A stretch of 53,907 bases of DNA from a virus, in the IMG/VR virus record IMGVR_UViG_3300032308_001079, positions 1 through 53,907 of that record; one strand, 5' to 3'. Positions 1-53,907 of the stretch are shown in pieces. The first letter of the stretch is position 1. Each line of letters begins with the position of its first letter. The position numbers and the translations under genes are program-made. Below the pieces are notes generated by a model. It saw nothing but the letters and a program-made list of their open reading frames with translations, ran no database searches and was not told where the DNA came from.

Positions 1-687
1 ACTGTTGAACTTCCTGGCGGCTATATAAACGCCGCTGGGGAGGTCATCAGAACTGCAGAGGTTCGTGAACTAACAGGTAAAGATGAAGAGATTATTTCTA
101 AAACCAATAATTTAGGTAAAGCAATTTTAACTATCTTACAGTTAGGAACCGTTAAAATTGGTAATGAACCATCTAGTGATAAATTATTAGATGAACTTTT
201 AGTTGGCGATAGAGACGCTATCTTGCTTGGCATTATTAAAGCCACTTTTGGAACCACAGCAAAACTTCCAATATTCTCAGATGGCGAACAGAAGTTTGTT
301 GAGATCGATCTTAACAATGACATTAAAACTAAATTCCTAACAGATCCTGTAAATGAACGCATGTTTACTGTTAAGGGTAAGACCGTCGAATACACAGTAA
401 AACTGCCCAACGGAGTTGTTCAAAGAGAAATGATTAACAATGCAGATAAGACTCCTGCAGAACTAAGTACTCTTGTTTTAGAAAATACTTTAGTTCGTAT
501 AGGAGAGAGTCCTGTATACAGCAAAGCACAAGTGCAAGCACTTAGCGTTGTTGATCGTAGAACGATTATTGAAGAGATAAACAAACGAGCCCCTGGGCCA
601 CAGTTTGAAGACATAGTTGTTACAGACCCTGACACAGGAAGTGAGGTAACGGTTCCTATTAATTTAGGATCCTTATTTCAATTCTAA
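1..687 (+). CDS. Tail assembly chaperone / T4 baseplate-type chaperone, 5' partial
   Basis: The reading frame is open from base 1, so the start lies before the window; 228 residues are visible. The order of motifs (VELPGGYI near the start, a VRELTGKDEE segment, then LLVGDRDAILLGIIKATFG around residues 64-82) matches the T4-type baseplate/tail assembly chaperone family, in which an LPS/LPGG segment is followed by a GDRxxILxxLR segment. Such proteins coat or chaperone the tape measure during tail assembly. It sits directly before the tape measure gene, the usual place for these chaperones. The frame ends at TAA 685-687, but the next frame continues without a start codon (see 668-844), so this is probably the short form of a two-product gene. 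Confidence 0.7.
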   Translation, partial: TVELPGGYINAAGEVIRTAEVRELTGKDEEIISKTNNLGKAILTILQLGTVKIGNEPSSDKLLDELLVGDRDAILLGIIKATFGTTAKLPIFSDGEQKFVEIDLNNDIKTKFLTDPVNERMFTVKGKTVEYTVKLPNGVVQREMINNADKTPAELSTLVLENTLVRIGESPVYSKAQVQALSVVDRRTIIEEINKRAPGPQFEDIVVTDPDTGSEVTVPINLGSLFQF

Positions 688-844
688 TGTAATTAGTTAT
701 CTCAGACTATTTTCCGAATGGTCTGCGTTATCTGAATACTACGATGGCTGGTCTTTATCTGAGATAAAAGGTTTATCTCAAAGAGAGAGAAGCAACTGGT
801 TAGAGGTTGCAAGAGTGCGATATGAAAGGATGAGTAATGGCTAA
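668..844 (+). CDS. Frameshift extension of the tail assembly chaperone (+1)
   Basis: Frame 2 is open from 668 (after TAG 665-667) to TAA 842-844 and encodes about 58 residues, including YYDGWSLSEIKGLSQRERSN followed by WLEVARVRYERM. An aromatic W-S-x-x-E/D-I segment followed by an RERxxW segment is typical of the C-terminal half of tail assembly chaperones. There is no ATG, GTG or TTG before the last few codons, so it is best read as the extension of the upstream gene by a +1 shift between 668 and 687, for example at TTA-TTT-C. The frame overlaps the tape measure start by 8 bases, consistent with coupling. An ATT start at 692 is the alternative, with no good ribosome-binding site. Confidence 0.6.
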   Translation, partial: DPYFNSNVISYLRLFSEWSALSEYYDGWSLSEIKGLSQRERSNWLEVARVRYERMSNG

Positions 845-2888
845 AGATCCCATATCGCAAATTTCCAATGTAAACGCTGGTCTAGATCAGACTCTAAAAA
901 AACTTAATGCCTTTGAATCTATTCTTAAAAGGATAGGTGGAGTTGCAACAAAGTCTCTAGACTCAGTAAGTCGAATCCTTATGCCAAGTGTTGGCATGGG
1001 TCCTGGATTAAGTTTAGGAAGTAGTAACGCTCAATTTAGTAATGGTGCAGGTGGTACACCTGCAGGTAGTAGCACCAATGCAATGCCTTGGATCTATTCA
1101 AAGACAGGTGCTGCTGGTGTTGCTGGAGTTCAACTTGGATTAGGTCTTGCAGGAGCAGCCTACAGTGCGATGCCAGATCTTGGTATGACTGTATCTCGTG
1201 CAACTGGCTTCTATCAGAGTTCACTACGTACTGGTGGAATGATGAACCGTGCAGGAGTTGCTGCGGCCACCTTTAGTGCATTAGGTGGTGGCATAACTGG
1301 GGTTGGAGATGATGTAGCAGCAGCGTCAATGCTCTCTCAAGGTTATAACTTTATGCCAGGAACATCTTCATTCAATAGAATGATGCGTGAAGTGGGCGGT
1401 GTTGGTCGTTACTTTGGAATGCAGAATGCTACTGCTGCTCAGGCTATTGGTGGATTACGCACTGGAGCAATGGGAGCACAACTTTATCAGTTTGGTATAA
1501 ATACAACTGATCCAAGTACGGGACAACCTCTTTCTACAGAAGCAATTGCTCAACAACTCTACGGTCGTATGACTATGGGTGGGAGAGTAAATCCAACCGC
1601 TGAACAGATGTCAACAAACTTACGAGCAGGTTTTGGTTCAGTAGATATGCAGATGTTCTCACCAGAACAACGAGCCATATTAGAACCAATGCTTATAAAC
1701 ATGGCTGCTGGTAAACCTCTAGGTGACTTAGCAACTCTACCATTTAATGCTGATAATCCACAAAATGCAGCGATGAAACTTGCTACATCAATGACTTCCT
1801 TAATGGAACGTGGTACTGAGCCAATGATTTCTGGTTTTGAGTCAGCAGCAAATGCAGCGGCTGCATTAAATGCACAATTAGAAAAATTGCCAGATGGATT
1901 TTTTAAAACAAAAGGATTTGTTCAAGGACTTTCAAATACAAATGCTGGATCCGCAATTAGCGGAGTTGTTTCAGGAATCGCTGGAGCAGCGGGTACTTTG
2001 TTAGTCGCAAAAGGTGTTAGAAATATGTTGGGAGGAGCAGCCGCTAAGGCTGGTGCCTCAGCAATTGCTGGGGGCGGCGCAGCAGCGGCTGGAAAGGCTG
2101 GACTATCAATGGCTGCAAAACGCATACCTGTTCTTGGTGGGGCTATATCAGGTGCGACTGGTCAAGGATTTTTAAGCACCGTTGGTATTGGTGCTGCTGC
2201 AGGTGGAGTTGGTGGAGCCTTCTTTGGTGGAGTTGGCGCAGTTCCTGGAGCAATTGCTGGCGGTCTTTTATCTGGTCTTGGTTATCTTGGTGGACAAGCA
2301 TTAAGAAATATGTTTGGAACACCTGCTAATGCGGCACAGACTTCACAAACAGGCACAGCAATGACTGCTGGCATGGATCCAGAATTATTACAAACTTTAC
2401 AAAATGCTGGTTTTAGTGGAGCATCTTTAAACACGGCATATGGGGTTGTGAAGGCTGAGTCTGGTGGAAGACCTGGAGCAAAAAATATGCAGGGCCTTGA
2501 TAAGTCTTATGGCTTGTTCCAAATTAATATGGAAAATAATGATCCACGTAATCCTAATATGGGAGTTAAGCGTAACGAAGCCTATTTAAAAAAGTATAAA
2601 TCAATTGGTTACACAGGTCCAGAAAGTCTGCTTGATCCATTTATAAACGCTAGAGTTGCATATGACATTTCTAAAGGTGGAACAAACTTTAATCCGTGGA
2701 CTACGTATACCAGCGGTAAATATCTACAACATACCTCTGGCACCGCTTCGGCTAGCATGGGAAACAAAACAGTAAATATAACTGTTAATTTAGCCAATGC
2801 GTCGGCAGCAGAAGCCAATAAGTTGGCTAAACAAGTAAAAGACATTTTGTTAAAAGATAAAGACCTTCAAGAAGTGGGAGGTAAATAA
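837..2888 (+). CDS. Tail tape measure protein with C-terminal lytic transglycosylase domain
   Basis: 683 residues. The centre is Gly/Ala-rich and hydrophobic (roughly residues 365-500), as in tape measures that cross the host membrane. The C-terminal part (about 515-640) is an SLT/lysozyme-like domain: AYGVVKAESGGRPGA carries the probable catalytic Glu, followed by SYGLFQINM and an NARVAYDISKGG helix. It would set tail length and open peptidoglycan during DNA entry. At about 1.5 angstrom per residue the tail would be near 100 nm. The start ATG 837 overlaps the end of the frameshift ORF. The transglycosylase domain resembles that of the protein at 42646-43245 on the other strand. Confidence 0.85.
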   Translation: MAKDPISQISNVNAGLDQTLKKLNAFESILKRIGGVATKSLDSVSRILMPSVGMGPGLSLGSSNAQFSNGAGGTPAGSSTNAMPWIYSKTGAAGVAGVQLGLGLAGAAYSAMPDLGMTVSRATGFYQSSLRTGGMMNRAGVAAATFSALGGGITGVGDDVAAASMLSQGYNFMPGTSSFNRMMREVGGVGRYFGMQNATAAQAIGGLRTGAMGAQLYQFGINTTDPSTGQPLSTEAIAQQLYGRMTMGGRVNPTAEQMSTNLRAGFGSVDMQMFSPEQRAILEPMLINMAAGKPLGDLATLPFNADNPQNAAMKLATSMTSLMERGTEPMISGFESAANAAAALNAQLEKLPDGFFKTKGFVQGLSNTNAGSAISGVVSGIAGAAGTLLVAKGVRNMLGGAAAKAGASAIAGGGAAAAGKAGLSMAAKRIPVLGGAISGATGQGFLSTVGIGAAAGGVGGAFFGGVGAVPGAIAGGLLSGLGYLGGQALRNMFGTPANAAQTSQTGTAMTAGMDPELLQTLQNAGFSGASLNTAYGVVKAESGGRPGAKNMQGLDKSYGLFQINMENNDPRNPNMGVKRNEAYLKKYKSIGYTGPESLLDPFINARVAYDISKGGTNFNPWTTYTSGKYLQHTSGTASASMGNKTVNITVNLANASAAEANKLAKQVKDILLKDKDLQEVGGK

Positions 2889-4168
2889 TGCCTGGAGAAA
2901 ACAGTAATCCAAATCAATATGTTAAAACTATTGATCAAATCATTGCGGAACGAAATAGTGCTAGAGCAAAAGGCGTGGCTGATGCAAATGCTGCTAGAGA
3001 CAAAGCCCGTAAATCAAATCAATTATCAAATTTAGTAACACAGATAAATGAATATAGAAGGTTAATTATTCTTGCTGAGAGAGACTTAAGCATTACATCT
3101 ACCAACATACAAGCAGCACGAGCCGCTGGTAATACTGCTGGAGTTGATGCAGGACTTGTAATCTATAATACTCAAAAAGTAAAACTAGATAAACTAAAAG
3201 ACGATGAAGCAAGAGTAAATACAGAACGTAGAAATATTGTAGCGGGATTAGTTGCTGCAAATAAAGCAGTAATTAATGCGTCTATTAAAGACTCTGGGAT
3301 TACAAAACCAGATACAAATAAAAAACAAAAAAAGATTAAACCTGCCACAGAAGATACGCCAGAGCCTCCAGCGCCTCAACCTTTTACTGGATACGTGTAT
3401 AACATACCTATGATTCAATCTGCATACTTTAGACAAGATTCTCCTCAAGGAGGAAGCACTGAACGGGGTGTTACTGGGGCTGGAAACTACACAGATGCTA
3501 GAAATATGTTTGGTGAGTCTATTGCAAAAGGCACTATACAAATGCCACTTAATCTTACAAACAGTGCTGCTTGGAAATTTAAGACTGGAATATATAAAGA
3601 AGATTCAACAATGTATGGTTTTAAATTTTTGTATAACCCAACTGAAGTAAACATGGGTTGGGGAATGTTAGAGGGTGTAGACCCAAACGTAATACGAAGC
3701 GGTGCTGCTGGAGGGCTTGCTCCTATAAGTGGTGTGGGATTGTCTACTATTGATTTTACTTTATTACTAAATAGAATTGGAGACATGGATTTCTTAGATG
3801 AAAATGGATTAGCAACAGGAGAAAATAATCCTTATTCAGGAGTTAATACTCTTAGTAGAGTTGAAGATTTAAAAACTATTTATAAAAAAGGAACTATGTA
3901 CGATCTTGAATACTTGTTTAGAGTTATAAATGGACCAAATGCTATACATCAAACCATTCTAAATGGTAAGAGTGCTGATTGGGGATTTTTAATCGGATCT
4001 CAAATAGAGTTATTCTTAGGAGATGGATTAAGATATTTAGTTAGATTAAATGGAATAAACGTTAGTCATACTATTTTTAATGATCGAATGGTTCCTGTTC
4101 TTTCTCAAGTATCCTTATCTTGTGGAAGATACAATGACGTGGGATTGAAACCAGAGGATAACCGATGA
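2888..4168 (+). CDS. Baseplate / tube-initiator-like protein
   Basis: 426 residues starting at ATG 2888, which overlaps the tape measure stop by one base. Residues 1-150 are charged, Ala-rich and probably coiled coil. The C-terminal 260 residues contain YGFKFLYNPTEVNMGWGM, like the F-x-F-N-P-T-E segment of contractile-injection tube and tube-initiator proteins, and a long beta-rich region. The neighbours (tape measure before, LysM/gp53-like and hub genes after) place it at the tube-baseplate junction. The N-terminal coil is an unusual addition. The family assignment is by motif and position only. Confidence 0.5.
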   Translation: MPGENSNPNQYVKTIDQIIAERNSARAKGVADANAARDKARKSNQLSNLVTQINEYRRLIILAERDLSITSTNIQAARAAGNTAGVDAGLVIYNTQKVKLDKLKDDEARVNTERRNIVAGLVAANKAVINASIKDSGITKPDTNKKQKKIKPATEDTPEPPAPQPFTGYVYNIPMIQSAYFRQDSPQGGSTERGVTGAGNYTDARNMFGESIAKGTIQMPLNLTNSAAWKFKTGIYKEDSTMYGFKFLYNPTEVNMGWGMLEGVDPNVIRSGAAGGLAPISGVGLSTIDFTLLLNRIGDMDFLDENGLATGENNPYSGVNTLSRVEDLKTIYKKGTMYDLEYLFRVINGPNAIHQTILNGKSADWGFLIGSQIELFLGDGLRYLVRLNGINVSHTIFNDRMVPVLSQVSLSCGRYNDVGLKPEDNR

Positions 4169-4440
4169 TTTTTTTAGATAGCAGATATGTTGATGGCACT
4201 CTATTTAAGGCTTGGCATGCAGGTAAACAGGAATACCATCTAACAGTTTTTAGAAATTACCCAACTTCTTATGTAGGATACTTTATATACGAGTGGGTTG
4301 AAACCGACCGTTTAGATTTACTTGCTACAAAATTTTTAGGAAGTCCTTCTTTGTGGTGGAGAATTTTAGACATTAATCCAGAGATTATAAACCCTCAAGA
4401 ACTTACTCCAGGAACTCAATTAAGGATTCCAAATGCGTAG
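4165..4440 (+). CDS. LysM/gp53-like baseplate protein
   Basis: 91 residues with ATGA overlap to the previous gene. The C-terminal half (DRLDLLATKFLGSPSLWWRI, then LDINPEIINPQELTPGTQLRIP) is a LysM-like fold: short D-L-A-xx-L-G helix, W-W-R-I, and a P-G-x-x-L-R-I-P end. This is typical of tail protein X and T4 gp53-type wedge proteins that join tail tube and baseplate. It lies between the tube-initiator-like and hub genes. Confidence 0.7.
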   Translation: MIFLDSRYVDGTLFKAWHAGKQEYHLTVFRNYPTSYVGYFIYEWVETDRLDLLATKFLGSPSLWWRILDINPEIINPQELTPGTQLRIPNA

Positions 4441-5692
4441 TCCAGGAACTCAACATAGACTTAGTAGTTATTACGAAGTTTCTTATCCTGATTTTCCATC
4501 CCTTAAGGCTCAACCTAATCAGGTCATTCTTCATCAAGAGATGGGTAAGCACGATATTCTTGAATTAACATATACGTTACTAACTCCTTTTATTCTTAAA
4601 GCAATAAAGACTGGAACTCCAATTCAGTTTACTTGGAAGAACGATAAGGTCTCTGGAAGTTTCGTGGGCTATGCCACTACCGTGTCCTTACCAATTAAGT
4701 ATCAAGATTATCAAGAAACAAAAATTCAATGTGTAGGAGCATCCTATCCTCTAAAAGAAACTGATCTTAAAATTTGGACTAACAAAACGGCTCCTCAAAT
4801 AGCAATTGAGATTGCTAAAAAAGCAAAACTAAAACCAAACGTTACTCCACATAAAACTATCTTTACACAACAATCTCTATCTGGAAAATCTTATTGGGAA
4901 AAATTAAATGAACTTGCAGAAACAATTGGTTATGGAATTCAAGTCTCGGGCACAGAACTACATTTTCATCCAATTGATAAAATGATTAATCAATTTATGA
5001 CAACAATACCTGTCTTGTATTCCGACAATTCTTTTGTGTCTCCAGTTAATAAATTTGCAGCAGCCACTCTAGATGAGTTTGAAGCCCGTGTAGGAGACTA
5101 TCCTGAACTTTCTGGAGAGTACAGTAGAAGTGAGAATACGGTGCGTGGTGTAGATCCTGTAACTGGTAAGGTGTACTCTTCTATAACTTCACCAAATAAA
5201 TTAGGAAAGTCAATACGAGCAAGCACCAAGGATCCGCTGTTTTCTAAAAATAAAACAAGTATCGTGGTAAATAGCAATGCTATGGCTAGGTCTTTGTCAG
5301 AAGCAGCCTCTCAATTAGGAAGATTATCTATACCAGGAAAGGGCAAAGCCCAGGGAGATCCAAGAATTGCTCCTTGGAGAACTGTTGAAATTAGTGGAAC
5401 ACAAGGTGGTGGGGATGGTTTTTGGGTCATAAAGAAAGCAACACATTATCTTTTTATTTCTGGAAGTTATGAGGTAGATTTTGAGTGCAGAACAGATGGC
5501 GTGGGTAGTAACAAGCCCAGTGCTTTTAGGCCTTCATCTGCTGGTTCTGTTCCTTATAGGAATATACAAAATGATATTATAGGAAACTTAAAAAATAAAC
5601 CAACTAAAACTAGGTTAAACTCTAGTACGGTTTTAGTTTCACAGGGGTCTTCAGGATACAGAACAACCCCTAGAAAATGGAGAGGTGACTAA
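4433..5692 (+). CDS. Baseplate hub protein (gp27/gpD-like)
   Basis: 419 residues, overlapping the previous gene by 8 bases. The N-terminal region up to about residue 190 follows the pattern of late-control protein D/gp27 hubs: SYYEVSYPDFPSLKAQ start, a GTPIQFTW segment, GFVGYA-like strand, KETDLKIWTNKTAPQIAIEI and SYWEKLNELAETIGYGIQV. The protein would form the trimeric ring that holds the spike. It is followed by gp25 and baseplate J genes, the normal order. The last 60 residues are Ser/Arg-rich and probably flexible. Confidence 0.7.
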   Translation: MRSPGTQHRLSSYYEVSYPDFPSLKAQPNQVILHQEMGKHDILELTYTLLTPFILKAIKTGTPIQFTWKNDKVSGSFVGYATTVSLPIKYQDYQETKIQCVGASYPLKETDLKIWTNKTAPQIAIEIAKKAKLKPNVTPHKTIFTQQSLSGKSYWEKLNELAETIGYGIQVSGTELHFHPIDKMINQFMTTIPVLYSDNSFVSPVNKFAAATLDEFEARVGDYPELSGEYSRSENTVRGVDPVTGKVYSSITSPNKLGKSIRASTKDPLFSKNKTSIVVNSNAMARSLSEAASQLGRLSIPGKGKAQGDPRIAPWRTVEISGTQGGGDGFWVIKKATHYLFISGSYEVDFECRTDGVGSNKPSAFRPSSAGSVPYRNIQNDIIGNLKNKPTKTRLNSSTVLVSQGSSGYRTTPRKWRGD

Positions 5693-6093
5693 TGGCTCAA
5701 AAAGCAATTGCGCTTCCGTTTTCCATAGATTCTTATGGAAGGGTTGCTTCAACTCAATCTCAATCTAAAATTTGGTCCGATAGGGTCAAGTCTGTTTTAG
5801 GAACAACTTTACGAGAAAGAGTGATGCGACCAAGTTTTGGAACAACAATTCCTTACTCTTTATTTAATTCAGAAACTGTAGCAACTAGTGAGATTGAGGC
5901 AGCGGTTGAACAAGCCTTTGCTGAACAACTAGATCTATTAACTCTTCAACAAACAAGTGTAACAAGCGATACCTACACAGGTACTTTAACTGTTGAGGTT
6001 ATTTATGGTTTACCAAACGATGAGGTTGTTAGCACTCTTATTGGGTTGGTATTTTCTCAAGGTGCTAATCCAATCTATGAGGAGTTGCTATGA
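5692..6093 (+). CDS. Baseplate wedge protein, gp25/gpW family
   Basis: 133 residues, starting one base inside the preceding stop. The family motif is visible as LRERVMRPSFGTTIPYSLFN (residues 40-59), with the RPxFG core found in T4 gp25 and P2 gpW, and an N-terminal AIALPFSID strand. The protein belongs to the wedge that triggers sheath contraction. The length fits the family (about 110-140). The gene overlaps the baseplate J gene by 4 bases. Confidence 0.85.
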   Translation: MAQKAIALPFSIDSYGRVASTQSQSKIWSDRVKSVLGTTLRERVMRPSFGTTIPYSLFNSETVATSEIEAAVEQAFAEQLDLLTLQQTSVTSDTYTGTLTVEVIYGLPNDEVVSTLIGLVFSQGANPIYEELL

Positions 6094-7646
6094 CCGTTGC
6101 GCCACCATCAAATATACCTATCTCAGTCGACTATACAGGAAGAGATTACTACTCTCTTCGAGATGAGTTAATTGCAAGAATACAAGACCGTATTCCTGAG
6201 TGGAATGCCTCCGATCCAGCAGACTTTGGCGTTGCTTTAGTTGAAGCCTTTGCATACATGGGCGACTTAGTATCGTATTACATTGATCGAGTTGCTAATG
6301 AATCCTTTATTAGAACTGCAACTCAACGAGAGAGTTTATTAAATATTGCTTTAACCTATGGATATACCCCTGCAGGTTATAGAAATGCCACGGTAGGAAT
6401 TACTTTTACTAATTCATCTGAAGATGAGGTAACCATACCTACTGGAACTGTTGTAAGTGGTCAAGTAATTATTGATGACACCGTTGAAACTGTTTACTTT
6501 ACAACTGTTGCTGATGCTGTAATTGACGCACTTGTTGGAGAAACTCCTGGAGAATATACCGTGAGTGCCTCTGAAGGAAGGTCAGTTACTTTAATTGCAG
6601 ATGAGACTACTACATATGGAGAGTTAATTGGAACATCTACTGGAACTCCAGCAATGAGATTTGTTCTTGGAGAGTCTCCTGTAGTTGATGGTTCTGTAGA
6701 GGTTTATGTTCAAGATGGGGATTTGTTTTCTAAGTGGACACAGGTTGAACACATAATTGATTATTCAACAAATGATTTAGTTTATTCATTATTTATTGAT
6801 GATAACAATCTTGTTTATATAAATTTTGGAGACGGTGTTTCGGGTGTAATACCAACAAACTATTCTGAAATTAGAGCGCTGTATACTGTTGGAGGTGGTT
6901 CTATAGGAAATATTGAATCAGCAGTTATAGATACTATTGAATTTATTCCTAACTTATCAGAGGGAGAAACAACTGCAGTACAAGGTGCGGTAACGGTAAC
7001 AAATGAAACCGCCGCTTTAGGTGGTTCTGATCCTGAGACCAATGATCAAATCCGTGCTTCAGCACCAGCAGCCTTACGTTCTGGTAATAGAGCGGTTACA
7101 TTAAAAGACTTTTCAGATCTTGCACTGTCTGTTAGTGGCGTTGGAAAAGCCAATGCGACCGCTGCTGTTTGGACATCCGTCACGCTGTACATAGCACCAA
7201 GTAGATCAGCAACCGATACAGATCTTGCTCCAGGGTTAGATGATGCAGGTGATCCAACCGCAGAGTTTGAACGCATACAAGCAGGTGTTGAAGAGTTTTT
7301 AACCGATAAAGTATTAATTGGAACAACGGTTACCGTTCAACCTCCTACTTATACCGATTTAATTTGTACTCTTGCTTATACAAAGACAGACCAATATACA
7401 ACTGCCGAGGTAGAAGAGGCTATTAAAATTGCTATCTTAACTGGCTTTGGTTATGTAAATGCAACCTTTGCAGAAACTATTTATCCAAGAGATGTTGAGT
7501 TTATGGTGCTACAAGCACCTGGTGTGAAGACTGTAAATGTTACGGCTCTGCACTTAACAGGTGGTTCTGGAGCCAATACTATGGTAGGAACTGCTGGACA
7601 AATTTGGCGTTTTAAAGAAACAAATCTAAATATTGGAGTCATCTAA
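6090..7646 (+). CDS. Baseplate J-like wedge protein
   Basis: 518 residues. The start IPISVDYTGRDYYSLRDELI followed by DFGVALVEAFAYMGDLVSYYIDRVANESFIRTAT is the conserved N terminus of gpJ/gp6-like baseplate wedge proteins, and the middle segment LGGSDPETNDQIRASAPAAL (from about residue 310) is the second hallmark. It assembles with gp25 into the wedge. The stop TAA 7644-7646 is followed at once by the spike gene, whose apparent start ATC overlaps the last A of the stop. Confidence 0.85.
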   Translation: MTVAPPSNIPISVDYTGRDYYSLRDELIARIQDRIPEWNASDPADFGVALVEAFAYMGDLVSYYIDRVANESFIRTATQRESLLNIALTYGYTPAGYRNATVGITFTNSSEDEVTIPTGTVVSGQVIIDDTVETVYFTTVADAVIDALVGETPGEYTVSASEGRSVTLIADETTTYGELIGTSTGTPAMRFVLGESPVVDGSVEVYVQDGDLFSKWTQVEHIIDYSTNDLVYSLFIDDNNLVYINFGDGVSGVIPTNYSEIRALYTVGGGSIGNIESAVIDTIEFIPNLSEGETTAVQGAVTVTNETAALGGSDPETNDQIRASAPAALRSGNRAVTLKDFSDLALSVSGVGKANATAAVWTSVTLYIAPSRSATDTDLAPGLDDAGDPTAEFERIQAGVEEFLTDKVLIGTTVTVQPPTYTDLICTLAYTKTDQYTTAEVEEAIKIAILTGFGYVNATFAETIYPRDVEFMVLQAPGVKTVNVTALHLTGGSGANTMVGTAGQIWRFKETNLNIGVI

Positions 7647-8152
7647 TCAGTAACTTATCTGGAATATATAGGGGTATTGTAAAAAACAATACTGATCCCA
7701 AAAAACAAAGTCGTTTAAAAGTATCTATTCCCCAATTAATTGGGGATCAAGTTACTGGATGGATAGACCCTGCTGAACCTGCTGGAATACGAACAGAGCC
7801 TCCTGCAGTTGGTCAGGGAGTTTGGATTTCTTTTGAAGGCGGCAACCTTGAATATCCTATTTGGTTTGGAGCATTTGGTAAAAATAAAGGTAAAAATAAA
7901 AAGATATTTATTAAACCTCTTGCAAATAAAACTTCTTTAACTGGATTATCTGCTCATGTAATAACTGTTAAAAGTTCTGATGGAACCACAGAGGTAGACT
8001 TAACCGCTACCGTTATGGCTCTAGCCAATAAAGTAAAAAGTTTAGAAACAAGAATGACGACAGCCGAAGGAAAGATAACTACCTTAGAAGGAAAGGTCTC
8101 TACCTTGGAGTCACAGATGACAGGAAAAGCCGCTACAGGACATACCCATTAA
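7646..8152 (+). CDS. Baseplate central spike protein (gpV/gp5 OB-fold), apparent ATC start
   Basis: 168 residues if read from ATC 7646. SGIYRGIVKNNTDPKKQSRL then KVSIPQLIG, GWIDPAEPAG, PPAVGQGVWISFEGGNLEYP is the OB-fold of gpV/gp5 spikes. It is followed by a coiled coil (KVKSLETRMTTAEGKITTLE) and a GHTH C terminus; HxH tips that bind iron are known in P2-like spikes. The frame has no ATG, GTG, TTG or CTG before or within the OB-fold: upstream it runs only to TAA 7613-7615. GGAG at 7634-7637 is 8 bases before ATC, and TAATC overlaps the previous stop. A single G-to-C change from TAATG would explain it, or ATC is used. Confidence 0.75.
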   Translation: MSNLSGIYRGIVKNNTDPKKQSRLKVSIPQLIGDQVTGWIDPAEPAGIRTEPPAVGQGVWISFEGGNLEYPIWFGAFGKNKGKNKKIFIKPLANKTSLTGLSAHVITVKSSDGTTEVDLTATVMALANKVKSLETRMTTAEGKITTLEGKVSTLESQMTGKAATGHTH

Positions 8153-8217
8153 TAGTTAAGACAGTAAATAGGGGGCAAACAAGAGAAAATAGACCGTTAG
8201 GTCTGAGAGGAAATTAA

Positions 8218-8796
8218 GTGACTGCAGCATATCCCGCATCGGTAAAGTCCTTTACAACAAAGGTTGATTTTAGCGACACCGTTCTTGCCGAGCACGTAAA
8301 TAGTCTTCAAGAAGAGGTTAACTCTTTACAAACAAATCTTGGAACCCTTATTAAGACAGGCTCAGGTTGGGTAGGAAATGTTGATTTTGTAACTACCTCT
8401 TGGAGCACCTTGAAGGATCGTCTTGCAAATATTGAATACGGTCTTAAAGATGTGTATGACGAGTATGTTTCTGATGTAGGTGGTTCAGTAATTATCTCAT
8501 CTGCTATTGGAGTAAAGAGTCTCGTTGTAAGAGCCAGGGCTAGTCAAACCGCAAACCTAGTTGAATTTCAAACTTCAGCATCTGCAGTTGTAACTAAGGT
8601 TCTTCCAGACGGAACTATACAAACACGGGGCAAAGAGTTAGTACCAGTTATTTACGCAGCAACTCAACCAACGGGTTCAGATTATGCGGCTGGAACCATC
8701 TGGGTAGACTCAACCTCTAGCGCTGCTTTAGAAAATAATGAAGATATCTTATCTTCTGATGCGGGAATTTTAATTTTAATGGGGGCTATTGTATGA
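8218..8796 (+). CDS. Minor tail / fibre protein
   Basis: 192 residues from GTG 8218, with a clear AGGAAATTAA ribosome-binding site. The N terminus (TTKVDFSDTVLAEHVNSLQEEV) is a short heptad-like coil found at the start of many actinophage minor tail proteins. The middle is beta-rich and the C-terminal segment (PTGSDYAAGTIWVDS) resembles fibre shaft sequence. The neighbours (spike before, fibre and gpI-like genes after) support a role at the tail tip. No enzymatic motif is visible. Confidence 0.55.
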   Translation: MTAAYPASVKSFTTKVDFSDTVLAEHVNSLQEEVNSLQTNLGTLIKTGSGWVGNVDFVTTSWSTLKDRLANIEYGLKDVYDEYVSDVGGSVIISSAIGVKSLVVRARASQTANLVEFQTSASAVVTKVLPDGTIQTRGKELVPVIYAATQPTGSDYAAGTIWVDSTSSAALENNEDILSSDAGILILMGAIV

Positions 8797-9182
8797 GTTA
8801 TAAAACTTCTAAGGTATGGACAGGCTCTGAGTGGGCAGGCATTGCTGTAGCAGTTGCTAACTCACAACAAAAAACAATTGGTAATGAGGCTGGAACAACA
8901 TTAACTTTAAGTACAGCAACCGCTGCAGATACTTTTGTATTTTCAAGTAGCAGTTCTATAACCGTAACCATTCCACTTGATGCAAGTGATGAGTTTATTA
9001 TTGGACAAACTCTTGTTTTAATTCAAAATGGAACAGGAACGGTTACGATTGCGGGAGCGGTTGGAGTAACCGTGAACGGAGCAGCGATTACAAGTTCTAT
9101 TAATATTACTGAGAGATATGGAGTTGCTACATTAATAAAAATTGCAAATAACAGTTGGATTGTATTTGGAAATGTAGCGTAA
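8793..9182 (+). CDS. Small beta-rich tail fibre protein
   Basis: 129 residues with ATGA overlap to the preceding gene. It starts SYKTSKVWTGSEWAGIAVAV, a W-x-G-x-E-W segment common in actinophage fibre proteins, and continues with Thr/Ser/Val-rich alternating strands (TLSTATAADTFVFSSSSSIT) that suggest a beta-sandwich or beta-helix head. It is probably part of the adsorption apparatus; the receptor is unknown. Confidence 0.5.
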   Translation: MSYKTSKVWTGSEWAGIAVAVANSQQKTIGNEAGTTLTLSTATAADTFVFSSSSSITVTIPLDASDEFIIGQTLVLIQNGTGTVTIAGAVGVTVNGAAITSSINITERYGVATLIKIANNSWIVFGNVA

Positions 9183-9189
9183 AAATTTT

Positions 9190-11382
9190 ATGGCTAGATA
9201 TGGTATAAATTATTACGGCGCTACTACGTATGGTGCGTTTGTTCAACTTGCTTTTTCTGTAGAGCCAATGTCTGTGTTAGTTTTAGATTTTACAAAAGTT
9301 TTAGTACGTTGGCAAACCCCTCGAGGTGATTTTTCTCGAATAAGAGTACTAAGAAGTCAAGTTGGATTTCCAGAAACTGCAGAAGATGGAATTATAATTT
9401 TTGATGAGTTTGCTACAGAGGGAACGGTATCTCGTGCAGAATATATTGATGGAGAAGATAATCCATCAGACGTTCCGTTAATTTCTGGTAGACAAACCTA
9501 CTATCGAGTATTTTTATTTACTGATCAAAGTGTTTGGAGGGTTGCAGGTTCTATAACTGCAATTGTACCTTCAAATCACAATGTACAAACAACCTTTATG
9601 AATAGCCTTCCAAGAGTATTTACAAGCATTGAACAAGGTTCTTTTGGAACAGTCGACACTACGTCGGCCTTATACAACTTTGTAGAAGGGTTAACTTTTT
9701 CACAAGAACAGTTATACACTTTACTTGATTTATTAAAACCAAGACACACAGGTATTGAGACTCCTGTAGAACTCTTGCCCTTAGAGGTTGCAAGTTTGGG
9801 GTTAACTCCAGAGGCTGGGTTACCTACTAAAAATAGAAAACGATTAATACGAGAAGCAAATTATTTGTATTCTCGTAAAGGAACTAAACTTGCATTAGAG
9901 ACATATGCTGAATCTTTAACTGGATTTGAACCTACTATAACTGTTTCTGAAAACTTACTACTTACAGTTCAAGATTCAACTTTCTATGGTGGAATTGGTA
10001 ATTGGATAGTTAGTAATGCAGTGTTAACTTCAAGTACTGAACAAGTTCCTGATTCAAATAGTAATCAAATAGATACAACTAGAACTGGTAAAATAGTTGC
10101 ATCTGCTGCGGGAAGCATGGCATTAGGTTATGCAAATCCTACAGCAAAAACGGTAACAGGTTTACAAAGAAATAACGGCACAACTGTTCTCCAAGTTGCT
10201 GTAGCAAATCACGGCTACTCTGTTGGACAAACCGTTACGCTGTCTGGATTGAGTGAAGATTTTAATGGAACATATACAATTACTACTGTTCCAGCAAGTA
10301 ATCAGTTTAACGTAACAACAGTAACAACTACTCCTTATAACGCTTCGGCATTAAATGGTTCTGTAATTGCTGTAGTAGGTGGTGGTAACGTTATTACACA
10401 AGGAATACCAGTACTTCCAGATACTGAGTACGTGGTTTCTTGTAAATTAAAATCTCCAGCAAGTGCTGGAAACATTACCTTATCAGTTACTTTCTATGAT
10501 AAAAACGGGCAACCAACTTCTGCAGCAAAAAGTTCAACTGTAGTTTCTGCTAATAATACTTGGAAGTCTGCAAGTAAAGTTGCAACATCTGACGAAGACT
10601 CCAGTTATGCTGGCATCTCAATCGACTACAGTGCTGCAGGAACCTACTACATTGATCAAGTGTGCATGCAAGAAGGAAATACGGTTACCTATGATGAAGC
10701 ACGTGCTATTGATGTGTTTTTAAGTCCTTTAAAAACAAATTATATTAAAAACCCATCTTTTGAAGTTAACTCAACTACATGGGCATTAAGTGGAGCAACC
10801 TTTACACAAGACTCTAGTGTTCCAACATATGGTTATTCGGGAGATTACAGCGGTAAATTTGTAGTAACAAATCCTTGGAGCATTACTACAGGTTATGAAA
10901 TACCTGTAACTCCAGGAAAGTATTACACTTTATCAACCTCTATCAAAGCATTGGCTGCGTTATCTGCAAATGTAAAAATTACATTTTATGACGAGTCTGA
11001 CGTTGTTGTAGAGACTGTAACTCAAGCAATTTCAGTAACTACTTCTTTTGCAAATGTTACGTTAACTGGTTTAACTGACTCCACTTCAGATGCGTCATAC
11101 GCTAAGGTATCGTTTTATGGAACTACGGCAGGCAGTATTTTCTTAGATCTAATTCAGTTTGAACAGTCTCAGGTAGCCACAGATTACTTTGATGGCTCAT
11201 TGCCCTCAGACTTCGGGGCGGTTTGGGAAGGAACTGACGACGCTTCATATACCCACTTGTATCCAAGTAAGCCAAGTAAGATCCCTAGGTTAGCCAAAAC
11301 CCTAATCGACTGGGTTCCCCAGAATGCCTTCTGGAGGTTACGTACCTATGATGGAGTGGAGTACACCACCACTACGGTGTAG
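9190..11382 (+). CDS. Tail protein I-like adaptor with two carbohydrate-binding-type modules
   Basis: 730 residues. Residues about 25-115 are fibronectin-like. Residues about 150-250 (EQLYTLLDLLKPRHTGIETP, then LASLGLTPEAG-type and NRKRLIREANYLYSRKGTKL) match the P2 gpI/tail protein I signature that joins fibres to the baseplate. After that come two jelly-roll-like modules, starting near DSTFYGGIGNWIVSNAVL and NYIKNPSFEVNSTTWALSGA, each with a late strand of the form YYIDQVCMQEG / IFLDLIQFEQS, as in carbohydrate-binding module family 4/9-like domains. It is thus an adaptor fused to glycan-binding domains, probably for host recognition. Confidence 0.65.
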   Translation: MARYGINYYGATTYGAFVQLAFSVEPMSVLVLDFTKVLVRWQTPRGDFSRIRVLRSQVGFPETAEDGIIIFDEFATEGTVSRAEYIDGEDNPSDVPLISGRQTYYRVFLFTDQSVWRVAGSITAIVPSNHNVQTTFMNSLPRVFTSIEQGSFGTVDTTSALYNFVEGLTFSQEQLYTLLDLLKPRHTGIETPVELLPLEVASLGLTPEAGLPTKNRKRLIREANYLYSRKGTKLALETYAESLTGFEPTITVSENLLLTVQDSTFYGGIGNWIVSNAVLTSSTEQVPDSNSNQIDTTRTGKIVASAAGSMALGYANPTAKTVTGLQRNNGTTVLQVAVANHGYSVGQTVTLSGLSEDFNGTYTITTVPASNQFNVTTVTTTPYNASALNGSVIAVVGGGNVITQGIPVLPDTEYVVSCKLKSPASAGNITLSVTFYDKNGQPTSAAKSSTVVSANNTWKSASKVATSDEDSSYAGISIDYSAAGTYYIDQVCMQEGNTVTYDEARAIDVFLSPLKTNYIKNPSFEVNSTTWALSGATFTQDSSVPTYGYSGDYSGKFVVTNPWSITTGYEIPVTPGKYYTLSTSIKALAALSANVKITFYDESDVVVETVTQAISVTTSFANVTLTGLTDSTSDASYAKVSFYGTTAGSIFLDLIQFEQSQVATDYFDGSLPSDFGAVWEGTDDASYTHLYPSKPSKIPRLAKTLIDWVPQNAFWRLRTYDGVEYTTTTV

Positions 11383-11393
11383 GATCTTGGGCT

Positions 11394-11672
11394 ATGACTA
11401 CAGACATAGTTATATCCGTACTACTCACAGGAATGGCAGTTACTTACGTAATTGAGTTTCTAGATCTATTTATTTCTGGCTTTATTACTAAGCCAACCTT
11501 AAACAAATACTTTGCGCTACCTCTAAGTTTCTTAGGTCTTTGGGCTCAATTGGATTTGTATTATGATTTCTTTGTTTTAGTTCCTGCAGCAACCTTTGTA
11601 TCTCTAGCAATTGGAATGTACTTAAATAAACCAGTAGTGATTAAATCACCTACTCGTTTATCACAACTGTAG
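11394..11672 (+). CDS. Small membrane protein, holin candidate
   Basis: 92 residues with three probable membrane segments: VISVLLTGMAVTYVIEFLDL, FALPLSFLGLWAQLDLYYDF, and FVLVPAATFVSLAIGMYL, then a short positively charged tail. Size, topology and position at the end of the tail operon fit a holin or a tail-associated membrane protein, but no family motif is recognised. The closest lysis-type enzyme is far away on the opposite strand. Confidence 0.45.
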   Translation: MTTDIVISVLLTGMAVTYVIEFLDLFISGFITKPTLNKYFALPLSFLGLWAQLDLYYDFFVLVPAATFVSLAIGMYLNKPVVIKSPTRLSQL

Positions 11673-11679
11673 GAGGCGT

Positions 11680-12270
11680 ATGAATATTGGAGTTATCTCT
11701 TTTGAAGATGTGTGTGTTGATGAGGGTATGGATGCTCTCATTAATAAATACGGCGCAACTAATGAGTTAAAGGTATTTATTCCAGTAACGGGAAATGAAA
11801 ACCATTTTGCTGAGAGTGTTATAGAGGTATGTAAGAAGCACTCTATAAAGATAACTTGCTTTATAGTAAATGCTTTTGAAATAGATCACCTACTTATTGC
11901 TGCCGATGACATAGTCATTACCGATAATCCAGTAAAAGAAATTATTCGCCAGATAACTCCTAATGATGTAATTGGAATAGCGTGGGACAACTCAACTCAG
12001 GCTCATCTAATACTTGGCGCTGTTGAAGATTTTGGCATAGAGGTCTGGGATATCTCAGAGGGATTAGATAAGATTGAGGTCGATTACTCAGAGGTAGGAA
12101 CTGACGAACTGTATACCGCAATGATGGATAGCATGGGTGTCTTTGTGGAACACATGGCTGATTACATAATGACCACGGTGCTTGATGTGCTAGCCATTGA
12201 AGTAGCCAAGCGCATTGAAGAAGGAGACGGGGGCAAAGACATATCTCCCTTTAAGGACGACAACCCTTGA
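11680..12270 (+). CDS. Unknown protein, alternating beta/alpha N-terminal part
   Basis: 196 residues, not recognised as a family. The first 120 residues alternate hydrophobic strands and helices (MNIGVISFEDVCV, ELKVFIPVTGNE, SIKITCFIVNA, DDIVITDN, DVIGIAWDNSTQAHLIL), suggesting a Rossmann-like or SLOG-like nucleotide-binding fold. The C-terminal part is acidic. The ribosome-binding site AGGAGG precedes ATG 11680. It overlaps the next gene by 4 bases (TTGA). Confidence 0.5.
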   Translation: MNIGVISFEDVCVDEGMDALINKYGATNELKVFIPVTGNENHFAESVIEVCKKHSIKITCFIVNAFEIDHLLIAADDIVITDNPVKEIIRQITPNDVIGIAWDNSTQAHLILGAVEDFGIEVWDISEGLDKIEVDYSEVGTDELYTAMMDSMGVFVEHMADYIMTTVLDVLAIEVAKRIEEGDGGKDISPFKDDNP

Positions 12271-13250
12271 AAATCCCTTTAAAGGCTTATTCAGCCCCCC
12301 TTACCGATTATCAGTTTCGACTGCTTGCTGTAATCTGCCATTTATCGGGCTCCAAAGACCGTTTTAAGACCTCAGTAGAGGAGTTGTGTAGACAGACTAA
12401 CAAAACTTCTGACCGAACCGTTAGAAGTGCTCTCAAAGCCTTAGAGAAGCATGGGCTACTTATTAGAACTCCCAGCAAAAGGGCTAATGGTTTTAAAGGT
12501 ATGGACTGGTATGAAGTGGTGGAAAATTACCGCACTACAGAAAAAGATGCAGTAGATTACCGCACTGAAAATTACCGCACCTCACATGACTATAAGTCAC
12601 ATAGTAGTATGACTAATAAGTCATTAGTACCTAATAGTAAAGATAGTAATAAATTAAAAGATTCTGAATCCAAAGGGATTCTAATGAAAGAGATACGAGT
12701 ACCTATGAGACAATATCAAGATGATGGAGATAATCTGGCAGGCTTTGGGCTCGTCGAACCGAAAGATGTTCCAGGCCCTAAGATCAGAAGATCCGATCCT
12801 AAGACTAGGGGAAGAAGACCAGAGCATGAGTGGACTCCAATGGATGTCGCTGCAGAGTTTTCTTATCGTGTCGGGCGCAAGTATCCCTTACTCCCTGGAA
12901 CAGTTAGCGTCAAACAACTCTCAGGAGCCCTTGCTAAATTTAGAAAGCAATACGAAACCAACGCCCTCATTGAGTTAGAGTTACTCCGTCTGTTTATGGC
13001 AGATGAGAGAAACTTTCAGAACATTGGCGATGAAGCACCTATGCTGTATAAGATGTACCTTGCTTCTTTTGGGAAGAAGATGAATCAAGCCAGAGAGAAC
13101 CTTGGTCTTAATAAAATTAACGCCCCAATAGATACAGCGGTTAAGATGGGAACAATGCAAGCAAGCGATGGACGTACTTTCCAGAATTCACTTTCTGGTA
13201 GAGCACAACTAGCACGATATGAAAAACGACTTAAGGAAGGTGCAAAATAA
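12267..13250 (+). CDS. Winged-helix DNA-binding protein (replisome-organiser-like)
   Basis: 327 residues from TTG 12267, which overlaps the previous TGA. Residues 10-75 form a winged helix: LTDYQFRLLAVICHLSGSKD, SVEELCRQTNKTSDRTVRSA, LKALEKHGLLIRTP, as in phage replication initiators and transcription regulators. The middle is hydrophilic and Ser/Lys-rich; the C-terminal third is helical. It could open the replication origin or regulate the downstream genes. No enzymatic motif is present. Confidence 0.55.
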   Translation: MKIPLKAYSAPLTDYQFRLLAVICHLSGSKDRFKTSVEELCRQTNKTSDRTVRSALKALEKHGLLIRTPSKRANGFKGMDWYEVVENYRTTEKDAVDYRTENYRTSHDYKSHSSMTNKSLVPNSKDSNKLKDSESKGILMKEIRVPMRQYQDDGDNLAGFGLVEPKDVPGPKIRRSDPKTRGRRPEHEWTPMDVAAEFSYRVGRKYPLLPGTVSVKQLSGALAKFRKQYETNALIELELLRLFMADERNFQNIGDEAPMLYKMYLASFGKKMNQARENLGLNKINAPIDTAVKMGTMQASDGRTFQNSLSGRAQLARYEKRLKEGAK

Positions 13251-13414
13251 CTAAAGACGTAAGTTTAATTAGTAAAGCAACCTGTCCTTTATGCACAACA
13301 AAATTGCCTAGAAGGAATACGCATTTGTATAAGCCAATGCTTAATGCTTGGATTTGTCAATCTTGTTGGGATATAGAAATCAATGCACAACTAAAGGAGA
13401 ATGTAAATGGCTAA
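13247..13414 (+). CDS. Small zinc-ribbon protein, apparent ATA start
   Basis: 55 residues if read from ATA 13247. CPLC at about residues 12-15 and CQSC some 25 residues later form a zinc ribbon. The frame opens at 13235 and offers no ATG, GTG or TTG before the first CxxC. AAGGAAGG at 13233-13240 lies 6 bases before ATA, and ATAA overlaps the stop of the previous gene in the way ATGA does elsewhere. It overlaps the next gene by 8 bases. It is therefore either a gene using ATA or one that recently lost ATG. Confidence 0.5.
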   Translation: MTKDVSLISKATCPLCTTKLPRRNTHLYKPMLNAWICQSCWDIEINAQLKENVNG

Positions 13415-13685
13415 AAAAGTAGTAAAAACATTTAACGCTGGATTAGTAAGGAATGTTGAAAAAGGCGGAGGATGGTTAGCAATCGTAACTGTAAAAGTAG
13501 GAGATGTTATAGAAGCACAGATTATGAATCCATGGACAAATGCATCAGCAGGTAAACGATGGATAAAAAATCAAGTTCAAATGCTTACTCCACGTAAAAA
13601 TATCAAGATGATTGCTGGCACCGACAAAGACTTAAAAGGAAAACCTATATCTTTTGTTGGTGTTGTAACTTTTAAATCTGAATAA
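13407..13685 (+). CDS. Unknown small basic protein
   Basis: 92 residues, preceded by a good AAAGGAGAATGTAA ribosome-binding site. The sequence is basic with short beta-strand-like pieces (GGGWLAIVTVKVGDVIEAQI, WTNASAGKRWIKNQVQ). No known family is recognised. It lies between two small zinc-ribbon genes, and its stop overlaps the start of the next (TAATG). Confidence 0.5.
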   Translation: MAKKVVKTFNAGLVRNVEKGGGWLAIVTVKVGDVIEAQIMNPWTNASAGKRWIKNQVQMLTPRKNIKMIAGTDKDLKGKPISFVGVVTFKSE

Positions 13686-13829
13686 TGCTTGAGTTCAGTT
13701 TCTTTTGCCCATCTTGTAAAAAAAAAAGTTCAAGGCGTTGCAACTGAGCGTGATAGTATGAATTTAGATTTGAAATGTTATTCCTGTAATGCTGATTGGG
13801 AAAAAGTTATAGTAGATAGGAAAGAATAG
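13685..13829 (+). pseudogene. Zinc-ribbon gene interrupted at an A10 run (slippage or frameshift)
   Basis: ATG 13685 begins MLEFSFFCPSCKKK, then the frame breaks inside a run of ten A residues (13718-13727) and stops at TGA 13745-13747. In the frame reached by removing one A (or adding two) the protein continues VQGVATERDSMNLDLKCYSC to TAG 13827-13829, giving a complete CxxC...CxxC ribbon of about 48 residues. TAGTG overlaps the next gene. Transcriptional slippage on A10, a sequencing error in the homopolymer, or a true pseudogene are the alternatives. Confidence 0.55.
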
Positions 13830-14644
13830 TGGCACAAATTCATTATTTATCTGGATTATCTAGAAGTGGTAATACTTTACTTTCAGCATTACTAAATCAA
13901 AATCCTAAAATTTACAGCAGTCCAATAAGTCCAATGGCTGATCTTTTGTACAGTTTAGAAATAGAATGTGCAATAAACGAATCTTTTATTAGAACTCCCA
14001 ACCATTATGGAATAGGTAATGTTTTAAAACAATTGTTAAATAATTATTATTCAAATATTAATAAAGAAATTATTTTTGATAGAGAAAAAACTTGGACTAC
14101 TCCAAATAATCTAGAAAGAATTAAAAGATTTATAAATCCAAATCCAAAAATTATATTTACAGTACGAAACACCCTGGATATTTTAGCGTCGTTTGTAATT
14201 CAATCTAAAAAGCATCCATTTTTAGAAAATGCTATGGAAAGAGAAAAATATTTACCAAGTTATTATCTTTCAAAAACCGATGCTATTTGTGAATACATTA
14301 TGCAATCTGAGTATCTAATGACTAAACCATTACTAGGATTATACAACGGTTTAAAACCAGAGAATAGAAAGTATGTTCATTTTATAAATTATAATAATCT
14401 TATAAATAATTCAAAAGAAACGATGATGAAATTATATCTATTTTTAGAGTTGGAATACTTTGATCATAGTTTTAATAACATTAAATCACTAGAAGTATGC
14501 AATGAAGCCGCAGTAAATTTACCGCAAACCTTGCACGAAGTTCACCCTACACTTAAAAGATACGCACCTTCTGTTGAAGAAGTTTTGTCTAAATACATTA
14601 TAGATAAATATAAAAACGTTGATTTTTGGATGGATTTGATATGA
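13829..14644 (+). CDS. Sulfotransferase family protein
   Basis: 271 residues from GTG 13829. The start IHYLSGLSRSGNTLLSALLN (residues 3-22) is the 5'-phosphosulfate-binding loop of PAPS-dependent sulfotransferases, and KIIFTVRNTLDILASF about 90 residues later is the 3'-phosphate-binding motif with the conserved Arg and Ser. It should transfer sulfate from PAPS to an unknown acceptor. The stop overlaps an APS kinase gene, which would supply PAPS. It is more AT-rich and Asn/Lys-rich than its neighbours, suggesting separate acquisition. Confidence 0.75.
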   Translation: MAQIHYLSGLSRSGNTLLSALLNQNPKIYSSPISPMADLLYSLEIECAINESFIRTPNHYGIGNVLKQLLNNYYSNINKEIIFDREKTWTTPNNLERIKRFINPNPKIIFTVRNTLDILASFVIQSKKHPFLENAMEREKYLPSYYLSKTDAICEYIMQSEYLMTKPLLGLYNGLKPENRKYVHFINYNNLINNSKETMMKLYLFLELEYFDHSFNNIKSLEVCNEAAVNLPQTLHEVHPTLKRYAPSVEEVLSKYIIDKYKNVDFWMDLI

Positions 14645-15399
14645 TTATACAAATAATTGGATTACCTGGATCAGGAAAAACAACTTTAGCAAAAACCTTG
14701 TCTGAACGTATAAATGGGTTTCATTTAAATGCTGATGAAGTACGTAGTGATTTAAATAAAGACCTTGGTTTTACGTCAATAGATAGGGTTGAACAAGCAC
14801 GTCGTATGGGCGCATTATCAAGACTAATAGAAAGTAAAGGTCAAATTGTTATTGCTGATTTTGTTTGTCCTACCCAAGAAACCAGAGTCGCTTTTGGAAA
14901 ACCAGATATTTTAGTATGGATGAATACCCTTAAAGAAAGTAGATTTGAAGACACTAATAAACTATGGGAAAACCCAGTAACTTTTGATTTTGAGTATAAG
15001 GAGCACACAGATAACGTAAATGAAAGAGCAAAATCTTTTTGCAAATTATTCGCTATTTACGATTGGGCTGCACCAACCACCTTAATGCTTGGCAGATATC
15101 AACCTTGGCATGAAGGACACCACGCCCTTTATTTTGAAGCCCAAAAAAGAACAGATCAAGTAACTATCGGTGTACGCAATACTCACGGTACCAGTGAAAA
15201 GGATCCCCTTTCTTTTGAACAGGTTAAATCTTATATTGATAAAGACCCAGCCATGAAAGGGGCAATGGTTGTCAAATTTCCCAATATCACTAATATAGTT
15301 TATGGTAGGGATGTTGGATACAAGATTGAACAAGTTAAATTGGGAGATGAAATTGAGGCTATTAGCGCTACTCAGAAACGCAAAGAATTGGGTCTTTGA
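14641..15399 (+). CDS. APS kinase (CysC-like) fused to an HxGH nucleotidyltransferase
   Basis: 252 residues; ATG 14641 is preferred because it forms ATGA with the previous stop and begins right at the P-loop strand. Residues 2-15 IIQIIGLPGSGKTT are Walker A. FHLNADEVRSDLNKDLGF (27-44) plus DRVEQARRMGALS is the APS kinase signature. From about 145 a second domain begins, LMLGRYQPWHEGHH (148-161), with the HxGH motif of nucleotidyltransferases and a late ISATQKRKEL equivalent to the ISxTxxR motif. The kinase would phosphorylate APS to PAPS; the second domain might be an adenylyltransferase but its substrate is unknown. Confidence 0.75.
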   Translation: MIIQIIGLPGSGKTTLAKTLSERINGFHLNADEVRSDLNKDLGFTSIDRVEQARRMGALSRLIESKGQIVIADFVCPTQETRVAFGKPDILVWMNTLKESRFEDTNKLWENPVTFDFEYKEHTDNVNERAKSFCKLFAIYDWAAPTTLMLGRYQPWHEGHHALYFEAQKRTDQVTIGVRNTHGTSEKDPLSFEQVKSYIDKDPAMKGAMVVKFPNITNIVYGRDVGYKIEQVKLGDEIEAISATQKRKELGL

Positions 15400-15400
15400 T

Positions 15401-15475
15401 TTGTTATCGGCTAAAGATTGGGTAGATAAAGAAGCCGAACATTATTTCCAAAAGGACAAAGATGAAAGTAACTAG
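15401..15475 (+). CDS. Possible 24-residue protein
   Basis: TTG 15401 opens a 24-codon frame (LLSAKDWVDKEAEHYFQKDK then DESN) that fills the gap between two genes and overlaps the next start. It is hydrophilic and helix-prone. There is no strong ribosome-binding site, and the length is too short for a codon-use judgement, so this remains a weak candidate. Confidence 0.25.
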   Translation: MLSAKDWVDKEAEHYFQKDKDESN

Positions 15476-15668
15476 GACTCGCTCCTTTGTTAAATCTCTT
15501 AGTTATAGAATATGGGGAACCCTCTCCTCATGGGCGGTTGTCTATGTGATTACAGGCAAAGGCTCTTTAGCCACTATCATAGCCTTTTGGGAAACCGTAC
15601 TTAAAGTTTTTATTTACTACTTCCACGAAAGAGCGTGGAATAAGATCACCTGGGGGCGTAATGAATAA
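15462..15668 (+). CDS. DUF2061 family membrane protein
   Basis: 68 residues: RTRSFVKSLSYRIWGTLSSW, VYVITGKGSLATIIAFWETV, LKVFIYYFHERAWNKITWGR. The R-S-F-x-K-x-x-x-Y/W-R start, two membrane segments and the final YYxHERxWNxIxWGR are the DUF2061 pattern at its full length. Members of this family are, as I recall, sometimes found beside or fused to sulfate-activation genes, which would fit the two preceding genes. The molecular role is unknown; a transport or membrane-anchoring function is possible. Confidence 0.8.
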   Translation: MKVTRTRSFVKSLSYRIWGTLSSWAVVYVITGKGSLATIIAFWETVLKVFIYYFHERAWNKITWGRNE

Positions 15669-15807
15669 CAGATTAATTTATCCTACTAACAATAAAGCGC
15701 TTAGATTTTTTGGCGATGTAATGATAATGGTTGGTTCCTGGATCCTAAATATAGGCATGAGGTATGGCGGTATGTATGAGTATGAGTTTGAAGACGACGA
15801 TGTATGA
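15661..15807 (+). CDS. Small membrane-associated protein, 48 residues
   Basis: ATG 15661 overlaps the end of the DUF2061 gene and the frame ends at TGA 15807, overlapping the preferred start of the next gene. One hydrophobic segment (FFGDVMIMVGSWILNIGM) is followed by an acidic tail (YEYEFEDDDV). No family is recognised. The tight overlaps on both sides support translation. Confidence 0.5.
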   Translation: MNNRLIYPTNNKALRFFGDVMIMVGSWILNIGMRYGGMYEYEFEDDDV

Positions 15808-16522
15808 CATCAATCAACTCTCAGCCTTAAAGAAGCACTGGCTACTTCGTAACTCAAATATCCCACGTCGCTTCCTCGGCCTTGAGCCACAAGACCTTGT
15901 GGACAGAGCGGGATCCTTTCCTGACGAGGTGAGTACGTGGATTGATGACTGTGTGAGCGGTCAGGTCATAAAGCAGATCGGCCATATCGGAGTTAATGGA
16001 GTTGGTCTTCTATTTGATGGCGGACCTGGAATTGGTAAGACGACCCACGCAGTAGTTGCTGCTATGGAGTTTGTTCGCCGCCTTCCTGATACTGATGCTG
16101 ATGCTGCAAGAGTATTGGGCATGAGTGCATCTGACTTTGGTCTTGGCGCTAGGCCCGTGTACTACATGACTTATCCTGAATTCTTATCTAAAAAGAAAGC
16201 AACCTTTGATTCAGACTTTGAGGATAAGAAGCAATCTGTCTATGAGATAGATGGCTTTCATGGCAGATCTAAATTTGATTGGTTAAATGTAAGAATTCTT
16301 GTGATTGATGACTTAGGAAAAGAATACGGTTCTAAGTACGATGACTCATCATTTGATGAGATACTACGTCTTAGATACGACAAGGCTCTGCCAACAATTA
16401 TTACAACCAATGTAAAATTAGAGAATTGGGAAGCAGAGTATAAGGAAGCAATGGCAAGTTTTGCTAACGAAGCCTTTATTCGAGTTCCAATAGTCGGTGC
16501 AGATTTAAGAGCAGCACAATGA
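15800..16522 (+). CDS. DnaC/IstB-like AAA+ helicase loader
   Basis: 240 residues from ATG 15800, chosen because it overlaps the previous stop and starts close to conserved sequence; a start at 15764 would add 12 residues. Walker A is FDGGPGIGKTTHA (around residue 74-84), Walker B is ILVIDDLGKEY, followed by sensor-like TIITTNVKLE. This is the arrangement of DnaC-type loaders, which place the DnaB helicase on DNA. The helicase gene follows after two small genes. It ends with ATGA overlap into the SWIM-like gene. Confidence 0.75.
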   Translation: MYDINQLSALKKHWLLRNSNIPRRFLGLEPQDLVDRAGSFPDEVSTWIDDCVSGQVIKQIGHIGVNGVGLLFDGGPGIGKTTHAVVAAMEFVRRLPDTDADAARVLGMSASDFGLGARPVYYMTYPEFLSKKKATFDSDFEDKKQSVYEIDGFHGRSKFDWLNVRILVIDDLGKEYGSKYDDSSFDEILRLRYDKALPTIITTNVKLENWEAEYKEAMASFANEAFIRVPIVGADLRAAQ

Positions 16523-16827
16523 AAGGGATGAGCATGGATAGTCCTTGGCGGACAGTTCAATTGTTTATATCTTCTCAGGCTGCGGGCGTGTTTGAGGTTG
16601 AGGTTGATACTGGAACAAAAAGAGTCAGGTGTAGTTGCCCTGTTTGGAAAAAGAGTTTAAAGTGTAAGCACGTCTCTTTTGTTAACAATAAAATGAGAAT
16701 GAACAACGGACATTATTCGATCCTTGTGCCAGAAGAAATCCCAGAAGAGTTAGCCTCACAAGCCAACTCTGACCCAAAGACATTTCGTGATTTTGTAGTT
16801 AGGTATGCTAAAGTCGAGGTGCTATGA
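16519..16827 (+). CDS. SWIM-type zinc-finger protein
   Basis: 102 residues. RVRCSCPVWKKSLKCKHVSF has the CxCx(n)CxH pattern of SWIM zinc fingers (about residues 33-52), preceded by two beta strands (FEVEVDTGTK) as in the family. SWIM domains bind DNA or protein and occur with SNF2-type ATPases, one of which lies 3 kb downstream. The start at 16519 overlaps the loader stop; ATG 16528 and 16534 are alternatives. No catalytic motif is seen. Confidence 0.6.
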   Translation: MKGMSMDSPWRTVQLFISSQAAGVFEVEVDTGTKRVRCSCPVWKKSLKCKHVSFVNNKMRMNNGHYSILVPEEIPEELASQANSDPKTFRDFVVRYAKVEVL

Positions 16828-17240
16828 AAAACGGAGACATATCAAACGTCTCCTCTCCGCAAGTCATTTGTGTAACAGATGTAGTAATTCCTTTAGTAGA
16901 AGAAGTTACTAAGAAATTATTAGTTACAAAAGTTGTCTTAAAGTTAGGGGAAATAAATCTTCAGGGTGCTAACAAACTCTGGTTGTTATCAAACAATTAC
17001 GGTATCTCTTTAGAGTTAGCAGGTTATGCTGATCAAGGGTGGACCAAAGAGTTACTTGAAAAAGCCTTTGAAAAGTTAGAAAGAGAAGTAGTCAATCCAT
17101 TTAACTATTGGAACCTCTACGAGGACCCAGGTGAGTTAGTTAGAAAACTTCCTTACCGTGCTAATCTTCGTGGCGTAGTAGATGTTCAATGGAGAGTAGC
17201 AAGATACGGATCAGCAGGAATAGAACTAGATAACTTGTAA
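16824..17240 (+). CDS. Unknown replication-operon protein
   Basis: 138 residues, ATGA overlap with the SWIM gene. Mixed strand-helix sequence with a Val-rich N terminus and LEKAFEKLEREVVNPFNYWN in the middle. No motif is recognised. Its place between the helicase loader and helicase genes suggests an accessory role in replication. Confidence 0.5.
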   Translation: MKNGDISNVSSPQVICVTDVVIPLVEEVTKKLLVTKVVLKLGEINLQGANKLWLLSNNYGISLELAGYADQGWTKELLEKAFEKLEREVVNPFNYWNLYEDPGELVRKLPYRANLRGVVDVQWRVARYGSAGIELDNL

Positions 17241-17253
17241 GAGGGGGCACTAA

Positions 17254-18504
17254 ATGGCATCTGACAACGAACATCGTTTAGTCAGTAAGGTCATCCGTGA
17301 TCGAGACATCGTTCCAGCACTACAGCGTGGTGTTAATGAGTCTTGGTTTTTAGATGACGACAACCGTAAAGCATGGTCATTTGTTCGTAAACACTATGGT
17401 GAGTACAGCGAAGTTCCTACTGCCGTAACAGTCAAAGATCATTATCCCAATTACAAAGTTTTGGATGTTCAAGACAATCTTGAGTACCTCTTGGATACCA
17501 TGGTTGACTTTCGTCGCAGATTACTTACTCGACAAGGACTTGAAACTGCAGTTGAACAATTACAGGACAATAATCACGATGCCGCTCTTCTTGCGATGGA
17601 AGCAACTATTACCAAGGTTAATGAACAAGGCATTCTTGGTACACATGAAATAGATTTAACTAAAAATACAGAACAACGTTACAAAGAATATCAAGCCCTA
17701 CAGAACGAAGAGTTCTTAGGTATTCCTACTGGTTTTTCAAAGATCGACGAAGCAACTGCAGGTTTACAAGGCGGTCAATTAATAACAATAATTGCTCCAC
17801 CAAAAACTGGTAAGTCGCAGATTGCATTAAAGATGGCTGTCAATGTTCATATGCAGGGATTTATTCCAATGTTTCAATCTTTTGAAATGAACAACCATGA
17901 ACAACAACAAAGACACGATGCAATGAGAGCAAATATTTCTCATGGCAGATTACGTCGTGGAAAACTATTACCAGCAGAAGAAGATAGGTATATAGATATT
18001 TTAAATAAAATGGAAACCGAACCATCTTTTCATTTAATTGATGCTGTAAATGGAATTACGGTCTCAGCCTTAGCAGCAAAGATTGAGCAAACAAAACCAG
18101 ACATAGTATTTGTAGACGGTGTTTATTTAATGTTGGATGAAGTAAGTGGAGAAATGAATACACCACAAGCAATAACAAATGTTACTCGATCGTTAAAACG
18201 GTTAGCCCAAAGAGTAAACAAACCAATCATCATTACAACACAAACCTTGTTATGGAAAATGCGTGCTGGAAAGGTTACTGCCGACTCAATTGGTTACTCA
18301 TCTTCTTTCTTTCAAGACTCTGATGTTATTTTAGGATTAGAGCCAGTTGAAGAAGATGAAGATATTAGATTATTAAAAATTGTTGCCAGCCGTAACTGTG
18401 GTCCTAGTGAAACTGCTTTAACTTGGCGTTGGGAAACAGGTTGCTTTCATGACGAAGAACAAATGATGAAATGCAAATTTTGTTCTGATTGGGGCCGTGT
18501 GTGA
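17254..18504 (+). CDS. DnaB-like replicative helicase
   Basis: 416 residues. The N-terminal domain (1-120) is helical. GFSKIDEATAGLQGGQLITI leads into Walker A APPKTGKSQI (181-190), then an FQSFEMNNHEQQQR helix, Walker B DIVFVDGVYLML and PIIITTQTLL, the RecA-like core of DnaB/gp4-type helicases. The C terminus ends with CFHDEEQMMKCKFCSDWGRV, a possible small zinc site that is unusual for the family. It partners with the primase, whose GTG start overlaps its stop. Confidence 0.75.
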   Translation: MASDNEHRLVSKVIRDRDIVPALQRGVNESWFLDDDNRKAWSFVRKHYGEYSEVPTAVTVKDHYPNYKVLDVQDNLEYLLDTMVDFRRRLLTRQGLETAVEQLQDNNHDAALLAMEATITKVNEQGILGTHEIDLTKNTEQRYKEYQALQNEEFLGIPTGFSKIDEATAGLQGGQLITIIAPPKTGKSQIALKMAVNVHMQGFIPMFQSFEMNNHEQQQRHDAMRANISHGRLRRGKLLPAEEDRYIDILNKMETEPSFHLIDAVNGITVSALAAKIEQTKPDIVFVDGVYLMLDEVSGEMNTPQAITNVTRSLKRLAQRVNKPIIITTQTLLWKMRAGKVTADSIGYSSSFFQDSDVILGLEPVEEDEDIRLLKIVASRNCGPSETALTWRWETGCFHDEEQMMKCKFCSDWGRV

Positions 18505-19433
18505 TTGATGTAGAAAAAATTCTTTTATTTTTAGAGGTACCTCTTCACGCACAAAGAGGTTCTGAAGTTAATGGTTTATGCCCAATGCATAAACAAAGAA
18601 CAGGTAAAGATGATCACAGGCCTTCTTGGTGGATAAATTCTGAAACAGGCGCTCATATTTGTTTTTCTTGTGGTTATAAAGGAAATATTTATACTTTAAT
18701 TTCAGATATAAAAGGTATTGATTACCATGATGCACGAGACTACATTGACGATACCGCAGAAGTTCCTATTGATTCTTTAATGAAAAGAATTAAAGAGTTA
18801 CCACAGTACGTTGTTGCTGAAGAAACCATACCAATGTCTGAGGCTAGATTAGCGGTATACGGAGAGCCGCCCGACATAGAACTAAAGAAAAGATTTTTAA
18901 CACGAGAGGCCGTAAATAAATATGAAGTTTTATGGGACAAAACAAATGAAGCCTGGATATTACCTATTCGTGATCCTGAAACCTTTTCATTATTAGGTTG
19001 GCAAGAAAAAGGCGCTAGAGGGAGATTTTTTAAAAATCAACCTGCTGGAGTTAAAAAATCTAAAACTGTTTTTGGAGTTCAACATTTAAACGAGGAACAA
19101 TTAATAGTGGTTGAATCTCCCTTAGATGTGGTGAGGTTAGATTCTGTCGGAATTTGTGGGTCCGTATCAATTTATGGCGCAATGATGAGTGAAGAGCAAG
19201 CAAAAATAATTCGTAGAGCAAAAAGAGTGATAGCCGCATTTGATAATGATCCTGCTGGAAAAAAAGCCTGTGAACAAATACGAGATTATGCTCGTAAATA
19301 TGGTTTTGATTTATTGTTTTTTAATTACACGGGTGTTGATGTAAAAGATGTGGGAGATATGACTCCGTCAGAAATATTGACTGGACTAGAAACTGCAAAA
19401 CACATGTTGCATGGAAAAGCCGCTTACCTATAA
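18501..19433 (+). CDS. DNA primase (CHC2 zinc finger plus Toprim)
   Basis: 310 residues from GTG 18501 (GTGA overlap); a start at TTG 18489 is possible. CPMHKQRTGKDDHRPSWWIN to HICFSCGYKGNIYTLI is the CHC2 zinc ribbon of DnaG. EEQLIVVESPLDVVRL and RVIAAFDNDPAGKKACEQIR (about residues 205-270) hold the Toprim Glu and DxD. It would make primers for the family A polymerase. It is short compared with bacterial DnaG and lacks the helicase-binding domain, normal for phage. Confidence 0.8.
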   Translation: MIDVEKILLFLEVPLHAQRGSEVNGLCPMHKQRTGKDDHRPSWWINSETGAHICFSCGYKGNIYTLISDIKGIDYHDARDYIDDTAEVPIDSLMKRIKELPQYVVAEETIPMSEARLAVYGEPPDIELKKRFLTREAVNKYEVLWDKTNEAWILPIRDPETFSLLGWQEKGARGRFFKNQPAGVKKSKTVFGVQHLNEEQLIVVESPLDVVRLDSVGICGSVSIYGAMMSEEQAKIIRRAKRVIAAFDNDPAGKKACEQIRDYARKYGFDLLFFNYTGVDVKDVGDMTPSEILTGLETAKHMLHGKAAYL

Positions 19434-19603
19434 TGGACTTAAGAGATAAAGATCAACCCTTACACGTATGTATTTGCGGCTCTACTTTGTGGAATGTAAA
19501 AGCAATGTTTGAAGATGGAGAAGTATCTTTATATATGTTAGATATGGAGTGCGCCTTGTGTGGCAGTTTAGCAACTGCTCCAACGCCAATAGATAATGTT
19601 TAA
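19433..19603 (+). CDS. Small zinc-ribbon protein, 56 residues
   Basis: ATG 19433 overlaps the primase stop (TAATG) and the frame ends at TAA 19603, inside the start of the SNF2-type gene. CICG near residue 13-16 and CALCG near 40-44 form a zinc ribbon. The overlaps on both sides support it as a real gene. Function unknown. Confidence 0.6.
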   Translation: MDLRDKDQPLHVCICGSTLWNVKAMFEDGEVSLYMLDMECALCGSLATAPTPIDNV

Positions 19604-21167
19604 AGGAATTTTAAAACCATATCAACCCGAAGCAGTAGACAAAATGGTTAATCGTAAACGAATGCTTGTTGCATATGAGATGGGTCTTGGAAAAACCTGT
19701 ATGACTATTGCAGCACTTGAAAAATTAAAAGAGGACGGAGAGTTAACTAAACCTATTTTAATAATTGCTTTATCTAGTTTAAAATATCAATGGGAAAAAG
19801 AAATTCAAAAGTTTTCTGACGCAAGAACCGTAGTTATAGACGGTTCAAAAAGTACTCGGTTAATTCGTTGGGATAGAGAACTTAGTGGAGTACGATCTGC
19901 AGATTATATTATTTGTAATTATGAAACAGTTGTTAATGATTGGGACTCTATTAAAGACGAAGACTGGGGAGCGGTTGTGTGCGATGAAGCCACAGCCATT
20001 AAAGGTTTTAGATCTAAACGTTCAAAGGCTGTAAAAAAGTTATCTGCAAATGTACCTATTAGATTTGCTCTTACGGGCACCCCAATAGAAAATGGTAAAC
20101 CAGAAGAGGTGTATAGCATTATGCAATTTGTAGATTCAAAATTACTTGGAAGATTTGATCTGTTTGATCAAACTTTTATTGTAAGAAATCACTTTGGTGG
20201 TGTTCAACGGTATAGAAACTTAAATATATTTCACGCAAAAATGAAAGAAGCGTCGGTCCGAAAAGTACAAACAGATCCAGACGTCGCTCCCTATCTTCCC
20301 GACACAATTCATCTAGATCCAATTAAAATTTCTTTTGACACAAAAACCTCTGAGTTATACAACTTAATTGCTAATGAATTAAGTCAAGAATTATATGAAG
20401 CACAACAATTACTTGGAGCAAACTTTTCTTTACTAGCACACTACGGACACGATAGTAAGCCAGGTGGTCCAGCAGACATGATGCGGGGTTCTATTATGTC
20501 TAAGATTACTTCTTTAAGAATGCTTTGTGATCATCCCAGTTTATTGATCGATAGTTCTGAAAAATTTTTAAAACAAGAAGGCGAAGGCAGTGCCTATGCA
20601 TACAGTTTAAAAGAACGTTCGTTGTTAGAAAACATAACTAAACAACCAAAATTAGATGTATTAAAAAGTTATGTGGCTGATCATTTAGAGACTGATCCAG
20701 AAGCAAAAGTAGTTATCTTTACATCTTGGGTCGGCATGCTTTCTAGAATTAAAGAAGTTACTGGTGGGACTATATATACGGGAAGTATGAATGCAAAAGA
20801 GAAAGAAGCAAGTAAAGAAAAGTTTCTTACAGACCCAGATTGTCGTGTGTTTATTTCATCAGATGCAGGTGGCTACGGTGTAGATTTACCTATTGCAAAT
20901 TTGTTAATAAATTATGATCTGCCTTGGTCTGCGGGTTTAGCCGTACAAAGAAATGGACGAATTAAACGAGCATCAAGTAGATGGCCAAGCATAATTATTC
21001 AAGATATTATTGTAAAGGACTCTATTGAAGAACGACAATTTGAAATGCTTCAACAAAAAAATGCAGTAGCAGACGCAGTAATGGATGGAACGGGAATCAA
21101 TTCTAAAGGAGGAATTGACCTAACCGTGGGAAGTCTGATAAGTTTCCTACAACAACAGAGACCTTGA
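19596..21167 (+). CDS. SNF2-family DNA helicase/translocase
   Basis: 523 residues. LKPYQPEAVDKMVNRKRMLV, then motif I AYEMGLGKTCMTIAAL, motif Ia-like ILIIALSSLKYQWEKEI, motif II VVCDEATAIKGFRSKR (DEAT in place of DEAH), motif III LTGTPIENGKPEE, and C-terminal VIFTSWVGML, VFISSDAGGYGVDLP and QRNGRIKRASS (motif VI). This is the complete Swi2/Snf2 core. It probably remodels protein-DNA complexes or assists replication and recombination. It lies between primase and polymerase genes. Confidence 0.85.
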   Translation: MFKGILKPYQPEAVDKMVNRKRMLVAYEMGLGKTCMTIAALEKLKEDGELTKPILIIALSSLKYQWEKEIQKFSDARTVVIDGSKSTRLIRWDRELSGVRSADYIICNYETVVNDWDSIKDEDWGAVVCDEATAIKGFRSKRSKAVKKLSANVPIRFALTGTPIENGKPEEVYSIMQFVDSKLLGRFDLFDQTFIVRNHFGGVQRYRNLNIFHAKMKEASVRKVQTDPDVAPYLPDTIHLDPIKISFDTKTSELYNLIANELSQELYEAQQLLGANFSLLAHYGHDSKPGGPADMMRGSIMSKITSLRMLCDHPSLLIDSSEKFLKQEGEGSAYAYSLKERSLLENITKQPKLDVLKSYVADHLETDPEAKVVIFTSWVGMLSRIKEVTGGTIYTGSMNAKEKEASKEKFLTDPDCRVFISSDAGGYGVDLPIANLLINYDLPWSAGLAVQRNGRIKRASSRWPSIIIQDIIVKDSIEERQFEMLQQKNAVADAVMDGTGINSKGGIDLTVGSLISFLQQQRP

Positions 21168-21177
21168 GGGGGTTAAC

Positions 21178-21618
21178 ATGGCAAGAATAAAAGAAGAAGA
21201 ACCTAGAGTGGCTGCAATAGATGACCTTGAAGCACAGGCTAAACAATATATATTTTTTAAAAAACAAGTTGAGTATTTTGAGTCAGAATTAAAACTGCTC
21301 AAAGAAAAAATATTTGAAGTTGTAGACACCAAGGGTGAAGTCGATGGCAATGGAAATATTTTTGTAGAACTTCCAAATGAAATAGACGGCGTAACCATGT
21401 TACAAAAACAAAGAAGAGTGTCTCGTAAAATTGATCCACAAATGGCTGATAATTTAATTGTGTCTAAAGGTCTTGAAACTGAGTTGTATAAAACTATTCA
21501 GATTATTGATGAGGATGCTTTAATGGCCGCATTGTATGAGGGAAAGTTAACTGAAGAAGAGGTTGACTTAATGTATCCACAAAAAATTGTATGGGCTTTG
21601 ATTTTAAATAAGAGATAA
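21178..21618 (+). CDS. Unknown coiled-coil protein
   Basis: 146 residues. The first 50 residues are a probable coiled coil (IDDLEAQAKQYIFFKKQVEY, FESELKLLKEKIFEVVD). The rest is mixed, with an acidic ALYEGKLTEEEVDLMYP segment. No known family is recognised. Ribosome-binding site GAGGGGG lies before ATG 21178. It sits in the replication operon between SNF2 and MerR-like genes. Confidence 0.5.
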   Translation: MARIKEEEPRVAAIDDLEAQAKQYIFFKKQVEYFESELKLLKEKIFEVVDTKGEVDGNGNIFVELPNEIDGVTMLQKQRRVSRKIDPQMADNLIVSKGLETELYKTIQIIDEDALMAALYEGKLTEEEVDLMYPQKIVWALILNKR

Positions 21619-21620
21619 TT

Positions 21621-22097
21621 ATGGCTGGATTACGTGGAGACGATGAAATTTTAGAAGCGTTTGCTGATTTAGAATACATTCCAGGTTCTAAAAGAAAACG
21701 CCGTGAAGAAGATCCAAAAGTTTCTCGCCGTAAAAACGGGGAGAGTAATGGTTGGGATGCAAATCCGATCATTAAAACATTAAGTGGAAAAGAAACAGAG
21801 GTTTTTACTATTAGTGCATTAGCACTAGCGTTAGAAAAAACAATTGTTACTGTTCGCTTATGGGAAAGAAAAGGCTACATACCTAGAGCACCTTATAGAC
21901 TTCGGTCTAAAACTCTAAAGGGAGAAAAAATTGGAGGAAATAGGGTGTACACCAGACCATTAATTGAGTCCGCTATTGAAGAGTTTTCAAAACGTGGATT
22001 ACTAGGGTCTGCTCGTGTAGAGTGGTCTAACCAAGATGACCTAACAGAGGCTTTAATAAGTCGTTGGAAGGAAATCACAAACCTAGAGAGCCAGTAG
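21621..22097 (+). CDS. MerR-like DNA-binding protein
   Basis: 158 residues. Residues about 58-125 read FTISALALALEKTIVTVRLW, ERKGYIPRAPYRL, GGNRVYTRPLIESAIEEF: a helix-turn-helix with a T-V-R-x-W-E-R-x-G recognition region and an R-x-Y segment, as in MerR/excisionase-type wings. The N terminus is basic (KRKRREEDPKVSRRKN). It may regulate replication genes or bind an origin. Confidence 0.6.
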   Translation: MAGLRGDDEILEAFADLEYIPGSKRKRREEDPKVSRRKNGESNGWDANPIIKTLSGKETEVFTISALALALEKTIVTVRLWERKGYIPRAPYRLRSKTLKGEKIGGNRVYTRPLIESAIEEFSKRGLLGSARVEWSNQDDLTEALISRWKEITNLESQ

Positions 22098-22157
22098 TGA
22101 TTAAGTTTGTACAGTGATACAACATCCTCCGTGCCTCATTACCGAAAGAAGAAACAA

Positions 22158-22817
22158 ATGCCAATAACCAAACCAACAAATGATGTTGCAGAAAATCCTG
22201 CAAATTATTTAGATGAAGACAGCGAAACTGCAGAACCAAAGATTGGTACTACAGTTCAACAAGGTTGGGAAGCAGCAGAGGCTCTCTTAACTGAGAATTC
22301 CTCAGAGTTTCCAACAGAGTTTCGTTTTTCTGAACAACCACAATTAATTAAATTCTTAGAGGATGGACCCTTCCGTGTCTACGAGCAGCATTGGATTGAA
22401 CGGCCAACAGGCAAAAAATCTTTTGTTGCTTTAGCAGAAAATGATCCGTTTACTGACATCCTTGGAAGTAAACCACGTTCACGTTTTGCATTTAATGTGC
22501 TTGTACTAACTGGCGAAGCACAAGGTGTGCAGATTCTTACAGCACCTCCAACACTTGCAAGACTAATTAAAAAGTCTCATGAAGATGAGCGCAAAGGACC
22601 TCTGTCAAAAGAGTTCTGGGAAATTTCTCGGATGGGTACAGGGCCTACAACAAACTACACTATGGAGTTTGTTCGTGGTCGTGACCTAGCGGAGGAATGG
22701 AAGTTGAACCTCGATGAGGTTCAAGAACTAGTAGCACGGGCTGTTCCGTATACAGCCGAAGTAATTCGAGAGACCCCTCGCTCCGAAATGCTTAAGATTG
22801 CTCGTTCCTTGGTTTAA
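22158..22817 (+). CDS. Single-stranded DNA-binding protein-like
   Basis: 219 residues from ATG 22158; earlier TTG/GTG starts (22107, 22131) are possible but lack good ribosome-binding sites. GPFRVYEQHWIERPTGKKSF, then NDPFTDILGSKPRSRFAFNV and TAPPTLARLIKKSHEDERKG resemble the core of the gp32-like ssDNA-binding proteins of actinophages, where an xxCPLCxxG zinc motif usually stands where DPFTDILG is here. The cysteines are missing, so metal binding is probably lost. It is placed directly before DNA polymerase. Confidence 0.5.
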   Translation: MPITKPTNDVAENPANYLDEDSETAEPKIGTTVQQGWEAAEALLTENSSEFPTEFRFSEQPQLIKFLEDGPFRVYEQHWIERPTGKKSFVALAENDPFTDILGSKPRSRFAFNVLVLTGEAQGVQILTAPPTLARLIKKSHEDERKGPLSKEFWEISRMGTGPTTNYTMEFVRGRDLAEEWKLNLDEVQELVARAVPYTAEVIRETPRSEMLKIARSLV

Positions 22818-22830
22818 CCAAGATTCCAAT

Positions 22831-22870
22831 GTGGCGGAGCCTGTTTATTTCCGTTTTCAGGCTCCACCAC
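22831..22870 (+). terminator. Long hairpin before the polymerase gene
   Basis: GTGGCGGAGCCTG (22831-22843) pairs with CAGGCTCCACCAC (22858-22870), 13 positions with one mismatch, around a T-rich 14-base loop. It lies in the only real gap between the ssDNA-binding and polymerase genes. No T-run follows, so it could act as a processing site, attenuator or protein-binding hairpin rather than a simple terminator. Confidence 0.5.
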
Positions 22871-22894
22871 TTAACTTATTAGTGAGGGAAAATA

Positions 22895-24895
22895 ATGAAC
22901 ATTATTACAACTAAAGAACAACTAAGAGATCTGGTCGAGTATTACTCATCAGTAAATGCATTTGCATTTGATGTAGAAACAGTTGGAGAAAACAGAATTC
23001 AACCTGTGGTAAACGACGTATTGTGGATTTCTTTAGCAACAGAAGGAAGAACAGATGTAATTCCCATGGGTCATCCTAATGGGGAATTTTTAAGTTGGGA
23101 TAAAGAAATTTTGTTAAGTGGTCAACGCAAGGCAGTTGCTGGTAAACCTTTAACAGATGCCGACTATTCTAAAAACCAAGCAAAATGGAAACCAGTATTT
23201 GATTTACCACCAGAACAGTTATTACCTGGTGAAGTGTTTCAAGCATTAAAACCATTGTTTTTTAGTGACAAACTAAAAATAGGACATAACATTAAATTTG
23301 ATTTAAAATCAATTGCTAAATATTATCGTGGTGTCGTTCCTTCAAAACCATTTTTTGATACTCTAATGGCAGCGTTTATCATTGACAATAGAAATAGAAT
23401 AGCCTTAAATCTTGCTGCTTGTGCTGAAAGAGAGTTAAGTTTAAAAGTAGAAAAAGGCGTAGGTGCAGAAGTTGAGGCTCACGCTTTTTCTGTCGTGGCT
23501 AAATATGCAGGCATAGATGCAGAAGTAACTTGGAATTTATATAAAACTTTTTTTCCAAAATTACAAAACGGATTAAAAGATGTATGGGATTTAGAAATGG
23601 GATTAATTCCAGCGTTATGTGATATGGAATTAACTGGTGCAACAATTGATGTAAAAGAACTTACTTCTTTAAAAGCAAGTCTTGAAAAAGACATTGATTT
23701 AGCAAAGGCTAAGGCTTGGAAATTAACTGGAAAACCTTTTGCTATGAATTCGGTAAAAGAAAAACAAGAATTGTTGTTCTCTTCCAAACCAGAAGGTCGT
23801 GGCATTAAACCAAATTTACGTGTACGGGTAGCCCTTACTGCAAGAGGACAAGCCGTTGCAGCAACTGATGCAAGTAACTTAACTATCTATCATTACTCTG
23901 TTTCATCAGATGCTCTTGAATTTTATAGGTCTAAGGATGAGTTAGTCGATGCAATTCTTGAGTATCAAGATTTAAATAAATTAATGACAACTTACGTTAT
24001 GCCATATTTAGGTGGAGAAGTTACAAGAACTACAATGGGTAAAGAAAAAGTTTTTGATAAAAAAAGTTTGTTAATTAATGGCAGAGTTCATACTAATTTT
24101 AAAGCCCACGGAGCAGAAACTGGCAGATTCTCCAGCAGCGATCCAAACTTACAAAACATACCTAGTGCAGGAGAGTATGGAAAGTTAATTAGAAACCTAT
24201 TTGTTGCACCTCCTGGATATAAATTAATAGTTGCTGATTACTCTCAGATTGAACCTAGAATCATTGCTTCTTTTTCTAAAGATCCAATTATGGTAAAAAA
24301 CTATTTAGATGGAGAAGATATTTACACAACAATTGGCAATACAATGGGAGTAGATCGTAAAGCGGGAAAGGTTCTTGTTCTTTCTATTGCTTACGGTGTT
24401 GGCCCAGAAAAAATTGCAGCAAGTATTGGCTGTACAGTTACTGATGCAAAAAATTTATTAAATAGATTTACAGAAAAGTTTCACGATATATCAAAATATA
24501 AAGCCAAAATTATTAGACAAGCCTTGGCAAAAAGTCCAGTCCCATATGTTCCCACTGTATATGGACGCAGAAGATACTTGCCAGACTTAAAAAGTAAAGA
24601 AATAGGTTTAAGAGCAAGGGCTGAAAGACAAGCATTTAACACAGTAATTCAAGGATCTGCAGCAGATTTAATGAAGTTAGCAATTATTAGAGCCCACTCT
24701 TGTTTAGTAACAGAACCTGATGCCAATGTAATTTTGACTGTGCATGATGAACTTGTTACAGTTGCTCGTGAAGATCTAGCAGAATCGGTTGCCGAAGCAG
24801 TTAGAGAATCAATGGAAGGCGTACACATCCCAGCAATTATTGTTCCACTAATTGCCGATGTAAAAATAGTAGACAAATGGGGAGAAGCAAAATGA
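22895..24895 (+). CDS. DNA polymerase I (family A) with 3'-5' exonuclease domain
   Basis: 666 residues. The exonuclease domain holds FAFDVETVGE (Exo I, D and E), KIGHNIKFDLK (Exo II) and KYAGIDAEVTW (Exo III). The polymerase part has LQNIPSAGEYGKLIRNLFVA, motif A LIVADYSQIEPRIIAS, motif B region RKAGKVLVLSIAYGVGPEKI, RQAFNTVIQGSAADLMKLAI and motif C VILTVHDELVTV. The N-terminal 5' nuclease domain is absent, as in T7. It is the phage replicative polymerase. Ribosome-binding site GTGAGGGAAAATA precedes ATG 22895. Confidence 0.95.
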   Translation: MNIITTKEQLRDLVEYYSSVNAFAFDVETVGENRIQPVVNDVLWISLATEGRTDVIPMGHPNGEFLSWDKEILLSGQRKAVAGKPLTDADYSKNQAKWKPVFDLPPEQLLPGEVFQALKPLFFSDKLKIGHNIKFDLKSIAKYYRGVVPSKPFFDTLMAAFIIDNRNRIALNLAACAERELSLKVEKGVGAEVEAHAFSVVAKYAGIDAEVTWNLYKTFFPKLQNGLKDVWDLEMGLIPALCDMELTGATIDVKELTSLKASLEKDIDLAKAKAWKLTGKPFAMNSVKEKQELLFSSKPEGRGIKPNLRVRVALTARGQAVAATDASNLTIYHYSVSSDALEFYRSKDELVDAILEYQDLNKLMTTYVMPYLGGEVTRTTMGKEKVFDKKSLLINGRVHTNFKAHGAETGRFSSSDPNLQNIPSAGEYGKLIRNLFVAPPGYKLIVADYSQIEPRIIASFSKDPIMVKNYLDGEDIYTTIGNTMGVDRKAGKVLVLSIAYGVGPEKIAASIGCTVTDAKNLLNRFTEKFHDISKYKAKIIRQALAKSPVPYVPTVYGRRRYLPDLKSKEIGLRARAERQAFNTVIQGSAADLMKLAIIRAHSCLVTEPDANVILTVHDELVTVAREDLAESVAEAVRESMEGVHIPAIIVPLIADVKIVDKWGEAK

Positions 24896-25266
24896 GCAAC
24901 GCAGACTGGTGGTCTAAACAATTAGGTGTGCAACCTGCTGCACCAGTTGCACGCCCTGCAGATATTCCAATGCCACCATCACAACAACCTATGACACCTT
25001 ATGTTCCACCACAACCTCAACAACCAAGCATTCGTATTGGAAGCACAGGTCAAACTCAGTTATGTCCTGACTGCAATAGTAGTAATTATATGGCTGTTCA
25101 AAACGCTGCTCCAAGATGCTACGACTGTGGGTATCCTTTACAACAATCAGGAAGTAAATTTGGATCATTAACTGGTGCAAAAGTAGAAGGAAATATAAAA
25201 TCTTCTATAGGTAATGACACGCAAAGTAATTGGAATCCACAAGGAATCATTGGGAGAATAGAGTAA
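24892..25266 (+). CDS. Zinc-ribbon protein with Pro/Gln-rich linker
   Basis: 124 residues from ATG 24892, which overlaps the polymerase stop (ATGA). The first 55 residues are Pro/Gln-rich and flexible. CPDCNSSNYMAVQNAAPRCY then DCGYPL forms a zinc ribbon. Its stop overlaps the RecA start (TAATG), so it is coupled to polymerase and RecA. It could be an adaptor for the replisome or recombinase. Confidence 0.6.
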   Translation: MSNADWWSKQLGVQPAAPVARPADIPMPPSQQPMTPYVPPQPQQPSIRIGSTGQTQLCPDCNSSNYMAVQNAAPRCYDCGYPLQQSGSKFGSLTGAKVEGNIKSSIGNDTQSNWNPQGIIGRIE

Positions 25267-26315
25267 TGAATGACGAAGCCAAAAAGATTGTTGCTCAATT
25301 AAATAAAAAGTTTGGTAATAATGTTGTAGTAATTGCTTCCGATATTCGTAGTGATTTGGTTCCTAGAATTACGTCTGGTTCAACTACCTTAGACTATGTT
25401 CTTGGAGGGGGATTTCCTGGAAATCAATGGAATGAATTAATAGGAGAACCTTCTCACGGAAAAACTGCAGTTGCTTTAAAAACTATTGCAGCAAATCAAA
25501 AGTTAAACCCAGAACACACAACAGTGTGGGTAGCCGCAGAACAATGGGTCCCTGACTATGCAGAAATGTGTGGGGTAGACACTTCTAGGGTAATTGTTAT
25601 TGAAACAAATATTATGGAAGAGGCGTATCAGGCTGTAATTGAATTTGCTGAATCAAAATCAGTAGATGCAATTGTTATTGATTCTTTGCCTGCTCTATCT
25701 CCCGCTCCTGAAATGGAAAAAGATATGAATGAAATGACTGTTGGTAGAGGTGCATTACTTACCAATAAGTTTTTTCGAGTTGTTGGTTCTGCAATTAAAA
25801 GAAGTCTTGTAGAAGATGAACGTCCTGTTTTAGGATTAATAATTAACCAATATCGAATGAAGATTGGCGTAATGCATGGCGACCCAAGAACAACTCCAGG
25901 AGGAGAAGGAAAAAATTATGCCTTCTTTACAAGATGTGAGATCCGCAGAGACGAATGGATTGAGGTTGGACCTAGCGGTAATAAGGTTCGTATTGGACAA
26001 AGAATTAAAATTAGAACATTAAAAAATAAAACAGCACCTCCACAAAGAGTTGCTTATTTTGATTTTTATTTTGCAGATGGAGGCCATTGTTTGCCAGGAG
26101 AATATGATTTTGCAAAAGAAATTGCAGCACTAGCAGTTGTAAAAGGAATAATAGATCGTAAAGGTGGGTGGTATTACTATGGAGAAAGAAAATGGCAGGG
26201 AATTGAACCAGTCATTGATAGTATCCGTGGCGAAATTGATCTCAAGGAAGAACTACAAAAGGTTGTACTTAGTTTCTCCGATGTACCGATGGCTGGAGGT
26301 TCTGACAATGATTGA
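25266..26315 (+). CDS. RecA/UvsX-like recombinase
   Basis: 349 residues from ATG 25266 (TAATG overlap). TSGSTTLDYVLGGGFPGNQW leads to Walker A IGEPSHGKTAVAL (59-71; bacterial RecA has GPESSGKT), then TVWVAAEQ with the catalytic Glu, Walker B SVDAIVIDSLPAL, a RVVGSAIKRSLVEDERPVLG segment and QYRMKIGVMHGDPRTTPGGE in loop L2. It drives strand exchange for recombination-dependent replication or repair. The neighbours are a resolvase and a Cas4-like nuclease. Confidence 0.85.
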   Translation: MNDEAKKIVAQLNKKFGNNVVVIASDIRSDLVPRITSGSTTLDYVLGGGFPGNQWNELIGEPSHGKTAVALKTIAANQKLNPEHTTVWVAAEQWVPDYAEMCGVDTSRVIVIETNIMEEAYQAVIEFAESKSVDAIVIDSLPALSPAPEMEKDMNEMTVGRGALLTNKFFRVVGSAIKRSLVEDERPVLGLIINQYRMKIGVMHGDPRTTPGGEGKNYAFFTRCEIRRDEWIEVGPSGNKVRIGQRIKIRTLKNKTAPPQRVAYFDFYFADGGHCLPGEYDFAKEIAALAVVKGIIDRKGGWYYYGERKWQGIEPVIDSIRGEIDLKEELQKVVLSFSDVPMAGGSDND

Positions 26316-26556
26316 AAGTAAAAAATTTATAGTAAACGATGAAGCATGGGCGCATGATTTAGAAAAAGGTGTAGAAACTTATACAGACATGCTTTTTGAA
26401 GCCGTGTGGGAAGGTGACGAAAATGAAATTTTAGAAACGCTTTCAGGAGAACCATTTTGTGGTTGTTCTCCTTGTTTTTGGCGTGAAACAATGTTCTATA
26501 TTGTTCCTCGTTTGCTGGAGGGCTACGAGAGTGGCAAAATAGAACTTGAAGACTGA
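26308..26556 (+). CDS. Unknown small acidic protein
   Basis: 82 residues from ATG 26308, overlapping the RecA stop by 8 bases. It is acidic and helical (LEKGVETYTDMLFEAVWEGD), with a short cysteine cluster (FCGCSPCFW). No family is recognised. Overlap with the next gene by 11 bases supports it as part of the recombination operon. Confidence 0.5.
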   Translation: MIESKKFIVNDEAWAHDLEKGVETYTDMLFEAVWEGDENEILETLSGEPFCGCSPCFWRETMFYIVPRLLEGYESGKIELED

Positions 26557-26863
26557 AGGACAAAAACAATCTCAGAAGCATGAGAAGAGACTCGCTAAAA
26601 AAATTAACGGTTCTCGTAATGCTGCTTCTGGTGCGTTTTGGTCACGTAAAGGCGATGTAAGATCAGCCGACCTGCTGATTGAACATAAGTGGACTGGTAA
26701 AAAACAGACTACGATAAAGTCTACGGTCTTAAAAAAAATAGTAAGAGAGGCAATTTTAGATGGAAGAATGCCAGTACTTGGTATCCATTTAGATGGGGAG
26801 AATTACGTGGTTCTCCTTGAAGACGACTTCATAGAAATGCTAGAGAAAGTCAAGGATGCCTAA
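26546..26863 (+). CDS. Hjc-like Holliday junction resolvase / PD-(D/E)xK nuclease
   Basis: 105 residues from TTG 26546. EKRLAKKINGSRNAASGAFW, then SRKGDVRSADLLIEHKWTGK show the E...GS...GAFW..KGDv...LIE.K layout of small Holliday-junction resolvase-type PD-(D/E)xK nucleases: Asp in KGDV and Glu-x-Lys in IEHK are the expected metal and catalytic residues. It is likely to cut recombination intermediates next to RecA. A second resolvase of the RuvC type is encoded at 30281. Confidence 0.65.
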   Translation: MKTEGQKQSQKHEKRLAKKINGSRNAASGAFWSRKGDVRSADLLIEHKWTGKKQTTIKSTVLKKIVREAILDGRMPVLGIHLDGENYVVLLEDDFIEMLEKVKDA

Positions 26864-26866
26864 CAC

Positions 26867-27190
26867 ATGGATGAACCAGAGTATGCCTGGAGATACGAAG
26901 CAAGATGTTCGGGACAAGACACCGACATCTTCTACCCTCCTCGTGATAAAGAGCAGTACAAGGACATTGCTGATCAGGCCAAAGCATTTTGTTTTGGTGA
27001 GACAGGAAAAAATCATTGTCCAGTACGTGCCCAATGTTTGTGGGATGCCGTTAAAAGAGATGAGCCACACGGAATCTGGGGTGGGTTAAGCCACAGAGAA
27101 CGTAATGCTTTAATGAGAAAGTGGCAAAAGAAATACAAAAAGAAAATGTCCCTAAGAGAATTTATTTTCAGTACAGACAAGGAATACTAA
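26867..27190 (+). CDS. WhiB-family transcription regulator (first copy)
   Basis: 107 residues. Four cysteines: ARC (14), AFC (about 42), HCPVRAQC (about 50 and 56), then GIWGGLSHRERNAL, the WhiB GVWGG turn. Canonical WhiB has CxxC for the second and third cysteine; here there is CFGETGKNHC, a larger spacing. The C terminus is basic (KWQKKYKKKMS) for DNA contact. WhiB proteins carry a [4Fe-4S] cluster and act with the primary sigma factor; phage copies are known to mimic or dominate host WhiB. Confidence 0.8.
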   Translation: MDEPEYAWRYEARCSGQDTDIFYPPRDKEQYKDIADQAKAFCFGETGKNHCPVRAQCLWDAVKRDEPHGIWGGLSHRERNALMRKWQKKYKKKMSLREFIFSTDKEY

Positions 27191-28032
27191 TGGCAACACC
27201 TAAGACAGACTTACAGAAGTTCCTTGATACTAAAAAGGCTGATACTAGATTAATAGGAGACATAGAACGTCACCTAATGAGACAGCCAGAGTCAGATAGA
27301 AGGACGGACGTACTTCATCCTTCTGAAATTATTAAAGCCGACTGGTGTCACAAGTATGCTTATTATCTATTAAATGGTGGTAAGGCTAAAAAAGAAAAAC
27401 CTAATCTTCGCCTTCAGAACATTTTTGATGAAGGACATTTCATCCATGCTAAATGGCAAAATCGATTAGCAGATATGGGTGTCTTGTATGGAAACTGGTA
27501 CTGTGAAACAGATGATAGATCTGAGTGGGGAGTTAGTTCTGAGGTAAATAATGGCCCATCAGTCTTTGAGTACAAAGAGGTTCCTTTAGTTTATGAACCC
27601 CTTCGTATTCATGGTCATGCAGATGGTTGGGTCAAAGGTATTGGAGATGATTGTTTAATTGAAATCAAATCTATTGGGGCAGGAACATTTAGGTTTGAAG
27701 CGCCAGAGTTACTCTATGATGCAGACGGTGACTTAACAAAGGCTTGGAAAAACATTCGCCGTCCATTTAGAACTCACTTACTTCAAGGACAGATGTACTT
27801 AGAGTTAGCCAAAAGACAATTTGGCGATGATGCTCCCAATGAAATTGTTTTTATTTATGAATTAAAAGCAGACCAAGATTATAAAGAGTTCACAATTAAA
27901 TCTGACTACTACGTAGTAGAAAGAATCTTTAATGCTGCACAGAAAGTTATAGATGCAGTTGATGCAGGTGTTTCACCTGCCTGTAATGTCGATCCTGCTG
28001 GCTGTAAGTACTGCTCTTTGATTGGAAAGTAA
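27190..28032 (+). CDS. Cas4/RecB-like PD-(D/E)xK exonuclease
   Basis: 280 residues from ATG 27190 (TAATG). LHPSEIIKADWCHKYAYYLL carries the N-terminal Cys. IHGHADGWVKGIGDDCLIEI then KSIG supplies the nuclease Asp and Glu-x-Lys, LLQGQMYLELAK is the conserved Q-x-x-x-Y helix. CNVDPAGCKYC at the end gives three further cysteines. One N-terminal plus three C-terminal cysteines is the [4Fe-4S] pattern of Cas4/AddB-type nucleases. It probably processes ends for RecA. Confidence 0.75.
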   Translation: MATPKTDLQKFLDTKKADTRLIGDIERHLMRQPESDRRTDVLHPSEIIKADWCHKYAYYLLNGGKAKKEKPNLRLQNIFDEGHFIHAKWQNRLADMGVLYGNWYCETDDRSEWGVSSEVNNGPSVFEYKEVPLVYEPLRIHGHADGWVKGIGDDCLIEIKSIGAGTFRFEAPELLYDADGDLTKAWKNIRRPFRTHLLQGQMYLELAKRQFGDDAPNEIVFIYELKADQDYKEFTIKSDYYVVERIFNAAQKVIDAVDAGVSPACNVDPAGCKYCSLIGK

Positions 28033-28496
28033 TGAGTGAGATAGAAGTATTAATGAAGAGGGGTCTTGCCCTACCAAAGCCACAGTACGAACAAGCAGTA
28101 TTACCACCTGACATTACAGAGTTAAGCAGTGAAGACTTAGCCATAATGTTTACTACTCTTACTGGTTGGGCCGATTACTTTGCTTCGCAGTTAGTTCAGG
28201 CTCAACTTAGTGAGCGTGAGGCTCAGAGAGCCTTAGACATGGCTGAGAACAAACTGCTCATACTCAAAATGGGAGCAGCCTCAAAAGGCTCAACCGTAAG
28301 TTTAGCCAAGGCTCAGATTGCTACCGATCCAGAGATTATCCAATTAGGAGATACCTATGAGGAACGGTATGCTTATCGCAAGATCTTAGAGATGATGCTC
28401 TCAAATCAAGAACGGGACATCACTTTAGTTTCGAGGGAAATAACACGGAGAACAAACGAGTCCCGAATGGGACGGAGGGATACATTTATAACATGA
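28032..28496 (+). CDS. Unknown helical protein
   Basis: 154 residues, predicted mainly helical (ELSSEDLAIMFTTLTGWADY, ASQLVQAQLSEREAQRALDM). The C terminus is basic. Similar helical proteins are common in actinophage replication regions, but no function can be read. The first base overlaps the previous stop. Confidence 0.5.
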   Translation: MSEIEVLMKRGLALPKPQYEQAVLPPDITELSSEDLAIMFTTLTGWADYFASQLVQAQLSEREAQRALDMAENKLLILKMGAASKGSTVSLAKAQIATDPEIIQLGDTYEERYAYRKILEMMLSNQERDITLVSREITRRTNESRMGRRDTFIT

Positions 28497-29191
28497 AAAA
28501 AACAATCAATATCTTATTAGTCACACTTTTATTAACTGGTGTGTCAACAATCTCTGCACATGCAGATGAAAATCAAGCAACTTATGCTGTTGTTAATTCT
28601 GCTGGAGTTGTAACAAACACTATTGTCTGTGGGCCTGCAGTATGTGGACCCAATGGTTCTTGGGGCGGCGTAATGCCAAGCGATACACCTTGGGCTGGTC
28701 AACAACTAGTACTTCAAGTTCCAGTGCATACAGAAACTGGAAAAAGCCTGGGAGGATATCTTGGTACACCAGAAAATCCAGTTAAGTATGATTCTCAAGC
28801 ACAAGTATTTACTCAAGGTTCAGAAAGTACACCAGAGCCTGTAACTAGAAGTGAGACCATTGATAACGTTACTCTATCTGCAACTATCCAATCTGAAGTA
28901 AAAACATTTGGACCAAATTCTGTTGTAAATAATCAAATGCAATTTACTCCTTTAGTTAATTCAAGTACAGGAGCAACACTTTCTGCAATTCAACAAACAG
29001 GAGAGACTAGAACTGTTACTAGTTCTGCAGGTGAAGTTACCACTGAGTATGTTACCTCTACAGAAATGGCTTTATTTGACACACCAAAAACACGGTCTCA
29101 AATTCAAGCATCTATTGAAAATAAGTTACGAATAATTCAACAATATTTAAATAGATTTTATACCTTACTTAATGGCTGGTTAATTGACTAA
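28493..29191 (+). CDS. Exported protein of unknown function
   Basis: 232 residues with a clear signal peptide: KK, hydrophobic ILLVTLLLTGVSTISAHA, then AHA-DE as a signal-peptidase I site near residue 24. The mature part is Thr/Ser/Val-rich and beta-like, with CGPAVCGPNGSWGG near its start that may form a disulfide. It overlaps by 8 bases a second exported protein, a subtilisin-like protease, so the two may act together outside the cell membrane, for example as protease and substrate or propeptide-like partner. Confidence 0.6.
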   Translation: MKKTINILLVTLLLTGVSTISAHADENQATYAVVNSAGVVTNTIVCGPAVCGPNGSWGGVMPSDTPWAGQQLVLQVPVHTETGKSLGGYLGTPENPVKYDSQAQVFTQGSESTPEPVTRSETIDNVTLSATIQSEVKTFGPNSVVNNQMQFTPLVNSSTGATLSAIQQTGETRTVTSSAGEVTTEYVTSTEMALFDTPKTRSQIQASIENKLRIIQQYLNRFYTLLNGWLID

Positions 29192-30035
29192 AAAATCCTT
29201 AGTCCTTGCGCTGGTACTACTTGGCTTACAGGTAGTACCAGTACAGGCAGATTCTTTAGAATCTGTAGCAGTTATAGATTCTGGAACAAGTACAGAGTTA
29301 TTTAAAGACAATGTTGTACATGAGGTTTGTATTGTTTCTGAATTTACTTGTCCGAATGGCAAAAAATTTATGGAAGGTGAAGGGGCTGCCAACATCCCAG
29401 TTTCTAATAGTAAAATCTTAAATCACGGCACTCGAATGCTTTCTATAATTACTCAAGTTAATCCTAAAGCAAAAGTTATTTTAATTAGAATTGTCGGCAT
29501 AGATCCAAAAGGAAAACCCGCAGATTATTACACAGAGGATATTGATAATGCATTGGTTTGGATAACAAAAAATCAAAAGAAATACAACATCTCTGTTGTA
29601 AGTCTTTCTCAAGGCAATACTTTTAAAACTTGCAATGTGTCAACCACATTTAAAAAACAAGTAAGTCTTTTAAAGAAAGTAAATGTTCCTGTAATTGCTG
29701 CTGCTGGAAATGATGGCAATACAAAACAAGTTTTTACTCCAGCATGTTGGAAAGAAGTAGTCTCTGTTGGAGCAGTTACCTCTGGAGGAACTATTCAAAC
29801 ATACAGTAACGCAAAAGGAAAAGTAGACATCTACATTCCAGACAACTACACTTCTCGCATGTTAGATAACTCTACTAAGACATCTGTTGGAACATCCAAT
29901 TCAACTGCAGCACTTTCTGCTTGGTGGTCACTAAACAAACGTAACTCATTTAAAGAGACATATGATTATTTGTTATCTTTAACAAAACCAGCAAGTAATT
30001 ATTTAATAAAAGGAGCATACTTTGAACTTGGATAA
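29184..30035 (+). CDS. Secreted subtilisin-like serine protease (S8)
   Basis: 283 residues from TTG 29184. Signal peptide LVLALVLLGLQVVPVQA. The catalytic triad of S8 peptidases is present: Asp in VAVIDSGTS (about residue 31), His in NHGTRMLSII (about 81), Ser in SVGTSNSTAALSA (about 240); PVIAAAGNDGN holds the oxyanion-hole Asn. The mature protein lacks an obvious propeptide. A secreted protease is unusual in a phage replication region; it could modify the host surface, help release, or alter superinfection. Confidence 0.8.
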   Translation: MTKKSLVLALVLLGLQVVPVQADSLESVAVIDSGTSTELFKDNVVHEVCIVSEFTCPNGKKFMEGEGAANIPVSNSKILNHGTRMLSIITQVNPKAKVILIRIVGIDPKGKPADYYTEDIDNALVWITKNQKKYNISVVSLSQGNTFKTCNVSTTFKKQVSLLKKVNVPVIAAAGNDGNTKQVFTPACWKEVVSVGAVTSGGTIQTYSNAKGKVDIYIPDNYTSRMLDNSTKTSVGTSNSTAALSAWWSLNKRNSFKETYDYLLSLTKPASNYLIKGAYFELG

Positions 30036-30315
30036 AGAAACAATACTTGAAGAGGCTCAAAGATTAATTACAGGAGATCGTAACAAATCTTATGATCATC
30101 CATTAGATAATTTTAATCGTATTGCTAAAGGTTGGGAAGTAATTTTTGGTACAGATGTAACAGAAGAGCAGGTTGGATTAGCAATGGCTTGGGTAAAAAT
30201 TTGCCGTGAAATTCACCAACAAAAGAGAGACAACCTAGTTGACGGGGCGGGTTATCTAGGGACTGTGCAAATGGTCATAGATGAAAGAGAACGCCGTGCC
30301 AACCAAAGCGATTGA
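30022..30315 (+). CDS. DUF6378-like phage protein
   Basis: 97 residues from TTG 30022, overlapping the protease end by 14 bases. GDRNKSYDHPLDNFNRIAKG, WEVIFGTDVTEEQVGLAMAW, VKICREIHQQKRDNLVDGAG, YLGT is a pattern seen in many phages (D-R-x-x-x-Y-G/D-x-P-x-x-N-F-x-R-I-A). I recall it as DUF6378. It is all-helical. The role is unknown; relation to nucleotide-pyrophosphatase-like all-alpha folds is a guess. Confidence 0.55.
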   Translation: MNLDKETILEEAQRLITGDRNKSYDHPLDNFNRIAKGWEVIFGTDVTEEQVGLAMAWVKICREIHQQKRDNLVDGAGYLGTVQMVIDERERRANQSD

Positions 30316-30883
30316 TGGTAATTTACCTAAAGACTGCAACGTAACAATAGGAATAGATCAATCACTTACTGGCTTTGCATTAACCGCACTTCAATTTGAT
30401 GATCCAACAAAATATATTACATGGGTTTATAAATCTCCTTACTTTGGAATTGAAAGACTTGCTGATATTAGACAATGGTTAGTAGACCATTTAGATTACC
30501 TTGAAGAAAATAACAATACAATTTTAGACATAGCAATGGAGGGCACTGTTCTTGCCAGCCATGCAGCCCTTGTATTGGGGGAGTTGTCAGCCACTGTTAG
30601 ATTAACTATTTTTGATTACTTTGAAGAGGGTGATTTAAGAAAATATCCTTTAAAAGTTCCACCTATGACTTTAAAGAAATTTGCTGCAGGAAAAGGCAAT
30701 GCAAAAAAACAAGAGATGTTGCTACAGATATACAAGAGATGGGGTATAGAATTTAATGATGACAATGCCGCAGATTCTTACGCTCTTGCAAGGCTCTTAG
30801 GAAAAAACTTCTATAATGAGGTCGAGAAGGCAGTTGCCGAACAAATGAAAGATCCTAAATACAGAGACGCCCCAAGACTTTAG
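30281..30883 (+). CDS. RuvC-like Holliday junction resolvase
   Basis: 200 residues; the start is taken at ATG 30281, GTG 30296 being possible. TIGIDQSLTGFALTAL (first Asp), DIAMEGTVLASHAALVLGEL (Glu), NAADSYALARLLG (last Asp) follow the RuvC/RNase H-fold active-site order, with VPPMTLKKFAAGKGNAKKQE as the conserved basic segment before the last helix. It should resolve branched DNA during replication and packaging. Confidence 0.7.
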   Translation: MKENAVPTKAIDGNLPKDCNVTIGIDQSLTGFALTALQFDDPTKYITWVYKSPYFGIERLADIRQWLVDHLDYLEENNNTILDIAMEGTVLASHAALVLGELSATVRLTIFDYFEEGDLRKYPLKVPPMTLKKFAAGKGNAKKQEMLLQIYKRWGIEFNDDNAADSYALARLLGKNFYNEVEKAVAEQMKDPKYRDAPRL

Positions 30884-30938
30884 CCTTACCCTATATTCTA
30901 GGAGCGGTACATAAATTCGACTCAAAGGACTACTAGAC

Positions 30939-31235
30939 ATGACAACTTCACCTGAAATTCCTATTTCTACTGACGAACCGTTTTTAAGAGTTAGTGCAAG
31001 TTCAAATCCTCAAAGTGTGGCATCAGCAATTGCTCATGTTATTTACGAAAAACACGAAGTAAAATTACGTGCCGTAGGTGCGGGAGCAGTAAATCAAGCA
31101 GTTAAAGCAATTGCTATATCTCGTGGCTATGTAGCCCCTAGAGGTTTAGATTTAACCTGCAAACCAGGATTTACCACTATTGAATCCCGTGATGGAGAAA
31201 TTTCCGCCATTGTATTCGCCATTACAGCAAGTTAA
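30939..31235 (+). CDS. SpoVS-family protein
   Basis: 98 residues. FLRVSASSNPQSVASAIAHV, then RAVGAGAVNQAVKAIAISRG and YVAPRGLDLTCKPGFTTIES match stage V sporulation protein S closely (the S-NP-x-x-V-A, G-A-G-A-x-N-Q-A-V-K-A and V-A-P-x-G-I/L-D-L segments). SpoVS is a small nucleic-acid-binding-type fold. It is preceded by its own non-coding gap of 55 bases with an AAGGAC ribosome-binding site, so it may start a transcription unit. Confidence 0.85.
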   Translation: MTTSPEIPISTDEPFLRVSASSNPQSVASAIAHVIYEKHEVKLRAVGAGAVNQAVKAIAISRGYVAPRGLDLTCKPGFTTIESRDGEISAIVFAITAS

Positions 31236-31272
31236 TTTAGTTCTATCCTTAGACATACACTAAGGAGTCACC

Positions 31273-31689
31273 ATGGCAAATTGGACAGATATGGGTCACG
31301 CAATGCGACGTCGCATGGGCGCACCTTCAAACCATCTAGAGTCAGCAGGTACTAAAATGAAAAAAGATATGAGCCCAGATCAATACACCCCATCTGGTGC
31401 AAATGCAACATTTACTAATGTAAGTGGTACACCTTCTGTTGGTACATTGATGCCAAAGAAAAACACTCAAGCAGCAGAACCAATGTACGGTACAAAAGCA
31501 AATAGAAAAAATGTACTTGTAGCAGATTCAGCAGCGTCTGAGCGCAAAGGTGCTGCACATAGAATTACTACAACAATGCCTTGTATTGACCCTTGTTCAG
31601 GATCAACAATGACTAACGCAAGAACCATTCCTTCGGTTTCAGGACGTCAAAATCCTAACTTCCAAGGTGGAATGGGCGACGCCTACTAA
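31273..31689 (+). CDS. Unknown Met/Ser/Thr-rich protein
   Basis: 138 residues after AAGGAGTCACC. The sequence is low in hydrophobics, disordered in character (GANATFTNVSGTPSVGTLMP) and has one CIDPC pair. No family is recognised. It begins a run of about a dozen similar disordered or basic small proteins that continue to 36128. Confidence 0.5.
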   Translation: MANWTDMGHAMRRRMGAPSNHLESAGTKMKKDMSPDQYTPSGANATFTNVSGTPSVGTLMPKKNTQAAEPMYGTKANRKNVLVADSAASERKGAAHRITTTMPCIDPCSGSTMTNARTIPSVSGRQNPNFQGGMGDAY

Positions 31690-31690
31690 A

Positions 31691-31948
31691 ATGCCATTGT
31701 CGAATTCACAATTCGGCGGTAGTAATTCAATGGTGCCACAAACACCAGATGTAGACACGCCGTTATCATTTAGTTCTTCTACAGCAGGATCTGCTGCTCA
31801 AGCAACTGCATGGAAAAATAGAAGTCTTGGTGGCGGTAAACCTTTATCTTTATCTAAAAAAACAATGGGCACAACATTTAATTGGGACGATACTTCTACA
31901 AATACATCAGTCACACCTAACTCTGGTGGTAGAAACCCAAATGCTTAG
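31691..31948 (+). CDS. Unknown small Ser/Thr/Asn-rich protein
   Basis: 85 residues from ATG 31691, two bases after the previous stop; an earlier start would overlap that gene. Disordered composition (SFSSSTAGSAAQATAWKNRS), with no recognisable domain. Its stop overlaps the next start at 31941. Confidence 0.45.
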   Translation: MPLSNSQFGGSNSMVPQTPDVDTPLSFSSSTAGSAAQATAWKNRSLGGGKPLSLSKKTMGTTFNWDDTSTNTSVTPNSGGRNPNA

Positions 31949-32516
31949 TAATGAACAATTTGCTAATTTAGCCAACGAAGGTGGAGCCAGTAGAAGTTTT
32001 AAGACTGGTGAATCTCCTAAAAGTCCTGGAGTTATGGTTTCAATTCCTGGTGCTGAAAAGATTACTGACGCACCATATACTGCAGAACAAGCAAAAAGTT
32101 TTAAAGAAGAAAATAAAACAAAAACAACAGGCGATGTTTATCAAGGTGCCTGGAAAACTGGTGGAAAAATATTTGCAGATATAAGTGTTAAACACAGTAC
32201 TCTTCCAGAAGCACGTACGGCTGGTGTAAAAAATAAACAAATTGCTGGATATGATTTAGGTGGAACAGATGTAAGGCGCCCACAGGGTGGAAATGTTTAT
32301 TTTGGTCGCAAAGTTCCTGGTGTTGAATCTAATCCAGAATTTGTAGCAAGTGCTCATCGAACAGCAGAGTATGAAAGAATGGAACCAAAACCAAAGGCTC
32401 AAGAATTTGCAGAACAATCTCAGATAAGTCGTGGCTCTACATATAAGGGTAAAAAAATTTCAGTAAATGAGGTTTATGCAACTATTGCAAAAAACCGCAG
32501 AGATAGAGGTGTGTAA
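31941..32516 (+). CDS. Unknown protein
   Basis: 191 residues from ATG 31941, overlapping the end of the preceding gene by 8 bases; this start is preferred because upstream codons in frame duplicate the previous gene in another frame. It is polar and basic, with a GGNVYFGRKVPGVESNPEFV segment. No family is recognised. The last base overlaps the next ATG. Confidence 0.5.
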   Translation: MLSNEQFANLANEGGASRSFKTGESPKSPGVMVSIPGAEKITDAPYTAEQAKSFKEENKTKTTGDVYQGAWKTGGKIFADISVKHSTLPEARTAGVKNKQIAGYDLGGTDVRRPQGGNVYFGRKVPGVESNPEFVASAHRTAEYERMEPKPKAQEFAEQSQISRGSTYKGKKISVNEVYATIAKNRRDRGV

Positions 32517-33049
32517 TGGCTGGTGGAGTTAATAATCTTTCAGCATCACAAAACTGGCAATCTCTTGGTGGTGGAGGTCTTTACGGTTATAACAATCAAG
32601 GTGGTGCAGGAACTCCTATAGCACGTAGTGCAATTGATGAATCCCGCATGGGCATGGGTCGTATTCCTTCTGCAGAGTATCCAGATGGTTATCTTGGAAC
32701 AATGCGATCTCGAAGAGATGATCGTCTATTAGACTCTATTAAGAATCGTGTAAATCAGAAGGCTTATCAACGAGGTGTTCACAAGGGTGAGCGCATTGAA
32801 CCTTCTATGTATTATTGGCCAGAACAAATACATCCAATGACAGGCATTGAACGCCAAATGAAAGCAAAGTTAGTAAATATAAATGGCGCAGTTGTCTATA
32901 TGTCAGAAAGAAGTGCACCACAGACACAATTAACCCCTGCTCCTCATTTAGTAAATGATGGAAAAGCAAACACCGTTGCAGATCAGCCTGGGGAAATTAA
33001 TGCAAGACGTCAAGCAATGCTTGCCTATCTAAGACCTGCGTGGGCATAA
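32516..33049 (+). CDS. Unknown Gly/Asn-rich protein
   Basis: 177 residues. Gly-rich N terminus (SLGGGGLYGYNNQGGAGTPI), basic middle (RSRRDDRLLDSIKNRVNQKA) and SMYYWPEQIHPMTGIERQMK. It may be a virion-associated or DNA-associated protein; no motif supports either. Translationally coupled to the previous gene. Confidence 0.45.
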   Translation: MAGGVNNLSASQNWQSLGGGGLYGYNNQGGAGTPIARSAIDESRMGMGRIPSAEYPDGYLGTMRSRRDDRLLDSIKNRVNQKAYQRGVHKGERIEPSMYYWPEQIHPMTGIERQMKAKLVNINGAVVYMSERSAPQTQLTPAPHLVNDGKANTVADQPGEINARRQAMLAYLRPAWA

Positions 33050-33050
33050 A

Positions 33051-33722
33051 ATGGCCTACTTTGGAGTTAACCCTCACGGTCGTTGGGATCAAAATATTGC
33101 CCAAGCACAATTTAAAGATCATGTAGAAAATGTTATTAAAAAGTATCGTGAAGCATCCCCAGCCTTTGTTGAAGGCGGACATCAATGGTATGAAAAGGCA
33201 CACGAAGAAGCAACAAAACTTGGTGGAGGAGACACAAAACGTGGCGCAGGAATTATTGCGGCATTATCCCCATTAAGTGATTGGGATAGAAATGTTAGAG
33301 AAGCAAAAGAATTAGTAAAGACTGGCGATGTTAAGAGCGCCCTCCTTCCAGCAAACGTTGCAAAAGCCCAAAGAATTCACGCTGGTGAAGAGCCAGAAAA
33401 AGTACTAGGTGGAAACAAAGTAACTAGTTTCTTCAAAAACATTAATGATCCAAGTAATAAAGAGCCTGTGACAATTGATCGTCATGCATACGACATTGCA
33501 ATGGGTAGACCTTTTGCTGGAACAGGAAAACCAAAGAATTTAGAGGAGTTAAAAGTTCCACGCCAGACAGGAACTATGTCTCAAGATCTAGGCTTAAGTT
33601 CAATGGGTAGATACAAGCACTTCGTTCATGCGTATCAACATGCTGCTGGAGAGTTAGGTGTTGATGTACCAAATAAAGTACAAGCAACATCCTGGGTAAC
33701 TCATAGAGGAGCAATAGGATGA
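33051..33722 (+). CDS. DUF7178-like protein, possible HhH-GPD fold
   Basis: 223 residues. RGAGIIAALSPLSDWDRNVR followed by EAKELVKTGD, and later KVTSFFKNINDPSNKEPVTI then DRHAYDIAMGRPF. The G-x-I-A-A-L-S-P-x-x-x-W-x-x-N segment is common in actinophage proteins I recall as DUF7178. The K-x-x-x-F-x-x-N-I plus V-T-I-D-R-H-A layout resembles the VDTHV active-site region of HhH-GPD glycosylases, so a DNA base-processing role is possible but unproven. Confidence 0.5.
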   Translation: MAYFGVNPHGRWDQNIAQAQFKDHVENVIKKYREASPAFVEGGHQWYEKAHEEATKLGGGDTKRGAGIIAALSPLSDWDRNVREAKELVKTGDVKSALLPANVAKAQRIHAGEEPEKVLGGNKVTSFFKNINDPSNKEPVTIDRHAYDIAMGRPFAGTGKPKNLEELKVPRQTGTMSQDLGLSSMGRYKHFVHAYQHAAGELGVDVPNKVQATSWVTHRGAIG

Positions 33723-34081
33723 CACAGAAGTTTGATGGCGTTTACGACTATACCAAACCGTGGCGAGCACCTGTCCAACCTGACAAGGTAGCCAAGAGGT
33801 ACTCTTATCTAGGACCATGGGCATCCAATCAAGAACGTCTTACACAACAGGCTCTTATGGTAATGAACATACCTGGAAAAGATATTCAAGAAATGGTTAG
33901 ACCACCACTACCTCAGATTCAATTGTTTCCAGAACGTTATGGCTATGGAGATCGCAGCCAACCTGGTATTGATGACATTGTAACTATTGATAGAAATTAC
34001 TCTGAACCAAGAGTATCCTGGTTCTCTGGCGGTGTTGCTGGTTATCAAGCAGCCGAACGAAACGCACTAGGGAGTAACTAA
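33719..34081 (+). CDS. Unknown protein
   Basis: 120 residues, ATGA overlap with the previous gene. Tyr/Pro-rich, polar sequence (FDGVYDYTKPWRAPVQPDKV, PPLPQIQLFPERYGYGDRSQ). No family recognised. The last base overlaps the ATG of the next gene. Confidence 0.45.
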   Translation: MTQKFDGVYDYTKPWRAPVQPDKVAKRYSYLGPWASNQERLTQQALMVMNIPGKDIQEMVRPPLPQIQLFPERYGYGDRSQPGIDDIVTIDRNYSEPRVSWFSGGVAGYQAAERNALGSN

Positions 34082-34281
34082 TGCCAACTATAGTTCCTGA
34101 TCGTGGTGAAGATCCAAAGCGCAAGATGTCTTATCTTGAAGAGGTAAATAACGTAAAACGTAAAAAAAGAGTTAGCCCAATTCAGTATGAAGAGATGTTA
34201 AAGGTTAGAAAGCCAGGAGCAAAAGATCCTTTTTACGGATATCAAAAACGAATTGGTGAATGGGATCCAGAAAGGTATTAA
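34081..34281 (+). CDS. Small protein with IVPDRGxDPKR N terminus (copy 1)
   Basis: 66 residues: MPTIVPDRGEDPKRKMSYLE then a basic middle and PFYGYQKRIGEWDPERY. The first dozen residues are nearly the same as those of the following gene (34281), at protein and DNA level, indicating tandem duplication of the N-terminal part. Function unknown. Confidence 0.5.
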   Translation: MPTIVPDRGEDPKRKMSYLEEVNNVKRKKRVSPIQYEEMLKVRKPGAKDPFYGYQKRIGEWDPERY

Positions 34282-34481
34282 TGATGGCAAACATAGTTCC
34301 TGATCGTGGTAATGATCCAAAACGTGTTCCTGGTTCATACATGAGTTTAGTTAATAAAGCGACCATTTTTAAAGGAGAAAATCCAAAATGGAAATGCGAC
34401 GCTTGTGGTAAAAAAGGCGCAAGTGATTACATGCCTGGTGGGCGTATGTGTAATGGCTGTGCAGATGAAAGAGGATTCTAA
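34281..34481 (+). CDS. Small zinc-ribbon protein with IVPDRGxDPKR N terminus (copy 2)
   Basis: 66 residues from ATG 34281 (or ATG 34284). MANIVPDRGNDPKRVPGSYM is shared with the previous gene, but the C-terminal half is a different module: CDACGKKGASDYMPGGRMCN-GC, a zinc ribbon. The shared leader with two different tails suggests module exchange. Function unknown. Confidence 0.5.
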   Translation: MMANIVPDRGNDPKRVPGSYMSLVNKATIFKGENPKWKCDACGKKGASDYMPGGRMCNGCADERGF

Positions 34482-34681
34482 TGAATGATGGCGACGGTAT
34501 GTTGACGATGGAGTTACAAGCAGGATTAATTGCTTCTAACGCCACTATGTATAATGGCTCATCACCTTGTCCGACTTGCGGTGTCGTTATGAATCCTGTT
34601 GAATTTCTATCTAATAGAGGACACTGCTTGTCTTGCACAACAGCAAAAAACGCTAAAAGAATAAAGGAAAAAATGTCATGA
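34481..34681 (+). CDS. Small zinc-ribbon protein
   Basis: 66 residues; CPTCGVVMNPVEFLSNRGHC then LSC forms a zinc ribbon. The C terminus is basic (KNAKRIKEKMS). One-base overlap with the preceding stop and ATGATG overlap to the next gene indicate coupled translation. Confidence 0.5.
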   Translation: MNDGDGMLTMELQAGLIASNATMYNGSSPCPTCGVVMNPVEFLSNRGHCLSCTTAKNAKRIKEKMS

Positions 34682-34872
34682 TGTTTAACGACCGCAGAAA
34701 GACCCGCATTCAGAGTGCTAAAGAGCGCCAAAGGGTGCATAATTTAGTCAGAGATACAGGTGGATTAATATCTTCTTCAACAGGAGAGTATCCTGCATCT
34801 CGCAAAGAACAGTATGCTCAATCAACTCAAGCGGTGGAAGCCGTTATTGAGGCAAATAGGAAGAAGAAATAA
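34678..34872 (+). CDS. Unknown small basic protein
   Basis: 64 residues, basic and helix-prone (RRKTRIQSAKERQRVHNLVR, AVEAVIEANRKKK). It may bind nucleic acid; no family is recognised. One-base overlap to the next gene. Confidence 0.4.
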   Translation: MMFNDRRKTRIQSAKERQRVHNLVRDTGGLISSSTGEYPASRKEQYAQSTQAVEAVIEANRKKK

Positions 34873-35072
34873 TGGCCGTTAATTCATCTCGCTCAATGAA
34901 CAAGTCACTTGATGATGGTGCAACAGATGGAAAGTATCGCAAGGTACGTCCTGATACTGAAGTAGGTCCAGAGTCATCTGGTACTGAAGCCAATCGTCAA
35001 TCACTTCATCCATTTTATGGTTATGGTTTTGCAACCTCTGAGTACCCAGCAAAGGTAAACCCAGGTAAGTAA
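34872..35072 (+). CDS. Unknown small polar protein
   Basis: 66 residues, polar and disordered (SRSMNKSLDDGATDGKYRKV), with an HPFYGYGFATSEYP end that resembles the DPFYGYQ segment of the protein at 34081. No domain recognised. Directly abuts the next gene. Confidence 0.4.
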   Translation: MAVNSSRSMNKSLDDGATDGKYRKVRPDTEVGPESSGTEANRQSLHPFYGYGFATSEYPAKVNPGK

Positions 35073-35321
35073 ATGTATAATCTTCAGCCAAAACAATTCA
35101 CTCACACAGTTGAACAAAAAGATGGTGGTTGGTCTGGCTCTGTAACTCCTTTTGCAGCAACAAGTGCAGCACACGCTAAAGCAATGATTGAAAAAAGTGG
35201 GACTCATAAAGTTACTACAGGTTCAACGGAAGCAACAAGAGCCAGTGTAGCGGGTAAAGGTAGAGCAGGTAGAATGTTGCAAGGAATGCAAAAAACTCAA
35301 CGTCAATCTTTTAGAGATTAA
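35073..35321 (+). CDS. Unknown small protein
   Basis: 82 residues. FTHTVEQKDGGWSGSVTPFA then AATSAAHAKAMIEKSGTHKV suggests a small beta-hairpin plus helix; the C terminus is Arg-rich (GKGRAGRMLQGMQKTQRQSF). Function unknown. Confidence 0.4.
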   Translation: MYNLQPKQFTHTVEQKDGGWSGSVTPFAATSAAHAKAMIEKSGTHKVTTGSTEATRASVAGKGRAGRMLQGMQKTQRQSFRD

Positions 35322-35330
35322 GGATTAATT

Positions 35331-35612
35331 ATGGGAAGTATGCATGCAGCAGAATATGCCTCAATGAAAGGCAAGAATAAAGATATGGGATTGCTTGCAC
35401 ATTTGCAAGGAAACCATTATCCACCAGTTCCAGCATCAATGCTTGGACCATCAAAACGTGCTATCTCTGCAGTAAACAAAGGCAAGAATAATTCAAATAT
35501 TAAACTTCCAGAAGGTATTCTGTATAAAGGCAAGAAAGCAGCACCCGCATCTGCAATTGTTGAAGCACATCACCTACATGCGTGGTTAAACACAGATCAG
35601 TTTCAGGATTAA
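35331..35612 (+). CDS. Unknown small basic protein
   Basis: 93 residues with repeated GKGKNN/KGKK-like basic patches (SMKGKNKDMG, VNKGKNNSNI, YKGKKAAPAS) and a His-rich end (VEAHHLHAWL). No family recognised. Confidence 0.4.
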   Translation: MGSMHAAEYASMKGKNKDMGLLAHLQGNHYPPVPASMLGPSKRAISAVNKGKNNSNIKLPEGILYKGKKAAPASAIVEAHHLHAWLNTDQFQD

Positions 35613-35614
35613 TT

Positions 35615-35965
35615 ATGGCAAGAGTAGCAAAAACAAATTTAGCAAAGGCTCCTGATTTTATTTCAAGCAAAGAACCTTTTCAAGCATCAGCACTATCTGG
35701 TGTAGAAGGTACCACTGGCCCTGGCTATATGTCAGATGATGAAACTCGTGAATACCGCAAATCAAATCCAACATATACAGTACGTTCTTACGGAACACCT
35801 ATTGCATGGCACGGAGATGCGGGTTGGCAACAATCTACAACAAAATATTCTCGAACTACTTCCAAACATCAAACCATCGTTAAACGTGCATTGAACACCC
35901 ACTTCCAAAGCGGACACGATAACGCAAAGAACCCAGACTACGGCCTACCTCTTGGCGAGAAGTAA
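35615..35965 (+). CDS. Unknown protein
   Basis: 116 residues from ATG 35615, just after the preceding stop. Polar with an RSYGTPIAWHGDAGWQQSTT segment and a basic C-terminal helix (KHQTIVKRALNTHFQSGHDN). No family recognised. Confidence 0.4.
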   Translation: MARVAKTNLAKAPDFISSKEPFQASALSGVEGTTGPGYMSDDETREYRKSNPTYTVRSYGTPIAWHGDAGWQQSTTKYSRTTSKHQTIVKRALNTHFQSGHDNAKNPDYGLPLGEK

Positions 35966-36128
35966 GAGTGGTGGGGGTCGTAATGACGCCCGTAAGTGTG
36001 GTAAAGCAAGTAAGAAACGCCCAAAGTCAAATGTAAACAAGGGTAAATCTTGTTGTGGATATTCAATTAAAAGAACAGATAGGTTAGACCACAATCAAGG
36101 TCATCGTAAAATAGCCTTAGCCGCTTAA
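35952..36128 (+). CDS. Small highly basic cysteine-containing protein
   Basis: 58 residues from TTG 35952, overlapping the previous gene by 14 bases; it fills a gap otherwise without a gene. ARSKSGGGRNDARKCGKASK, KRPKSNVNKGKSCCGYSIKR: very rich in Lys, Arg, Ser and Gly with one CC pair. The composition resembles a DNA-condensing or RNA-binding peptide. The TTG start and lack of a strong ribosome-binding site lower confidence. Confidence 0.4.
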   Translation: MARSKSGGGRNDARKCGKASKKRPKSNVNKGKSCCGYSIKRTDRLDHNQGHRKIALAA

Positions 36129-36164
36129 ATAGTATAGGATAAACGGACTACCACAAGGAGCACT

Positions 36165-36710
36165 ATGAGTAATGTACCAATTCTTGGACAGAAAAAACAA
36201 GATAATGAACCACAGTTTAGGTTGTTGTACTGTCTTGTCTGTCAAACATTAGAAGAGTTACCACCTTATGATGGTGCGCCTGAGCAAGATCACCTATTAG
36301 AAATTGCCTGTGAACAGCATGTCTTTCCCTCTGGAGAACCGCATAAAGGAAAACTATTTGTATTGCCATTAAAAGCATGGGCTAAGACAGAGTCAAAAAA
36401 AGAAATTATTAGACAAATAAAAGGCGGAGGTTCTGCTGGTATTGCAGAGGTGGATGATACTTTCTACGAATCACGATCTACCTTTATGGAAGATGCAATG
36501 ACTTGCTATAGGCAACACAACAAACCGAAGGATGGCTGTTCAGATTGGCATATTAAAGACAAGATGTTGGTGCCGAAAACAATAAAGGAACGCAGAGCAG
36601 AGGGTATGGAGAAGTATGAAGAATCCGCAGGTCCAAAAACTTATTTGTGCGACTTTTGTCCTGTAGCAATATCCGTAGCACAACGAAAAAGAAAGTTGAT
36701 GGGAATATAA
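36165..36710 (+). CDS. Unknown cysteine-rich protein
   Basis: 181 residues after AAGGAGCACT. YCLVCQTLEELPPYDGAPEQ near the start, CSDWHIKDKM in the middle and LCDFCPVAISVAQRK near the end give several possible zinc ligands. No family recognised. A gap of 36 bases with a TATAGGAT-like element precedes it, so a promoter may lie there. Confidence 0.5.
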   Translation: MSNVPILGQKKQDNEPQFRLLYCLVCQTLEELPPYDGAPEQDHLLEIACEQHVFPSGEPHKGKLFVLPLKAWAKTESKKEIIRQIKGGGSAGIAEVDDTFYESRSTFMEDAMTCYRQHNKPKDGCSDWHIKDKMLVPKTIKERRAEGMEKYEESAGPKTYLCDFCPVAISVAQRKRKLMGI

Positions 36711-36712
36711 TA

Positions 36713-37003
36713 ATGTCTGATAATGAGATGATCCAAGCAGCCTATACTGTAGGTATTAGATTAGATGGAACTGTGTTTACCGAGGTGCTTGAACCTAGCG
36801 AAGTAATTCAAAGAAGAGCAACTACTTTTGATATATATCAAACAAGCAGAGAGTTAGTCTCCGATATTGAAAGCCAATTACTTGCAGATCGAGTTGCACG
36901 TACTGTATTGGCAAGTCTGCAACCAAAGGACAATGTTGCAGAATTCAAGGAAAAATTGATAAATGCACTAAGTGATAGAGGCATAGACACCCCACAAGCC
37001 TAA
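36713..37003 (+). CDS. Unknown helical protein
   Basis: 96 residues from ATG 36713. Acidic, mainly helical (SRELVSDIESQLLADRVART, DNVAEFKEKLINALSDRGID). No family recognised. It starts three bases after the previous stop. Confidence 0.45.
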   Translation: MSDNEMIQAAYTVGIRLDGTVFTEVLEPSEVIQRRATTFDIYQTSRELVSDIESQLLADRVARTVLASLQPKDNVAEFKEKLINALSDRGIDTPQA

Positions 37004-37016
37004 AGAGCCATAGACT

Positions 37017-37952
37017 ATGTCTATGAGTGATTTAACTGGCTTTGTAAGTCCTGTTCAATTACAGGCTGCCCCTACTTCTTATTTTTCTGATCCTGAAGAA
37101 GAGTTAGACCCGCAGTTATTTGTAAACACAACTTTAAAGGGTTGGGTTCGTAACGGTATTCTTCAAAAATTGTATGGATTTTTAGATGACGCTTATCGCC
37201 ATGCAGATTTGTGGACAAGAGTTTGGATTGCAGGTTCAGCGGTATCTTTCCAATGGTCAGCAGATCGTGAACCAGGAGATTTAGATATCCTCATTGGGGT
37301 TGATTATTTTTCATTTAGAAAAGCCCATCCAGAGTATATGGGATTATCAGATATTGAGATTAGCAAAATGTTAAATGAAGATTTTAGAGAAAACCTACAG
37401 CCTGAAATGACTAACTGGAATGGATTTGAAGTAACTTTTTACGTTAATCCTGGAGCCACAGATATTAGAACAATTAATCCTTATGCTGCATACGACCTTA
37501 ACCACAATGAGTGGACAGTGTTTCCTAAGCAACAGGGTGCTACACAAAATTTAGCGTGGGAATCAGCCATTCAAAAAGATACTTCCAAAGCCTCAGAAAT
37601 TGTTATGCGTTATTCAAAGTATTTAACAGATTTACAAAATGCAAAAAACCCAGCATCTCGTCGTAACGCTGAGTTTGGTTTACAAACCGCTTTAATGCAA
37701 GGTTCGGCTCTTTTTGAAGATATCCACCATTCTCGTCGATACGCTTTTAGACCAGATGGTAAAGGTTATGAAGATTTTTATAATTATAGATGGCAGGCTG
37801 GTAAGAAATATGGAACAGTTCCTGCACTAAAACAACTGTCTGAGTACTGGTCAGCATACAAAGCAAAACAAGCAGATGAAACTTATGGTATTGATTTACC
37901 AGATACTCAGACCCTAATTCGTAGAGCGGCGACATACCGAGCAAAAGGATAA
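37017..37952 (+). CDS. Nucleotidyltransferase-fold protein
   Basis: 311 residues. WIAGSAVSFQWSADREPGDL then DILIGVDYFSF (about residues 68-95) follows the GS...DxD pattern of the polymerase-beta-type nucleotidyltransferase superfamily (G-S-A, then D-L-D), and FEVTFYVN may supply the third acidic strand. The rest is unrecognised. Members include CCA-adding enzymes, antitoxin-type transferases and tRNA modifiers. The next gene is a HAD-like protein translated directly after it. Confidence 0.55.
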   Translation: MSMSDLTGFVSPVQLQAAPTSYFSDPEEELDPQLFVNTTLKGWVRNGILQKLYGFLDDAYRHADLWTRVWIAGSAVSFQWSADREPGDLDILIGVDYFSFRKAHPEYMGLSDIEISKMLNEDFRENLQPEMTNWNGFEVTFYVNPGATDIRTINPYAAYDLNHNEWTVFPKQQGATQNLAWESAIQKDTSKASEIVMRYSKYLTDLQNAKNPASRRNAEFGLQTALMQGSALFEDIHHSRRYAFRPDGKGYEDFYNYRWQAGKKYGTVPALKQLSEYWSAYKAKQADETYGIDLPDTQTLIRRAATYRAKG

Positions 37953-37955
37953 CTA

Positions 37956-38444
37956 ATTAATATATTACTATCACTAGACGGCGTACTTAGTTCGGACACA
38001 GGAGAACCAATCCGAGCAGGAGTAATGCTTTACTATGCATTAAACATCAATAATCGTGTAGCCATTATGACCTCTAGAAAAACAGAGGACGCAGAACATT
38101 GGCTTAATTCTCACGGAATTATTAATTATGATGATTTAATTGACCGTTCTTTTTATTTAGAAGGCGAAGACTTAAAAAAGAGACAATTTGTTATGAGTCG
38201 TTCTCGTGCTCCAATAGAGATGTATGTTGATTCTGACCCGTCTATGTGTGCTTGGGTTTTTGAAGAACAAGGTATTCCAGCCATCATGTTTATGAATCCA
38301 GGATATTTGGCTGTAGAAAGACGACCTGATGCACCTAAAAAAGTTCGTACTTGGAATCAAATAGAGGAGTCTATTAATCGAGTAAATGTTGCTCGTTCAA
38401 AGGATGCGGCCAATCCAAAAGAACTAGAGTTTTGGGATGACTAA
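37956..38444 (+). CDS. HAD-like protein with missing nucleophile, apparent ATT start
   Basis: 162 residues from ATT 37956: NILLSLDGVLSSDTGEPIRA, then NRVAIMTSRKTEDAEHWLNS, and MYVDSDPSMCAWVFEEQGIP. This is the HAD order: motif I (hhhhDxDG), motif II (hhTSR), motif IV (DxxP-type). In motif I the first Asp, the nucleophile, is Ser (LLSLDGVL), so phosphatase activity is probably lost. Conserved motif I lies upstream of the first ATG (38025), so the start must be before it; AAAGGA is 8-13 bases before ATT, and no NTG exists in frame back to the preceding stop. Confidence 0.6.
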   Translation: MNILLSLDGVLSSDTGEPIRAGVMLYYALNINNRVAIMTSRKTEDAEHWLNSHGIINYDDLIDRSFYLEGEDLKKRQFVMSRSRAPIEMYVDSDPSMCAWVFEEQGIPAIMFMNPGYLAVERRPDAPKKVRTWNQIEESINRVNVARSKDAANPKELEFWDD

Positions 38445-39942
38445 ATTAATTTTTTCAGGAACTGAAGTTGGTTCAAACCGTACCTTGTTAGAAGGTCAGA
38501 AAGTTGAGTCAATGGGACTCAACTATTGGGGTCTTAGAAAACGTGGTTTACCAAAAACTAAACTTTGGCTTATTAGCGAACATTTTACTCCAGAGACTAA
38601 AGTTTATATAGAATCTGGGGCAGCACAAGCGGACAAAGCAGGTCTATCTAAAGAAGAATTATTAGAGATAGCCGCAGACTATCAAGAGTTTTTAGTCAAT
38701 AACGCTGATAGAGCAGAGGCTTTTCAAGAATTTGATTCACTTACTTTAGGATTAGATTGGGTAGAAAAACAACGTCCATTTTTTAGTAATGATCCAAAAC
38801 TATGGGTAGTATGGCATGAGGAATATGGGTTGTTAAATCTTAAGGATATCTCTGAAAAATACAAAAACGTAGTAGTGCCTTATGCTGAAATTGAATCAGT
38901 AACTAACTTAGCAGCAGTTACACGGAGTTACTCTAAACAATTTAATACTGTCTATCACGCCCTTGGATGTGCTAAACCAGATAACTTAAGACAGATACCA
39001 TTTGCTACAGCCAGCACATTGTCTTGGTTATCACCTATGCGAAGAGGTGAAACTATTATTTGGGATGGAACTAAATTAGTTCGTTATCCAAAGAGAATGA
39101 AAGATCAAGCACGACCACGATACAAGCCCATTGTAGAGAAGGCTGGACTAGACTATTTGGAGTTTGTCCAGGATGGTACCCTTGAAGCAACTAGAGTTGC
39201 GGTATGGTCTTACAAACGATTAGAGGAGTCTATGGATAAGAAAAGCCCAAATTTTCACATCATCAATGGTGGTAAAGAGGAGAAAGTATCTGATAATAGC
39301 GATGAGTTGTTAACAGGTTTAATGGGATTTGAATTACCCTCTTCTGATAACAGTGAGGTTGAAGTGCGGAAAAATTCTGCAAATGAAGTGATACAAAGAG
39401 ACCCTTTAGAGGTTCAAAACTTGCCTGTCTTTGGATATAAAATGAAGACAATAGTTGAAACTGATGAAGAGGGAAAAGATGTTCTTAAAGATGTCCCAAT
39501 TATTAATAATCAACATTCGTCACTTCGTCAGTGCAATACCTGCTTTGTTGCTTCAAACTGTCCTGCTTTCAAGCCTGACAACAGTTGTGCTTTCAACCTT
39601 CCTGTTGAAGTAAAGACTAAAGATCAACTTAAGGCTTTATTGAACGCAATTATTGAAATGCAAGGCCAGAGAGTGGCTTTTATGCGTTTTGCAGAAGAGA
39701 TGAATGGCGGATATGCTGATCCAAATGTATCTCAAGAAATTGATCGGCTGTTTAAACTTGTTGGTAATTTAAAAGAGTTAGAAGAAAACAGAGAGTTCGT
39801 TCGCATTACCGCAGAGCGTCAAAGTTCTGGTGGCGTTCTTTCTGCAATATTTGGTGATAGAGCACAGGCTCTTCGAGAGTTACCTGATGCTTTAAAAGAA
39901 GATACTGTAACAAAAATTATTCAACAATCAATAGAAGATTAG
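38437..39942 (+). CDS. TIM-barrel protein, TGT/DpdA-like candidate, with C-terminal Cys cluster
   Basis: 501 residues. VYIESGAAQADKAGLSKEEL, AADYQEFLVNNADRAEAFQE, FDSL..., PKLWVVWHEEYGLLNL, then TVYHALGCAKPDNLRQIPFA followed by TASTLSWLSPMRRGE. The order S-G-A, W-H-E, H-A-L-G and (D)S-x-S-W is that of tRNA-guanine-transglycosylase-like TIM barrels, including phage DNA-modifying DpdA proteins. The C-terminal part has CNTCFVASNCPAFKPDNSC. This is recognition by pattern only. No queuosine-precursor genes are seen in the window, so substrate and activity are open. Confidence 0.35.
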   Translation: MTKLIFSGTEVGSNRTLLEGQKVESMGLNYWGLRKRGLPKTKLWLISEHFTPETKVYIESGAAQADKAGLSKEELLEIAADYQEFLVNNADRAEAFQEFDSLTLGLDWVEKQRPFFSNDPKLWVVWHEEYGLLNLKDISEKYKNVVVPYAEIESVTNLAAVTRSYSKQFNTVYHALGCAKPDNLRQIPFATASTLSWLSPMRRGETIIWDGTKLVRYPKRMKDQARPRYKPIVEKAGLDYLEFVQDGTLEATRVAVWSYKRLEESMDKKSPNFHIINGGKEEKVSDNSDELLTGLMGFELPSSDNSEVEVRKNSANEVIQRDPLEVQNLPVFGYKMKTIVETDEEGKDVLKDVPIINNQHSSLRQCNTCFVASNCPAFKPDNSCAFNLPVEVKTKDQLKALLNAIIEMQGQRVAFMRFAEEMNGGYADPNVSQEIDRLFKLVGNLKELEENREFVRITAERQSSGGVLSAIFGDRAQALRELPDALKEDTVTKIIQQSIED

Positions 39943-40120
39943 TTATCTGATAACAGTAAGTGGAGAGTAGTGGAACACAGTGGAGGGGACTTTACCCTTT
40001 TGTCTAAGGCATAAGTACTCTACCAAGTTAACAAGTGTGTGATAGGTTAAGAACCGTCACAATACGCATTCCCATCGAGGGGTATTTGCATCCAAACAGA
40101 AATAGTGGGGGTTTACCGAT
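39943..40120 (+). promoter_or_regulatory. Leader region of the ribonucleotide reductase gene
   Basis: 178 non-coding bases. AGAGTA (39964-39969) can pair with TACTCT (40016-40021); inside is GGGG-ACTTTA-CCC. A second hairpin pairs ATAC with GTAT and CCC with GGG around 40054-40077. It contains GTGGAACAC at 39970, a copy of a repeat seen in the right-hand control regions. I see no conserved B12 box, although such leaders often carry a cobalamin riboswitch. Confidence 0.4.
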
Positions 40121-42154
40121 ATGTTTTCTTTTAAGTTAGCCGAAGAGTTTGTTACACCATATAAGAGTTTAAAGGCTCCCTTCGGATATCAAGATGCCGC
40201 TGGTAATTCCGTTGGTGAAATAACTTTTCTTAGGACCTATTCACGACTTAAAGCAGATGGTACTAAAGAAACTTGGGTTGACGTTTGTGAGAGAGTAATC
40301 AACGGTATGTATTCTTTACAAAAAGACCACGCTAAAACAAACCGCTTACCTTGGTCAGATGCTAAAGCAGCCGCCTCAGCCAAAGAGGCTTTCGACCGTT
40401 TGTGGAACTTAAAGTGGACACCACCAGGTAGGGGTCTTTGGGTTATGGGTACTCCGCTTGTAAATGAAAAACGTAACTCAGCAGCCTTACAAAACTGTGC
40501 GTTTGTATCGACTGGCTCAATGACTAAGACCGATCCAGCAAAGCCTTTTGCGTTTTTAATGGAGGCTAGTATGCTTGGTGTTGGAGTTGGTTTCGACGAT
40601 AAGGGTGCCGACAAAGACTTTACGATTTACAAACCGCAAGAGGGGGAAATATATGTCATTCCAGATACCAGAGAAGGCTGGGTCGAGTCAACGGCCACGC
40701 TTATTAACTCTTACCTACGATCAGACTCAAAACGTCCTAGGTTCGATTATGCAGAAATTCGCAAGGCAGGCGAACCCATCAAGACATTTGGTGGAACAGC
40801 AGCAGGTCCAGAACCGCTCATTAAGTTACATAATTACATCGATGGAATCTTCAAAGAACGTGCTGGTGAGAAACTTACCCGCATTGATATTGCTGATATT
40901 GGGAACCTTATTGGGGTTTGTGTTGTATCTGGTAATGTTCGGCGGTCTGCTGAGTTACTTATTGGCAGAATTGATGATGAAGATTTTTTAAATTTAAAGA
41001 ACGCAGAAAAATTTCCAGAAAGAAACTCTTACGACCCAAGTAAACCAGGTTGGGCTTGGATGTCTAACAACTCTGTATCAGTAAATGTTGGGGACAATTT
41101 AGATAACATTATTGATGGAATTGCTCGTAATGGAGAGCCTGGAGTTGTCTGGATGGATATCTCAAAACAATACGGTCGTCTCATTGATCCAATTAATAAT
41201 AAGGATTGGCGCATTGCAGGATATAACCCTTGTGCAGAACAATCTCTCGAATCTTTTGAATGCTGTACCTTAGTAGAGACCTATCTAAACCGCCACGACG
41301 ATATGGAGGACTTTAAAAGAACTCTAAAATTTGCTTATCTATACGCTAAGACGGTTACCCTTATCCCTACACACTGGGAAGAAACAAACGCTATTATGCA
41401 AAGAAATCGGCGCATTGGAACTTCTGTTTCAGGAGTGGCTAACTTTGCAGATAGAAAAGGATTACCAATACTCCGTCAGTGGATGGATGAAGGATATAAA
41501 GTAATCAAAACCTACGACACCACCTACTCTGAGTGGCTTGGTATTCGTGAGTCAATCAAGATGACTACCGTAAAGCCAAGTGGAACAGTTAGCATCTTGG
41601 CAGGTGAATCACCTGGCGTTCATTGGACTGTAGGCGGAGAGTACTTTAATCGTGCTATTCGGTTTGCAAACTCTGATCCAATGTTGCCTTTGTTTAAGAT
41701 GGCTAACTACAGAGTAGAACCAGCAAGTGAATCTCCCAATACTACTTCTGTTGTATTTTTCCCAATCAAATCTAATGCTAGACGTTCTGAAAAAGACGTA
41801 AGCATTTACGAAAAGATGGCTCTTGCTGCAACTGCACAAAGGTATTGGTCAGACAACTCTGTAAGTGTGACTATTAGTTTTAATCCTGAGACCGAAGCCT
41901 CGGCTATTGGTACGGCTTTGCATATGTATGATGGTCAACTTAAAACCGTATCCTTCTTACCTTCTGGTAATGCTACCTATCCTCAAATGCCTTACACTCA
42001 AATCACTGCTGAAGAATATGAATCAGAAGGAACTATGAAATTATTTCCAATTGATTTGTCAGGAGTTTATGCTGGTATGGCTGCTGATGCTATTGGTGAG
42101 GCTTACTGTACAACCGATGCCTGCGAAGTTAGGCTAATTAAAGATAATCAATAG
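40121..42154 (+). CDS. nrdJ: Adenosylcobalamin-dependent ribonucleoside-triphosphate reductase (class II, monomeric)
   Basis: 677 residues. PPGRGLWVMGTPLVNEKRNS, QNCAFVSTGSM, VSGNVRRSAELLIG, GYNPCAEQSLESFECCTLVE (N-P-C-x-E-Q with radical Cys and Glu), RRIGTSVSGVANF and TVKPSGTVSILAGESPGVHW are hallmarks of RTPR. The length fits the monomeric class II enzymes. It makes dNTPs from NTPs without oxygen but needs B12, which the host must supply or make; a MoxR/CobT-like pair lies on the other strand. Last gene of the rightward block. Confidence 0.85.
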   Translation: MFSFKLAEEFVTPYKSLKAPFGYQDAAGNSVGEITFLRTYSRLKADGTKETWVDVCERVINGMYSLQKDHAKTNRLPWSDAKAAASAKEAFDRLWNLKWTPPGRGLWVMGTPLVNEKRNSAALQNCAFVSTGSMTKTDPAKPFAFLMEASMLGVGVGFDDKGADKDFTIYKPQEGEIYVIPDTREGWVESTATLINSYLRSDSKRPRFDYAEIRKAGEPIKTFGGTAAGPEPLIKLHNYIDGIFKERAGEKLTRIDIADIGNLIGVCVVSGNVRRSAELLIGRIDDEDFLNLKNAEKFPERNSYDPSKPGWAWMSNNSVSVNVGDNLDNIIDGIARNGEPGVVWMDISKQYGRLIDPINNKDWRIAGYNPCAEQSLESFECCTLVETYLNRHDDMEDFKRTLKFAYLYAKTVTLIPTHWEETNAIMQRNRRIGTSVSGVANFADRKGLPILRQWMDEGYKVIKTYDTTYSEWLGIRESIKMTTVKPSGTVSILAGESPGVHWTVGGEYFNRAIRFANSDPMLPLFKMANYRVEPASESPNTTSVVFFPIKSNARRSEKDVSIYEKMALAATAQRYWSDNSVSVTISFNPETEASAIGTALHMYDGQLKTVSFLPSGNATYPQMPYTQITAEEYESEGTMKLFPIDLSGVYAGMAADAIGEAYCTTDACEVRLIKDNQ

Positions 42155-42220
42155 CCTTCTGCTATTGCTTTGCCTTTTGCTTATGCTTTGCTCTGCTTTG
42201 CTGTTGCTTTGCAATATGCT
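42155..42220. repeat. Period-6 GCTNNT repeat, copy downstream of nrdJ
   Basis: Strand-biased low-complexity DNA with GCT every six bases (CTTCTGCTATTGCTTTGCC and similar) between the stop of the reductase and the end of the converging minus-strand gene. The same kind of repeat occurs at 42588-42658, 43167-43236 and 43521-43640 and nowhere else in the window. Confidence 0.7.
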
Positions 42221-42507
42221 GTCTTGTGAATTTCTACTTTATCTTCAATATTTAATAAAGGTCTAATATTTACATTATTTTTAAGAACTACCTTTGTTAT
42301 GGCTCCTTCACAAACAGAGCAAACTAATACTAAACACTCTGTTGTTGTGTAATCTTTTCTCCAACCTAAATGAATTAATTTATCCCAAAACAATTTTTCG
42401 GTGTAAGGCAGATCAGGTTCTTTGTAATGTTTATATTGTTCTTGCTTATGCTGTATGTATTGCTTATCTAATTCTATATAACGATCTACGAAAGAGTGTT
42501 CTCCCAT
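42181..42507 (-). CDS. Unknown protein
   Basis: 108 residues. A Lys/Tyr/Gln-rich N-terminal helix (YIELDKQYIQHKQEQYKHYK), then FWDKLIHLGWRKDYTTTECL and VLVCSVCEGAITKVV with one CxxC. The last residues (KATAKQSKA) are encoded by the period-6 repeat. It converges with the reductase gene. Confidence 0.5.
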   Translation of the reverse strand: MGEHSFVDRYIELDKQYIQHKQEQYKHYKEPDLPYTEKLFWDKLIHLGWRKDYTTTECLVLVCSVCEGAITKVVLKNNVNIRPLLNIEDKVEIHKTAYCKATAKQSKA

Positions 42508-42526
42508 GATTGCTCCTAACTAACTG

Positions 42527-42558
42527 ACTAACTTCTCCTGGCTGCCAGGTAAGTTAGT
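42527..42558 (-). promoter_or_regulatory. Hairpin of AAGTTAGT palindrome with CCTGG inner stem
   Basis: ACTAACTT (42527-42534) pairs with AAGTTAGT (42551-42558) and CCTGG (42537-42541) with CCAGG (42545-42549). It lies just upstream of the minus-strand gene starting at 42507, in its 5' leader or promoter. The outer arms belong to the dispersed AAGTTAGTT family. Confidence 0.5.
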
Positions 42559-42566
42559 TTTAAGAT

Positions 42567-42590
42567 AGCCCCACCATCTCTGATGGGGCT
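42567..42590 (-). terminator. Putative terminator hairpin after the transglycosylase gene
   Basis: AGCCCC (42567-42572) pairs with GGGGCT (42585-42590), extended inside by CATC/GATG. Read leftward it follows the end of the gene at 42646. The following bases (ATCTTAAAAC) are not a strong T-run, so termination may be weak. Confidence 0.45.
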
Positions 42591-42658
42591 TCTCCTATTG
42601 CTTCTCCTATTGCTTTGCTTGCTTATGCTTCTGCTATGGCTTCTGCTATTGCTTTGCG
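42588..42658. repeat. Period-6 GCTNNT repeat, copy after the transglycosylase gene
   Basis: GCTTCTCCTATT repeats and GCTTCTGCTATGGCTTCTGC-type units immediately outside, and running into, the 3' end of the exported transglycosylase gene, whose last codons (PAKNAKQ) are part of it. Confidence 0.7.
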
Positions 42659-43245
42659 TTCTTTGCTGGGAACTGTTCCATTAACTGCTTAGTCTTTGGA
42701 GTAAGTCCATGCCAAGAACTCCAATCTTCACCGCCTCTACTCATGTAGTAAGCGATCTTTGCATTGACCACAGGGTTGAGCAATTCGGCATTATTTTCTA
42801 AACCAAATTTTTCTCTACGATCTTTGCCTAACTCTCCGATCATGTTTATTTGAAACATGCCCCACGAGTTATCACCTGTGTTTGTATTAGGATTGTGAGC
42901 GAGGGGTCGCCCATTACTTTCTTTCTTAGCAACTGCCCATGCTTCTTTCAGGTCTGTGCCTGTAAAGCCTACGGCATGAAGCAACTCAACCAATTCAAGA
43001 TCGGTTAACTTATGAGTATTTTCATACTTCTTTAAGGTTGCTTCGTTTGTTGTTTCGCTAACTATTAGTGCTTCGGCTCTTGTTGGTGCTATGGCATCTG
43101 ATGTAGTTGCTACTCCAAATGCTACGGCTAAGGTCGAAATTGACCCACCAAGTATTAAAGCCTTTAGTCTTGCTTGGGCTTTTGCTGATGCTTTGGCTAT
43201 TGCCTTTGGCATCTGCTCGGCTCTTATTCTTGCGTTTGTTTTCAT
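42646..43245 (-). CDS. Exported lytic transglycosylase-like protein (lysis candidate)
   Basis: 199 residues from ATG 43245, which has GGAG at the best spacing; GTG 43251 and ATG 43248 are alternatives. The N terminus is Ala/Lys-rich (PKAIAKASAKAQARLKALIL) followed by a signal-anchor-like LGGSISTLAVAFGVATTSDA. The C-terminal domain (about 80-190) is SLT-like: EAWAVAKKESNGRPLAHNPN with the catalytic Glu, SWGMFQINMIGEL, NAKIAYYMSRGGEDWSSW. It parallels the tape measure domain almost motif for motif. It overlaps the integrase gene by 0-4 bases, so it may be expressed with it rather than with late genes. Confidence 0.7.
   Translation of the reverse strand: MKTNARIRAEQMPKAIAKASAKAQARLKALILGGSISTLAVAFGVATTSDAIAPTRAEALIVSETTNEATLKKYENTHKLTDLELVELLHAVGFTGTDLKEAWAVAKKESNGRPLAHNPNTNTGDNSWGMFQINMIGELGKDRREKFGLENNAELLNPVVNAKIAYYMSRGGEDWSSWHGLTPKTKQLMEQFPAKNAKQ
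43167..43236. repeat. Period-6 GCTNNT repeat inside the transglycosylase N terminus
   Basis: Encodes the Ala-Lys/Ala-Gln/Ala-Arg alternation (AKAIAKASAKAQARLKA) of the protein N terminus. The same six-base period is found outside genes nearby, so the protein segment looks like a consequence of the DNA repeat. Confidence 0.6.
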
Positions 43246-43247
43246 CA

Positions 43248-44585
43248 TCACTCCAAATAGTCGTTGGCACTTTCAGATGCCTTTGACTGGTGTGAACGAA
43301 GGCGGTGTAAATACCGCTCTGTCGTCTTGATCGATTGGTGTCCTAATCGCTCTTTTACTTCATGGACATCTACGCCGTTCTTTAACAACTGCGTAGCGTT
43401 TGCATGTCGTAAATCATGAGTTCTAGGCAACCAGCCGATTGCGGACTTGGCTATTGCTTTGTTCCAAGTTGTTCTCCATACATCACGAGGCATGTGGCTC
43501 ATATTGTTGATAAAACTCCCTTGCTTGTGCTTCTGCTGATGCTTCTGCTTTGCCTTACGGCTTCGGCTTCTTACCTGCTCTGCTTCTGCTAGTGCTTCTG
43601 CTTGGGCTTTGGCTTTGCGGTAGTTTGCTACTGCTTGCCTACACCCTTCGCATCTACAACCCCCATGTGTATAGGAGTAAAGAGTTCCATGCTGGAACTG
43701 TTTTCCGCCTTTCTCGAATGGTCGAGAGGGCTTTGCGCTTCGTGAACCTTTAAGTTTACCTTCCGTTAAGAGTATTGTTCTTGGAAACATCAGATCATCT
43801 TTTGCTATGCCTTTTGCTAGGACATACGCATTTAACTGCTGTAATAGGGCTTTTCCTATTACTAGGCTTCTCTTATGCCCTGACTTGGTGGCATCTATCA
43901 CCATGAACCTAGTTCCATTGTTGTAATTTGTTCCTAGATCACTAACTCGCCTTTGAATAAAGATTTCGCCAGTTTTGAAATTAATGTCTTTTGCTCTTAC
44001 TTCCGTTGCTTCACCAAATCGGCAACCACTTGCTACTAAGAATTGGGCGAATAATTTAGTTCCTTGTGTCGGTAAATGCTTAATGATCTCCTTAAACTCA
44101 TCAGGGTCTAGGAGATTAGATATATTGGCATGATTGACCTTGATCTTAATTCCATGTGTCGGATTGCTCTCTAATTGACCAGCATTAACCAACTTTGAAA
44201 ACATTGAGCCAAGAGAAGCCTTCACCTGATTTAAGGTGGCAGGTCTAACTCCCGATAGTTTGAGATCATCAATTAACTTAACTAGGTCTGAAGGCTTCAG
44301 GGAAGTTAGTTCTCGATCTCCTATAACTGGAATTACAAATCTAGTTAAAACCGACTTATAGCCCTTCTTTGTGATCGGCATTAGATCAGCCACCGCCAGC
44401 CATTGATCTACAAAATCAACCACCCTTAAATTAGCCTTTGAGGGGGCTTTTAAGCCCTGCTTCTCGGCTTGTATGGCGTGATACATGGCTTCGGTTTCAT
44501 TAGCCCATGTGCCAGCCGATAAACGGCGATTTTGAAGCCTGTAATAGCCTGTAAATCTGCCGTTGCGCTTAATCACATACGCCAT
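43248..44585 (-). CDS. int: Tyrosine-family phage integrase with zinc-motif insertion
   Basis: 445 residues. N-terminal arm-binding region, core-binding helices (about 55-150), then the catalytic domain: VASGCRFGEATEVRAKDINF (Arg I), THDLRHANATQLLKNG (H-x-x-R), EVKERLGHQSIKTTERYLHR (H/W and Tyr nucleophile). Between the FPRTIL strand and the DVWRTTWNKA helix an extra stretch of about 80 residues carries HGTLYSYTHGGCRCEGCRQA, a CxCxxC motif widespread in actinophage proteins, and then a Lys/Gln/Ala repeat made by the period-6 DNA repeat. It should catalyse integration and, with an excisionase, excision. Confidence 0.9.
   Translation of the reverse strand: MAYVIKRNGRFTGYYRLQNRRLSAGTWANETEAMYHAIQAEKQGLKAPSKANLRVVDFVDQWLAVADLMPITKKGYKSVLTRFVIPVIGDRELTSLKPSDLVKLIDDLKLSGVRPATLNQVKASLGSMFSKLVNAGQLESNPTHGIKIKVNHANISNLLDPDEFKEIIKHLPTQGTKLFAQFLVASGCRFGEATEVRAKDINFKTGEIFIQRRVSDLGTNYNNGTRFMVIDATKSGHKRSLVIGKALLQQLNAYVLAKGIAKDDLMFPRTILLTEGKLKGSRSAKPSRPFEKGGKQFQHGTLYSYTHGGCRCEGCRQAVANYRKAKAQAEALAEAEQVRSRSRKAKQKHQQKHKQGSFINNMSHMPRDVWRTTWNKAIAKSAIGWLPRTHDLRHANATQLLKNGVDVHEVKERLGHQSIKTTERYLHRLRSHQSKASESANDYLE
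43521..43640. repeat. Period-6 GCTNNT repeat inside the integrase insertion
   Basis: The longest copy, encoding YRKAKAQAEALAEAEQVRSR and SRKAKQKHQQKHKQG of the integrase. Units such as GCTTCTGCTGATGCTTCTGC are near-identical to those at 42588-42658. Confidence 0.7.
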
Positions 44586-44596
44586 AAGTTTCCCCC

Positions 44597-44649
44597 CTAC
44601 TGGCGAGTAATGACCCTTCTACTGGCGAGTAATACTACTGGTGAGTAGG
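44597..44649. repeat. Three direct repeats before the integrase gene
   Basis: CTACTGGCGAGTAAT at 44597-44611 and 44619-44633, and CTACTGGTGAGTAGG at 44635-44649, spaced 22 and 16 bases, directly upstream of the integrase start on its coding strand. Position, length and spacing fit integrase arm-type or excisionase binding sites, or operators of the integrase promoter. They mark the probable attP neighbourhood. Confidence 0.55.
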
Positions 44650-44735
44650 TTCTTAATCAAAAGATAAGCCCCTAATCCAAATCGGACTAAGGGCTGAACT
44701 ATTGGCTACATAGGGAATTAGGCGGTCAGGCTTGG

Positions 44736-44768
44736 AACTAACTTGGTGGAACACCAGACAAGTTAGTT
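44736..44768. repeat. Inverted repeat AACTAACTTG / CAAGTTAGTT
   Basis: AACTAACTTG (44736-44745) and CAAGTTAGTT (44759-44768), a perfect 10-base inverted repeat whose loop contains GTGGAACAC. Two dispersed motif families therefore meet here. Possible operator or terminator after the leftward gene ending at 44815. Confidence 0.55.
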
Positions 44769-44777
44769 ATTGAGCGT

Positions 44778-44811
44778 GAACTAACTTTCTGGAATTAAAT
44801 AAAGTTAGTTC
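44778..44811 (-). terminator. Perfect 11-base inverted repeat after the 44815 gene
   Basis: GAACTAACTTT (44778-44788) and AAAGTTAGTTC (44801-44811), loop of 12 bases, starting 4 bases beyond the stop of the leftward gene. Located like a terminator but without a T-run; it could equally be an operator of the AAGTTAGTT family. Confidence 0.5.
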
Positions 44812-44814
44812 GAT

Positions 44815-45351
44815 TTACCAACTGGCTTGATAACTAAATCCCAAATCGTGATCGCTCTCTAATAGGGAAGTAATTAAATCAATCGTGTATTCCAGTTGGT
44901 AATAGTAATGATCGGTCAGATCACTACCACCAAAGAAAAATCCGTCAACTGGTGGAAGTGGATTTTGAAAAGTATCAGGAGTTAATTCAGTTTCTAAACT
45001 ATTTAAGTAATCGCATAATTGATAAAAAACTTTTTGGTTTTCTATCTGATATTCACGATTAGGATTAGCCAAAGCCTTAATACAATCATTTTTTAATTGT
45101 AATAAATCTTCATGACTTAAATAAATTACTTGGCACTTATCAACGCCTTCTCCACACTTATCAACAATCCAGCCATGAATAGAGTTTGCTTTGCGCCAAT
45201 AACCAACTATTGATTTAACGATTATGCTTGAAAAATCAGGAGTTGGTAAATCTTTTAATCCAGCAAGATTTTTAATCTTAGTATAAGAACCAGTTTTATC
45301 TGTATTGCTACCCATATATTTTTCAGCATACAAATACATATCTAAACCCAT
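44815..45351 (-). CDS. MGLDMYLYAEKY-type phage protein of unknown function
   Basis: 178 residues. MGLDMYLYAEKYMG, then IVGYWRKANSIHGWIVDKCG and PPVDGFFFGGSDLTDHYYYQ are segments shared by a family of proteins common in phages and bacteria (start M-G-L-D-M-Y-L, Y-W-R-K-A-N-x-I-H, G-F-F-F-G-x-x-D). No activity is established to my knowledge. TAATG coupling with the upstream 53-residue gene. Confidence 0.65.
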   Translation of the reverse strand: MGLDMYLYAEKYMGSNTDKTGSYTKIKNLAGLKDLPTPDFSSIIVKSIVGYWRKANSIHGWIVDKCGEGVDKCQVIYLSHEDLLQLKNDCIKALANPNREYQIENQKVFYQLCDYLNSLETELTPDTFQNPLPPVDGFFFGGSDLTDHYYYQLEYTIDLITSLLESDHDLGFSYQASW

Positions 45352-45512
45352 TACTTGATCTCCTTTACAATTTTAATAGCAACATCAATAGCGTTAATAG
45401 CACCATTGTAAGTTGCGTAATCTGAATTGCCGTCTGCTTCTGTATTTTGTTGTTCTAACTCCCACAACTGGCGTAGATTTAACATTTCAGTAATTGCTTG
45501 ATTTTTATTCAT
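45351..45512 (-). CDS. Small helical protein, 53 residues
   Basis: ATG at 45512, TAA at 45351-45353. MNKNQAITEMLNLRQLWELE, QQNTEADGNSDYATYNGAIN, AIDVAIKIVKEIK: hydrophilic, helical. It overlaps the HTH gene upstream by 8 bases and the next gene by one base, and GGAGATCAAGTA at its end provides the next ribosome-binding site. Function unknown. Confidence 0.5.
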   Translation of the reverse strand: MNKNQAITEMLNLRQLWELEQQNTEADGNSDYATYNGAINAIDVAIKIVKEIK

Positions 45513-45693
45513 TTTCAATCTCCAACTCTCTCTCTGATGCCCATTGTTTTATGGTTGTCGTTAACCAAACTGGTGTTCTCCCCATGTATTTGTCGGGTTT
45601 GGGAAGGGTGTTGCGATTTAGATAACTGTGTAGAGTTTCGATTTTTAATCCAGTTATCTTTGCTATATCTGTATTTGTTAGCCATTCGCTCAT
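45505..45693 (-). CDS. AlpA/excisionase-like helix-turn-helix protein
   Basis: 62 residues: EWLTNTDIAKITGLKIETLH, SYLNRNTLPKPDKYMGRTPV, WLTTTIKQWASERE. The L-T-x-x-D-I-A-x-x-T-G helix-turn-helix, a P-x-P-D-x-x-x-G-R-x-P-x-W wing and the final I-x-x-W helix match MerR-like AlpA and excisionase proteins. Position near the integrase suggests the excisionase or an early regulator. Confidence 0.7.
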   Translation of the reverse strand: MSEWLTNTDIAKITGLKIETLHSYLNRNTLPKPDKYMGRTPVWLTTTIKQWASERELEIENE

Positions 45694-45750
45694 GTTTATT
45701 TTTTAACTTTCTGTTTAGTTTCATTAGGTTTAGTTCCTTATTTTGTAGTT

Positions 45751-46077
45751 TTAGTTTCCGTAGATACCACTTCTATATTGTTTGCGAAGCAAACTTTGGC
45801 GTTCAATCTCAGTTAGTCCACCCCATACGCCATACCTAACTTTGTTAGATAATGCGAAAGATAAACATTTAGTTTTAATTGCTTGATCGCAATTATCACA
45901 AAAAGTTTTGGCTTTTTTAATACCAATTACATCAGTTGGATCAGGAAAAAAGATTTCAGGGTCAACTGTTTGGCATGGCGCATCATTAATATCTTGTGGA
46001 GTAGGTGTGGTTAATTCAACTGGTTTTACTACTTTTCTTGCTTTAGTAAAAGACACTTGGCTTTTAGGTCTAGTCAT
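45751..46077 (-). CDS. WhiB-family transcription regulator (second copy)
   Basis: 108 residues from ATG 46077, which overlaps the preceding stop. APCQTVDPEIFFPDPTDVIG, KAKTFCDNCDQAIKTKC, GVWGGLTEIERQSLLRKQYR: cysteine, then CxxC, x5, C, and the G-V-W-G-G turn, the canonical WhiB arrangement. The first 35 residues are an extra Lys/Pro-rich arm. It is an early-region gene, probably diverting host sigma-dependent transcription or regulating lysogeny. Confidence 0.85.
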   Translation of the reverse strand: MTRPKSQVSFTKARKVVKPVELTTPTPQDINDAPCQTVDPEIFFPDPTDVIGIKKAKTFCDNCDQAIKTKCLSFALSNKVRYGVWGGLTEIERQSLLRKQYRSGIYGN

Positions 46078-46387
46078 AATCTTTATCTCCATTTTCATTA
46101 GTAAGGGTTTGAACAAACTTCTCCATGATTTCAACTAAATCATTAGGTTGTAAATCAGCAAACTTCAAAAGTATTTCAATCATGTGTAGTAAGCCCCAAA
46201 CTAACATTTCAGGTTCTAATCCCTGATCTGTAATTAATTTGTTTAGGTGTTCGTTGGCTAAATACTCTTTTACTTCTTGTGGCAAACTATCTTGCCGTTC
46301 TTGATCTAACTTAAATCCACGAACAATTTTAATAAACTCATTGGCAAAGTTAATAGATTTAATTAAGTCTTTTTGTTCTTGGTTCAT
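46070..46387 (-). CDS. Unknown acidic helical protein
   Basis: 105 residues, helical (QKDLIKSINFANEFIKIVRG, MLVWGLLHMIEILLKFADLQ, DLVEIMEKFVQTLTNENGDK). No family recognised. Overlaps the WhiB gene by 8 bases and the upstream gene by 4. Confidence 0.5.
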   Translation of the reverse strand: MNQEQKDLIKSINFANEFIKIVRGFKLDQERQDSLPQEVKEYLANEHLNKLITDQGLEPEMLVWGLLHMIEILLKFADLQPNDLVEIMEKFVQTLTNENGDKDYD

Positions 46388-46584
46388 TGGCTCTCCTTTG
46401 TAGTAAATAGTTCGTTCAAGTGATCGTATTGAGGTAATCCATTGTTATTTTGATGCCCAGTATCATCACCGCAATCAACGCATTGACCTAATACTGGAAC
46501 TTTACAACCGCACTCACAATTACATTCAGGCTCGGTGTTAAACACTTCATCAAATAAACTTTCATCAAGTAAATCATCAGCCAT
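46384..46584 (-). CDS. Small acidic zinc-binding-type protein
   Basis: 66 residues with an acidic start (ADDLLDESLFDEVFNTEPE) and a dense cysteine cluster CNCECGCKVPVLGQCVDCGD. The cysteines would suit one zinc ribbon. Start overlaps the end of the sigma-like gene. Confidence 0.5.
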   Translation of the reverse strand: MADDLLDESLFDEVFNTEPECNCECGCKVPVLGQCVDCGDDTGHQNNNGLPQYDHLNELFTTKESQ

Positions 46585-46735
46585 TTTTATTCTCCCTTAA
46601 TTGATTTAGATATTCCGTTTCTATCTTTCTAATCTGTATTCTTGAAGTTCCAAACATACGAGCAACTTCGGATAAAGATTTTTGATACGCAATTCTTTGG
46701 TGAACTATCTTTTTCTTTTCATTTTCATTAAACAT
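46577..46735 (-). CDS. Mini sigma-70-region-4-like helix-turn-helix protein
   Basis: 52 residues: KKIVHQRIAYQKSLSEVARM, FGTSRIQIRKIETEYLNQLR. The S-L-x-E-V-A-x-x-F-G-x-S-R-x-x-I-R-x-I-E-x-x-x-L-x-x-L-R sequence closely follows sigma-70 region 4 (the -35 recognition helix-turn-helix). There is nothing else of a sigma factor, so it may act as an anti-sigma, co-activator or repressor. GGAGTAAGTA is its ribosome-binding site, which lies in a hairpin following a structured leader (46759-46898). Confidence 0.6.
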   Translation of the reverse strand: MFNENEKKKIVHQRIAYQKSLSEVARMFGTSRIQIRKIETEYLNQLRENKNG

Positions 46736-46740
46736 TACTT

Positions 46741-46760
46741 ACTCCAATTCTATTAGGAGT
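46741..46760 (-). promoter_or_regulatory. Ribosome-binding-site sequestering hairpin
   Basis: On the minus strand ACTCC (46760-46756), ten-base loop, GGAGT (46745-46741). GGAG is the ribosome-binding site of the sigma-like gene, 5 bases before ATG 46735. The 5' arm shares two bases with the closing stem of the upstream structured RNA, so the two could compete. Confidence 0.55.
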
Positions 46761-46898
46761 TGAGTAGGCGCAGATACGGCTCGTTTTATTATCCAAAGCA
46801 AATTAAGGAAATAAAAGTCTTGACCGCCCTTCACAAGTGAAAGGAGTGGGGAATGAAAACAAAACCCCAGTAAGGTCTTGTGTTAACGCCTACCCAAC
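46759..46898 (-). ncRNA. Predicted structured leader RNA (riboswitch or attenuator candidate)
   Basis: Minus strand, 140 bases without an ORF. Closing stem GTTGGGTAGGCG (46898-46887) with CGCCTACTCAAC (46770-46759), 12 pairs including one G-U. Inside: GACC/GGTC enclosing TGGGG/CCCCA and CCTTTCA/TGAAGGG (one G-U), and a TTATTTCC/GGATAATAA hairpin. Both imperfect positions are G-U on the minus strand but A-C mismatches on the plus strand, which points to minus-strand RNA. It ends next to the hairpin that hides the ribosome-binding site of the downstream gene. Confidence 0.6.
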
Positions 46899-46907
46899 AA
46901 TTTTAAG

Positions 46908-47084
46908 TTAGCGAGAAAGTAATCTCTTTTGTGTTTCTACGCAGTTATAGCAAAACCAAAGAATGTCCTGAGAATAGTTATCAGTAATTGTTTTGCCATT
47001 ATTGCGAACGCCTTGCTGACCGCATTGATCACATAAATCTAATTCGTGATCTTGAACTTGTCTAACAATTTCTACATAACCCAT
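46908..47084 (-). CDS. Small zinc-ribbon protein, 58 residues
   Basis: ATG 47084 to TAA 46908-46910. LCDQCGQQGVRNNG near the start and FCYNCVETQKRLL near the end are the two knuckles of a zinc ribbon, separated by about 24 residues. The ATG directly follows the upstream stop (TAAATG). Function unknown. Confidence 0.55.
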   Translation of the reverse strand: MGYVEIVRQVQDHELDLCDQCGQQGVRNNGKTITDNYSQDILWFCYNCVETQKRLLSR

Positions 47085-47243
47085 TTACTTACCACCTAAA
47101 TAACATTGATCAATAGTGCCAAAGCAATAGTGATCACCGACCCAGTTAATATGTGTTGCTAAGTAATAAATCCCAACTGCTAACGCACTCCAAAAAAGAA
47201 TACGAACCGCAGTTCGAACTCGATAATAAGTTTTTGATCTCAT
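47085..47243 (-). CDS. Small membrane protein, 52 residues
   Basis: ATG 47243 with AGGAGTAAATAA before it. Basic start (MRSKTYYRVRTAVR), one membrane segment (ILFWSALAVGIYYLATHINW) and a short outside tail with two cysteines (YCFGTIDQC). Topology by the positive-inside rule is N-in. Function unknown. Confidence 0.55.
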   Translation of the reverse strand: MRSKTYYRVRTAVRILFWSALAVGIYYLATHINWVGDHYCFGTIDQCYLGGK

Positions 47244-47855
47244 TTATTTACTCCTTTCCAAATGTAGTTGGTATCTCCAACTATTTTGTTCTTGATGAGT
47301 TTTAATTCGGTGGCAACTAGAACACCTAACAACGCACTTTTTAATTTCTGATTTAATTAATTTAGAAAGTTTGTTGCTACCAAGTGCAGTTCCGATATTA
47401 AACTTTTTACTATGTAAATGATCGAACTCTAAAGCCAGCACATTACTTTCACCACAATCAATACAAGGATTTTGTAATAAATAATTAAATACAAACTCCC
47501 TTACTTCTTTGTGATTAGTTCTGTGTTTTTCCGCTTGTCTGATAGACACACAAGGCTTACAAGCCCCTTCATAGCCTTTATTACCGCTTGCGTGTGATTT
47601 AGGTTGAAAGCAAGATAGTGATTTGATCTTGCGACAATAACTACAACGCCTTCTACCCTTAGCAAGTAAGTTTAATTTTTCTGCTTTGCGAGTTGATGAA
47701 CCTTTACGCATTAGGGCAAAGCAAGATTTACACCTTGCCCTAACTTTGTATTGTCCGTCTAAGTGTTTATTAAACCGATTAAGTGGTAGAGCAGTAAAGC
47801 AACCAATACACACTTTAGTTCGTTTTAATTTAATTACGGATTTTTTGGTAGCCAC
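47244..47855 (-). CDS. HNH endonuclease with N-terminal zinc ribbons
   Basis: 203 residues. CIGCFTALPLNRF ... RCKSCFALM, then RCSYCRKIKSLSCF ... ACKPC give two ribbon-like repeats. The C-terminal domain has CIDCGESNVLALEFDHLHSK, then KCVVRCSSCHRIKTHQE: EFDH plus C-x-x-C-H is the beta-beta-alpha-Me HNH fold with structural CxxC pairs. The two N-terminal modules look duplicated. It might be a free-standing homing nuclease or an early-function nuclease. It overlaps the upstream gene by 22 bases. Confidence 0.75.
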   Translation of the reverse strand: MATKKSVIKLKRTKVCIGCFTALPLNRFNKHLDGQYKVRARCKSCFALMRKGSSTRKAEKLNLLAKGRRRCSYCRKIKSLSCFQPKSHASGNKGYEGACKPCVSIRQAEKHRTNHKEVREFVFNYLLQNPCIDCGESNVLALEFDHLHSKKFNIGTALGSNKLSKLIKSEIKKCVVRCSSCHRIKTHQEQNSWRYQLHLERSK

Positions 47856-48562
47856 AAACTATCCAATCTAAGTGTTTTATATTTAAGATCACTATGGTTT
47901 GACGGAGTTAAATAACCAACATTAAATCTGCTACCAGTTGTAGATACGATCTTGCCTTTACGCAAACGCCCATGCGCTTGAATAAACACCTGATCTCCAA
48001 CATTAATGTTGTATGGATTTTTTGTATCGTATGAACCAATCCTTTCATTAGAAATAGAAATTAATTCATCTCTCACATCTACAATTTGTGAAAGTAAATC
48101 TAATTTCTTTTGGCATTTTTTAATAACTTTATTGGGGTCAGTATCACCACCATAAATATAAAGCGTGGCAAGTTCACCTAACCAATTTAAGTTTTGTCGT
48201 GTATCGCCAACGCCACCGATTTCGTAAGCAATACCTTCGTAGTGAACAAAAGATTTAACATCATTTGCGTATCCACCAATTTCATTATCAGCCAAATAGT
48301 TATCAGTTGTATTTCCATTTAAGTCCAAAACTGATCTGAACTCATAATTAAACCCAACAATTATTAGTTGAAAACTTTTGTAAGTTTGTTCATCAAAAGT
48401 TATATCAATTAACTTCTGTTCAGTTAATACATCAAACTTATTGCGAGTGTGTGGTTGCCAAATTGAAGTGCTGGTATCTCCAACACTCCAATAGCCGTCT
48501 TTATTATTGAACTTAGTTTTTAATCGTTCAAGATAAAAACTATCTTTAGTTTGTGTAGTCAT
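47834..48562 (-). CDS. Unknown protein with SH3-like C terminus
   Basis: 242 residues. N-terminal 190 residues unrecognised and hydrophilic. The last 50 residues (NINVGDQVFIQAHGRLRKGK, IVSTTGSRFNVGYLTPSNHS) look like a small SH3/KOW-type barrel: V-G-D-x-V, G-x-x-x-x-G-x-I-V. Together with the following gene upstream it precedes the MoxR/VWA pair in the transcript order reversed. Possible nucleic-acid or protein binder. Confidence 0.45.
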   Translation of the reverse strand: MTTQTKDSFYLERLKTKFNNKDGYWSVGDTSTSIWQPHTRNKFDVLTEQKLIDITFDEQTYKSFQLIIVGFNYEFRSVLDLNGNTTDNYLADNEIGGYANDVKSFVHYEGIAYEIGGVGDTRQNLNWLGELATLYIYGGDTDPNKVIKKCQKKLDLLSQIVDVRDELISISNERIGSYDTKNPYNINVGDQVFIQAHGRLRKGKIVSTTGSRFNVGYLTPSNHSDLKYKTLRLDSLWLPKNP

Positions 48563-49182
48563 TAACCCACCAAGTCTTTCGCTTCAAGAACTTTCTCGAT
48601 TAATATGCTCATAGTTTTGAGATCAATACTCATCTCTGAAACTTCAATGTAGTTATCTCCAACTCGGCGATTGCGTTGATCAACTGTGATGTTGTTAGCA
48701 CGATCACCAATAATTGTTTTAAGAGATGCAATTAAAGAAGCAGAAACTCTTTCGTGATATTCCCTTGCTTCTTTTTGTTTGCGATCACGCTCTTTTTGTT
48801 CCGCTTCTTGCTTTTGGCGTTCCAGTAATTCCTGTTGCTCTCTTTGCGCCCACTTTGGTTCAAGAGTTGCATATTCAGCAACAATATCTTGTGGTCTAGC
48901 CAACCAAAAAATAGTTGTCTGTGCTTGTCCGTTAGTTTTGTAATCATCAGAACAAACTAAATAACCAACATTACGAGAACCTTTATTTGCTGGCGCAAAG
49001 TTATGATCATCTTGTTTATCTGATCTATAAACTTTGTATTCATACTTAGAACTAGATACAAGAGTTGCGTTAGCAACATGATTGCGTTGAACACGATCAG
49101 GATTTTTCTTATCTGATGAGGAATAATCCCATGCTGGAATTACGCCATAGTTAGTTCCTACTTTTAATTCTGCGGATTTCAT
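48562..49182 (-). CDS. Unknown coiled-coil protein
   Basis: 206 residues. The first 100 residues are a beta-rich module (KVGTNYGVIPAWDYSSSDKK, VGYLVCSDDYKTNG). Residues about 110-150 are a strongly charged coiled coil (QREQQELLERQKQEAEQKER, DRKQKEAREYHERV). Family unknown. GGAGAATAAATAA precedes ATG 49182. One base overlaps the next gene. Confidence 0.5.
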   Translation of the reverse strand: MKSAELKVGTNYGVIPAWDYSSSDKKNPDRVQRNHVANATLVSSSKYEYKVYRSDKQDDHNFAPANKGSRNVGYLVCSDDYKTNGQAQTTIFWLARPQDIVAEYATLEPKWAQREQQELLERQKQEAEQKERDRKQKEAREYHERVSASLIASLKTIIGDRANNITVDQRNRRVGDNYIEVSEMSIDLKTMSILIEKVLEAKDLVG

Positions 49183-49206
49183 TTATTTATTCTCCTTAGT
49201 TAGAAG

Positions 49207-49238
49207 GGTGGAACATAGCCCCCCGACCATGTTCCACC
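49207..49238. repeat. Inverted repeat GGTGGAACAT / ATGTTCCACC
   Basis: Perfect 10-base arms (49207-49216 and 49229-49238) with a C-rich 12-base loop, in the gap between the VWA gene and the next leftward gene. It combines two copies of the dispersed GTGGAACAY motif head to head. It may be a terminator or an operator. Confidence 0.55.
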
Positions 49239-49249
49239 ACATTTATTTG

Positions 49250-51130
49250 TTAAGCGTTAACTAATCGCCGACTAATTGCATACTTTACGATTGATTTAGC
49301 CATGCTAATTAAGTTAAGGGGATTATTTACAATCGCACCAATTTCGCAATAGTGTGATTTTTCCTGATCAAGTTTTATTAATTCATCTTGATCAGCAATA
49401 TAAGCAAAAGCAGTTAATACACCAGCATTACCTAGTTTTTTAATTGCTTCATCATTCTCTCTAACGGAATGGTGTTCCCATTCTCCGTCAGTAATAGCAA
49501 AGAAAATACGAACTGGCTTTTCAGTTTCAGCAAGTATTTTAGTTGCGTAAGTGATTGCTTCGGTTGGATTAGTTCCACCCTGAGAGCCAGCATTACGAAT
49601 TACACCAGTTGCTTTTTCATCAGCACGATACAAAATGTTTGTATGCGTATTGAATGTAATTACTGTGGTGTTTGCGTTAATGCGATCTAATGCTCTTTTG
49701 ATTGCATACATAGCCCGATAAGCAGATTGTTCTTTGCGACCACCCATTGAACCTGAATTGTCTAAAAGAATTACGCACTCGATCTCTGTTGCATCATCTT
49801 GACCTTCTGACCATTGATCAAAGATCGTATCTAAATCATCACCACGCATATATCTATGCGCCTGTAAGCGACCCTGTGATTGATATTTATTCCAAGCAGG
49901 GTCAAAGGTTGCTTTTAATCTTTCTAACTCTCTACTAAAAGATAGAGATGCTTGGAAAGTTTGAGCATCAGGAGTTTGATTATGATACCGAGATTTTTGT
50001 GGCTCTTTAGAATTATTAGTAGCAAGAGAAGGTAAGCCACCAATTTGTCTAATGATGTCGTTGATCTCGTTAGCAATCTGTTGATTATCTAATATGTTAT
50101 TTAACATATCTGATAAAGCAGATTGATCATCAGGAGTTTGATTACCAGCAGTTTTACCATTACCAGTATCTTTATTTTGATCTGTTAAATCAATTTCAAT
50201 TACTGGTTGTGATTTTAATTGTTCTGCCAATTTAGCATCATCTTTAATAGGTTTTGTTTTAGCCCTATCACGATCACGCTTTTGTTGAATTGGTGGAACT
50301 GGGCGAGATATTGATGAACTCTCTATGCCTTCACTTGGTCTATCACCATGACCGAATGGAGATTTAATTGAGATCATAACTTTCTTGCCACCTTCACCAA
50401 GTAAATCTTTTTCCCAATCCGCTAATCCGTTTTGGGAAACTTCTTGTTTTGGCATTAACGCATCAAATCGTTTGATTAAATCTTTTGCTAATTCAGTATC
50501 GTCAGGAAAAACTAATACACGATACTGGTCAACAATTTCGCAGATTTCATCTAATTGATCTTGGAACTTATATGCGTTGCGTGATCGTGCCAACAATTCA
50601 GTTGGTAGATATTGTCGACCACGCAATAAGCCGTAAGAAGTTTCAAATGCTTGTGGGTCGTCAACAAAGTGAATAAGTATTGTTGAAGTGAACCAATCAA
50701 TCGTTGAGGGATAGCGAGTTGTAAATAGAGTTTCAATTCGCTGATCATCTAACGCATTGTAAGCAAATAAATAATCCATATCTCTACACCATTCAAAGAT
50801 TTCAGAACCTTCTCTTGGTGTGTAAAGAATGTGGCTAACTTCATGTAGATCAAGACCACGCAAACCAGCAATCTCTTTTGGAGTATTTAGATTGCCAAGT
50901 AATCGTGAATTAAAACAAACATGAGAAGCACCTGACCAAGCAGGTGCGTTGATCTCTGCATGTTCAACTTTAACTTCAACCTTACGAAGTGTTAATGCGG
51001 AATTAACTCTGCCAAAAAATTGAGTAAATCGTTCAATCCTTTGGCGTTTAATTTCCGCTTCCTGCTTCTCCTTATTTTTTAGATCAGATTGGGCTAACGC
51101 CGTATCTAAATCTAAGAATGGATATTCCAT
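49250..51130 (-). CDS. CobT-like VWA protein with HExxH motif
   Basis: 626 residues. LRGLDLHEVSHILYTPREGS (about 90-109) contains HEVSH, a zinc-protease-type HExxH. The central 220 residues are charged and low-complexity with many Lys, Asp and Gln. The C-terminal VWA domain has CVILLDNSGSMGGRKEQSAY with the MIDAS DxSxS, AGSQGGTNPTEAITYATKIL with the MIDAS Thr, and IFFAITDGEWEHH with the third Asp. With the MoxR ATPase just upstream it forms the usual AAA-VWA pair; both are often annotated as CobS/CobT in phages. Confidence 0.75.
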   Translation of the reverse strand: MEYPFLDLDTALAQSDLKNKEKQEAEIKRQRIERFTQFFGRVNSALTLRKVEVKVEHAEINAPAWSGASHVCFNSRLLGNLNTPKEIAGLRGLDLHEVSHILYTPREGSEIFEWCRDMDYLFAYNALDDQRIETLFTTRYPSTIDWFTSTILIHFVDDPQAFETSYGLLRGRQYLPTELLARSRNAYKFQDQLDEICEIVDQYRVLVFPDDTELAKDLIKRFDALMPKQEVSQNGLADWEKDLLGEGGKKVMISIKSPFGHGDRPSEGIESSSISRPVPPIQQKRDRDRAKTKPIKDDAKLAEQLKSQPVIEIDLTDQNKDTGNGKTAGNQTPDDQSALSDMLNNILDNQQIANEINDIIRQIGGLPSLATNNSKEPQKSRYHNQTPDAQTFQASLSFSRELERLKATFDPAWNKYQSQGRLQAHRYMRGDDLDTIFDQWSEGQDDATEIECVILLDNSGSMGGRKEQSAYRAMYAIKRALDRINANTTVITFNTHTNILYRADEKATGVIRNAGSQGGTNPTEAITYATKILAETEKPVRIFFAITDGEWEHHSVRENDEAIKKLGNAGVLTAFAYIADQDELIKLDQEKSHYCEIGAIVNNPLNLISMAKSIVKYAISRRLVNA

Positions 51131-51144
51131 TTATTTATTCCTAA

Positions 51145-52008
51145 CTAAGCGTTAACTGGTTCAAGTAATCCGAGATCGGATTTGATGTTGTATTCGCTAC
51201 CTTCTAGCAACATACGAACTGCTGGCTTCTCATCATCAGCAAAGTTATTAACAAACACTTCACTCGCAAACTCATAAGAAAGACCCTTAGCAAGTTTCTC
51301 GAATGTTTTTAAGATACGAGTTGATACTGGGGTTTCAAATATGGTTGATGAATTAGAAACATCATTAGCACGAAGCGTTGAACGCATACCATTAGCAAGT
51401 TCCAGTAATGAACCTGAATTAATAATTTGCTTTTCAATCTTTGTGTCGTAGTTGTAAGTTAACTTAATTGCGAAGCGATCTTTCCACGCTTCATTAAGTA
51501 GTTGAGTTCCACGATAGTTAGGGTTCATATCAGCAACCACTAATAGATCAGGGTGAGCATGGATAACTTCGTTGTCGTGGCTCATCAATGTAATTGATCG
51601 GCGATCATCTAACAAACTCATTAGATATTGTGAAAGATTTTTTGGTGCGTTATTTAATTCATTAATTAATAACACGCCACCTTCACGAACGATCTTTGTT
51701 ATTGCGCCGTCAATCCATTTTAACTCGCCCTTGCTATCAGGGAATAAGCCACCAGTTAATTGTGTGAAGTCGAGTGCGTTATTAGAAGGAACTGCAAAGA
51801 AGTTCATTTTGCGTTTTGATGCGTAAGCCATAGCGGAAGTTGTTTTACCAGTTCCAGCATCACCTTCAATTAACACATTCATTTTGTTTTCAAGTGAATA
51901 GTCATACATTTGAGTTTCGGTAATACCACCACCGAAAGATCGTTCAATGTAATGCCCAGTTTGTTCCAGCGAAGGAACAAAGAAGGATTTGTTATTTGTT
52001 GTAGTCAT
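51145..52008 (-). CDS. MoxR/CobS-like AAA+ ATPase
   Basis: 287 residues. MNVLIEGDAGTGKTTSAMAY (Walker A, about 48-67), EGGVLLINELNNAPKNLSQY (Walker B with N-E-L), LLDDRRSITL, HPDLLVVADMNPNYRGTQLL and NEAWKDRFAIKLTYNYD (sensor 1, Arg finger) are the MoxR/CobS pattern including the A-D-M-N-P segment. It would remodel or insert metal with the VWA partner encoded next. AACGGAAAACAAA precedes ATG 52008. Confidence 0.8.
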   Translation of the reverse strand: MTTTNNKSFFVPSLEQTGHYIERSFGGGITETQMYDYSLENKMNVLIEGDAGTGKTTSAMAYASKRKMNFFAVPSNNALDFTQLTGGLFPDSKGELKWIDGAITKIVREGGVLLINELNNAPKNLSQYLMSLLDDRRSITLMSHDNEVIHAHPDLLVVADMNPNYRGTQLLNEAWKDRFAIKLTYNYDTKIEKQIINSGSLLELANGMRSTLRANDVSNSSTIFETPVSTRILKTFEKLAKGLSYEFASEVFVNNFADDEKPAVRMLLEGSEYNIKSDLGLLEPVNA

Positions 52009-52101
52009 TTTGTTTTCCGTTTCTGTTAGTTGTTAGTTTGTATTACTGGGGAATTAAATTGTGTTAGTGAAAAATAATGGTAATCACTAACACAAACTTA
52101 T

Positions 52102-52386
52102 TTATTTGTATTCAGGTATTACCACATCAGGGTCTTTTTCAATGATCTCTGATGCGATTGCAACATCATCAAGTTGATCGTTTATCAACTCAATAAAAGT
52201 TTTTTGTTCAGCCACTTTGGTATCAAGGATAACTTCAACCTGATTAAACAAAGAGATTGCGGTTTCAATAAAGAACTCAGGAACTTCTAATTCCTTCATC
52301 TTTATTATTGTGGTTTTTAATGCGGTGCATAACAATCCAACTTCATCAAAAGTTAGATCATCAATAACCATTTTTTTGTTTTCCAT
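52102..52386 (-). CDS. Unknown acidic helical protein
   Basis: 94 residues: ENKKMVIDDLTFDEVGLLCT, ALKTTIIKMKELEVPEFFIE, TAISLFNQVEVILDTKVAEQ. Acidic and helical, no family recognised. Starts directly after the preceding stop (TAAATG). Confidence 0.5.
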   Translation of the reverse strand: MENKKMVIDDLTFDEVGLLCTALKTTIIKMKELEVPEFFIETAISLFNQVEVILDTKVAEQKTFIELINDQLDDVAIASEIIEKDPDVVIPEYK

Positions 52387-52569
52387 TTATTTTAGTCCTT
52401 TGACTATTTTGTTGATGTTTAAGTTTTTCAAAACATCAAGAGTGTAGTTATCGGAACGAGTAGAAAAGAACCGAGTTCCGTTAGATAGAACGAGATCAAT
52501 TTGGTTAATTGAGATTGTTCCAGTAGCAACGATATTTCCGTTTGTATCTATATATGTATTTGTTTTCAT
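52387..52569 (-). CDS. Small beta-rich protein
   Basis: 60 residues: MKTNTYIDTNGNIVATGTIS, INQIDLVLSNGTRFFSTRSD, NYTLDVLKNLNINKIVKGLK. AAAAGGAATAAGTA precedes ATG 52569. It seems to be the first gene of the leftward operon. No family recognised. Confidence 0.5.
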   Translation of the reverse strand: MKTNTYIDTNGNIVATGTISINQIDLVLSNGTRFFSTRSDNYTLDVLKNLNINKIVKGLK

Positions 52570-52622
52570 TACTTATTCCTTTTGTTAGGGGGAAGGAATT
52601 AAGTTCTATATTAAGTTGTATT

Positions 52623-52639
52623 GAATACATTATGTATTC
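52623..52639. promoter_or_regulatory. Palindrome GAATACAT-T-ATGTATTC
   Basis: Perfect 8-base arms around one base, about 55 bases upstream of the first gene of the leftward operon. Size and symmetry suit a dimeric repressor operator. Confidence 0.5.
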
Positions 52640-52643
52640 ACCA

Positions 52644-52690
52644 CTATTACTGGTAAAGATAATTCGCAGATTATTTATTGCCAGTAATAG
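52644..52690 (-). promoter_or_regulatory. Inverted repeat CTATTACTGG / CCAGTAATAG
   Basis: Perfect 10-base arms (52644-52653, 52681-52690) with a 27-base loop, in the leader or promoter of the leftward operon. The CCAGTAATA arm recurs at 53328. Confidence 0.5.
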
Positions 52691-52875
52691 CAGAAAACAC
52701 ATATAGCAATATGTTTATTTTATTTATTATTAATTAACTTCTTAGTGCTTAGATCAGATTGGATACTGTCGGCATTTGTTATTAACAAAACTATCCATGA
52801 TTAATTAATAGAAAACATATTGATTATGTTTGCCTAATTCTCTATGTAATTAATAGTTAATTGATTTGCTATCAC

Positions 52876-52912
52876 CTTAATAAGTTCCCGAAGGATTTAA
52901 TGACTTATTAAG
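52876..52912. repeat. Inverted repeat CTTAATAAGT / ACTTATTAAG
   Basis: Perfect 10-base arms (52876-52885 and 52903-52912). A CTAGAT/ATCTAG stem (52917-52938) followed by GCTTTTTT lies next to it and could be a rightward terminator. Confidence 0.5.
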
Positions 52913-52959
52913 TTCACTAGATTTCAATTTCTATCTAGGCTTTTTTCACTTGAAAATTA

Positions 52960-52996
52960 TTGATCTTTTGCCCCTAGAGGTTTCTAAAAAGATCAA
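52960..52996. terminator. Inverted repeat TTGATCTTTT / AAAAGATCAA
   Basis: Perfect 10-base arms (52960-52969, 52987-52996), followed by ACTTTTATC. Could terminate transcripts from either side or serve as a binding site. Confidence 0.4.
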
Positions 52997-53207
52997 ACTT
53001 TTATCGTCGTGTGCCTGAGCAAATCGTAGCAGAAAATCCAGTTGACCTTGATTACCTGATAGGAGTGGCGGAATGTCCGATTTGCCCGATTGAGCCTGAG
53101 AGCCTGAGCGTGGGGGCTAACTGGCGAACTGGGGCTGGAACTAACTATCTCGAACACCCGTTCGAAATTGTGAACTTACTCATGGTGGCGGTGGCGGTGG
53201 TGGAAGC

Positions 53208-53228
53208 AAGTTAGTTGCGAACTAACTT
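53208..53228. promoter_or_regulatory. Palindrome AAGTTAGTT-GCG-AACTAACTT
   Basis: Perfect 9-base arms with a 3-base centre, the best-formed member of the AAGTTAGTT family; another half site lies at 53244-53252. Strong operator candidate. Confidence 0.6.
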
Positions 53229-53376
53229 TAGGAGTTGGTCATCAAGTTAGTTAGTTAAGTGTGTGCGCCTTGTGAGAGATGTTTAGTTAATTAGTTATGT
53301 GGGAAATTGCGCCCGAAGTATTTTTTTCCAGTAATAACTAAATAAAGAGAGATATATATATAAGAGATAGATAGAT

Positions 53377-53456
53377 ACATGTTCCATGTTTAATGAATAG
53401 TTAATAGTTAATAGTTATGTGATGCCAAGAGATACTAATTGCTACATGGAACATGT
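53377..53456. promoter_or_regulatory. Separated 13-base inverted repeat ACATGTTCCATGT / ACATGGAACATGT
   Basis: Perfect 13-base arms at 53377-53389 and 53444-53456 with 54 AT-rich bases between them. Each arm carries the RTGGAACAY core. Such spacing suits looping by one protein at two sites, or an origin element. Confidence 0.55.
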
Positions 53457-53670
53457 GGCTATGTAGTGATGCGTATGCGTTTGATCAACTGGCTATTACA
53501 AGGAGATAAGGCACAAGTATTGATCTGATAACAACTCGGAGAGTTGGCTAATAGGCTGGTGGTATCCGTATTAACAAACTGTTGCCGTAGTCAGTAGCCG
53601 AACGCTAGTTAGTTATGCCGTCATCAAATAGTCATCAAGCCATGTGGAACACATAGTTATTGAGCGCATG

Positions 53671-53713
53671 TTAACAAGATCGCACCTGATTAATAGTCAG
53701 GGGAGATTGTTAA
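53671..53713. repeat. Nested inverted repeat near the tRNA
   Basis: TTAACAA (53671-53677) with TTGTTAA (53707-53713), enclosing CCTGA (53685-53689) with TCAGG (53697-53701). Possible cruciform or terminator. Confidence 0.4.
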
Positions 53714-53840
53714 CACTAATAAATTGCCAAGACCCCCCCACCATTAAACGCCAGCGCACAGGGGACCCCCCAGGTTGGAGACATGGTTGAGGTGTTTGAG
53801 CCAAAGCAGTAGCCAAAAGAGGTCTAGGATGAGGTCATAT

Positions 53841-53907
53841 GCGGATGTAGCGCAATTGGTAGCGCACCACCTTGCCAAGGTGGATGTTGCGAGTTCGAGT
53901 CTCGTCA
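53841..53907 (+). tRNA. tRNA-Gly(GCC), 3' end cut by the window
   Basis: 67 bases fold as a tRNA: acceptor arm GCGGATG, D-arm GCGC/GCGC, anticodon stem CCACC/GGTGG with loop TTGCCAA (anticodon GCC), T-arm GCGAG-TTCGAGT-CTCGT, and the first two bases (CA) of the 3' acceptor strand. Five acceptor bases, discriminator and any CCA are beyond the window. It may be phage-encoded. It lies 9 kb from the integrase and its 3' end points away, so it is not obviously the attachment site. Confidence 0.85.

Follow-up and report, generated by a model that had tools for sequence, protein, structure and literature searches.

A new family of structured RNA is encoded on the minus strand, at positions 46759-46900, of a 53,907-base virus record from IMG/VR (the window, meaning the whole stretch of DNA that was analysed). 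The RNA is intergenic and about 140 letters long, and its three-armed fold is kept across related viruses though the letters vary. The arms are the closing helix P1, the helix P2 tipped by the hairpin P3, and the helix P5 with P6 beyond it; the junction and an internal loop are conserved. An earlier note, made from the sequence of the window alone, had described a structured leader here, and the domain proves to be larger than the one it saw (Table 1).

Table 1. Features of the RNA and its surroundings in the window; RNA letters are those of the minus strand.
Feature	Position	Strand	Basis or remark
Whole conserved three-way-junction RNA domain, including the invariant UU preceding P1	46759..46900	-	covariation, relatives
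P1 5' arm GUUGGGUAGGCG	46887..46898	-	pairs with 46759-46770
P1 3' arm CGCCUACUCAAC	46759..46770	-	pairs with 46887-46898
P2 5' arm CACAAG	46877..46882	-	pairs with 46832-46837
P2 3' arm CUUGUG (DNA CTTGTG)	46832..46837	-	pairs with 46877-46882
P3 hairpin GGGG...UUCAUU-CCCC, tip of the P2 arm	46848..46868	-	
CUCCUU in the P2-P3 linker	46841..46846	-	
P5 5' arm AGGGCGGU (DNA AGGGCGGT)	46823..46830	-	pairs with 46772-46780
P5 3' arm GCCGU-A-UCU (DNA GCCGT-A-TCT), bulged A 46775	46772..46780	-	
P6, variable stem-loop beyond the conserved UCAAGA/CGAG internal loop	46784..46816	-	
ACUCC/GGAGU hairpin over the ribosome-binding site	46741..46760	-	2 nt shared with P1
58-aa protein, read as zinc-finger-like	46908..47084	-	stop codon 7 nt before the RNA
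52-aa HTH protein, sigma-70 region 4-like	46577..46735	-	Pfam PF04545, 1.8e-6
Intrinsic terminator separating the gene row from the integrase	44667..44695	-	terminator scan
Integrase	43248-44585	-	

The RNA lies in a row of genes on the minus strand of the window (52008-42646). The products of the row include an HNH endonuclease (PHROG match), a WhiB protein (Pfam, 4.2e-18), small proteins, the 52-aa HTH protein, an AlpA/excisionase-like protein, the integrase and a lysozyme-like protein, as well as, to judge from their sequences, an AAA ATPase and a VWA protein. The sigma-70 region 4 sequence that had been read in the 52-residue protein is confirmed by Pfam (Sigma70_r4, 27.8 bits against a cut-off of 24.1). 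The 58-aa protein on the other side of the RNA appears zinc-finger-like on a reading of its Cys pairs, and no Pfam family scored above its cut-off. The virus is regarded as an actinophage because of the WhiB protein in the row, and the gene points to an actinobacterial host. A whiB gene and a sigma-70 gene also occur in isolated ‘Ca. Nanopelagicales’ phages, according to the available part of the report describing them (PMC10202952). Elsewhere in the window, a ribonucleotide reductase (40121-42154, plus strand) is about 78% identical to the enzymes of phage DSL-LC01 (Dishui Lake) and of the phage of record L050, with the next named phages after DSL-LC01 at 57%, and a tRNA gene (53841-53907, plus strand) with an anticodon that is apparently GCC (Gly, read by eye) is truncated by the right end of the record.

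Beside the window, the RNA was found in 37 IMG/VR records, in two of which it is truncated at the contig end, and there are 23 distinct complete sequences. The 23 contigs obtained through the 52-aa protein all carry it, one of them cut by the contig end; L037, L042, L050 and L058 were added by pattern scans, and ten further records through the neighbour genes. A model built only from 14 nearer sequences (R1, from alignment A2) matched ten divergent records with E values from 2.4e-24 to 3e-12 and the 5'-cut copy of L050 with 5e-4, all of them outside its training set. Run on 12 whole records, R1 gave a single match in 11, and none in that of L050 in that search mode. Model R2, trained with the divergent copies, matched nothing at E ≤ 1 when run on 811,655 bases from 99 viral loci that had been fetched by a chance pattern. 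A looser DNA pattern returned at least 119 stretches, and the 99 new loci look like chance matches in protein-coding sequence and have no model match; further genuine copies may lie beyond the stretches listed. Judged from their sequences, six matches of a genome scan in unrelated taxa were due to chance as well, and eight pattern matches (L049, L051-L057) were dropped on the same grounds. When the region, or the RNA of two relatives, was compared with named phages by BLAST, only short chance-level matches appeared, and the neighbour proteins gave no match; there was none to plasmids (BLAST of one relative) and none of the RNA models to phages DSL-LC01 and Gaia. The RNA models found no match in the zinc-finger relatives L200 and L202-L208 or in the fragments L212, L220 and L242; L206-L208 look like other phages.

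Covariation was counted on two alignments from which near copies were left out, the partial L023/L065 copy being in neither. A6 is a MAFFT alignment of 19 of the 23 distinct complete sequences and was not fitted to the structure; A7 is model-fitted and has 21 rows, namely 20 of the 23 and the L050 fragment. Two-sided changes are seen on A6 in 24 of the 37 pairs and in 79 cells, and 90.1% of the cells pair. In shuffles, two-sided changes number 13.4 pairs and 21.9 cells, and in slid controls 8-13 pairs and 14-23 cells. On A7, an alignment that leans to the structure, the counts are 28 of 41 pairs and 106 cells. The number of further pair types is the weakest measure, being reached by 5 of 500 shuffles on A6 and by 97 of 500 on the nearer set A2. 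The comparison of relatives that the earlier note had proposed as a check finds the pairing of the revised fold kept. Another of its proposals, a search of Rfam, gave no match over the RNA (release 15, gathering cut-off; the window and 11 divergent loci), which together with the covariation bears out its view of a structured RNA of no known class.

A description of this RNA in the literature was not found among the matches listed, and the portion of the 104-motif paper that was available names no such motif (PMC2864571). The same portion describes the manA and wcaG motifs, metagenomic structured RNAs of cyanophages that both have an Rfam number. Like the present RNA, these are orphan structured RNA families found in environmental phage DNA by comparative analysis; as far as that portion describes them, they differ in their hosts and gene neighbours, whereas here a three-way junction stands in a gene row leading to an integrase. 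The Rfam searches of the present RNA gave no match to either motif.

Each helix has its own record of change. In P1, 7 of the 12 pairs have two-sided changes and 99.1% of the cells are paired (A6), so the 12-pair closing stem drawn earlier, including its G-U pair, stands. P2 has two-sided changes in 5 of 6 pairs with 95.6% of its cells paired, and P3, which is lacking in L241, in 3 of 4 pairs with 80.6% (both on A6). P5 is paired in 100% of its cells, with two pairs changed on both sides (A7); its AGRG/YCU portion varies consistently, and its inner portion reads CGGU/GCCG, CGAU/GUCG, CAUU/GAUG or CAAC/GUUG according to lineage. P6 has two-sided changes in 11 of 11 pairs on the model-fitted A7 and about 76% of its cells paired on A6, and the A-T-rich third arm previously placed there (46807-46816 with 46784-46794) holds. 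RNAalifold, predicting freely, recovers P1, P2 and P5, with AGRG paired to YCU around the bulged A; P3 and P6 are absent from its prediction. The near-invariant letters are UNAA at the P1/P2 junction, AAGRGC, the UCA..A/AG internal loop and GUAYCUG.

The strand on which selection acts can be told from the imperfect pairs. G-U cells outnumber A-C cells by 54 to 5 on A6 (38 to 1 in P1, P2 and inner P5 alone) and by 90 to 4 on A7, so it is the RNA of the gene-sense (minus) strand that is selected, as had been proposed from the G-U pairs of the single sequence.

The P2-P3 linker carries CUCCUU in 19 of the 23 distinct copies when the rows are read by eye; a mechanical count gives 20 copies, one of the occurrences lying in P6 of L201. 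We take the motif to resemble the 16S anti-Shine-Dalgarno sequence, and pairing with AAGGG (46827-46831) is conceivable, as is pairing with ribosome sites, including in trans. A candidate pseudoknot of CCUU/AAGG with P2 is unchanged in most copies and absent in L201; it competes with P5, and P5 covaries. A kink-turn at GGUCAAGAC/CGAGCC of the window was dropped, its GA pairs being broken in the relatives L236 and L199.

Two hairpins of the earlier drawing fared less well. Relatives do not retain the first (ACAAGACC/GGTTTTGT, 46859-46881), which on A6 is paired in 58.5% of its cells and has gaps at 4 of its 8 pairs in 15 of 19 rows. What survives of the second, CCTTTCA/TGAAGGG, is chiefly its outer CCTT/AAGG; it is largely replaced by P2 and P5, the helices that had been missed. 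Both hairpins compete with the covarying P2, P3 (GGGG/CCCC) and P5. They were reasonable from one sequence, because enforcing P1, P2 and P5 in the window costs only 1.4 kcal/mol over the minimum free energy (MFE) structure, which contains both of them. The earlier model as a whole has 17 two-sided pairs on A6, and it beats shuffles there in cells paired and in covariation score because 14 of the 17 lie in stems shared with the revised model. As a separate matter, the first hairpin scores terminator-like on the minus strand in a scan of the window, and most relatives are without it.

The domain of the window is more stable than expected by chance, with z -4.41 and none of 200 shuffles equal to it, and so is a longer piece of the window (z -2.73, 1 of 200). 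When P1, P2 and P5 are enforced in 20 copies, 9 lie within 0.3 kcal/mol of the MFE and 11 lie 1.3-11.2 kcal/mol above it, and 7 of the 20 MFE structures contain the full P2 and at least 7 of the 8 P5 pairs. The enforced set was limited to these three helices, the P3 and P6 pairs of the model alignment being probably misaligned in part. An argument that the fold requires a partner was withdrawn, since its energy gap had been overstated by enforcing P3 and P6. Taken over the 20 copies, computed stability therefore neither demands nor excludes the covarying fold.

The position of the RNA among the genes is constant at one end. When ORFs of at least 45 aa are called mechanically, an upstream stop codon lies 2-10 nt before the RNA begins in each of the distinct complete copies (23 of 23, the ORF counted in L244 being doubtful), and the upstream gene in most is a zinc-finger-like or HNH gene. 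With a stop codon this near and outer P1 pairs that covary, the transcript must begin upstream of the RNA, so that the term leader becomes doubtful; the RNA looks intercistronic. A promoter just before P1, where a TAANNT-like box is common by eye, was rejected because the covarying outer P1 pairs must be transcribed, and no promoter was recognised at the RNA in the window.

The other end varies more. The coupling to the sigma-like gene that had been claimed holds insofar as this is the usual next gene: the HTH gene starts 24-28 positions past P1 in the window group, L058, L236, L199, L246 and L243. It does not hold in L244/L245, L201 or L050. A 72-aa ORF comes next in L244/L245, followed by the HTH gene, and in L201 the next gene is a DUF1281_C gene, the best HTH match in that 5.4-kb locus having an E value of only 0.05. 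In L238, L240 and L241 the RNA is separated from the likely start of the HTH gene (the starts being in part inferred) by about 96-170 nt that contain further inverted repeats. One of these, in L241 (345-440), has 15 pairs (TTGGTAGGTGTAACC...GGTTACGCCTACCAA), and another, in L238, is near-perfect by eye (AATTGGTAGAGATCATCG...CGATGACCTCTATCAATT); the repeats past the RNA in L238 and L240 (after 2447/2445) and in L241 are perhaps a second structured RNA. The end of the upstream ORF and the 3' linker of the RNA look duplicated in L244 (1980-2470).

Compared with the window, seven lineages have RNA identities of 54-80%, HTH protein identities of 29-54% and 105-aa protein identities of 48-68%, nucleotides and amino acids not being compared like for like. 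The identity of the RNA is not tied to the protein that comes after it. Neither the RNA nor the HTH gene is present in L200 or L202-L205 (L203 and L205 known through searches alone); the zinc-finger and 105-aa genes directly adjoin in L202 and L204, and L203 and L205 look like near copies.

L050 is a single 23.3-kb record, largely colinear with the window at 17254-42154, in which the RNA is cut at the contig end and lacks its 5' half. A strong terminator follows the conserved CUG at a distance of at most about 15 nt, and beyond it lies a reductase gene in convergent orientation. The ORFs listed there on the strand of the RNA are all small and run antisense to this reductase gene. Since the RNA and the terminator directly follow the reductase gene, the RNA ends its gene row there. 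Among the window proteins encoded between the reductase and the RNA, only WhiB has a match in L050, weak and elsewhere in the record.

The reading placed first, though held tentatively, is that of an orphan RNA of mostly temperate actinophages that acts as an RNA of its own with a specific partner. It would have a function of its own rather than serve the sigma-like gene as a leader. A stable RNA would most likely arise from a polycistronic transcript, by cleavage or by termination within it, and its near-invariant nucleotides would be the contact for a single specific partner, which may be a protein of host or phage or else a small molecule. This is consistent with two-sided changes in excess of both controls, with an RNA that stays while its neighbours change (downstream in L244/L245 and L201, upstream where the gene is zinc-finger-like or HNH) and with L050, the best case of a free RNA. 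Against it, the RNA elsewhere keeps one slot, on the same strand, ahead of the same gene module, as would be expected of a cis element; it is lost together with the HTH gene, no promoter was recognised, and the covarying helices carry an energy cost in 11 of 20 copies.

Control in cis between cistrons, ranked close behind and itself a real possibility, is close to the idea of the earlier note: the junction RNA would bind a ligand or protein and alter access to the ribosome site, whatever gene follows. The RNA usually occurs where the HTH gene occurs and is lacking where it is lacking, and a Shine-Dalgarno-type GGA lies 12-17 nt after P1 in 19 of the 22 leaders read, with the start codon at the distance given above in the lineages read. 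The bases just past P1 can also pair with the ribosome site. The best helix over the site in 11 lineages averages 9.45, against 6.8 at 90 control ribosome sites, and reaches 8 or more in 10 of the 11 against 39% of the controls, whose stretches are slightly shorter than some leaders, favouring the leaders. The copy of the linker that precedes the HTH gene in L244, away from the RNA, reads UAC where the other copy reads UCC. The same score is, however, only modestly above that of linker shuffles (8.13, with 85 of 2000 reaching it); summed over all 17 leaders it is reached by 0 of 2000 shuffles, near copies being counted many times. The ACTCC/GGAGT hairpin itself is stable in the window, where it folds alone at -6.1 kcal/mol and is equalled by 3 of 200 shuffles, but it is weak elsewhere, for in seven other leaders folded alone the site is paired in 5 of 7 MFE structures and all seven energies are near those of their shuffles. 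The distant starts in L238/L240/L241, the terminator in L050 and a linker CUCC that does not track ribosome-site changes within the window group also speak against it. No alternative pairing that frees or hides the ribosome site was found. A mutually exclusive switch was not found, the overlap of the hairpin with P1 being two bases only; the hairpin is possibly a local feature and not an established switch.

In translational riboswitches with a junction aptamer, a closing stem and conserved junction letters are followed by the ribosome site a few bases on. The present RNA is alike in its closing stem, its junction letters and the nearby ribosome site, and it has a structured, aptamer-like domain. 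It differs in that the next gene varies, no conserved exclusive pairing was found and one copy has a terminator; a riboswitch always stands upstream of the gene it regulates, and the 5'-cut copy of L050 is followed by that terminator and a convergent gene.

An element for mRNA processing or stability, such as a nuclease site, a protector of the 3' end of the upstream cistrons or a self-cleaving ribozyme, is an improbable alternative. It would fit an RNA that follows the upstream stop so closely, nearer than to the next start, and it explains L050 too, but a plain hairpin needs no conserved junction or loop letters and no Rfam ribozyme matches over the RNA.

Processive antitermination of the kind known from HK022 put or EAR, in which the nascent RNA would stay on the polymerase and let it pass the terminator before the integrase, is less probable again. 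One strong terminator is found downstream of the RNA in 14 of the 16 loci scanned and in the window, close before the integrase ORF where the locus includes it (in L037 at a looser threshold, in L012 none). The records mostly hold one sense-strand match to the RNA (11 of 12), and an integrase was found in 13 of the 14 RNA-bearing records. The RNA-less L200, L204 and L205, however, keep a terminator at the same place (looser threshold; none in L202 and L203), so the terminator may simply end the gene row, and read-through in L050 would give only antisense to the reductase gene. Directly after the RNA there is no terminator in the 16 loci scanned, L050 being the sole record with one. HK022 put, as the available part of its source describes it (PMC9378689), is likewise a phage RNA from a row of early genes and functions as RNA; it differs in acting directly on RNA polymerase, while some RNA-less relatives here keep the integrase terminator. 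Chance folding of conserved phage DNA, with no functional RNA at all, has almost nothing left to recommend it, for although near relatives are highly conserved, conserved sequence alone can look structured and many copies have MFE structures without P2 or P5, it is contradicted by the covariation and its margin over the shuffled and slid controls.

Temperate actinophages have other noncoding RNAs. The RNA-based prophage origins of mycobacteriophages, according to the available part of the paper on them (PMC7157519), belong to phages that lack integrases and have parABS, unlike the records here, nearly all of which have an integrase.

RNA families as well supported as this one, with two-sided changes and a near-invariant core, usually imply a specific binding or catalytic job. 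The structure, the near-invariant letters, the RNA-less relatives and the terminator-bearing copy make the function of this RNA directly testable. The gene row that carries it leads to WhiB, an excisionase-like gene and the integrase, and one could imagine, as a suggestion rather unlikely for now, that it represents a new class of partner-sensing RNA in temperate actinophages, which may play a role in the lysogeny decision or in the takeover of host transcription or translation.
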